Below, in pieces: positions 1 through 32,454 of a stretch of DNA of 32,454 nucleotides. The stretch is from the IMG/VR virus record IMGVR_UViG_3300027759_000276, positions 1-32,454 of that record. One strand, given 5' to 3'. The first letter of the stretch is position 1. The number at the start of each line of letters is the position of its first letter. Under the pieces are notes generated by a model. It did no database searches, had not been told where the DNA came from, and was given only the letters and a program-made list of their open reading frames with translations. The position numbers and the translations under genes were made by a program. The stretch comes from a virus.

Positions 1-231
1 ACAAGTTCTACTGTAAGTGAATGTGCGATGGTCATCAATCCAACCATTACATCACTTGGCACATTGATTGATGCCCAGGTTGGTCCTGGTGGCAGCGGTC
101 CAAAGGCAGGCGGTGGAACAGGCTCTGCCCTGGAATATGTATTTAGCTCATTGACTAACTTTCACTTTAGGTTGACCAATGTGTCAAGCAAAGCAGAGAT
201 AGCAGTTTTAACTTTAGAGTGGTACGAATAA
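1..231 (+). CDS. 3' part of the 195-aa putative virion protein (split by the window ends)
   Basis: Reading frame 1 from base 1 to the TAA at 229-231 gives the last 76 residues of the protein encoded complete at 31785-32372. The open frame joins exactly: base 1 corresponds to codon 120 of the full gene. Two residues differ from the other copy (Ala for Gly before LEYVF, and Val for Ile before LTLEWYE). The ATG at 28 is internal and not a start. The stop overlaps the next ATG by one base (TAATG). Confidence 0.9.
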   Translation, partial: TSSTVSECAMVINPTITSLGTLIDAQVGPGGSGPKAGGGTGSALEYVFSSLTNFHFRLTNVSSKAEIAVLTLEWYE

Positions 232-313
232 TGGAAGACTTTACAAAAGGTGAATGCCCAGCTGTTTTAAAAGACAAACAGTTAAGCATTAAGAACCACC
301 ACATTTGCATTGT
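1..313. repeat. Terminal direct repeat, left copy
   Basis: These bases recur at 32142-32454. I see two substitutions: C at 128 against G at 32269, and G at 205 against A at 32346. The repeat starts and ends inside genes, so it is best read as the overlap left when a circular or circularly permuted genome is opened. Because it is not exact, the two ends probably come from different molecules or variants, or contain read errors. A true fixed terminal repeat is less likely, since such repeats are kept identical. Confidence 0.95.
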
Positions 314-656
314 TGAGGCAGATCTTGGGCCACCAAATCCAAAGATGCCAGAAGTCATATTCTGGATCTGTAAGTCTGCTAAATGGAATGTAAGCGAGGC
401 TGCAGCCAGAGAAATGGTATGTGGTAACTGTGGTCACTACTGGAAAACTAAATTCATTGATGACTGCATGAAAAAGTACGAGCAGATCACACCACCTGAT
501 GTAGATCCAGCTTGGGTAGATACCAATGAATCTGGTGGTTACTGTGATGAGTGGGATATTCCATGCACTAGTTCACGCACTTGTGATACTTGGGAGCTAG
601 GTGGACCCATCACAGATGCAAAAGGTAAGAACCCATTTGAAGATATAGAGGATTGA
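231..656 (+). CDS. Cysteine-rich phage protein, function unknown
   Basis: The protein has 141 residues, starting at the ATG that overlaps the preceding stop (TAATG); the in-frame upstream codon at 219 lies inside the previous gene. It has nine cysteines: C9, C26, C47, the pair CGNC at 64-67, C79, then GYC at 105, C112 and C118 in a run ending TCDTW. The CxxC followed by GYCxxW is a metal- or iron-sulfur-like spacing and loosely recalls high-potential iron-sulfur proteins, but the spacings do not match that family exactly. The gene lies between the 195-aa virion-type gene and the portal gene, one base before the portal start, so a virion or head-assembly role is inferred. A zinc-binding fold is equally possible. 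Confidence 0.85.
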   Translation: MEDFTKGECPAVLKDKQLSIKNHHICIVEADLGPPNPKMPEVIFWICKSAKWNVSEAAAREMVCGNCGHYWKTKFIDDCMKKYEQITPPDVDPAWVDTNESGGYCDEWDIPCTSSRTCDTWELGGPITDAKGKNPFEDIED

Positions 657-657
657 T

Positions 658-2226
658 ATGGCAAAAATGAGCGTAGAGCAAATCCTAAAGCGTCACAAAA
701 TAGCGCAAAACAAAAAGGATGACTTTCGTAGCCTCTATGAAGACGCTATGGAGTTCGCCCTGCCCCAGCGTAATCTCTACGGTGGAGAGTATGAGGGTAA
801 GGTAGGCGGTAAACGTAAGATGACCAGGGTCTTTGACTCTACGGCCATCAACTCTACCCAGCGCTTTGCTAACCGTTTGCAATCTGGCATCTTCCCGCCA
901 CAGCGCAAGTGGTGTCGCTTAGAGCCTGGTACTGATATTCCAATGGATCGCAGGAGCCAAGCGCAATATGCGCTAGATATGTACGCTGACAAGATGTTTG
1001 CGCTACTAAAGCAATCCAACTTTGATATCGCTATGGGTGAGTTCTTATTAGACTTGTCTGTAGGTACTGCAGTCATGCTGGTGCAGCCTGGTGACTCAGT
1101 TAATCCCATCAACTTTATCCCTGTTCCACAATACCTGGTTAGCTTTGAAGAAGGCGCTAATGGCCAGGTGGACAACGTCTATCGCAAGATGCGGATCAAG
1201 GGCGAATCCATCCAGATGCAGTGGAAAGATGCGGTCATTCCCCCAGATCTGCAGCGCTTGATTGCTGATAAGCCAACTGAAGAGATTGATCTGATTGAGG
1301 CTACGGTACTAAATCTAGATCGTGGTGACTTTAGTTACTACGTGATCCATGAAAAATCTAAGTCTGAGCTAGTGTTTCGCAAGCTCAAATCTAGCCCATG
1401 GGTTGTCTCACGCTACATGAAGGTGGCTGGCGAGATCTATGGCCGTGGTCCAGTTCTAAGCGCCCTGCCCGACATCAAGACTCTTAACAAGGTCAAAGAG
1501 TTATTGCTCAAGAATGCAAGCCTGGCCATCACTGGTGTCTACACGGCAGCTGATGATGGTGTGCTAAACCCAGCCAATGTGAAGATTACTCCTGGAGCAA
1601 TCATTCCTGTTGCACGTAACGGTGGACCACAAGGCGAGGCGCTTAAACCTTTGCCACGTGCTGGTGACTTCAATGTGTCGCAGCTGGTGATCAATGACCT
1701 AGTGCAATCCATCAAGCGCACTTTGCTAGATGAGTCTTTGCCACCTGACAACATGAGTGCTAGATCGGCTACTGAGGTGGTTGAACGCATGAAAGAGCTA
1801 GCGCAAAACCTTGGCTCTGCCTTTGGCCGACTGATCAATGAAACCATGATTCCCCTGGTTACCAAGATCCTAGAAGTAATGGACGCCAATGGCATGATTG
1901 ACTTGCCATTGAAAGTTAACGGTCTGGAAGTCAAGGTTAGCCCTGTCTCTCCACTGGCCATGGCTCAAAACATGGACGAGATCAACAACATCTTGCAGTT
2001 CATGCAGATCACTGCTGGCATGGGACCAGAAGGCCAGATGGCCATCAAGGCTGGCACTGCCATTGACTACATAGCCGACAAGCTGGGTGTGCCTATCCAG
2101 GTACGTACCACTGGTGAAGAGCGCAAAGGAATGATGCAACAGATGGCACAGGCTGCAGCCATGGCTCAGCAACAGCAACAAGCATTACCAGCGCCAGCTG
2201 CGCCAGCACCAGCGGGAGGTATGTAA
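658..2226 (+). CDS. Portal (head-tail connector) protein
   Basis: A 522-aa protein of the T7 gp8-like connector type. The N-terminus has the usual pattern of this family (an early helix with RSLYEDAMEFALPQR, then TRVFDSTAINSTQRFANRLQSGIFPP), followed by the long wing and stem region. The C-terminus is rich in Gln, Ala and Pro (MAQQQQQALPAPA), typical of disordered portal tails. Length is close to T7 gp8 (536 aa). Portals form a dodecameric ring at one capsid vertex, through which DNA is packaged and the tail attaches. A GAGG ribosome site lies just upstream of the ATG. The stop overlaps the next ATG by one base. Confidence 0.95.
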   Translation: MAKMSVEQILKRHKIAQNKKDDFRSLYEDAMEFALPQRNLYGGEYEGKVGGKRKMTRVFDSTAINSTQRFANRLQSGIFPPQRKWCRLEPGTDIPMDRRSQAQYALDMYADKMFALLKQSNFDIAMGEFLLDLSVGTAVMLVQPGDSVNPINFIPVPQYLVSFEEGANGQVDNVYRKMRIKGESIQMQWKDAVIPPDLQRLIADKPTEEIDLIEATVLNLDRGDFSYYVIHEKSKSELVFRKLKSSPWVVSRYMKVAGEIYGRGPVLSALPDIKTLNKVKELLLKNASLAITGVYTAADDGVLNPANVKITPGAIIPVARNGGPQGEALKPLPRAGDFNVSQLVINDLVQSIKRTLLDESLPPDNMSARSATEVVERMKELAQNLGSAFGRLINETMIPLVTKILEVMDANGMIDLPLKVNGLEVKVSPVSPLAMAQNMDEINNILQFMQITAGMGPEGQMAIKAGTAIDYIADKLGVPIQVRTTGEERKGMMQQMAQAAAMAQQQQQALPAPAAPAPAGGM

Positions 2227-2555
2227 TGGACTACGGTTATGGACAAAGACAAGACAAAACCCAAAAAGGTATGGGTTTTTTTGGTGAATTAAAGCGTCCT
2301 GGTGGTGGTGTATCCACTGAGATATCAGTAGGCGTAGGCATAAATGGCAAAGAAATGGAAATCCCATTGATAGTGCCATCTTTGTCTAAAGAAGAGCTGG
2401 ATTACTTGTTAAAGACGCCAGTTAAATCACCCAAATTTTTTGACAATATGCCACCGTCCATATTACAAAAAGCTATGGATCACGCAAAGGTGCGAGTTGA
2501 CCAGGAGAAGTCTCCATTTGCTGGTCCAGACGAAATCATGGAGCCACCAAAGTGA
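2226..2555 (+). CDS. Conserved phage protein of unknown function, between portal and Bbp19-like gene
   Basis: 109 residues. The centre reads GELKRPGGGVSTEISVGVGI then EMEIPLIVPSL, and the C-terminal half predicts helices (SILQKAMDHAKVRVDQ) before SPFAGP. I recognise this pattern from other podovirus-type genomes, where it also sits next to head genes, but no function is known to me. It is coupled to the portal by a one-base overlap and to the next gene by a four-base ATGA overlap, so it is translated with the head module. Confidence 0.8.
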   Translation: MDYGYGQRQDKTQKGMGFFGELKRPGGGVSTEISVGVGINGKEMEIPLIVPSLSKEELDYLLKTPVKSPKFFDNMPPSILQKAMDHAKVRVDQEKSPFAGPDEIMEPPK

Positions 2556-2809
2556 GTGGCTGGGATGACCTAGAGGCCGAACCAACAGCGTTTGAGCCTG
2601 ATCAAGATAGAGTGGATCTGAACCTACAGATGGCAAAAACCTTTGCCAGTGCTGAAGGTCAAAAAGTGTTGGCGTGGCTGCGAGAGTTCTATCTTGAACA
2701 ACCGTGCTGGCAACCAGGCTCTGACAGTTCGTTGGGAATGTTCCGAGAGGGGCAAAACAGCGTTGTCAGGGATATTGAAAATCGAATCCGAAAGGCAAAA
2801 CAAAGATGA
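2552..2809 (+). CDS. Bbp19-like head protein
   Basis: 85 residues. The C-terminal half, with FREGQNSVVRDIENRIRKA, closely resembles the small Bbp19 protein family named from Bordetella phage BPP-1 and common next to portal and scaffold genes. Role within the head is not settled. The start overlaps the previous stop (ATGA) and the end overlaps the next start (ATGA). The residues before the motif are acidic and rich in Trp (a WDDLEAEP start). Confidence 0.8.
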   Translation: MSGWDDLEAEPTAFEPDQDRVDLNLQMAKTFASAEGQKVLAWLREFYLEQPCWQPGSDSSLGMFREGQNSVVRDIENRIRKAKQR

Positions 2810-3567
2810 GCGAAGCAAATGACAACCCAGGCCTGCTGGCTAGTGCAGAGGAAAGCACAGACCAGCCGACAACCGAGGGCCAAGAGCAAAGCATCAGTCA
2901 CGTACAAGGTGACCCAACGCAAGATGACACTCCGCTGGAGCGCCCTGACTTCTGGCCAGAGAAATTCTGGAACAAAGACGATCAAATCCCAGACCTAGAG
3001 GGAATCAGCAAGTCTTATGTGGAGCTTGAGAAGAAGTTCCGAGCTGGTGGCCATAAAGCTCCAGAGAATGGCGAGTACAACATTGACGGTCTAGGCCTCA
3101 AAGGCGATGACCCAGTGGTCAAAAGCTATGTTGGCTGGGCGCAGAAGTACGGCATTAGTCAGCAAGCCTTTGAAGACCTTGCACGTGAGGTTACTGGCAT
3201 TGGTGCAAACAACATTGCTGAAACAAAGCAAAGTATGCAGGCCGAGCTGGAGGCGCTTGGACCAAATGCCAAAGCAATCGTGACCGATATGGCTCAATGG
3301 GGCCGAGGTATGGTTAACAAAGGCATCTGGGGTCAAGATGAATTCCAAGAGTTCACCCGCTGGGGAGACACTGCAAAGGGCATTAAAGCGCTCCAAAAGC
3401 TGCGGGAAACCTATGAGGGCAGAGTACCAACAGAGACGCTTAAAAGCGATCCTGTTGGCTCTATGTCCAAAGAAGAGCTAGATGCCATGGTGGCCAATCC
3501 AGAGTACAAAACTAACCCAAGCTACCGTTTAAAGGTAGAAAAACTCTTTGAAAAGATGTACGGTTAA
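2806..3567 (+). CDS. Capsid scaffolding/assembly protein
   Basis: 253 residues, very acidic and low-complexity at the N-terminus (many Glu, Asp, Gln, Thr, Pro up to about residue 45). A conserved patch RPDFWPEKFWN and then SYVELEKKF follow, and the rest is helix-rich, ending in a short basic C-terminus (YRLKVEKLFEKMYG). This is the profile of podovirus scaffolds (T7 gp9-like), which copolymerise with the capsid protein through a basic helical C-terminus and leave the procapsid before packaging. Its place between portal and major capsid genes fits. A terminator follows 23 bases after the stop. Confidence 0.85.
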   Translation: MSEANDNPGLLASAEESTDQPTTEGQEQSISHVQGDPTQDDTPLERPDFWPEKFWNKDDQIPDLEGISKSYVELEKKFRAGGHKAPENGEYNIDGLGLKGDDPVVKSYVGWAQKYGISQQAFEDLAREVTGIGANNIAETKQSMQAELEALGPNAKAIVTDMAQWGRGMVNKGIWGQDEFQEFTRWGDTAKGIKALQKLRETYEGRVPTETLKSDPVGSMSKEELDAMVANPEYKTNPSYRLKVEKLFEKMYG

Positions 3568-3590
3568 CGGCGAGCAGTTGCCTACTTTAT

Positions 3591-3620
3591 AGCCAGGCCT
3601 AAAAAACCTGGCTTTTTTTT
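3591..3620 (+). terminator. Rho-independent terminator after scaffold gene
   Basis: AGCCAGG (3591-3597) pairs with CCTGGCT (3607-3613), with a nine-base loop and seven further Ts directly after the stem (3614-3620). It ends the portal-scaffold transcript and isolates the capsid promoter just downstream. Confidence 0.9.
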
Positions 3621-3631
3621 ACAACATTCAA

Positions 3632-3659
3632 TTGACTCTTTTGTAATTTGTAATAGAAT
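3632..3659 (+). promoter_or_regulatory. Sigma-70-type promoter for the major capsid gene
   Basis: TTGACT (3632-3637) and TAGAAT (3654-3659) are separated by 16 bases, close to the TTGACA/TATAAT consensus. The promoter sits 11 bases beyond the terminator and gives a leader of about 120 bases before the capsid ATG. The bases TTTGTAATAGAAT (3647-3659) occur identically at the leftward recombination promoter on the other strand (25159-25147). Confidence 0.75.
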
Positions 3660-3788
3660 CGGCTACGTGGACAACCGCAAGGCCCGCACCAAGAGCTTGG
3701 TGTAGCTTAAAAACACAAGTCAGGCCCAGATTTTCTGGATAACCGTTGGCGAGAAACTTTTCTTTCAACCGTTTTCTAGGAGAAAACA
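3660..3788 (+). promoter_or_regulatory. Structured 5' leader of the capsid mRNA with ribosome-site hairpin
   Basis: This 129-base stretch holds three short hairpins: CACCAA-GAGC-TTGGTG (3687-3702), CCAGA-TTT-TCTGG (3726-3738), and GTTTTCT-AGG-AGAAAAC (3771-3787). The last one contains the whole Shine-Dalgarno sequence AGGAG (3778-3782), split between loop and stem, and ends one base before the ATG at 3789. An upstream AGAAA (3752-3756) could pair instead with TTTCT (3773-3777) and free the ribosome site. AACCGTT also occurs twice (3741-3747, 3768-3774). Translational control of capsid synthesis is inferred from structure alone. Confidence 0.55.
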
Positions 3789-4631
3789 ATGGCAGTTAGC
3801 ATTTCTAACGCTTTTGTAACCCTGTTCGACACGGAAGTAAAACAAGCGTATCAAGCTGATGCTGTCTTGCGTAACACTGTCCGTTTGCGTACTGGCGTCA
3901 CTGCAAGCACACACAAGTTCCCAAAGATCGGCTCTGGCGTTGCACAAGTTCGTGTACCACAGACTGACGTAACACCACTCAACGTCACCTATTCACAAGC
4001 AACTGTCACTTTGACAGACTACATTGCTGCTGAGTACTCAGACATTTTCAACCAAGCTAAAGTTAACTTTGACGAGCGCCAAGAATTGGTGCAAGTTGTT
4101 GCTAAAGCTATTGGCCGTAGATCAGATCAGATGATCATTGACGCATTGGCAGCATCAAGCACCAGCTTGACAGTTGCTACTAGCATCGGTGGCTCTGCAA
4201 CTAACTTGAACATGGCTAAATTGCGTGAAGCTGCACGTTTGCTCAATACTGCAAACGTACCCGCAGAAGATCGTTATATGTTGATCCATGCATCACAGTT
4301 GGCCAGTTTGTTGTCTGAGACATCAGTAACTAGCTCTGACTTCAACACAGTCAAAGCCTTGGTACAAGGTGAAATCAACACGTTCATGGGCTTTACCTTT
4401 AACGTCATTGGTGACCGCACTGAAGGTGGTTTAACTGGTGGTGGTTCTGGTTCTACCCGCAAGGTATATGCCTATCACAAGATGGCAATCGGCATGGCCG
4501 AGAGCATGGCAATCCGCTCTGAAATCAACTACATCCCTGAGAAAACCTCTTGGTTAGTTAGCTCGATGTTCAGTGCTGGCGCTGTCGCTATCGATGCTGG
4601 TGGTTGCGTTGACATCACTTGTACAGAATAA
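3789..4631 (+). CDS. Major capsid protein
   Basis: 280 residues, with the start fixed by AGGAG six bases before the ATG. The N-terminus (ISNAFVTLFDTEVKQAYQ) and the middle (QATVTLTDYIAAEYSDIFNQAKVNFDERQELV, then AIGRRSDQMIIDAL) match the capsid type found in BPP-1-like podoviruses, an HK97-fold family. The E-loop to spine-helix order is visible: beta-rich residues 40-80, then a long helix near residues 95-120. The protein forms the icosahedral shell. The gene has its own promoter and is transcribed with the next gene only, as expected for the most abundant virion protein. Confidence 0.93.
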   Translation: MAVSISNAFVTLFDTEVKQAYQADAVLRNTVRLRTGVTASTHKFPKIGSGVAQVRVPQTDVTPLNVTYSQATVTLTDYIAAEYSDIFNQAKVNFDERQELVQVVAKAIGRRSDQMIIDALAASSTSLTVATSIGGSATNLNMAKLREAARLLNTANVPAEDRYMLIHASQLASLLSETSVTSSDFNTVKALVQGEINTFMGFTFNVIGDRTEGGLTGGGSGSTRKVYAYHKMAIGMAESMAIRSEINYIPEKTSWLVSSMFSAGAVAIDAGGCVDITCTE

Positions 4632-4643
4632 GGAGTACACATC

Positions 4644-4925
4644 ATGGCATTCTCAGCAACAGGCTTTAACGCTATCGGTGGCCAGTCTAAATCTGGCAAC
4701 GCACCAGCTATTTATAGCTATTCTTCCACTGACGCTCAATCAGTAATTCGTGTTTCTGGCTACTTCAACTCTGTCGCATCAGTGTTGAAAGTCGGTGACA
4801 TCATTTTCTGCTACAGCGCTACTGGCGGTACGCCAGTTATGTCTACTGCATACGTCAACAGCAACTCTGCTGGCGTGGTTGACATCACTGACGGTGTGAC
4901 CGTAACTGCAACTGATACTGATTAA
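4644..4925 (+). CDS. Small head decoration-protein candidate
   Basis: 93 residues, starting 12 bases after the capsid stop with a GGAG ribosome site. The protein is beta-rich, with Ser, Thr, Val and Gly dominant and few charges (SATGFNAIGGQSK start, then SVLKVGDIIFCYSATGG and a DITDGVTVTATDTD end). Being co-transcribed only with the capsid gene and closed off by a terminator suggests a protein needed in capsid-like amounts, such as a cement or fibre protein. I see no diagnostic motif, so decoration is an inference from position and composition. Confidence 0.75.
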   Translation: MAFSATGFNAIGGQSKSGNAPAIYSYSSTDAQSVIRVSGYFNSVASVLKVGDIIFCYSATGGTPVMSTAYVNSNSAGVVDITDGVTVTATDTD

Positions 4926-4942
4926 TCAGTAGTCAAGTAAGC

Positions 4943-4978
4943 AGGCCAACTTCTAGTTATCTGGAGGTTGGCCTTTCT
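4943..4978 (+). terminator. Terminator after capsid/decoration unit
   Basis: AGGCCAAC (4943-4950) pairs with GTTGGCCT (4967-4974), and the stem extends by TTC with GAG (one wobble pair). A ten-base loop and a short, imperfect T run (TTTCTC) follow. The T run is weak, so some read-through into the tail genes is likely. Confidence 0.75.
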
Positions 4979-4996
4979 CACATTTTGGGGTGACCT

Positions 4997-5611
4997 ATGG
5001 CTAGTGGTGATACAGATCTAAAAGTATGCTCAGACGCCCTGCTAATGCTAGGCGCTAAGTCGATATCTTCATTCAATGAGGGTACTGACGCATCCAATAT
5101 CTGTGATCGCATCTACCCAGATCTCAAGAAATCTACGCTGCAGTCTTATCCCTGGAGCTTTACGTTTAAGAAGGTGCAGCTGGCGCAGACAATAAACACG
5201 CCAGTTAACCAGTATCGCTACGAGTACCAGCTGCCATCAGACCGTCTTGGCACTATTCGTAGGGCATACAACTCCACCGAGGTGGGTGCTAGAACATTTA
5301 CAGATTGGGTTATCCAGGGCGATAAGCTGCTGACCAATGAAACAACTGTTGTCATTGATTACCAATATCTTCCCACTGAATCTGAGATGCCTAGCTATTT
5401 TATTCAGCTGCTCAAGTACATGATGACCTGGCACCTGGCAGACCCGATTACAGATCAGATCAGCAAGACCCAGTACTGGCAAGGCATTGCTACTGGTGGA
5501 CCAGTAGAGAATAACCGTGGTGGTTACTTTCGCACAGCTATGGTCATAGATGGCCAGGGCAATACTACCCAGAGCTTTGAAGACTTCAGTCTGATTGCTG
5601 TGAGGAACTAA
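4997..5611 (+). CDS. Tail tubular protein A-like (T7 gp11-type adaptor)
   Basis: 204 residues, close to T7 gp11 (196 aa). It has the family's recognisable N-terminus: CSDALLMLGAKSISSFNEGT, then ICDRIYPDLKKSTLQSYPWSF. This protein forms the gatekeeper ring between the portal and the tail nozzle. A GGGGTGA ribosome site precedes the ATG. The stop overlaps the next ATG by one base, coupling it to tubular protein B, its structural partner. Confidence 0.9.
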   Translation: MASGDTDLKVCSDALLMLGAKSISSFNEGTDASNICDRIYPDLKKSTLQSYPWSFTFKKVQLAQTINTPVNQYRYEYQLPSDRLGTIRRAYNSTEVGARTFTDWVIQGDKLLTNETTVVIDYQYLPTESEMPSYFIQLLKYMMTWHLADPITDQISKTQYWQGIATGGPVENNRGGYFRTAMVIDGQGNTTQSFEDFSLIAVRN

Positions 5612-7593
5612 TGTCTCGATTAGTTTCTTTCCAAACCAACTTCAGTAGCGGTGAATTAGATCCGCTATTGAGGGCTAGGGTTGACTTAGAACAATACAAA
5701 AATGGTGCTGAGACACTGACTAACGTAGTTGTGCAGCCACAAGGTGGTGTGCGTAGGCGTGGTGGTTTAAAGCATTTGTACGAGTTGCCAAGCGCTGCAG
5801 CGCCAGCCAGTGGCACTCGCTCTGTACCGTTTGAGTTCTCAGTAGATGACAGCTATATGCTGATTTTCACAAACCAGAGAATGTATATCTTTAAGGACAA
5901 AGTACAGATCACCAACATCAATGGCTCTGGTAACCCATACCTGGCAGTAACTGCGGTGACCAGCTCTATCCTGTCCACCATGTGCTGGACCCAATCGGCA
6001 GACACATTAATCATTGCTCACAAAGATATCCAGCCAATCAAGATTGTGCGTGGTGCTACTGATGCCACATGGACTGTGAGCAATATTAGCTTTATCAGTA
6101 TCCCAAAGTATGCATTCACCATTGCACTATCTAACCCAGCAGGCACATTGACGCCAAGCGCTAAGTCTGGTGAGGTGACGCTGACTGCTAGTTCTGCAGT
6201 GTTTAGCTCTGGATCTGTCGGACAGTATATCAATGCTCAACCTCAAGGCAGGGCAAGGATCGTGGCTTACACAAGCACTACCGTGGTAAGCGCTGTGACC
6301 GAGATACCGTTCTTTGACACCACTGCGATTGCCAATGGATCGTGGGAGCTGGAGTCTGGCTATGAGGATGTGTGGTCAAGCACTAAAGGTTGGCCAAGAA
6401 GCTGCACATTCCATGAGGGGCGTCTGTATTTTGGAGGATCTAAGACTCGGCCAAGCACCATATGGGGCAGCAAGGTAGCTCAGTTCTTTGACTTTAATCC
6501 TGACCAGGCTTATGACGATGATGCGGTGGAGGCCACGCTAGACACCAATAGCTTGAACGTGATCATTGACATTATTAGTGGCCGTGATTTGCAAGTGTTT
6601 ACCAGTGGTGGTGAGTTCTATGTCCCGCAGAATGGTCTAGATCCGATCACGCCTACCAACTTCTTTGTTAAGGCCGTGTCTCGCAATGGAGCTAGAGAAG
6701 GCATCCGAGTGCAGATCCTGCAGTCTGGTACGTTGTATGTACAGCGCCAGGGCAAGGCTCTTAATGAGTTTCAGTTCTCTGACACTACCCTGTCCTATGT
6801 GAGCCAGTCAATCAGCTTGCTATCTAGCCATTTGATCAATGGACCAACTGAGTTGGCACTGCGTAAGGCTACTAGCACTGAAGAGACAGATACGCTGTTC
6901 ATGCTCAATGGTGATGGCACGATTGCTAACTACAGCATATTGCGCCAGCAAAACGTGGTGGCTCCAAGCAAGCTCACTACTGATGGCCTGTTCAAAGATA
7001 TTGGCGTGGATATCGAGGATATCTACGTAGTGGTCAAGCGCACGTTTAATAGTGTGGACAAATATTTTGTAGAAGTTTTTGATACCACCGTGTTTACAGA
7101 TTGTGCGTTTACTGGTGGTGTGGCCACAACGATATCAAGCCTGCCACACATTGGTAAGACTTTGAATGTCAAAGCAGATGGCTCGGTGCTGTCTGACGAG
7201 GTAGTTAGCGGTGGTGGTTCTATCACTATGGATAGAGCGAGTACCAGTAGCTATGAGGTAGGCCTGCCATTTAATGTGAGCATTGTGACTTTGCCGATTG
7301 AGCCAAGGCTCCAGGTAGGCGCTAGGACTGGCTTTGTCAAGCGCATTGTTGAAGTCAATGCCATCCTGTATCAGACCCAGCACATTGTGGTTAACAACAA
7401 CCTAGTGCCAATTCGCACGTTGGACACTGCAAGCATCATGGACAATGATGTGCCAGAGTTCACTGGTACTAAGTTGATATCAGGTATCAGTGGCTATGAC
7501 CAAGATGCCCAAATAACTATCACTCAGACCTTGCCACTCAAGCTCAATTTGTTGGGCATGGAGTACAAGATTAGCGTGTATGGAGGCACATAA
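5611..7593 (+). CDS. Tail tubular protein B-like (T7 gp12-type nozzle protein)
   Basis: 660 residues. The N-terminus FQTNFSSGELDPLLRARVDLEQYKNG with TLTNVVVQPQGGVRRRGGL is the hallmark of podovirus nozzle/stabilisation proteins, and a later CTFHEGRLYFGGSKTRPSTIWGS motif is also typical. It is shorter than T7 gp12 (794 aa). Six copies normally form the tail nozzle below the adaptor ring and anchor the fibres. It follows tubular A with a one-base overlap and is followed directly by the internal core genes. Confidence 0.9.
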   Translation: MSRLVSFQTNFSSGELDPLLRARVDLEQYKNGAETLTNVVVQPQGGVRRRGGLKHLYELPSAAAPASGTRSVPFEFSVDDSYMLIFTNQRMYIFKDKVQITNINGSGNPYLAVTAVTSSILSTMCWTQSADTLIIAHKDIQPIKIVRGATDATWTVSNISFISIPKYAFTIALSNPAGTLTPSAKSGEVTLTASSAVFSSGSVGQYINAQPQGRARIVAYTSTTVVSAVTEIPFFDTTAIANGSWELESGYEDVWSSTKGWPRSCTFHEGRLYFGGSKTRPSTIWGSKVAQFFDFNPDQAYDDDAVEATLDTNSLNVIIDIISGRDLQVFTSGGEFYVPQNGLDPITPTNFFVKAVSRNGAREGIRVQILQSGTLYVQRQGKALNEFQFSDTTLSYVSQSISLLSSHLINGPTELALRKATSTEETDTLFMLNGDGTIANYSILRQQNVVAPSKLTTDGLFKDIGVDIEDIYVVVKRTFNSVDKYFVEVFDTTVFTDCAFTGGVATTISSLPHIGKTLNVKADGSVLSDEVVSGGGSITMDRASTSSYEVGLPFNVSIVTLPIEPRLQVGARTGFVKRIVEVNAILYQTQHIVVNNNLVPIRTLDTASIMDNDVPEFTGTKLISGISGYDQDAQITITQTLPLKLNLLGMEYKISVYGGT

Positions 7594-8181
7594 ATGGAAG
7601 CAGTAGCACTTTACTTTGCCGAGGCTGGCACTGCAGCTGCAGCTGCTGAAACTGTAGGTGTCATTGAGGCTGGATCAATTGCAGCTGGAACGATGCCAGC
7701 AGCGCCATCCCTTTTCACAGCATCAAATTTATCCATGGCCAGCAGTGCATTCAGTGCTGTGACAAGTCTTACACAAGCTAGCGCACAAGCTGACTACTAT
7801 CGCTTACAAGGCTCCCAGGCAGAGCTACAAGGGCGTCAAAACGCATTGAACTACAACCGCCAGGCTTATCAGTTATTGGAGCGCCAGCAGCGTTTAGCAA
7901 GCACTGTTAGGGCTAGAGCTGTAGCAGGCGGTGTAGACCCATTGTCTGGCTCACCAATGACTGTAGAGCAATCTAATGCTTACCGTGCTGGTAATGAGAT
8001 CCAGATCTTAAATGAGAATGCACAGCTGGCGCAGTCTGGTGGATTAGCTATATCGCAGGCATTCAATGCTGCAGCCACATCTGCTGAAGAATTTGGTTTG
8101 ATGTCTGCAGTTGGCAAAGGTTTGCTTGGTGCTGCTACATACCAAACAACAAAACTACCACCTGGCGTGAAGGTTTCATAA
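7594..8181 (+). CDS. Internal virion protein, T7 gp14-like
   Basis: 195 residues, almost the size of T7 gp14 (196 aa). It is Ala-rich, with a hydrophobic helical N-terminal half (AAGTMPAAPSLF, then SMASSAFSAVTSLTQASAQADYYR) and a polar helix GRQNALNYNRQAYQLLERQQRL ending in VRARAVAGGVDPLSGSP. The VRARAVAGGVD patch is common in gp14-type proteins. These proteins are ejected first and insert in the outer membrane. It starts directly after the nozzle stop, and the next gene starts three bases after its own stop. Confidence 0.8.
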   Translation: MEAVALYFAEAGTAAAAAETVGVIEAGSIAAGTMPAAPSLFTASNLSMASSAFSAVTSLTQASAQADYYRLQGSQAELQGRQNALNYNRQAYQLLERQQRLASTVRARAVAGGVDPLSGSPMTVEQSNAYRAGNEIQILNENAQLAQSGGLAISQAFNAAATSAEEFGLMSAVGKGLLGAATYQTTKLPPGVKVS

Positions 8182-8184
8182 GAT

Positions 8185-9831
8185 ATGGCTACGCTACCTA
8201 CCTACGAATACGCTGGCGCTCAATACGCTGATCTGCCACGTGTAAACACTGCGCCACAGCAAGTAGCAGCGCAAGGCTTTAACACGCTAGGTCAACAGTT
8301 AGATCGCATGACAGCGTTCTTTCAAGGTCAAGCTGTAACTGACGCCCAAGTAGAGGCTCAAAAGTATGCGGTACAAAATCCACTTACCAAGGCTCAGATT
8401 GATACAGCATTGGCTACACCAGAAGGCGTAACAGTCAAAGGTGCAGGAAAGATATTTCAGCAGACATATCAAAAGACCCAGGCCGTAATGCTGTCTAGCG
8501 AGTTGCAGCTGGAAGGTCAAAAGACATTTGCCAGCATGGCAGCAGCTATTGATGCTGGTGCTACGTTTGATATGAGGTCTGTCCAGGCCAACATGAAAGA
8601 CTTGATTGATGGGTATTCAAGCTCTGTTATGGCGCTTGATCCAGAGCAGTCTATTCGTCTGCGCTCTGCCCTAACCTCTGCTGGTAATGCCTTGTATGTC
8701 AAGGCTGCAGAACGTACTGTCAAGGTGCAGCAGGCTCAATATGACGCTAGATTAGAAGAAGCTGTGGTGGCTGCACGTCCATTGATAGAGGCTATTGTGG
8801 CCAAATCTGGCACGATTGATCCAAGCACTGGCACTGAGATTGATATCAACAAATTGCTTGAGATCCAGAAGCAGCCTTTCTATGAGGCTATCAAGATCAC
8901 TGGTAACAACAAGCATATTGCTGAGATCAATAAGGCTATCTCTGAGGCCAAGATTAGCGCTGTCGTATCCAGGCTAAAAGACAAAACCATATATGACTCA
9001 CCAACTAAAGCGCTCGATGCGCTGGACAAAGGTGATGTCGGCCAGCTCACTAGCTTATACAAAGGGCTGACAGAGGGTGACAAGTCAACTATCCAGGAAA
9101 AAGTACTCAAAGACTTTGCCAACATTGAATCTGCACGTAAGCTCCAAAAAGCCAAAGACGATGACAACAATCAGCGCTTGGCCATTGATCTGCGTGACCA
9201 GTTCTACCTTGGAAAAATTAGCTCATCAACTTTAGTGTCAGGACTTAAAGCACTTGATCAATTGAAAGCAGATGAAATTAAGTCTTTGCGTACAGAGCAG
9301 CGTGATGCACAGCCAGAAGTATTTGGACGTTATCAATCAATGGCTGCAAAGAATTTACTTGGAGAGACTGATTTAGATAATCTGGCTAAAGCTGGAACTA
9401 TCAGCTGGAAACAGCGTAATGAGTTAGCAAAAGATGTTCGCAATAAGAGTAGCGATATGGCTAAGGCAACTACTTTTGTTAACTCTGCTTTGGGTGTGCC
9501 AGATCCGCTCACACCTGGTTTCCACAATGAGCGTAAACGTGCTGCAGAAGTTAGAACGCAACTGCTTGAGGAAGAGCAAAGTGCGTTATTAGAAGGCAAG
9601 CCATTTAATCCAATGACAAGAGCGCAAGAGTTGACAAAGCAGAAACTAAGTTCTGATGAAGTCAAGATGCAAGAGCAAGTTAAATCTGACCTACGTAAGA
9701 ATTTGTCAGAGCATAACTTGCGCTATGACGAGGACTACACAGACGAGTCGTTAAAACGTGCTGGTGTTAGTAACTCTGATGACAGAAAGAAGATCATGCG
9801 TAAGATCAAAGCGCTGAAAGGTCCACAATGA
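8185..9831 (+). CDS. Internal virion protein, T7 gp15-like
   Basis: 548 residues, shorter than T7 gp15 (747 aa). The N-terminus has the usual form (a YAGAQYADLPRVNTAPQQVAAQGFNTLGQQLDRM stretch), and the rest is long, charged helices with no membrane segment. In T7 this protein joins gp14 and gp16 in the core and forms the periplasmic channel for DNA entry. Gene order (gp14-, gp15-, then larger gp16-like genes) supports the call more than the sequence does. It overlaps the next start by four bases (ATGA). Confidence 0.75.
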   Translation: MATLPTYEYAGAQYADLPRVNTAPQQVAAQGFNTLGQQLDRMTAFFQGQAVTDAQVEAQKYAVQNPLTKAQIDTALATPEGVTVKGAGKIFQQTYQKTQAVMLSSELQLEGQKTFASMAAAIDAGATFDMRSVQANMKDLIDGYSSSVMALDPEQSIRLRSALTSAGNALYVKAAERTVKVQQAQYDARLEEAVVAARPLIEAIVAKSGTIDPSTGTEIDINKLLEIQKQPFYEAIKITGNNKHIAEINKAISEAKISAVVSRLKDKTIYDSPTKALDALDKGDVGQLTSLYKGLTEGDKSTIQEKVLKDFANIESARKLQKAKDDDNNQRLAIDLRDQFYLGKISSSTLVSGLKALDQLKADEIKSLRTEQRDAQPEVFGRYQSMAAKNLLGETDLDNLAKAGTISWKQRNELAKDVRNKSSDMAKATTFVNSALGVPDPLTPGFHNERKRAAEVRTQLLEEEQSALLEGKPFNPMTRAQELTKQKLSSDEVKMQEQVKSDLRKNLSEHNLRYDEDYTDESLKRAGVSNSDDRKKIMRKIKALKGPQ

Positions 9832-11837
9832 TTGCCGATAGATTCATGGACTTTTTAGCATCTGGTTACAAAGAGACACCAGAGCAACCAGTTGGACAAG
9901 CTATGGCTCCTGGCCAACAACCAGGCGATGTACTGGTGGCCGAGGCTGGATCACGTAATTTGCCTGAGTCTGCTTATTCTGGTGAGCCACCAAAGTACGC
10001 ACAAATGTCTTCTTACGATCCAACAGTGCGTGAGCAAATTGCACACAAAATGCAAATGTGGCTTGAAGGTATGGGTGTAGATCGTTATAAAGCTAGACAA
10101 AATGCTCAGACATTTATGGGTGGTAATAGCAGTAATTTGCCATTAACTATGGGTATTGCTGACATCATTCCATATGTAGGTACTGCTTTACAAACAGAAG
10201 AAGCAGCAAGACTAGCATCTGATGCAGCTACCTCTGCCAAGCAAGGTAACTATGGTACAGCTGCTATACAGGCTGGTGGTGCTGCATTAGGTCTTATTCC
10301 AGGCGTTGCTGGTACTGTGCAAGCAAGTAAGTTATTGGCGCCTACAGCTGGCGAGATGGTCATTAAGAGCATGGACAAACTGGGTACACCAGTAGTAATG
10401 AATGCTGTGCCACCTGGTCCTAATACTGTAAGTACCAGATTGCCAACTGCTGTCAAAGCCACAGAAGATCCATTGGCTAACAATTTAAATATTGACTTCC
10501 AGGCTGTTAAGTCAGATCCAGAAGCATTTAAGTACAACATGGGATTGATACAGCAGTATCCTAACTTTGCATCTAAAGCTAGGAATCCTGAGAAACGTGC
10601 TGAAGACTTTATTGATGAAGTAAAAAACAACTTGTTGTACTTGTATGACAAAGTGCCAGAGCAAACACGTGAGCGCAGCAAACTCTGGTATGACGGTGCA
10701 AGAGCAATATCTGACCGTTTCTCTTCTGAGTACAAAGTGCCAGACCAGGCAGTTGCTGGAGTCTTAGCCGTACTATCACCACAAAAAGACTGGTTTATGA
10801 ATGTATCGTTAGGCCAACGTGTGCTTGACATCATGCAGACTAAACAGGCATTTAAGTGGGACAGCTCAATGGCAGACATTGCTGATGTCATTTGGAGTAA
10901 AGAAAAATATGCACCAATGGTTGATGCCATACGTGGCAAGTCACTTGAGGAAATAACTGATCCTGGCTTAAAAGCTATGTGGCTGCGTACATATGATCAG
11001 GCGCATTTACCACGTGAGCATCAGATCGTTTCTCCAGAAGGTGACTTTGTTGGTGTGCGAATGAATGCTGATGGTAAGACTCCAACTAAGACTGGCTGGG
11101 GATCATTGAATGAAATAAGTAAATCTATTGTCATTTTGGAAGACCCATCAAAAGCAAGCATTAGTAATAACCTTGGAGCAATGCATAAGGTTCGTAACTT
11201 CTACAACAACATCTATGCGCCTAATGATCCAACTGGTGCTGTGACGATTGACACCCATGCAGTGGCTGCTGGCCTGCTGCGTCCATTGTCTGGCAATAGC
11301 AGAGAAGTACTACACAACTTTGGCTCTGGTATTACTGGTGAGGGCGGTCCAAAGAACAGCTCTATTACTGGTGTACAAGGCACATATGGAATATATGCAG
11401 AGGCTTATCGCAGAGCAGCTCAAGAGCGTGGTGTCCTACCACGTGAGATGCAGTCGATTACCTGGGAAGCGGTGCGTGGTTTATTCCCTGATACGTTCAA
11501 GAGCCAGGCAAAAAATGTTGATCAAGTTGACGGTATCTGGCTAAAATACAGGAAGGGTCAACTCTCACTTGATGAGGCACGAAATGAAGTCTTCAATGCA
11601 GCAGGCGGAATCAATCCCCCAGAGTGGGAAGGAGCAGGACTACGTGCTGGGACTCCTACAGAAATTCAATCTCCCACTAACCAGGGAGAATTACCTGGGG
11701 CTGGCGTATCCAGAGGGAATACCCAAGGACTGGGGAGCGGAAAACGAACTGGAACTGCCAGAACAGTTCCGCAAGGTAACGGCATAAACCCTGGCCAAAC
11801 TGGCCAAGTACAAAATCCAAGCGGAGGTATTGAGTAA
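9828..11837 (+). CDS. Large internal virion protein with a DNA-glycosylase-like motif set
   Basis: 669 residues. N-terminal 70 residues are disordered, and residues about 105-185 hold hydrophobic Gly/Ala segments (LTMGIADIIPYVGTAL, then AAIQAGGAALGLIPGVAG) that could enter membranes. Residues about 220-540 form a helical domain with AVLSPQKDW (S317 to W322), a basic HKVRNFYNNIY (K454) and IDTHAVAAGLL (D475, H477). A Lys followed about 20 residues later by a (V/I)DTH helix is the arrangement of HhH-GPD DNA glycosylases. I recall similar domains in other phage virion proteins, but the enzymatic role is a guess. The last 80 residues are Gly/Thr/Pro-rich and overlap another reading frame. The gene is coupled on both sides (ATGA, TAATG). 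Confidence 0.8.
   Translation: MIADRFMDFLASGYKETPEQPVGQAMAPGQQPGDVLVAEAGSRNLPESAYSGEPPKYAQMSSYDPTVREQIAHKMQMWLEGMGVDRYKARQNAQTFMGGNSSNLPLTMGIADIIPYVGTALQTEEAARLASDAATSAKQGNYGTAAIQAGGAALGLIPGVAGTVQASKLLAPTAGEMVIKSMDKLGTPVVMNAVPPGPNTVSTRLPTAVKATEDPLANNLNIDFQAVKSDPEAFKYNMGLIQQYPNFASKARNPEKRAEDFIDEVKNNLLYLYDKVPEQTRERSKLWYDGARAISDRFSSEYKVPDQAVAGVLAVLSPQKDWFMNVSLGQRVLDIMQTKQAFKWDSSMADIADVIWSKEKYAPMVDAIRGKSLEEITDPGLKAMWLRTYDQAHLPREHQIVSPEGDFVGVRMNADGKTPTKTGWGSLNEISKSIVILEDPSKASISNNLGAMHKVRNFYNNIYAPNDPTGAVTIDTHAVAAGLLRPLSGNSREVLHNFGSGITGEGGPKNSSITGVQGTYGIYAEAYRRAAQERGVLPREMQSITWEAVRGLFPDTFKSQAKNVDQVDGIWLKYRKGQLSLDEARNEVFNAAGGINPPEWEGAGLRAGTPTEIQSPTNQGELPGAGVSRGNTQGLGSGKRTGTARTVPQGNGINPGQTGQVQNPSGGIE
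11572..11787 (+). CDS. Small overprinted protein inside the 3' end of the 669-aa gene
   Basis: Read in the +1 frame relative to the host gene, this ORF gives 71 residues from the ATG at 11572; starts at 11584 or 11599 are also possible. It looks like real protein: QDYVLGLLQKFNLPLTREN, then YLGLAYPEGIPKDWGAENELELPEQFR. I recognise this REnYLxLAYP...W.AE.E.ELP pattern from small free-standing phage proteins of unknown function. In contrast, the host gene's own frame here is low-complexity Gly/Thr/Pro. There is no strong ribosome site, so it is either a weakly translated nested gene or a segment reached by frameshift. Confidence 0.5.
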   Translation: MRHEMKSSMQQAESIPQSGKEQDYVLGLLQKFNLPLTRENYLGLAYPEGIPKDWGAENELELPEQFRKVTA

Positions 11838-14743
11838 TGGCAATTCAGTCGCTTGAGACAAAGATAGACAGCATGGTCCAAGATGACCAGGTCAACCCTG
11901 TTGGCGTTGACTCTATGTCTGGTGCTTTGCCAGAGACTGCAGCTGCGCCTATTGAGATTACTGATCAACAAACATTTGAGCCATATCAGGTGGCTGGCCT
12001 TGGTCTTGGCCTGGTTAATAAAGTTCTTAAAAAAGCCCCTACAAAGACCAACATACCGATATTAAAAGGCGCTGATGAGGTAGGCACGGTTGGCCCATAT
12101 CAGGTCATCAAAGAAGCTACACCCAAAGTAGCTGAAGACATCTTACAAACTGCACCTGGTATGCCAGCTGCTGGCAAGCCATCCCCTACTGGTCCTGAGA
12201 TCAAGGCTGGAGTGCAGGCAACAACAACTAGCCTGGATAACATCATTGGCCCAGACGAGTTAAAGCAGCACATCGAGGCTACTGGCCGTGCGTATGGCGC
12301 TGACAGACTAGACAAGGTTTCCTACAAAGTCATTGCTGCTAAAGCGATGGATGAGGGATATGACGAGGCATTTATTGCCAAGATCATCAACCCATTAGAG
12401 GAAACCAAGGCTAATCCAAAAGATGCGTACAAGATGCTGCTCACGATTGTGGATGCTGGCAAACACGCATTTGATCTTGGTGAGCAAGTTAAGGCTGCCA
12501 AGGCTGCAGGCACTCTGACACCAGAGTTGGCCAGCGAGTTCCAGCAGGCCGTAGCTTTTGAAGGCGTTTTGATGAAGGCAGCCAGAGGGCGCCAAGCTGA
12601 TATCGCTAGAACACTTGGTATCTTCAGAACTGCTAGAGAGGCTGGCGCAGAGCGTGGCGCAATGCTGGAATCTATCCTTAATGAGGCTGGTGGTATTGAG
12701 TCAGTGCATGACCTGGCAAACAAGTACACAGCTCTGGACTCACGTGGTGGCCGTGCTGCTCTGTCCGAGAAGACTATTGGTGGCAATCTAAAAGATATCT
12801 GGTTTAGTACCTGGATCAATGGCTTGCTGTCTAGCCCAGTGACTCACGTTAAGAACGTAGCTGGCAATCTGTTCTTTGGCGCTTATCAGATCCCAGAGCG
12901 AGCTGTAGCCTCTGTCATTGGTACTGCTAGAAATGCTTTGTTTGGCGGTGAACGTGCTGTCCAATCTAATGAGGTCTATGCCCAGGCCATGGGTTTCTTG
13001 CAAGGTATCAGAGAAGGTGGCGTTATTGCTGGCAAAGCATTTGTAAGCAATACACCAACAGATCCATTTACCAAAATTGAAGCATCACGTATTGGCAAGG
13101 ATACGTTTGACATAGACATGGGTGACTCGCTGGTTGGCAAGACTATGTCTAACACGCTGAAGTACTGGGGTATGTTTGTAACTGCACCAGGCCGAGCATT
13201 GATGGCCGAGGACGAATTCTTTAAAGCTGTCGGCTACCGTATGGAGCTTAACTCTTTGGCTACTAGAGAGGCAAATACTATGTATGCCAATCTAGTAGGC
13301 AAAGGCATAGGCGCTGATGATGCTGCCAAGCAAGCGCAAGACTTAATGTCTAGCATATTGATTGACACTCCAGCTGATATCGAAAGTGCTGCCAGAGGTA
13401 TGGCACGTACTGTGACATTCACACGTGAGCTTGAGCCTGCCCTACAAGGCCTGCAATCAATGGCGCAAAATCCATTGATCAAGATGTTTATACCGTTTGT
13501 TAAGACGCCAACAAACATTGCCATGGAGACAATGGCCAGGACACCAGGCTTAAACTTTGCGAGCCCACGGTTCTGGGCTGACTACAACGCTGGCGGTATT
13601 CGCCAAGATATGGCACTGGCCAGGGTAACTCTTGGCTCTGGAATGATCTACGCTGCTGGCGCTACTGCGCTAGATGGTGGCCTGACTGGTTATGGTCCTA
13701 TGCGTACTGAGGACAAGAAGGCTTTGGAAGGCACTGGCTGGCAACAGTTCAGCAAAGTGTTTAACAAGTCTGATATCAGTCCAGATCAGATTGCAGAATT
13801 CCAGAAGATCACTAGCGTGTCTATCGGACCAGATAAGGTTTATGTCAGCTATGCAGGCCTAGAGCCAATTGCATCCATGATGGCCATTGCTGCTACAGCT
13901 GCTGAATATGCACAGATGGGTGCTGACGGTAGCCAGATGGAAAAACTGATGATGGGTGGTGCTTTAGGCATCTATGAATATATGTCTGAGCAGCCAATGC
14001 TCCAAGGCTTTAGCGATATGAGCAAGGTATTCACTAGCGGATCTAAGGATGCGCCTGGTGTGTTCTATGACCTAATGCAAAAGGCTAGTAAGCAAGTTGG
14101 TATGTTTGCCATAGGTGGATCACCAGCTGGTTTCTATTCATCAATGGTGGCTGCAGTTGAGCGAGTCATGGATCCTAGCTCTGTTAACACTATGCCACCA
14201 GGCATGGGTACACGTAACACTATTACAGAAGGTGCAATGCGTGGGTTCTGGGAGGCTTTGAATTACTACAAGGGACGCAACCCACTGACTAGCGATCAAC
14301 TGCCAAGATCTTTAGACACCATCACTGGTGAGACTCGCAAGATTGGCCAGGGTAATTTGTACGAGATGTACAACCCATTCAAGCTATCTGACGGCAAGAT
14401 GTCTTTAGCCCATGCCACCTTAGTTGAGTATGGCGTACCACAACATATTCCTGACAAGAAGATGGATGGCATTGCTTTGTCGGCCACCCAGTACAACAGA
14501 CTGATTGAGCTATCCACTGCAGACGGTGCGCTAGAGCAAGCAATCATTCGCATTGGCAAGAGCAAAGAGATGCAGCGACTGGCTGGCTTTGACTTAGGCG
14601 CTGCACAAGACGTAATCACATCTGAGATCAGTGCTGCTTACAGCAGAGGTAAACAGCAATTGTTATTAGAAGATCCAGATCTAGCTGACGCCATCAGAAA
14701 TGTAAAAGAGGCACAGCGAGATGAAGGCAAATTTAAACGGTAA
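11837..14743 (+). CDS. Large internal virion protein, T7 gp16-like by position
   Basis: 968 residues; T7 gp16 has 1318. The N-terminal third is low-complexity, then helical. The central part IWFSTWINGLLSSPVTHVKN, then NLFFGAYQIPERAVASV is a pattern shared by many large ejected proteins of podoviruses. Two further hydrophobic stretches (MFIPFVKTPTNIAMET; LGSGMIYAAGATALDGGLTGYGP) lie near residues 550 and 600. I see no lysozyme or transglycosylase motif like the one at the start of T7 gp16. The gene starts on the preceding stop (TAATG) and ends 15 bases before the tail fibre gene. Confidence 0.8.
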   Translation: MAIQSLETKIDSMVQDDQVNPVGVDSMSGALPETAAAPIEITDQQTFEPYQVAGLGLGLVNKVLKKAPTKTNIPILKGADEVGTVGPYQVIKEATPKVAEDILQTAPGMPAAGKPSPTGPEIKAGVQATTTSLDNIIGPDELKQHIEATGRAYGADRLDKVSYKVIAAKAMDEGYDEAFIAKIINPLEETKANPKDAYKMLLTIVDAGKHAFDLGEQVKAAKAAGTLTPELASEFQQAVAFEGVLMKAARGRQADIARTLGIFRTAREAGAERGAMLESILNEAGGIESVHDLANKYTALDSRGGRAALSEKTIGGNLKDIWFSTWINGLLSSPVTHVKNVAGNLFFGAYQIPERAVASVIGTARNALFGGERAVQSNEVYAQAMGFLQGIREGGVIAGKAFVSNTPTDPFTKIEASRIGKDTFDIDMGDSLVGKTMSNTLKYWGMFVTAPGRALMAEDEFFKAVGYRMELNSLATREANTMYANLVGKGIGADDAAKQAQDLMSSILIDTPADIESAARGMARTVTFTRELEPALQGLQSMAQNPLIKMFIPFVKTPTNIAMETMARTPGLNFASPRFWADYNAGGIRQDMALARVTLGSGMIYAAGATALDGGLTGYGPMRTEDKKALEGTGWQQFSKVFNKSDISPDQIAEFQKITSVSIGPDKVYVSYAGLEPIASMMAIAATAAEYAQMGADGSQMEKLMMGGALGIYEYMSEQPMLQGFSDMSKVFTSGSKDAPGVFYDLMQKASKQVGMFAIGGSPAGFYSSMVAAVERVMDPSSVNTMPPGMGTRNTITEGAMRGFWEALNYYKGRNPLTSDQLPRSLDTITGETRKIGQGNLYEMYNPFKLSDGKMSLAHATLVEYGVPQHIPDKKMDGIALSATQYNRLIELSTADGALEQAIIRIGKSKEMQRLAGFDLGAAQDVITSEISAAYSRGKQQLLLEDPDLADAIRNVKEAQRDEGKFKR

Positions 14744-14758
14744 AGCAAGGAACTAAAA

Positions 14759-17224
14759 ATGGCTTATCCAATATCAGACGTAACCAGAAGGGTTGTCTAC
14801 ACAGGCAGCGCTGGTGTCGGACCGTACTCATTCACATTTGAAGTACTGGCCAACACTGACATCCAGGTCTACAAGAACACTACCCTGCTGACGCTGACTA
14901 CCAACTACACGGTGACGATAAATGCCAATGGCACTGGCTCGGTTACCTTGGTTGTTGCAGCCACTGGCACAGACACTATCACCATTGTGGGTGACCGTGC
15001 TATTCAAAGAGCTACAGACTTTGTAACTGGTGGTGACTTATTTGCCAATACTCTCAATGATGAGTTTGACAGCCTGGTCATTTTTGCCCAGCAAGTTGAT
15101 GAGAAAGCTGACCGTGGCTTGAAAGCGCCAGTGACTGATCCTACTGACGTCAACATGGTGCTACCAGTTAAGGCATCACGCAAAGGCAAAGTGCTTGCGT
15201 TTGACTCTACCTCTGGTGATCCAGTAGCTGGTCCAGCCTTAGATGCTGTGACTACGGTGATTGCTCAGTCTGCCAACATCAATACGGTAGCTACCAACAT
15301 TGCTAGTGTCAATACGGTTGCTGGTAACAATACCAATGTGACTACCGTGGCTGGCGTGTCTGGTGCTGTGACTACCGTGGCAGGCATTAGCGCAAACGTA
15401 ACCAGTGTGGCGGGTAACTCTAGCAACATTAATACTGTGGCTGGTATCAGCGCCAATGTGACTACGGTAGCTGGTATCTCTAGCAACGTCACTACGGTGG
15501 CTGGCATATCGGCTAACGTGACTAGCGTGGCTGGTAACAGTACCAACATCAATGCGGTTGCTGGTAACTCTACAAACATAAATGCAGTAAACGCAAACTC
15601 TACAAATATTAATACTGTTGCTGGTGTTAATGCTGCGGTTACTACGGTGGCCACCAACATAGCGTCTGTCAATACTGCAGCCACAAACATAGCAGCCATC
15701 ATTGATGCGCCTAACCAGGCTACAGCTGCTGCCAACAGTGCTACAGCTGCTGCTGCTAGTGCTGCTGCTGGTATGTACTCTGCAGTGCAAGACAAGTCTG
15801 CTAACTACACGGTGGTGGCTGGTGACGCTGGTGACCTGATCCGAGTGACTACTACTAGCGGTGCTATCACTATCACCTTGCCGACAATCAGCACTGTGGG
15901 CGATGGCTTTAAGGTGGCCATTGTCAAGTGGACTGGTGACGCCAATGCGGTGAATGTTGTGCGCTCTAGCACTAACACTATCAACGGTGCTACATCAGCA
16001 ACCATTGGATCGCAGTACTCATCAACTATATTTGTTGCTGATTTTGAGACTAACCAGTGGTTTGCTGCAAGCTCTGGTTTAGGTGCAACCAACATAGCAG
16101 TGGATGCATTCTCTGGTAACAACTCCACTGTGGCGTTTACCTTATCTGCTGACCCTGGCAGTGAGAACAATACTCAGGTCTTTGTCAGCGGTGTATATCA
16201 AGAGAAGGACACATACTCTGTCTCTGGTACTACGCTGACATTCAGCACTGCGCCACCAACTGGCACTAGCAATATTGAAGTTGTATCTAGTGCGCCATTG
16301 GCAATTGGTACACCAAGCGATGGCACGGTGACTACTGCAAAGATTGCATCAAGTGTTACGTTGACAACTCCAACAATTGACACGATTACATCTGCTGCAA
16401 GTACAGCACTAACACTTAAGTCTGCTGGAACTACGGCAGTAACTATTGATACTTCACAGAATGTGGGGATTGGTATTAGTTCTCCTACTCAGGGAAAAGT
16501 AGCAATTAAGCAAAGCGCATCAACTATTGATTCTGGTTTGGCTATCCAAGCACAATCAAACGACAGTTATTTTTCATTTTGGAATGATGGCTCAGTATTT
16601 AATATTAGCGCACATTACAACAGCACAGGCTCATATCAGCCTATTGCTTTTAAAACATCAAATTCAGAGCGTATGCGTATCGACTCTAGCGGTTATGTGC
16701 TTGTTGGATGCACTGCATACCCAAGTTCTTCTGTTGCTGGAGTTGCTTTTTCTCCTAGTGTTCTTTCTGTAAATCCCCATAGATTTAGTGTTGGAAATGG
16801 TACAAGTGTTACTACTGTAATCACATTTGTAAATGGTAACGGCATTGTTGGTGCAATTAACACAAGCGGTTCAAACACAGTTTATGCAACTTCTTCAGAC
16901 TATCGTTTGAAAAAAGATATTGCACCAATGACTGGTTCGTTGGCAAAAGTATCTTTACTAAAACCATGCACCTATAAATGGAAATCTGATAACTCTAATG
17001 GTCAAGGATTTATTGCACATGAATTAGCGGAAGTATTTCCAGATGCAGTAGTTGGAGAAAAAGATGCAGTAGATGCTGATGGGGAAATAAAATCCCAACA
17101 AATTGACACATCATTCCTAGTAGCAACACTAACAGCGGCTATACAAGAGGCTAAAGCCTTGATAGACACACAAGCCGAAACAATCAACGCACTAACCGCC
17201 CGTGTGGTGGCTTTGGAGAACTAA
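14759..17224 (+). CDS. Tail fibre with T7-type anchor and S74 self-cleaving chaperone
   Basis: 821 residues. Residues 1 to about 150 match the T7 gp17 N-terminal anchor that binds the tail (SDVTRRVVYTGSAGVGPYSF start; GDRAIQRATDF). Residues about 170-315 are decapeptide repeats. A beta-rich shaft follows, then a SERMRIDSSG-type region typical of fibre tips. The C-terminus is an intramolecular chaperone of the Peptidase_S74 family: the cleavage motif SDYRLK places the catalytic Ser-Lys pair at S713 and K718, so residues 713-821 should be cut off after trimer assembly. The end is a coiled coil (LIDTQAETINALTARVVALEN). From about 16370 codons are AT-richer than upstream, which suggests the receptor-binding part was swapped in. 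Confidence 0.92.
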   Translation: MAYPISDVTRRVVYTGSAGVGPYSFTFEVLANTDIQVYKNTTLLTLTTNYTVTINANGTGSVTLVVAATGTDTITIVGDRAIQRATDFVTGGDLFANTLNDEFDSLVIFAQQVDEKADRGLKAPVTDPTDVNMVLPVKASRKGKVLAFDSTSGDPVAGPALDAVTTVIAQSANINTVATNIASVNTVAGNNTNVTTVAGVSGAVTTVAGISANVTSVAGNSSNINTVAGISANVTTVAGISSNVTTVAGISANVTSVAGNSTNINAVAGNSTNINAVNANSTNINTVAGVNAAVTTVATNIASVNTAATNIAAIIDAPNQATAAANSATAAAASAAAGMYSAVQDKSANYTVVAGDAGDLIRVTTTSGAITITLPTISTVGDGFKVAIVKWTGDANAVNVVRSSTNTINGATSATIGSQYSSTIFVADFETNQWFAASSGLGATNIAVDAFSGNNSTVAFTLSADPGSENNTQVFVSGVYQEKDTYSVSGTTLTFSTAPPTGTSNIEVVSSAPLAIGTPSDGTVTTAKIASSVTLTTPTIDTITSAASTALTLKSAGTTAVTIDTSQNVGIGISSPTQGKVAIKQSASTIDSGLAIQAQSNDSYFSFWNDGSVFNISAHYNSTGSYQPIAFKTSNSERMRIDSSGYVLVGCTAYPSSSVAGVAFSPSVLSVNPHRFSVGNGTSVTTVITFVNGNGIVGAINTSGSNTVYATSSDYRLKKDIAPMTGSLAKVSLLKPCTYKWKSDNSNGQGFIAHELAEVFPDAVVGEKDAVDADGEIKSQQIDTSFLVATLTAAIQEAKALIDTQAETINALTARVVALEN
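15265..15700 (+). repeat. Degenerate 30-base tandem repeats coding decapeptides in the tail fibre
   Basis: About a dozen units of the form (T/S/A)VAG(N/I)S(T/A)N(I/V)(N/T) follow one another in frame. Codons vary freely while the peptide is kept, so selection acts on the protein. Such repeats probably form a regular trimeric fibre shaft whose length can change by unequal recombination between units. Confidence 0.85.
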
Positions 17225-17225
17225 C

Positions 17226-18236
17226 ATGGCACTCACACAAGTACAGCCAGGAATGCTGGCATCTGATTCGCAGTACACAGGGTTTAAGAACCGCATCATC
17301 AATGGTGCGCAAGTAATCAATCAAAGAGCAACCACTATTACTGATTATGGATATGCAACAGATAGATGGTCATACAACCCAGCGGCGGCTAGTAAAGCAT
17401 CCGTAGCGCAATCTTCTACTGCGCCAGCAGGATTTAACAATTCATTATTAGTTACTTCTTCTGCGACAACAACTGTTGGTGCAACTGATGTTTATATCAT
17501 TGAACAAAAGATAGAAGGCTACAACATAGCAGACTTAGGATTTGGTGCGGCTGGTGCATCTAGCATCACAATTAGTTTTTGGGTTCGCTCATCATTAACT
17601 GGAACATTTGGCGGGGCATTAGGAAATGCTGGCCCAGATAGAAGTTATCCGTTTACTTACACAATTTCGTCTGCAAATACTTGGGAACAAAAAACAGTAA
17701 CTATTACTGGAGATACAACTGGCACTTGGGCAACAACAAACGGCTCAGGATTTAGAGTCATGTTTAGTCTTGGTTGTGGTTCTTCTAGAAGTGGAACTGC
17801 GGGTGCTTGGACAGGAACTTCTAATATTTTCTCAGCCACAGGTGCAACAAGCGTAGTCGGCACAAATGGCGCAACCTTCTACATCACAGGCGTACAACTA
17901 GAAAAAGGCAGTACCGCAACATCGTTTGATTACAGAGACTATGGGCGCGAATTGCAGTTATGTCAGAGGTACTATGAAGTTCTGTATAACTCTGCTGATA
18001 ATGCTGGTTTATGGGGGCCATTTACAACGGGTTCTGGATATAGAGGTACTTGGTACTTTAAAGCACAAAAAAGAGCAAGTGCTTCTGTAAGTCTTGCTGG
18101 TTCAACTGCTTGGACAGGTTCAACACCAACTATTTTTGGTGGAATATCAACTGCGGCATTTTTTAATGCCACAACATTTTTCTATTCTGCGGGAACGGCC
18201 GATGCGCTGTCTTTGCAAGCATCTGCGGAGTTATAA
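17226..18236 (+). CDS. Second tail adhesin / carbohydrate-binding-like protein
   Basis: 336 residues from the ATG just after the fibre stop (an in-frame codon at 17202 lies inside the fibre gene). The start GMLASDSQYTGFKNRIINGAQVINQRAT and the C-terminal region FYITGVQLEKGSTATSFDYRDYGRELQLCQRYYE are typical of phage surface and fibre proteins. Between them is a jelly-roll-like beta domain (SSITISFWVRSS to TGAWTGTSNIF) resembling carbohydrate-binding modules. It probably binds cell-surface sugars as part of, or next to, the fibre. The DNA is AT-richer than the structural genes upstream, as in the distal fibre. Confidence 0.8.
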   Translation: MALTQVQPGMLASDSQYTGFKNRIINGAQVINQRATTITDYGYATDRWSYNPAAASKASVAQSSTAPAGFNNSLLVTSSATTTVGATDVYIIEQKIEGYNIADLGFGAAGASSITISFWVRSSLTGTFGGALGNAGPDRSYPFTYTISSANTWEQKTVTITGDTTGTWATTNGSGFRVMFSLGCGSSRSGTAGAWTGTSNIFSATGATSVVGTNGATFYITGVQLEKGSTATSFDYRDYGRELQLCQRYYEVLYNSADNAGLWGPFTTGSGYRGTWYFKAQKRASASVSLAGSTAWTGSTPTIFGGISTAAFFNATTFFYSAGTADALSLQASAEL

Positions 18237-18395
18237 ATGTTAACTTACAAACTTCAAAATAATTCAAATGGTCAACCATGTGCCGTCTTGCGGTCTGATG
18301 GGTGGACTATTCCTTTTTCCCAAGACAACACAGACTACCAAGCCTATTTAAAGTGGGTTGCTGAAGGCAACACGCCAGAGCCAGCAGATGCTTGA
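18237..18395 (+). CDS. Small conserved protein following the adhesin
   Basis: 52 residues from the ATG directly after the adhesin stop: an [20 protein letters not shown] start, [12 protein letters not shown] in the middle and a [19 protein letters not shown] end. I know similar [29 protein letters not shown] sequences beside many phage fibre genes; they are thought to be fibre-associated but have no proven function. It overlaps the next gene by eight bases. Confidence 0.8.
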
Positions 18396-18585
18396 GGATA
18401 CTGAGACACAACTCGCTGTTCACGTTGCAATATGTGAAGAGCGTTACAGGAATCTGGATAACACATTGCGTGATGGTGAAAAGCGCATGACCAAAATTGA
18501 GTACTTGTTGTATGCAGTGATTGCTTGCGTACTGCTAGGCCCTGGCACTGCAGCCACGTTCATCCATAAGTTCTTTGGCATATAA
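18388..18585 (+). CDS. Small membrane protein, holin-like candidate (XhlA-type layout)
   Basis: 65 residues from the ATG at 18388, which overlaps the previous stop; the in-frame codon at 18358 lies inside the upstream gene. An amphipathic, charged N-terminal helix ([23 protein letters not shown]) precedes a single membrane helix ([20 protein letters not shown]) and a short FHKFFGI-type tail. That layout resembles XhlA/haemolysin-type proteins found in phage lysis cassettes. The location at the start of the lysis cassette supports this, but holin activity is not shown. Confidence 0.7.
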
Positions 18586-18588
18586 GAT

Positions 18589-19317
18589 GTGGATCCATTC
18601 TCTCTTCTCATGCTGGCACAAGGTGCGTTCAGTGCTATCAAGCAGGGGTGCGATTATTTACACCAGGGCAGGATTGCTCTGGACTCAGCTAAGAAGACAG
18701 TCGATGGAGCGTTGGCAGATGTCAAGGCAATCAAGAATATCTTTGATTGGTTCATTGGCCTCTTCATATCAAAGCCTAAAGTCGATATTGCAAAGCCTAT
18801 TGCTCAAGCAGCAGCCAAGTCAAAGCCAGCAGCTGCAGCCAAGCAACAGCAATCCTATGAGCAGCTCGAACTCGAACTCATCAAATCAGTCGGAGAAAAC
18901 ATCGGAATCCTCTTTGACACCCAGCAGCAAATCAACACGTACTACCAAGAGCTTGAAGAAGACTCCAAAACAAACTACAACCCAGACCAAAACAACAGCA
19001 AGAAGGCGATCGAGCGAGCATTGATTGAGTTGCAGCTGGAGAAGTTAATGGAGCAGACCAGAGAGGCGATGGTCTATGCGCCAGCAGAACTCAAAGACTT
19101 GTACAGCAGATTCTTGAAGATGTATGGACAGATTGAGAGAGAGCAGGCGTGGGCTAGAGCAGAGATGATTCGCAGGGCTAGGTTAGCCAGGTGGAAGAAA
19201 GAACAGGAAGAGATCAGGCAGATTGAGATGATTAGTGGAGGCGTTGCTGTGATGTTCATATCATTATTTTTTGGGTGGGTAATGTGGCAACTACGAAACT
19301 TGTCTGGTGGATATTGA
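18589..19317 (+). CDS. Helical membrane-anchored protein of unknown function
   Basis: 242 residues from a GTG at 18589 giving an MDPFSLLMLAQGAFSAIKQG start, a form I recognise in related phage proteins; an ATG seven codons later is possible but cuts that motif. The centre is Ala/Lys/Gln-rich and charged coiled coil (residues about 60-215), and one membrane helix lies near the C-terminus (VAVMFISLFFGWVMWQL). It has been placed among structural or lysis genes in other phages. No enzymatic motif is seen. It overlaps the next gene by about 34 bases. Confidence 0.75.
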   Translation: MDPFSLLMLAQGAFSAIKQGCDYLHQGRIALDSAKKTVDGALADVKAIKNIFDWFIGLFISKPKVDIAKPIAQAAAKSKPAAAAKQQQSYEQLELELIKSVGENIGILFDTQQQINTYYQELEEDSKTNYNPDQNNSKKAIERALIELQLEKLMEQTREAMVYAPAELKDLYSRFLKMYGQIEREQAWARAEMIRRARLARWKKEQEEIRQIEMISGGVAVMFISLFFGWVMWQLRNLSGGY

Positions 19318-19472
19318 TTGGAGTGGCAATATGTCTTGTTGTTGGCGTCACATCAATGGCATATGTGGAGACTCTCTACATGAAAGCCCAGCTCAAGCAA
19401 GAGATGAAAGAGTTACGAAAGCTCAAGAAAGAATTAAAAAAAGTACAGAATTCAAATGGAACTGATGAATGA
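19284..19472 (+). CDS. Small single-helix membrane protein
   Basis: 62 residues from the GTG at 19284 (a GTG at 19275 adds three residues). One membrane helix (LVWWILIGVAICLVVGVTSMAYV) is followed by a strongly charged Lys/Glu coiled coil (KQEMKELRKLKKELKKVQ). It overlaps both neighbours and has the shape of an accessory holin/antiholin or a spanin-like protein. Function is inferred only from the cassette. Confidence 0.65.
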   Translation: MATTKLVWWILIGVAICLVVGVTSMAYVETLYMKAQLKQEMKELRKLKKELKKVQNSNGTDE

Positions 19473-19693
19473 AATACATACTGTTACTGCTGCTATTGCT
19501 CACAGCCTGCGATGACCGATATCGGTACTTCTGCCAGGACCCTAAGAACTTCCCTGCCAAGCGATGCCAGCGCCCTGATTGCCAATTCACCCAAGACTGT
19601 CCCGATTATTTAGTAGCACCTATATTGGAGAAACAAGTTGTCCAACCATCCCAAGTTCCAAGTCAATCGTCTTCTGACCCAGGAAGAAATTGA
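19469..19693 (+). CDS. Small Cys-rich lipoprotein
   Basis: 74 residues. A short signal of Leu repeats (MKYILLLLLLLTAC) ends in the lipobox LTAC with C14 as the lipid-attached residue. The mature part has four more Cys in the pattern CQDPKNFPAKRC then PDCQFTQDC, which may form disulfides in the periplasm. I recognise this type from other phages of Gram-negative bacteria, but not its function. It starts at an ATGA overlap with the previous gene and overlaps the next by 56 bases. Confidence 0.8.
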   Translation: MKYILLLLLLLTACDDRYRYFCQDPKNFPAKRCQRPDCQFTQDCPDYLVAPILEKQVVQPSQVPSQSSSDPGRN

Positions 19694-20132
19694 GATAAGG
19701 GTTTGGGCCTTTGTGGTCCTACTCGTCACGCTCATTCTTGCTGGCATTGTGATGTTCATGCTGTACAGCCTGGCCTTTGTTGTGCAGCCAATAAAGTCTA
19801 TGGCGCCTATTGACCAGGCGTTTGCCAAGATGCTCAATGACATTGTGCTGCTCATTGTTGGTGGCATCGGTGGCGTGATGTCTCGCAAGGGTGTGCAGAC
19901 AGTGGCAGAAAAGATGGCAACTGCTACACCCTCACCTACCCCGCCTGCTCCAGCTGCAGCGCCTGCTACATCTACTTGGACAGCACCAGCTGGTGGCCTG
20001 CCTGCTTGGGTGAACCCAGTACTTGATGAGGAATGGAGAGCGCCACCACCACCAACTACACCGCCTGACTACGTTGATCCAGCCAAGGAAGAGATCGCAC
20101 AGGAACGTGCAGCAGCGAGGGCTGAAACATGA
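19638..20132 (+). CDS. Two-helix membrane protein, holin candidate
   Basis: 164 residues from a TTG at 19638, supported by GGAG seven bases upstream. Two hydrophobic helices (VWAFVVLLVTLILAGIVMFM and NDIVLLIVGGIGGVMS) are joined by a short polar loop. The C-terminal 80 residues are Pro/Ala-rich and charged, ending ERAAARAET. Two helices with a soluble tail, directly upstream of Rz/Rz1 and the endolysin, make this the best holin candidate. The start lies inside the lipoprotein gene. Confidence 0.7.
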   Translation: MSNHPKFQVNRLLTQEEIEIRVWAFVVLLVTLILAGIVMFMLYSLAFVVQPIKSMAPIDQAFAKMLNDIVLLIVGGIGGVMSRKGVQTVAEKMATATPSPTPPAPAAAPATSTWTAPAGGLPAWVNPVLDEEWRAPPPPTTPPDYVDPAKEEIAQERAAARAET

Positions 20133-20593
20133 TCCCAAACCCCTGGCTAATTATTGGAGCCATTGTCATGGCCATCAGCGTGTACTTCTACGGCCACCAC
20201 AAGGGCTGGGCAGAGCGTGACCAGGAGATGCAAACAGAGATCGCTGCCAAGAATGAAGAGGCTCGGACTAAAGAGCAGGAACTAACCAAACAACTCAACG
20301 ACAACTCAACCAAGTTACAGGAGGCCAATAATGCCATCACTGAAAAACAGTCTTCTCTTAATAAGCTCATTCGCTCTAGTAGCCTGCGCCTCCAAACCCC
20401 AGGTTGCGTACAAACCAGTGCAAGTACCACCGCTGCCAGCGGAAATAGCAACCAAGCGGGAAGTGAATCTGACAGAGAGACTCTCGCAGCTATTGCACAA
20501 ATCGTTGCCCAAGGAGACAGGAACACAGCCCAGCTCAATGCCTGCATCGACAGTTACAACAAAGTGATGGAGGCCGTGAATGTTAAACGCTGA
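20129..20593 (+). CDS. Rz-like inner-membrane spanin
   Basis: 154 residues. An N-terminal signal anchor (WLIIGAIVMAISVYFYGHHKG) is followed by a long periplasmic coiled coil (residues about 30-85) and then a TLAAIAQIVAQGDRNTAQLNACIDSYNKV end. The last part, AQGDxNTxQLNxCIxxY, is the typical Rz C-terminus. With Rz1 it fuses inner and outer membranes in the last step of lysis. ATGA overlap with the holin candidate; its 3' end overlaps the endolysin start by 14 bases. Confidence 0.9.
   Translation: MIPNPWLIIGAIVMAISVYFYGHHKGWAERDQEMQTEIAAKNEEARTKEQELTKQLNDNSTKLQEANNAITEKQSSLNKLIRSSSLRLQTPGCVQTSASTTAASGNSNQAGSESDRETLAAIAQIVAQGDRNTAQLNACIDSYNKVMEAVNVKR
20331..20567 (+). CDS. Rz1-like outer-membrane lipoprotein, nested in Rz
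   Basis: 78 residues read in another frame wholly inside the Rz gene. The ATG has a strong AGGAGG six bases upstream. The signal sequence NSLLLISSFALVAC ends in the lipobox LVAC (C19), and the mature part carries the Pro-rich stretch YKPVQVPPLP typical of Rz1. Nested Rz/Rz1 pairs are well established in lambdoid and many other phages. It completes the spanin with Rz. Confidence 0.92.
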   Translation: MPSLKNSLLLISSFALVACASKPQVAYKPVQVPPLPAEIATKREVNLTERLSQLLHKSLPKETGTQPSSMPASTVTTK

Positions 20594-21176
20594 GAAACTA
20601 GCCAAGCTGCACATCGGTGCTGACTGGGTTGATCCACTTAATGAAACCTTTGAGCGCTTTGGAATCTTCACACACAACCAGCAAGCTACATTCATTGGTC
20701 AGTGTGGCCATGAGTGTGGAAACTTCAGAATCCTGGAAGAGAATCTAAATTACAAAGCTGTAACGCTAATGAAGTTGTGGCCTAAGAGATTTCCTACACT
20801 GGAGGTGGCCAATGGCTACGCTGGAAACCCTAAAAAAATTGCAAATCAAGTCTATTCTTCTCGCATGGGTAACCGTGACGAAAATAGTGGTGACGGTTAT
20901 CGCTTTAGGGGTAGGGGTTGTATTCAGCTTACTGGCCACTCTAATTATTTCCATGCTGGTAAAGCGCTGGGCGTGGATTTTGTTATGGACCCTGATCTTG
21001 TTAGCACTCCTAAATATGCTGCCCTTACAGCTGGATGGTTTTGGGATACCCATAAACTCAATGCTCCAGCGGATGCCCTTGACCATGCCAAGGTAACCAA
21101 GATTATTAATGGTGGAACTATAGGGCTTGAGGATCGCATTAAGCACACCCAGCAAGCCCTATTAGTCCTGGCCTAA
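20580..21176 (+). CDS. Endolysin, glycoside hydrolase family 19 (chitinase-like)
   Basis: 198 residues. The catalytic region GQCGHECGNFRILEENLNY (E45 as the likely acid, with E53/E54 nearby) and the substrate-cleft motif YRFRGRGCIQLTGHSNY (residues 107-123) followed by INGG identify the GH19-type muramidase fold. There is no signal peptide or membrane anchor, so export needs the holin. It cuts peptidoglycan between MurNAc and GlcNAc. Its stop TAA (21174-21176) overlaps the stop of the convergent recT gene. Confidence 0.93.
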   Translation: MLNAEKLAKLHIGADWVDPLNETFERFGIFTHNQQATFIGQCGHECGNFRILEENLNYKAVTLMKLWPKRFPTLEVANGYAGNPKKIANQVYSSRMGNRDENSGDGYRFRGRGCIQLTGHSNYFHAGKALGVDFVMDPDLVSTPKYAALTAGWFWDTHKLNAPADALDHAKVTKIINGGTIGLEDRIKHTQQALLVLA

Positions 21177-22135
21177 GTGGCAGCACCAAGCGCAGCAATG
21201 CGCTGTTGATGACCAGCAATGTGGCGCACACGTTTGGCCATGTCTACCTTGTTGATGGTGTCAGCATTGGCCTCACGTAACTCACGTAACTTAGTCATGC
21301 GCTCACGTGGCTTGATCTTCTGACTGGATGCTATCTTCTCGCAGAACTGCTCATACGCATCTTGCCATTCTTCTAGCGTGGCGTGAGTGCTATGCGGTGA
21401 ATCTTTGCCAGGCAAGATGATCGCAAACTCACCAGCTGCAGGCGGTGGCTCGATGGCCAGCTCTTCAAACGGTGGGTGATCAACCAACTCAACCTCACCA
21501 GTCTCTACATCTGGCGCAGTGAACTCTACAGCTGGTGCTGGCGCTGGCGCCTGCAATGCATCTAGCGGATTGCGTGGCGTGATGTCTTTGGGTGGGCGCT
21601 TAGTCTCCTCTGGATAGTCTTGTGCCTCTTCAGTGCTGATCAATCCCTTGAGTACATCTGGGTAAGCATCACGTAAAGCAAAGCCCCTGGCTCTCATCTG
21701 CAGCATACGTTTTGGGTACGCCTGCCATGGACCTTGCTTGCCCCACAGGCCTGCACGTTTAGCATCTTCTACTGAGAAACGCACGGTGACTGGCGCTCTG
21801 CCTTTACGTCTGGCCACACACACGGCCACTGGGTTTGACGTACCCTCATCCTCAATGCTTTCCTCAACACCATCACACACTGGGCTGGCCTGGACCAGCG
21901 CCATCATGGCATCACCGTAGACCGATGGCTTGCCATTGATCACAGCAATATTCTGCAGCGCCTGCATCGGGGCTAGACCCATTTCCATACCCCACTGAAT
22001 GCAGACCATGATGTCTTGTGGCTTGCCCATGTATTGCTTGGGGACCATGTTGCTGTTGGCCAGCATCTCGCTGAACTGGATGGCCTCGGTTACAGTGGCT
22101 GGCGCAAAGCCTTGTCGGCTAACTGTTACTTGCAT
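21173..22135 (-). CDS. recT: RecT-family single-strand annealing protein
   Basis: 320 residues. The N-terminal 160 residues carry the RecT core: EAIQFSEMLANSNMVPKQYMGKP, MVCIQWGMEMGLAPMQALQNIAVINGKP, then VRFSVEDAKRAGLW and a WQAYPKRMLQMRARGFALRDAYPD stretch. The C-terminal half is linker-like. RecT pairs complementary single strands and works with the exonuclease two genes upstream. The start overlaps the stop of the 54-aa gene (TAATG). The stop codon overlaps the endolysin stop from the other strand. Confidence 0.93.
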   Translation of the reverse strand: MQVTVSRQGFAPATVTEAIQFSEMLANSNMVPKQYMGKPQDIMVCIQWGMEMGLAPMQALQNIAVINGKPSVYGDAMMALVQASPVCDGVEESIEDEGTSNPVAVCVARRKGRAPVTVRFSVEDAKRAGLWGKQGPWQAYPKRMLQMRARGFALRDAYPDVLKGLISTEEAQDYPEETKRPPKDITPRNPLDALQAPAPAPAVEFTAPDVETGEVELVDHPPFEELAIEPPPAAGEFAIILPGKDSPHSTHATLEEWQDAYEQFCEKIASSQKIKPRERMTKLRELREANADTINKVDMAKRVRHIAGHQQRIAALGAAT

Positions 22136-22299
22136 TACTCTTGCTCCTCATCTAAGTGTGAGCGCAAAGTCTCAAGGACAAGAGCTGCAATGTGGTCAAC
22201 GATCTTGCCAGCTGCATCAATGCTCACATCAGGGAAAGCATCAATGATTGCTACGGTTGCTTTGGCGTGTGCCTTTTGAACTTCTTGACAGTTAATCAT
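22135..22299 (-). CDS. Small protein between the exonuclease and recT genes
   Basis: 54 residues from the ATG at 22299, chosen because AGGAG lies eight bases upstream and the ATG overlaps the exonuclease stop (ATGA). The longer in-frame extension lies inside the exonuclease gene. The protein is helical (KAHAKATVAIIDAFPDVSID, then AGKIVDHIAALVLETLRSHLD) and acidic at its end. I do not recognise it; the tight coupling to both recombination genes suggests an accessory role. Confidence 0.75.
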   Translation of the reverse strand: MINCQEVQKAHAKATVAIIDAFPDVSIDAAGKIVDHIAALVLETLRSHLDEEQE

Positions 22300-23261
22300 G
22301 CTCTTGTCTCCTTGATGGTGAGTGTGGATTGACGAATGGAATAGGCTTCTTTTGCTGGTACTACTTTCTCTGGTTGTGCTTTGTAGGAACGTACTGGCCA
22401 ATTTATAGTAAAGCCACCAGCAATGGCCTTAGTGTTTGTACCCATAAGTTCTTTGAGGCGCTCCTCATCTTCAGCAATTTGCTGCTCTCTAATTTTTAGA
22501 GAGAGTTTGTTGTCAGAGATACGTTGTGCTAACTCGATTGCCTCTTCAGAATCAAGCGTTACAACAGTCTCTTTTACTGGATATATGCCACGTTCATCTG
22601 GCCAGCGCTCACCATTTTGGGGCGCATAGTAGTCAATAGATCCTGTCTCTTTCCAGTTATCCAGGCGAGACTGAAAATCAATAGTGGCTGCAGCAATGCG
22701 ATCAAGTGTTCCCTGGTGTGGAGCGAAAAGGAAAAGGCGCATCTCGCTGGCTTTGTACAGCACAGCAATACAGCCCCAGGTGGCTTTGACAATGTCCATC
22801 TGAGCCTGCAGCTGGATCGGACCACGGTACAAGGCTGGCGCATCTTCTGCCTCGACAGATGTAACCTTGGCCTCAATGACACCCATGCCATCTAGAGTGA
22901 TGGAGTCCTGGCCAATGACGTAGATGCCATTGGCTGGATCTGATACAACCACTTGGCCACGGCCAACAGCTGTGCCATCCAGGCTGCAACAAAGTGGCAG
23001 TGAGTCATGGTAGTAAGCAGTCTCATGCTCGGTCACCAGATCGGTCAAGAGCAAGCGCTTGGCTGCCTCGGCCAGCACCACAGGCTCTAGCGTATTACCC
23101 CAGGCCATGGCCTCATTGCCGATGTCTGGACGCTCAAGACCTTTGAGTGCGTTGATTGAAAACTCTAGTTCATCATTTGGGTTTGACCACTTGGACAACC
23201 CCAGCAAGCCTGGTAGGCGTGATGCACTAAGCATCGTGTCGGGTGTTACTTTGTTAACCAT
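22296..23261 (-). CDS. YqaJ-type viral recombination exonuclease (lambda exonuclease-like)
   Basis: 321 residues. The YqaJ pattern is clear: SASRLPGLLGLSKW at the start, WGNTLEPVVL (E59), LCCSLDGTAVG (D95), then GVIEAKVT (E130 and K132). Together these give the PD-(D/E)XK active site. The C-terminal part has a charged coiled coil (residues about 245-280). It should chew 5' ends to expose single strands for RecT. It has AGGAG before the ATG, one base between it and the upstream gene, and an ATGA overlap downstream. Confidence 0.92.
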   Translation of the reverse strand: MVNKVTPDTMLSASRLPGLLGLSKWSNPNDELEFSINALKGLERPDIGNEAMAWGNTLEPVVLAEAAKRLLLTDLVTEHETAYYHDSLPLCCSLDGTAVGRGQVVVSDPANGIYVIGQDSITLDGMGVIEAKVTSVEAEDAPALYRGPIQLQAQMDIVKATWGCIAVLYKASEMRLFLFAPHQGTLDRIAAATIDFQSRLDNWKETGSIDYYAPQNGERWPDERGIYPVKETVVTLDSEEAIELAQRISDNKLSLKIREQQIAEDEERLKELMGTNTKAIAGGFTINWPVRSYKAQPEKVVPAKEAYSIRQSTLTIKETRA

Positions 23262-23262
23262 T

Positions 23263-23571
23263 TCAATGCTCCTGTTTAGTGGCTAGTTGATAAATGCGGA
23301 TGATTCGTGCGTGTGCCTGGGTATGGCTGGCCTCGGTATAACCAACTGCCTGGAATTGCTTAGTGCGAAAGACAGCGCCAAGCACTGATGGGTGCATACC
23401 GTCTGGGATGGATATGTGTGAGCGGATGTCATTGATAGACACGCTGCCCTGTTTCTCACATATCGCTACGGCTAGTGTTCTGCAGCGACTCAGGAACTCA
23501 GAGTCTCTGGCCTCGAATAGTGCTAATTGGTTATCTCGGATAGCCTGGCCGACTTGGGTGGTATTGAGCAT
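23263..23571 (-). CDS. Small protein with possible winged-helix fold
   Basis: 102 residues from an ATG preceded by AAGGGG. The middle (GSVSINDIRSHISIPDGM, then HPSVLGAVFRTKQFQAVGY) could be a winged-helix DNA-binding unit: short helices followed by a Gly-containing strand and a basic C-terminus (ARIIRIYQLATKQEH). No named family is recognised. It sits one base upstream of the exonuclease gene in the recombination operon, so a role in phage DNA metabolism or control is inferred. Confidence 0.75.
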   Translation of the reverse strand: MLNTTQVGQAIRDNQLALFEARDSEFLSRCRTLAVAICEKQGSVSINDIRSHISIPDGMHPSVLGAVFRTKQFQAVGYTEASHTQAHARIIRIYQLATKQEH

Positions 23572-23580
23572 GGCAACCCC

Positions 23581-23964
23581 TTACCAGGTCAAAGCAATGA
23601 CAACCAGGGCTACAAAGCCAAGGACGTAGATTGCCTTATCAGCATTGGAATATTGATCTTCTTGAGGCTTAGATTCGCCTCGCAAAAGTAGGTCCTGCAG
23701 CCAGTCTTGGTCAGGACTACTATGCTTTTTGGTAGACTGATACTTACTACCAATTACTACCTTGCCAGTGTCTATGGAAAATGTGTGATAACTACTTTGT
23801 ACTACGCTACCTGTAGTGGTTGCTGGCCAATAAACAGTATATACATCGTATGAAGTAGAAGAAGGTTTTAATAAGGCGCCAGCAGCGCCTTTGATTACCT
23901 GGTACGCCATTGACTGGCGTTTTGGTTTCGCTCGATGAACTAATGAAGAACTAAAAGTACTCAT
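23581..23964 (-). CDS. Small tail-anchored membrane protein
   Basis: 127 residues from the ATG at 23964, with AGGAG eight bases upstream. A polar, Ser/Tyr-rich body (residues 1-105) ends in one C-terminal membrane helix (AIYVLGFVALVVIALTW). I recognise no family. A membrane protein in an early recombination operon could act in superinfection exclusion or on the host, which is speculation. The gene contains one copy of a 19-base repeat also found just upstream of it. Confidence 0.7.
   Translation of the reverse strand: MSTFSSSLVHRAKPKRQSMAYQVIKGAAGALLKPSSTSYDVYTVYWPATTTGSVVQSSYHTFSIDTGKVVIGSKYQSTKKHSSPDQDWLQDLLLRGESKPQEDQYSNADKAIYVLGFVALVVIALTW
23803..23821. repeat. 19-base direct repeat, copy 1
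   Basis: TACGCTACCTGTAGTGGTT occurs here, inside the 127-aa gene, and again at 24028-24046, 225 bases away in the same direction. The core CTACCTGTAG is a small inverted repeat. No coding relation links the two copies, since one is in a gene body and the other overlaps a stop codon. Confidence 0.9.
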
Positions 23965-24027
23965 TTGCTTTCTCCTTTTTTGATAAAGTTTCTAAGGTTA
24001 CAAGATTCAAAGGTCACTCGGTGAGCT

Positions 24028-24046
24028 TACGCTACCTGTAGTGGTT
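24028..24046. repeat. 19-base direct repeat, copy 2
   Basis: Second copy of the sequence at 23803-23821. It covers the end of the 117-aa gene and the start of the 80-base gap before the 127-aa gene. On the - strand this gap can fold: CACT with AGTG outside, and GGTAGC with GCTCACC around a GTAA loop (24044-24012), so it may be a structured leader for the 127-aa gene. Confidence 0.9.
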
Positions 24047-24398
24047 AACGCTTTACGAGATTGTTCTTACGCCACTCTTTGGTGGCTACATCTTTCTTAT
24101 TCGTTTGGCTCAGTGCTGATCTAGCGTGTTCCATGCAGCCCCTGGCTGCCATGATTCGCCAAATATCACTGCGCTCATCTTCCCAACCAAGCTCCGTGAG
24201 CTGCACCGAAAGTTCGCTGAAAGTCTTGGCTGCCCACTTGATGTCTTCCATAACTAAGACTGGGACATCGAGCCTGCAGTTGACGCCACGGCCAATGCGG
24301 TTGAAGTACTTGGCCAGCTGCTTGCGGTTTAAGTCTTTCTCACCATCAAAGGGTTTGACGTGTTCGTAGATTGGGAGCGTTGATCTATAGCCAGTCAT
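24045..24398 (-). CDS. Unknown protein downstream of the serine recombinase
   Basis: 117 residues, starting on the recombinase stop (TAATG). It is helical, charged and Trp-containing (EDIKWAAKTFSELSVQLTELGWEDERSDIWRI), with a basic end (KKDVATKEWRKNNLVKR). No membrane segment and no recognised motif. Translational coupling to the recombinase suggests a partner or co-regulated early protein. Confidence 0.75.
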   Translation of the reverse strand: MTGYRSTLPIYEHVKPFDGEKDLNRKQLAKYFNRIGRGVNCRLDVPVLVMEDIKWAAKTFSELSVQLTELGWEDERSDIWRIMAARGCMEHARSALSQTNKKDVATKEWRKNNLVKR

Positions 24399-25084
24399 TA
24401 CTTAGCTCCAATTCTTTTGAGCAAGTTGCTGACCTGGCTGGGATTCCACAGGGAGTTACCACGTGGTGTTTCAATGCCACGTGCTGTCAGTGCTGTTGCG
24501 ATATCACGCAAGGTGCTGGCGCCAGACTTTTTGATGATGTCGTTGACCACTGGTGCGACACGGTCAGCATATTTGTCGGCCTGCTGCTTAATCACTTTGA
24601 CGCCAGCCTCTGAGCCGATCTCTGGTGTTGGGCTGCCGAGTACTTTACCTCTGCGCTTTAGTGCCTGCAAAGCCTGGCTAGTGCGCTCAGAGATGCGCTT
24701 GGCCTCATACTCAGCAAAGACAGCCATCATCTGCAGGAATGTACGGTCAGCCTCTGGCATATCAGCGCAGACAAATGGAACTTTTCCGTTGAGCAATGTA
24801 GAGATGAACTCCACATCACGTGCTAGGCGATCCAGCTTGGCCACTACTAACGTGGCTTTCTGCTTTTTAGCCAGGTCAAGTGCAGCCATAAGGCTTGGAC
24901 GGTCCTTGAGTTTTTTGCGTGTGCCTGATTCAATCTCGGTGTACTCACCAATGATTGACCATTTGCCACCATTGAGAAATGTACTAACCAACTCTCTTTG
25001 AGCCTCTAAGCCAAGGCCTGATACGCCCTGCTTGTCTGTTGATACTCGGTAGTACGCTACGAATTTGCCTGTGTGCGGTGTCAT
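24398..25084 (-). CDS. Serine recombinase (resolvase/invertase family)
   Basis: 228 residues. The catalytic N-terminal domain is complete: YYRVSTDKQG with nucleophile S15 and R13, then KLDRLARD (R86, R89) and a FLQMMAVFAEYEAKRISERT helix. The C-terminal part (STLRDIATALTARGIETPRG, then LWNPSQVSNLLKRIG) is the short DNA-binding helix set of small resolvase-type recombinases. It lacks the long C-terminal domain of large serine integrases, so multimer resolution or inversion is more likely than standard integration. AGGAG lies eight bases before the ATG. It is the first gene of the leftward operon. Confidence 0.92.
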   Translation of the reverse strand: MTPHTGKFVAYYRVSTDKQGVSGLGLEAQRELVSTFLNGGKWSIIGEYTEIESGTRKKLKDRPSLMAALDLAKKQKATLVVAKLDRLARDVEFISTLLNGKVPFVCADMPEADRTFLQMMAVFAEYEAKRISERTSQALQALKRRGKVLGSPTPEIGSEAGVKVIKQQADKYADRVAPVVNDIIKKSGASTLRDIATALTARGIETPRGNSLWNPSQVSNLLKRIGAK

Positions 25085-25117
25085 GTAGAACGCTCCTGTT
25101 TACGGTATGGTCCTGTT

Positions 25118-25136
25118 TTGATATCGAATTGATATC
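25118..25136. promoter_or_regulatory. Paired TTGATATC boxes, left operator candidate
   Basis: TTGATATC occurs at 25118-25125 and 25129-25136, spaced 11 bases, about one helical turn. The pair lies just downstream of the leftward -10 box. Ribbon-helix-helix proteins typically bind such short tandem boxes, and one is encoded at 25283. Single TTGATATC copies also occur inside genes, so the pairing, not the octamer, is the signal. Confidence 0.5.
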
Positions 25137-25146
25137 GCATGGAAGT

Positions 25147-25177
25147 ATTCTATTACAAAAACCATACGGCCTGTAAA
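25147..25177 (-). promoter_or_regulatory. Leftward promoter for the recombination operon
   Basis: On the - strand TTTACA (25177-25172) and TAGAAT (25152-25147) are 19 bases apart, a little long for sigma-70. The -10 region TTTGTAATAGAAT is identical over 13 bases to that of the capsid promoter. It lies 63 bases upstream of the recombinase ATG. Arms TGTTTAC and GTATGGT on one side and their complements on the other (25097-25111; 25161-25179) form a gapped inverted repeat around it. Confidence 0.55.
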
Positions 25178-25220
25178 CACCTTTTTTGTATTATTTTCTA
25201 AGGAAAACCCTAATACCCTG

Positions 25221-25249
25221 TTCACTGTACAGAATTCAAACGCTAGAAT
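25221..25249 (+). promoter_or_regulatory. Rightward promoter for the early operon
   Basis: TTCACT (25221-25226) and TAGAAT (25244-25249) have a 17-base spacer. The -10 hexamer is the same as in the two other promoters called here. The right-hand box pair begins on its last base, placing a possible operator over the start point. The leader is about 25-30 bases before the regulator ATG. Confidence 0.55.
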
Positions 25250-25267
25250 TGATATCTAGTTGAAATC
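25249..25267. promoter_or_regulatory. Paired boxes TTGATATC / TTGAAATC, right operator candidate
   Basis: TTGATATC (25249-25256) and TTGAAATC (25260-25267) are again 11 bases apart, as in the left pair. The pair overlaps the rightward -10 and expected transcription start, which would let the regulator encoded 16 bases further on control its own synthesis. Confidence 0.5.
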
Positions 25268-25282
25268 AAACGTACAAAAGCC

Positions 25283-25477
25283 ATGCAAAAGACACCCAAA
25301 GTAGCGATGCTCATACGCCTTAGACCTAGCACTAAGGAGCTTTTAGACGAGGCCTGCAAAGAGCAGCAGCGCTCACGCTCTAGCCTGATAGACCAGCTGA
25401 TCAAGGATGTTTTAACCAGGCAGTACGCAGACTTACATAGCAGACTGGATGACCTGGTTGGGAGGCAATCAGCATGA
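25283..25477 (+). CDS. Ribbon-helix-helix (Arc/CopG-type) regulator
   Basis: 64 residues with the full fold visible: a strand KVAMLIRLRP, helix one STKELLDEACKEQQ, the turn RSRSS and helix two LIDQLIKDVLTRQY. Such proteins dimerise through the strand, which lies in the DNA groove, and often repress their own gene. It is the first gene right of the divergent control region. The ribosome site is weak. An ATGA overlap couples it to the next gene. Antitoxin identity is possible but no toxin partner is recognised. Confidence 0.85.
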   Translation: MQKTPKVAMLIRLRPSTKELLDEACKEQQRSRSSLIDQLIKDVLTRQYADLHSRLDDLVGRQSA

Positions 25478-25647
25478 CGCACAAAGAGGCAAACAAGCTG
25501 CTGGACATGGCTCGCAATGGCAGAGACATACCAGAGGAAGTGATCACTGAGGCGCTTGAATGGACCGATGACATCGAGGCATTCAATCCTTACTGCGATG
25601 CAGTTGAGGCCTATGTAGACAAGATGAGAAAGAGTGGCCTGCTGTGA
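25474..25647 (+). CDS. Small acidic protein in the early operon
   Basis: 57 residues: helices HKEANKLLDMARNGRD, then EEVITEALEWTDDIEAFN and YCDAVEAYVDKMRKSG. It is acidic, has no membrane part and no family I know. The ATG overlaps the regulator stop (ATGA) and its TGA overlaps the GTG of the RuvC-like gene, so all three are translated together. Confidence 0.8.
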   Translation: MTHKEANKLLDMARNGRDIPEEVITEALEWTDDIEAFNPYCDAVEAYVDKMRKSGLL

Positions 25648-26102
25648 TCACCACCGTATTGGCCATTGATCTTGGTACACGCACTGGCTGGGCAGCGCTC
25701 ACGCAGGGCAAGGTTGTGCATGGCTGGGTAGATCTCAAACCAAAGCGCTTTGAAGGTGGTGGTATGCGCTTTCTCAGGTTCAAACAGTGGCTTGGAGAGA
25801 TCAAGAACGCTGTTGGTGATATCCAAGCGGTTTACTTTGAAGAGGTAAGACGTCACCAGGGAGTTGATGCAGCTCACGTTTACGGTGGCTTGATGGCCAC
25901 GCTGACTGCCTGGTGCGAACACCACCAAATCCCATACAGCGGTGTGCCAGTCGGGACTATCAAGTTACACGCCACTGGCAAAGGCAACGCCAACAAAGAC
26001 GCCATGGTGGCTGCCATGCAGGCCAAAGGCCATCCAGTAACAGATGACAACGAGGCCGATGCCCTGGCCATATTGCACTGGGCGATGGAGCAAGACACAT
26101 GA
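25644..26102 (+). CDS. RuvC-like Holliday junction resolvase
   Basis: 152 residues from a GTG overlapping the previous stop. The RNase H-like fold residues are present: VLAIDLGTRTGWA (D9), VYFEEVRRHQG (E66/E67) and DDNEADALAI (D135 or nearby, D139), the order of RuvC catalytic acids. Length is close to the 170 or so of bacterial RuvC. It would cut four-way or branched DNA made during recombination and packaging. An ATGA overlap links it to the next gene. Confidence 0.9.
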   Translation: MITTVLAIDLGTRTGWAALTQGKVVHGWVDLKPKRFEGGGMRFLRFKQWLGEIKNAVGDIQAVYFEEVRRHQGVDAAHVYGGLMATLTAWCEHHQIPYSGVPVGTIKLHATGKGNANKDAMVAAMQAKGHPVTDDNEADALAILHWAMEQDT

Positions 26103-26317
26103 GAAAACCAATTGGCCTGACATACCCATTGAGCGTTCTTACTGAGACACCAGAAGAGCAAGAGGCATTCAACCAGGTTGAGCGCAACAGCAAGGTCAAA
26201 CAAGAGATCTTGCGTAACCCAAGCAAGGAGGCAAAGCTGCTGATGGAAGTGGCGCTGCTGACTGACCTGGTCCGAGATCTTGCTGACCGTGTGCGCCAGC
26301 TGGAGGGAAAGCAATGA
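26099..26317 (+). CDS. Small coiled-coil protein of unknown function
   Basis: 72 residues. A polar N-terminus (KPIGLTYPLSVLTETPEEQE) precedes a long helix with heptad-like Leu/Val spacing (KLLMEVALLTDLVRDLADRVRQLEGKQ), suggesting oligomerisation. ATGA overlaps on both sides. No family recognised. Confidence 0.75.
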   Translation: MRKPIGLTYPLSVLTETPEEQEAFNQVERNSKVKQEILRNPSKEAKLLMEVALLTDLVRDLADRVRQLEGKQ

Positions 26318-26418
26318 GCAACATAGTTTTGATTTCATTACTTGCATTCTTGGCTGGTCTTGTTGTGGCTTTTATTGGCATAGCACTTCTTGTATTTTGG
26401 AGCTACCAAGATGAATAA
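26314..26418 (+). CDS. Very small single-helix membrane protein
   Basis: 34 residues from the ATG overlapping the previous stop. Nearly all of it is one membrane helix (VLISLLAFLAGLVVAFIGI, then ALLVFWSY), with a short acidic end YQDE. It overlaps the next gene by eight bases. Real status rests on perfect overlap spacing within the operon and on the clean helix; function unknown. Confidence 0.65.
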   Translation: MSNIVLISLLAFLAGLVVAFIGIALLVFWSYQDE

Positions 26419-26635
26419 GACCAAAGACTTTATAGCGTTGTACCGAGATGAGGACGGTGTCGTTGTCGGCAGCGAAACCGTTAACCATGAAGTCAGACAG
26501 TGGCTGGCCACCATCGAGGAACTAAAGCTGGCGCTGTACACAGAGATGCACAAGGTCCAAGACCTAAGAGAGCTGCTAGACGAGACACGCAAGATCACTT
26601 TAGATCTGGCTAAAAAAATCAATAAGGGGATCTGA
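26411..26635 (+). CDS. Small helical protein of unknown function
   Basis: 74 residues from the ATG at 26411, chosen over an in-frame start at 26390 because GGAG lies about ten bases upstream and the longer form would sit deep in the previous gene. A short strand region (KDFIALYRDEDGVVVGSETV) is followed by a long charged helix (WLATIEELKLALYTEMHKVQ). It overlaps the next ATG by one base (TGATG). Confidence 0.7.
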   Translation: MNKTKDFIALYRDEDGVVVGSETVNHEVRQWLATIEELKLALYTEMHKVQDLRELLDETRKITLDLAKKINKGI

Positions 26636-26880
26636 TGCAGTGTCCTATTTGCCAGACCTGGACAGCGGTCAAAGACACACGTAAGCGTGAGAACAACATC
26701 ACCATCAGACGGTATGAGTGTGCCAACTTGCACACGTTTAAGACTACCGAGCAGATCACCCAGATCCTGGACGCCACACACATGGAGCAACTGAAGTTGG
26801 CCAGGATAGAAAACATTGTGAAGGCCAGCAGGAGCAGGACTAGAGCGCCCAGGAAGTCTAAGAAGGCTAGTTATGCATGA
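26635..26880 (+). CDS. Zinc-ribbon protein resembling the NrdR N-terminus
   Basis: 81 residues. MQCPICQ (C3, C6), a basic stretch with DTRKRENNITIRRYEC (C29), then HTFKTTEQI (H33) follow the plan of the NrdR zinc ribbon (CPxC, D(S/T)R, IRRRR.C, FTTxE). The second Cys pair is reduced to Cys and His. The NrdR ATP-cone is absent, and a basic Arg/Lys tail (SRSRTRAPRKSKKASYA) takes its place, so it is probably a small nucleic-acid-binding protein. Overlaps by one base upstream and by ATGA downstream. Confidence 0.75.
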   Translation: MQCPICQTWTAVKDTRKRENNITIRRYECANLHTFKTTEQITQILDATHMEQLKLARIENIVKASRSRTRAPRKSKKASYA

Positions 26881-27107
26881 AACACAAGTACATCTACAGG
26901 AAGGCCAGCAATGCGCCCTCACCCAGCCTGGAATGCCTGCTGATGGCGTGTGGCAGAGAGTTGTTAACGACTTGGGAAGTCTTGCGGGACAAGGAGTTGA
27001 TCGAGAGGCATCTAAAGGCGCTAGACGCTCTATATGGCGCAAACGCAGAGGCCAAGGTACGCCAGTACATGAGAGAGATCTACAGAAATGAGCGCAATGC
27101 CAGATAA
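26877..27107 (+). CDS. Small protein preceding the replication initiator
   Basis: 76 residues. Basic at both ends (MKHKYIYRKASNAPSPS; YMREIYRNERNAR) with helices between (ECLLMACGRELLTTWEVLRDKELIERHLKALDALYG). No family recognised. It starts in an ATGA overlap and extends 20 bases into the initiator gene. In lambdoid phages helicase loaders follow, not precede, the initiator, and this protein is far too small for one. Confidence 0.75.
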   Translation: MKHKYIYRKASNAPSPSLECLLMACGRELLTTWEVLRDKELIERHLKALDALYGANAEAKVRQYMREIYRNERNAR

Positions 27108-28011
27108 CGTGCTGCCCTTTGAGATGCCTGCTAAACCCAGGATCAAACAACAAGACGCCCTACCCGATCAGAGAAAGATCGTAGTAATGCCATTCAAAGC
27201 CATCTTTGATGAGAGGCTCAATCACGGTACATTAAGAACACTATCGGCCATTGCAGCATTCAGCAATCGAGCTGGGATCACTTGGGTTAGCCAGGTACGC
27301 ATATCCAAAGACCTAAAGATAAGCCAGCAAGCAGTTAGCAAGCAAGTTACCCAGCTCAAAGCACTGGGCTACATAGAAGTAGTCAAGAAGGGTTTCCATG
27401 GCAAGTCAACAGACACCATCAGGATCATCTTTGATGCAGAGATTACAGCTGCAGAGGCCATAGCAATGGTCAGCAACAAGGAAGACGCCAGGCCACCAGG
27501 TCAGATAGAGGCTGAAGAAAAAAGGTTACAAAAAGAAGTAGACCAAGAAGGCCTCAAACGCATCCAGGACATGATCAGACAGTCACTAACCACCACAACC
27601 AAGCAGGCACAAAAGGAGTACCAAATGCCACAAGACAATGAAACCATCACAGTCAAGAAGATGAAAGCAGAGATGAAAAAGAATATTACCAAGCCTGTGG
27701 ATAAGTCAGCTAAAAAGGCTCACGTAGACAACCCCCAGGTTGTACATGGAGAGAGCCACATAGACAACCTCCAGGTTGTTAACGTAGACAACCTCCAGGT
27801 TGTAGAGAACACCGTATTTAACACTATATCTATTAATATTAATGTTATGAACAACAAAGAATTAAAGAAGTATTCAAAAGCTGAGATCGAGTCCAAGCTC
27901 GAACTGTTGCTGCCTGCCTACCAAGCCGAGGGCATCGAGCCTACAGAACAGGCTCTGGTTGATGGAATCATGCACATGATGGCAACCCAAGCCAAGATGA
28001 ATGCTGTTTAA
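27088..28011 (+). CDS. Winged-helix replication initiator, lambda O-like in layout
   Basis: 307 residues. Residues about 45-110 form a winged helix: HGTLRTLSAIAAFSNRAGIT, then VRISKDLKISQQAVSKQVTQL and ALGYIEVVKKG. A Lys/Glu-rich linker follows. Residues 213-239 repeat (V/I)DN(P/L)QVV three times, which is the translation of three DNA iterons. The C-terminal 55 residues are a separate helical domain (KAEIESKLELLLPAYQAEGIEP). Lambda O likewise has an N-terminal iteron-binding winged helix, a linker encoded by the origin and a C-terminal helicase-loading part. Sequence similarity to O itself is not evident, so the call rests on fold, iterons and gene position. Confidence 0.8.
   Translation: MSAMPDNVLPFEMPAKPRIKQQDALPDQRKIVVMPFKAIFDERLNHGTLRTLSAIAAFSNRAGITWVSQVRISKDLKISQQAVSKQVTQLKALGYIEVVKKGFHGKSTDTIRIIFDAEITAAEAIAMVSNKEDARPPGQIEAEEKRLQKEVDQEGLKRIQDMIRQSLTTTTKQAQKEYQMPQDNETITVKKMKAEMKKNITKPVDKSAKKAHVDNPQVVHGESHIDNLQVVNVDNLQVVENTVFNTISININVMNNKELKKYSKAEIESKLELLLPAYQAEGIEPTEQALVDGIMHMMATQAKMNAV
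27696..27870. other. Candidate replication origin inside the initiator gene
   Basis: In order: a perfect DnaA box TTATCCACA on the - strand (27704-27696); three iterons TAGACAACC(C/T)CCAGGTTGT at 27725-27743, 27761-27779 and 27785-27803, each an inverted repeat (ACAACCT-CC-AGGTTGT in the last two); then an AT-rich stretch with about 13 G/C in 60 bases (27811-27870) that includes the palindrome ATTAATATTAAT (27832-27843). Iterons next to an AT-rich unwinding element within the initiator gene is the architecture of the lambda origin. Activity is inferred. Confidence 0.75.
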
Positions 28012-28358
28012 ACGCAATCTAAGCCACCTAGAAGGCCTGTAATATGCAAAGTCAATACCTAGGTAGCCACCAAGCAATTCAAGGCCTTGTAGAGCCTGTT
28101 ATCTGCGCTTGTACAAAACCCAAAGGTTCGTCTGCAATATGTACAGAGGAGGCACTTCCCTATAGAGAGAGCGCTTTGTACAGGCCAGGGGGATGCTTGA
28201 ATGATGCGAAATGGCATCTGAGTACGAAAGCACTACACCTCCCCCCACCCCACCACCTGTGCGATAGGGGGCTTCTCTGAATTTTTCCCCCCTTTCTCCA
28301 TGAGTACCTTTTACTACATTCACATTTTCTCTATTTTTTCAACCAAAGGACTAAGTTA
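28012..28358. other. Intergenic region between initiator and SSB-like gene
   Basis: No convincing gene; an open frame here has no ribosome site and odd composition. It holds a perfect palindrome TACCTAGGTA (28056-28065), a C-rich run (28238-28257) whose complement GGTGGTGGGGTGGGGGGAGG could form a G-quadruplex, and a GGGGG (28266-28271) that could pair with the C run. Near the end TTTACT (28310-28315) and TATTTT (28332-28337), 16 bases apart, are a weak promoter candidate for the packaging genes. AAAGGA before the ATG at 28359 is the ribosome site. Confidence 0.5.
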
Positions 28359-28685
28359 ATGACTACTAACTATGAATTAAGACCTGGCCAGGGATCTGCT
28401 TTCAAGAACAAGAACAAGACTGAGGATTGGCATCCTGCGTACAAGGGTGAGGTTATGTTGCCTGATGGGACGCTGCACTGGATTGATATCAAGCCTGGTA
28501 AGACTAAGGCTGGAGAGTATTGGTTTGGCATCAAGATTGGTGCGCCAAAGCAGCCTAAACAGACTGGCCAACAGCAAGGCATGGTCTTGGACCAGCCAAA
28601 GCCTTTTGCTCCAGCTGCGCCTATTGCCAAACCCTCCCCTGCTGCCAATGCTGTGGCTGCTATGGATGACGATATTCCTTTTTGA
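28359..28685 (+). CDS. Small SSB-like protein with acidic C-terminal tip
   Basis: 108 residues. The N-terminal 65 residues (GSAFKNKNKTEDWHPAYKG, then VMLPDGTLHWIDIKPGK and EYWFGIKIG) look like a short five-strand OB-type domain found in phage and plasmid proteins. A Gln/Pro/Ala-rich linker follows, and the last residues MDDDIPF match the tip of E. coli SSB (DDDIPF), which recruits host repair and replication enzymes. A role in coating single strands during replication or RecT recombination is inferred. AAAGGA lies before the ATG. Confidence 0.8.
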   Translation: MTTNYELRPGQGSAFKNKNKTEDWHPAYKGEVMLPDGTLHWIDIKPGKTKAGEYWFGIKIGAPKQPKQTGQQQGMVLDQPKPFAPAAPIAKPSPAANAVAAMDDDIPF

Positions 28686-28693
28686 GGTAAGAC

Positions 28694-28933
28694 ATGACTG
28701 ATAAACAAATACCAGCATTCCCCGTTGCCTTCAAATGGGGCGATGAATTAAGCCAATACAACGGCATGACCTTGCGTGATTACTTTGCTGCCAAGGTGTT
28801 GCATGGAGTCATGTCGAGTGTAGAGATGGGCATCGTATTTTCTAAAGGCGATAAACCCCCATCAAATGAAATTGCTGAATCTTGCTACGCAATGGCGGAC
28901 GCAATGCTTGAAGCTCGCAATGGCCAGAACTAA
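28694..28933 (+). CDS. Conserved phage protein of unknown function
   Basis: 79 residues, with GAGGTAAG before the ATG. The central NGMTLRDYFAAKVLHG and the end ESCYAMADAMLEAR form a pattern I know from very many phage genomes, always unassigned. No membrane segment. It overlaps the terminase small subunit start by 14 bases. Confidence 0.8.
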   Translation: MTDKQIPAFPVAFKWGDELSQYNGMTLRDYFAAKVLHGVMSSVEMGIVFSKGDKPPSNEIAESCYAMADAMLEARNGQN

Positions 28934-29369
28934 GTACCCGACTCAGATCCCACCAGTTGCTGGCTGGGGTGGCACTCGTTCCATTGTCAGGCGTTTGGAG
29001 CGCTCCACTACGCTGGTCAAGAACAAGGAGGCCACTGCGTATGCTTTGCTGGCCATGGCTAACACCAAGATCACAGACATCATGTCGTGGGATGAGAATG
29101 GCCATGTGAAGGTCAAGCCTAGCCACTTGATCCCAGAGACTGCGCTGATGTCTATTAAGAACATCAAGGTGCGTGTGGACAAGGACGGTGCGTCTACGCT
29201 GGAGATTGATCTCTATGACAAGGTGGCGGTGCTGCGGATCCTGGCTAAAGCTAGTGGTTTGCTGGACAACCCAGACAATGAGGACAAGCCTAGCGTGATT
29301 GGTATCAATGTACGTGCGCCAGATGTTGTGGATGTAGAAGACAAACCAAGGGATGACCATGAAAACTAA
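28920..29369 (+). CDS. Terminase small subunit
   Basis: 149 residues from the ATG at 28920 (ARTKYPTQIPPVAGWGG start); an in-frame upstream codon at 28866 lies deep in the previous gene. Helical residues about 35-60 (SIVRRLERSTTLVKNKEATAYALLAMANTK) are followed by a mixed segment and an acidic C-terminus. Called from size and from its place directly before, and overlapping by about 11 bases, the large subunit; the sequence motif itself is weak. Small subunits bind the packaging site and regulate the motor. Confidence 0.75.
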   Translation: MARTKYPTQIPPVAGWGGTRSIVRRLERSTTLVKNKEATAYALLAMANTKITDIMSWDENGHVKVKPSHLIPETALMSIKNIKVRVDKDGASTLEIDLYDKVAVLRILAKASGLLDNPDNEDKPSVIGINVRAPDVVDVEDKPRDDHEN

Positions 29370-30915
29370 AGAGCATTCGCCACGTGAATTGCCAATGGCT
29401 GGCTTGAATCTGGACTTCAGTAAAAGCCCAATCGTCTATGACATGATACAAAGCAATGCCTTTGTACAAGGCTTAATGGGTCCTGTTGGCTCTGGTAAGT
29501 CTTATGCCTGTGCAGCCAAGATCATGATCAAAGCTGTCCAGCAAAAGCCATCCCCTGTGGACGGTATCAAGTATTCACGCTGGGCGGTGGTGCGTAACAG
29601 CTACCCCATGCTCAAGACCACCACTATCAAGACATGGCTAGATCTCTTCCCAGAGGCCACCTTTGGTAATCTGCTGTGGACGCCACCGATTACGCATCAC
29701 ATTAGACTGCCTGCCAGAGGTGACGCTGCTGGCATTGACTGCGAGATTATTTTCTTAGCCCTTGATCAACCAAAAGACGTGCGTAAGTTGCTCTCACTGG
29801 AGCTGACTGGTGCGTGGGTGAATGAGGCACGTGAGTTACCAAAGGCTGTGATTGATGGCCTCACCCACCGTGTTGGCCGATACCCTACCAAGCGTGATGG
29901 TGGTGCTACCTGGCACGGCATCATCATGGATACCAACCCGATGGATGATGATCACTGGTGGCATCGAGTAGCTGAGAAAGAGCCAATCACTGGCAAGTAC
30001 GCATGGAAGTTTTTTAAGCAGCCTGGTGGTGTGCTTGAAGTGGCTAAAGAAGATCTGCCAGAAAACCCAGAGGCCAATGACCATATTTTCGCAAGTGGCA
30101 AATGGTGGCGTCTAAATGAGAAAGCAGAGAACGTCAACAACCTACCCGCTGGCTACTATATGCAGCAGCTGGCTGGCAAAAACTTAGACTGGATTCGCTG
30201 TTATGCCCAAGGCGTCTACACCTTTGTAAAGGACGGTCAAAGCGTCTGGCCTGAGTACGATGACAACATCATGGCTGCCGAACTGGAGGCAGATCCTAAT
30301 TTGCCTATCCAAGTCGGTCTAGACTTTGGATTGACGCCTGCAGCAGTCTTTGGTCAGCGCCATCCAAGTGGCCAGTGGCGTGTATTGCATGAGATCGTTA
30401 CCTTTGACATGGGTCTAGAGCGCTTTGGCCAGCAATTGCTCACCGAGTTGCAGACTAGGTTCCCAAAATATGAGGTACGCATATGGGGTGACCCTGCGGG
30501 TATGCAGCGTGACGCCATTTATGAAACTACTGCGTTTGAATATCTGCGCTCACTAGGGCTAAAAGCAGAGCCAACTGCGACAAACGACTTCAAAGCCAGG
30601 CGTGAGGCTGCAGCTGCGCCAATGAACCGCATGGTTATGGGTAAACCTGGCTTACTTATCCACAAGCAATGCAAGTTATTGCGTAAGTCTCTCTCTGGTG
30701 GCTATCACTTTAAGCGTATTGCTGTCGGTGCTGGCCACGAAAGATTCAAAGATACGCCAAATAAGAACGAACACTCGCACGTGGGTGACGCATTTGGGTA
30801 CTTACTCACTGGTGGCGGTGAATATCGCCAGCTGACCAGGGGATCTAACCGCACAAATGGCAAAGTCTTCATTGCTCAAACTATTGCATCGGATGATTTT
30901 GATGTATTTGCCTGA
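29359..30915 (+). CDS. Terminase large subunit
   Basis: 518 residues from the ATG at 29359, favoured over an ATG at 29353 because AAGGGA is then six bases upstream. Walker A is GPVGSGKS (G41-S48), the Walker B region is LTGAWVNEAREL (E156), and the C-terminal RNase H-like nuclease has VGLDFGLTP (D322), IWGDPAG (D378) and HVGDAFGYLL. It is the ATP-driven motor and cutter that packages DNA through the portal. Ends with a 14-base overlap into the next gene. Confidence 0.95.
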   Translation: MKTKEHSPRELPMAGLNLDFSKSPIVYDMIQSNAFVQGLMGPVGSGKSYACAAKIMIKAVQQKPSPVDGIKYSRWAVVRNSYPMLKTTTIKTWLDLFPEATFGNLLWTPPITHHIRLPARGDAAGIDCEIIFLALDQPKDVRKLLSLELTGAWVNEARELPKAVIDGLTHRVGRYPTKRDGGATWHGIIMDTNPMDDDHWWHRVAEKEPITGKYAWKFFKQPGGVLEVAKEDLPENPEANDHIFASGKWWRLNEKAENVNNLPAGYYMQQLAGKNLDWIRCYAQGVYTFVKDGQSVWPEYDDNIMAAELEADPNLPIQVGLDFGLTPAAVFGQRHPSGQWRVLHEIVTFDMGLERFGQQLLTELQTRFPKYEVRIWGDPAGMQRDAIYETTAFEYLRSLGLKAEPTATNDFKARREAAAAPMNRMVMGKPGLLIHKQCKLLRKSLSGGYHFKRIAVGAGHERFKDTPNKNEHSHVGDAFGYLLTGGGEYRQLTRGSNRTNGKVFIAQTIASDDFDVFA

Positions 30916-31372
30916 TCTGCCCACTATGCCAGGCCTGACCTGGGTCCCATTTCAACCTGGCCACGTAGCAGTGATGAATGTCAAGGCTCAAAACTTCCAA
31001 ACCATCAGCAGAGCCATCGATGTTATGACCATGCTAGAACACCAGGCTAGAAGTGGCCACGCTATCACTGCGATATTGCATGGCAGACCAGTTGCCTGCT
31101 TTGGTGCGGTGTCTATCTGGAAGGGTGTCGAGGAGATGTGGTGCTTTATAGAGGAACGTGGGCGCAAATACCCAAAGACTCTGACAAGAGCAGCCATTGT
31201 TTACCGTGATTTCAGAGTGATATCGCAGAATTTACATCGACTACAAATAATCGTAAGATGCGTTGACTTACGAGCTGTGCGTTGGGGAAATGCTATTGGA
31301 TTCGAGATAGAAGGCTTGATGAAAAAGTATGGACCAGACGAGGCAGATTTTTTTATGATGTCAAGGAGCTAA
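30902..31372 (+). CDS. T7 gp13-like protein with GNAT-type fold
   Basis: 156 residues from the ATG at 30902 inside the terminase end; the in-frame start at 30857 is too deep in that gene. The order of strands and helices (AVMNVKAQNF, HAITAILHGRPVACFGAVSIW, VEEMWCFIEERGRKYP, then HRLQIIVRCVDLRAVRWGNAIGFEIEGLMKKYGPD) follows the acetyltransferase fold seen in T7 gp13-type internal virion assembly proteins. Whether it acetylates anything is unknown. Confidence 0.75.
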   Translation: MYLPDLPTMPGLTWVPFQPGHVAVMNVKAQNFQTISRAIDVMTMLEHQARSGHAITAILHGRPVACFGAVSIWKGVEEMWCFIEERGRKYPKTLTRAAIVYRDFRVISQNLHRLQIIVRCVDLRAVRWGNAIGFEIEGLMKKYGPDEADFFMMSRS

Positions 31373-31374
31373 AC

Positions 31375-31617
31375 ATGGGTGGATTATTTGGTGGTGGTGG
31401 TGGTGGATCTACTGCAGCAGCAGAAGAGCAGATCCGAGTACAGAAAGAGCAGATTGCAAAGCAAGACCAACAGCTTGCTACACAAGAAACTAACCTGGCT
31501 AAGAAAACCCAAGCTGGTATGGCTGCCAGACGTGGCGGTGGCTTGCGCCAGCTGCTCTCACAAGAACGTACAGATAGCGAGTTGGGCGTTCAATCCAAAC
31601 TTGGTGGAGGAATGTAA
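31375..31617 (+). CDS. Small Gly-rich and coiled-coil protein
   Basis: 80 residues from the ATG two bases after the previous stop. A Gly run at the start (GGLFGGGGGGST) is followed by a Gln-rich helix (EEQIRVQKEQIAKQDQQLATQE) and an Arg/Gly end (GMAARRGGGLRQLLSQER). Similar small proteins lie near portal or tail genes in other podoviruses; function unknown. Confidence 0.8.
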   Translation: MGGLFGGGGGGSTAAAEEQIRVQKEQIAKQDQQLATQETNLAKKTQAGMAARRGGGLRQLLSQERTDSELGVQSKLGGGM

Positions 31618-31619
31618 CC

Positions 31620-31784
31620 ATGGCTACAGACATGAAAATGAAGATGCAAGAAAAAGTGCATAAGGTCATGAAAGAGTACGCCAGTGGCAAGCTCAAATCT
31701 TCTAGCGGTCAAAAGGTCAAGTCACGCCAGCAAGCAATTGCTATTGGCATGAGCGAGGCCGAGGCTCTCAAGAAGAAAAAATAA
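31620..31784 (+). CDS. Small basic protein, DUF6496-like
   Basis: 54 residues, Lys-rich. The pattern MKEYASGKLKSSSGQKVKSR, then QQAIAIGMSEAEALKKKK matches the DUF6496 family of small basic proteins of unknown function, common in phages and bacteria. It starts two bases after the previous stop and the next gene starts directly after its own. Confidence 0.8.
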   Translation: MATDMKMKMQEKVHKVMKEYASGKLKSSSGQKVKSRQQAIAIGMSEAEALKKKK

Positions 31785-32372
31785 ATGTCAATCATTTACG
31801 TCACCAGAGAATCTGAGAATCAAAAAGCGCAATTCGTTGCGCTTACTCAGAAAGATAAAGATGGCCGACAAGTTATCTCTGGCAGTGACTATCCTGCAAT
31901 CAGTGCAGATGTAAACCATGTGAGGATGCATGAAGGCCGTGCATTCTTTGCATGGCATATGAACCCATCTGCTACACCACTTGCAGCTGGCGCCAGCATA
32001 AATATTGTGATGGCGTCCAATGCTGGCATTACTCCACATATTACTGCTGGCTATGCGTGTGGTGGTGATTGCGAGTTCTATATTTATCAAGGAACAGCTA
32101 CCACTGGTGGTACAGCATTTACACCAGTTAATAGAAATAGAACAAGTTCTACTGTAAGTGAATGTGCGATGGTCATCAATCCAACCATTACATCACTTGG
32201 CACATTGATTGATGCCCAGGTTGGTCCTGGTGGCAGCGGTCCAAAGGCAGGCGGTGGAACAGGCTCTGGCCTGGAATATGTATTTAGCTCATTGACTAAC
32301 TTTCACTTTAGGTTGACCAATGTGTCAAGCAAAGCAGAGATAGCAATTTTAACTTTAGAGTGGTACGAATAA
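31785..32372 (+). CDS. Putative virion protein, complete copy (195 aa)
   Basis: 195 residues, beta-rich throughout: MSIIYVTRESENQKAQFVAL start, a central FFAWHMNPSATPLAAGASINIVM region, a Gly-rich loop (GPGGSGPKAGGGTGSG) and a C-terminal NFHFRLTNVSSKAEIAILTLEWYE. The jelly-roll-like strand pattern and the position among head-assembly genes suggest a capsid-surface or tail protein. I recall similar proteins in other phages without known role. The 3' 231 bases are repeated at the window start with two residue changes. Confidence 0.85.
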   Translation: MSIIYVTRESENQKAQFVALTQKDKDGRQVISGSDYPAISADVNHVRMHEGRAFFAWHMNPSATPLAAGASINIVMASNAGITPHITAGYACGGDCEFYIYQGTATTGGTAFTPVNRNRTSSTVSECAMVINPTITSLGTLIDAQVGPGGSGPKAGGGTGSGLEYVFSSLTNFHFRLTNVSSKAEIAILTLEWYE

Positions 32373-32454
32373 TGGAAGACTTTACAAAAGGTGAATGCCC
32401 AGCTGTTTTAAAAGACAAACAGTTAAGCATTAAGAACCACCACATTTGCATTGT
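32142..32454. repeat. Terminal direct repeat, right copy
   Basis: Copy of 1-313, differing at 32269 and 32346. Joining the copies rebuilds the 195-aa gene and the Cys-rich gene without a break, which supports a closed map of 32,141 bases. Confidence 0.95.
32372..32454 (+). CDS. 5' part of the Cys-rich protein gene, cut by the window end
   Basis: The first 27 codons of the protein encoded in full at 231-656, starting at an ATG overlapping the previous stop (TAATG). These bases are identical to the left copy. Confidence 0.9.
   Translation, partial: MEDFTKGECPAVLKDKQLSIKNHHICI

Follow-up and report, generated by a model that had tools for sequence, protein, structure and literature searches.

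An initiator gene carrying a candidate lambda-type replication origin in a phage genome, and the joint switching of its putative DNA-reading helix and iterons among relatives

Organization of the locus

The window, that is, the whole phage record of 32,454 bases, carries a gene for a protein of 307 amino acids, which is matched by the Pfam profile HTH_36 (2.3e-7) as well as by PHROG 391 and 678, and for which an AF2 model was built. An SSB-like gene follows it, and then unknown and terminase genes. The features of this locus are the following:

27088-28011, plus strand: initiator gene
27193-27426, plus strand: winged-helix DNA-binding domain, codons 36-113
27322-27348, plus strand: putative recognition helix SQQAVSKQV, codons 79-87, nine residues that match the iteron class across relatives
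27682-27822, plus strand: linker carrying the DnaA box and the iterons, codons 199-245
27696-27704, minus strand: DnaA box TTATCCACA (TGTGGATAA on the plus strand), exact match
27725-27743, plus strand: iteron 1, palindrome 27728-27743, ACAACC CCCA GGTTGT (repeat search)
27761-27779, plus strand: iteron 2, palindrome 27764-27779, ACAACC TCCA GGTTGT (repeat search)
27785-27803, plus strand: iteron 3, palindrome 27788-27803, ACAACC TCCA GGTTGT (repeat search)
27815-27874, plus strand: A+T-rich block, putative DNA unwinding element, least stable 60-bp window of the record
27823-28005, plus strand: C-terminal helical domain, codons 246-306

Within the gene the order is DnaA box, three iterons and A+T-rich block. 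A first-pass annotation had described this arrangement inside the coding sequence of a winged-helix protein, with a perfect box on the minus strand at 27704-27696, and all of its coordinates proved right. The 19-base iteron unit is TAGACAACC(C/T)CCAGGTTGT, the three copies differing by one mismatch; each contains the inverted repeat ACAACC-N4-GGTTGT, and their starts are spaced by 36 and 24 bases. The same annotation had noticed three (V/I)DN(P/L)QVV repeats at residues 213-239 of the protein, and these are indeed the peptides encoded by the iterons: VDNPQVV (213-219), IDNLQVV (225-231) and VDNLQVV (233-239). When up to 2 mismatches were allowed, no further copy of ACAACC-N4-GGTTGT was found elsewhere in the window. 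This 2-mismatch search is not significant by itself, since at least three hits were returned in 20 of 100 shuffles, and the weight of the iteron evidence lies rather in the exactness of the copies, their clustering and the relatives.

The 60-bp window starting at 27815 has a stability of -1.028 kcal/mol per step, to be compared with a mean of -1.387 (sd 0.076) over the 32.5-kb record. In fact, the least stable windows of 40, 60 and 80 bp in the genome start at 27815, 27815 and 27800, respectively. The GC-skew profile, which had been put forward as a check on the origin, takes no turn at the 27.7-kb site and tracks the gene strand.

The region downstream of the initiator gene

A 347-nt gap (28012-28358) separates the initiator gene from the SSB-like gene. 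It holds a noncoding element at 28236-28298, about 250-320 nt downstream, composed of C-tracts and GGGG, then AAWTTTTCCCC and a T-run, with bases that are invariant in 38 diverse relatives, where it lies at a similar distance independently of the iteron class. Possible roles are those of a terminator, a packaging site or a component of the replication region. As regards RNA structure, the gap gave a z-score of -0.7, the conserved element 3 pairs with no covariation, and there was no Rfam match.

It might be this element that forms the actual origin or an indispensable portion of it, the repeats within the gene serving just to nucleate initiator binding. In favour of this, the element is present in diverse relatives whatever their iteron type, and the 60- and 80-bp stretches of the window that rank second in instability adjoin it (28324 and 28302). 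Nevertheless, it is devoid of class-specific initiator sites, it looks equally like a terminator or a packaging site, and the A+T-rich block beside the iterons is less stable, so that we consider this explanation unlikely.

Close relatives (the window, L002, L010, L015 and L017) have one or the other of two sequence variants of the gap itself, again independently of iteron type, which suggests further recombination at the junction between the initiator gene and the downstream sequence.

The initiator protein

The AF2 model, built from 41 sequences (mean pLDDT 66.5, pTM 0.37), predicts a winged-helix DNA-binding domain, a disordered linker and a C-terminal helical domain. Both folded parts are fairly confident, with pLDDT values mostly of 70-90 in the winged helix and of about 80-89 past residue 250, while residues 199-245 fall below 50, this predicted disorder coinciding with the codons of the candidate origin. 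The low pTM leaves the arrangement of the domains open. Residues E281, G282 and P285 of the C-terminal domain are invariant in the 41 sequences, and this domain may bind a partner, either the helicase or the loader of the host.

The O-like "replication initiation" profiles PHROG 391 and 678 match the protein at about 7e-8. Among solved structures, the matches were to generic winged helices of MarR-like or other regulators, with best E values of 2.2e-3 by fold and 1.3e-3 by sequence; other phage HTH proteins also appeared among the structural matches, and neither the fold nor the sequence search of solved structures returned an initiator.

Palindromic operators are typical of MarR-like regulators, and the fold of the protein resembles these best among solved structures. 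The palindromes might therefore be operators at which such a regulator represses or roadblocks transcription inside its own gene, the origin lying elsewhere. However, the sites are 640-700 nt downstream of the start codon, next to a DnaA box and to the least stable stretch of the genome, the window has no other copies of the palindrome, and the best phage profiles are those of replication initiators. Operators as the sole function are thus quite unlikely; autoregulatory binding in addition to origin function is compatible with these data.

Co-variation of the DNA-binding domain and the iterons

A set of 69 relatives of the gene (95% non-redundant) was analysed. It contains five palindrome types, each paired with a type of recognition helix:

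QQAV(A/S)KQ(F/V): ACAACC-N4-GGTTGT
QQA(I/V)SKHL: ACAACC-N6-GGTTGT
RQA(V/I)(T/S)(K/R)Q(M/V/I): GCAACC-N6-GGTTGC
RQ(N/A/S)(I/V)TNQ(L/M/V): GGACAC-N6-GTGTCC
QPAISRQ(I/V): GTTATC-N6-GATAAC

The classes were assigned by a scoring rule of our own and had first been recognised in a subset of these data. As exceptions, L128, L166 and L177 deviate from the pairing, L082 was left unassigned, and L104, L109 and L153 were missed by the helix pattern.

The iteron type follows the segment that encodes the DNA-binding domain. On the tree of this domain 4 changes of iteron type are needed, which is the minimum, as against 13 on the tree of the middle segment, 20 for the C-terminus, 22 for the N-tail and 18 for the middle plus C-terminal part, these counts being approximate because the trees are based on few columns and are weakly supported. 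Similarly, for relatives less than 65% identical, the type of the nearest neighbour predicted the iteron type in 84% of cases with the domain, 27% with the middle segment and 12% with the C-terminus. Since the middle segment lies physically between the domain and the iterons, linkage does not explain this pattern. The genes L006 (window type) and L011 (GTTATC type) illustrate the point: their A+T-rich block and C-terminus are nearly the same, but their domain and iterons differ. As judged from these comparisons, the putative DNA-reading helix and its iteron site switch together in about 70 relatives.

Alternatively, a protein other than the initiator, for example the nearby small terminase, might read the repeats as a packaging (pac) or partition site. 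Packaging sites often lie near the small terminase gene, and such a gene is presumed at 28866-29369, about 1 kb downstream, from its position beside the large terminase and from the annotation of phage MEP301. Nevertheless, the window and L010 differ in iteron type, yet their small terminase DNA is 94.6% identical (28892-29352), so that this protein is an unlikely reader of both types; moreover, it is the initiator's own DNA-binding domain that the iteron type follows. A packaging or partition site is accordingly very improbable.

Conservation of the repeats as DNA

As a control, synonymous codons were permuted within each gene, leaving the protein and the codon use unchanged. Three copies of the window palindrome arose in 1 of 5,000 such shuffles of the initiator gene, and the frequency was the same when any 6-base arm with a spacer of 4 was accepted. 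The total count of any palindrome per gene is noisy and was replaced by the multiplicity of one arm. With this measure, 47 of the 69 genes contained two or more exact copies of a single palindrome with 6-base arms, compared with 8 of 2,760 synonymous shuffles. The test was weak for lambda O (2 copies; 8 of 2,000 shuffles), because the lambda iterons are imperfect, and it therefore misses degenerate arrays.

In genes of the ACAACC-N6 class the iteron is read in two frames, giving unrelated AQPPEVV-like and TTS(R/E)GC-like peptides, in 19 of 19 cases, which is the clearest indication from the sequences that the DNA, and not the peptide, is conserved. In the N4 genes conservation is 90-100% at each position of the arms, and 40-53% at three of the four spacer positions. 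The iteron repeats do not follow from the encoded peptide. That they are a protein repeat kept for protein function, the DNA repeat being a by-product, is hardly credible: the copies do stand in one frame, with a repeated peptide, in the window as in almost every N4 gene, but the rarity of three copies in the shuffles, the two-frame reading and the predicted disorder of the linker all argue against it.

The absence of conserved palindromes from relatives with the same protein had been named by the first-pass annotation as an observation that would count against an origin. The shuffle results indicate that they are kept throughout much of the close family, whereas MEP301, which of the relatives examined is the farthest removed (its DNA-binding domain is 35% identical), has a shorter initiator gene than the window, and no such iteron repeats were found in it.

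DnaA boxes and A+T-rich blocks in relatives

Strict DnaA boxes are about nine-fold enriched: the 69 genes contain 68 of them, every one in the 3' half of its gene, as against 7.2 in the shuffles. The box precedes the iterons in the window's class, in the GTTATC class and in most GGACAC genes, and lies between them in most ACAACC-N6 and several GCAACC-N6 genes; the order seen in the window is therefore not universal. L071 has one box in the reverse orientation and in another frame. The DnaA box first proposed is present in the window and frequent in the family, but a strict box occurs in 44 genes and is absent from 25, so that the use of DnaA is probable rather than general. The AT-richest block is found 3' of the last iteron in 62 of the 69 relatives.

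A lone half-site (GTTCTGCACAACC, GTTCTAGGCAACC) lies downstream of the A+T-rich block in relatives such as L045, L086 and L100. It agrees with the class of the iterons in most genes of the ACAACC and GCAACC types, partly in GGACAC genes and not in GTTATC genes, so that its following the iteron class is suggestive only. The counterpart in the window is just a degenerate AACAAC at 27850-27855. Elsewhere in the window, an exact DnaA box TTATCCACA is present on the plus strand at 30656, within the large terminase gene and with no iterons nearby.

Comparison with known origins

In lambda, ori is located inside O and consists of 19-bp inverted-repeat iterons bound by O dimers, with an adjoining 40-bp A+T-rich region, which the bound dimers melt (PMC5043065), and it is established that the N-terminal half of O binds the iterons (PMC4488673); the analogy in mechanism drawn here is based on these works and on PMC6022878. 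By position and sequence, the candidate origin resembles lambda in lying in the middle of the initiator gene, in having several inverted-repeat iterons of about 19 bp, here three with 6+4+6 palindromes, and in the easily melted block (about 40-49 bp) that adjoins them, here at 27815. Judging from the AF2 model, the protein may also share the layout of lambda O, namely an N-terminal DNA-binding domain, a flexible linker and a C-terminal partner domain. The differences are that lambda has four iterons and the window three, of other sequence and spacer, that in the window's family the array contains or adjoins perfect DnaA boxes, and that no adjacent P-type helicase-loader gene was recognised among the 30 ORFs scanned. 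A lack of obvious similarity to O had been remarked upon at the outset, and it holds for the direct comparison with lambda O (BLASTP E 1.3 over 18 residues; hhalign probability 0.2%) but not at the profile level, where the weak O-like PHROG matches are all that is shared. Because the direct comparison fails and no P was found, the protein is not filed as a member of the O family, though the layout features tested match lambda.

The lambdoid Shiga-toxin phages P27 and 933W also have in-gene iterons and an AT-rich region, with an iteron number that varies among relatives; their iteron is that of lambda, altered by few substitutions, whereas here five half-site/spacer combinations occur in one protein family (PMC7466680). 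In SPP1, repeats bound by the initiator gp38 lie in its own gene beside an AT-rich unwinding element (oriL), but they are direct repeats, and this phage has a second origin, oriR, with its own loader gp39 and helicase gp40 (PMC6316719). The window units are palindromic, and no loader or helicase was recognised among the 30 ORFs scanned. The iteron plasmids P1, RK2, R6K and pSC101 combine DnaA boxes, iterons and an A+T-rich region and depend on the host helicase, as may be the case here, their iterons being mostly direct repeats bound by initiator monomers, unlike the in-gene palindromes of the window (PMC5043065). The repABC plasmids have oriV inside repC (PMC9040568); with no RepC match in Pfam and no partition genes seen in the window phage, the likeness noted is that of in-gene position.

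Origins within genes are thus of a textbook kind, as in lambda, SPP1 (PMC6316719) and repABC plasmids (PMC9040568). What is new is the five-way pairing of helix and iteron, the presence of DnaA boxes inside the coding array and the initiator lineage itself; no account of this initiator family turned up in a limited search of the literature.

Proposed mechanism of initiation

The phage would replicate from an origin at positions 27696-27874 by means of an initiator encoded at 27088-28011, working in the lambda manner. The shuffles, the relatives and the co-variation of domain and iteron all favour this reading, which the first-pass annotation had suggested and to which we assign a probability of about 85%. 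A dimer of the N-terminal winged helix would occupy both arms of each palindromic iteron, and three bound dimers would strain the adjoining A+T-rich block until it opens. The C-terminal domain, on its flexible linker, would then recruit the host helicase machinery, probably assisted by host DnaA at the flanking box or boxes. The claim that the phage has no replisome of its own holds insofar as no helicase, P-type helicase loader, primase or polymerase was recognised among the 30 ORFs scanned with PHROGs, a set to which some short and structural ORFs do not belong; it does, however, encode SSB-like, RecT, YqaJ and RuvC-like proteins (Pfam and PHROG profiles). Given this gene content, it would have to be the C-terminal domain or DnaA that engages the host helicase. 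The origin would occupy codons of the disordered linker, a part of the protein under low constraint; the reader and its sites could therefore travel as one cassette and switch specificity together.

A broader proposal is offered tentatively, at somewhat less than even odds. The initiator lineage, not demonstrably related to lambda O and lacking a phage loader, would combine palindromic in-gene iterons with host DnaA boxes as a hybrid between lambda and plasmid origins; a few recognition-helix residues and the spacing of the half-sites would set at least five specificities, spread as domain-plus-iteron cassettes, and amount to a protein-DNA recognition code that records itself. Each gene states both the reader and its sites, and the family thus provides about 70 natural pairs that bear directly on the choice of an origin by a winged-helix initiator. 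It also points to a way in which replication may begin in a phage for which no helicase, loader, primase or polymerase was recognised. Moreover, a palindrome that recurs in two reading frames within a single gene could serve as a computational sign for coding-embedded origins in unannotated viruses.

Genome and host context

The record bears a 313-bp direct repeat at its ends (1-313 and 32142-32454, 99.4% identical), and is therefore probably a complete, circularly mapped genome. Two genome-collection scans for hosts and prophages returned no relative, and a plasmid search gave a single weak HTH match. The large terminase and head-tail connector share 73-75% identity with their counterparts in the Methylophilales phage MEP301, and a host of the methylotroph type is therefore likely. 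MEP301 is likewise reported to have no DNA polymerase (PMC8024684). The window phage also encodes a serine recombinase at 24398-25084, with a resolvase domain and a weak recombinase domain, and a resolvase-domain protein has been reported for MEP301 too.
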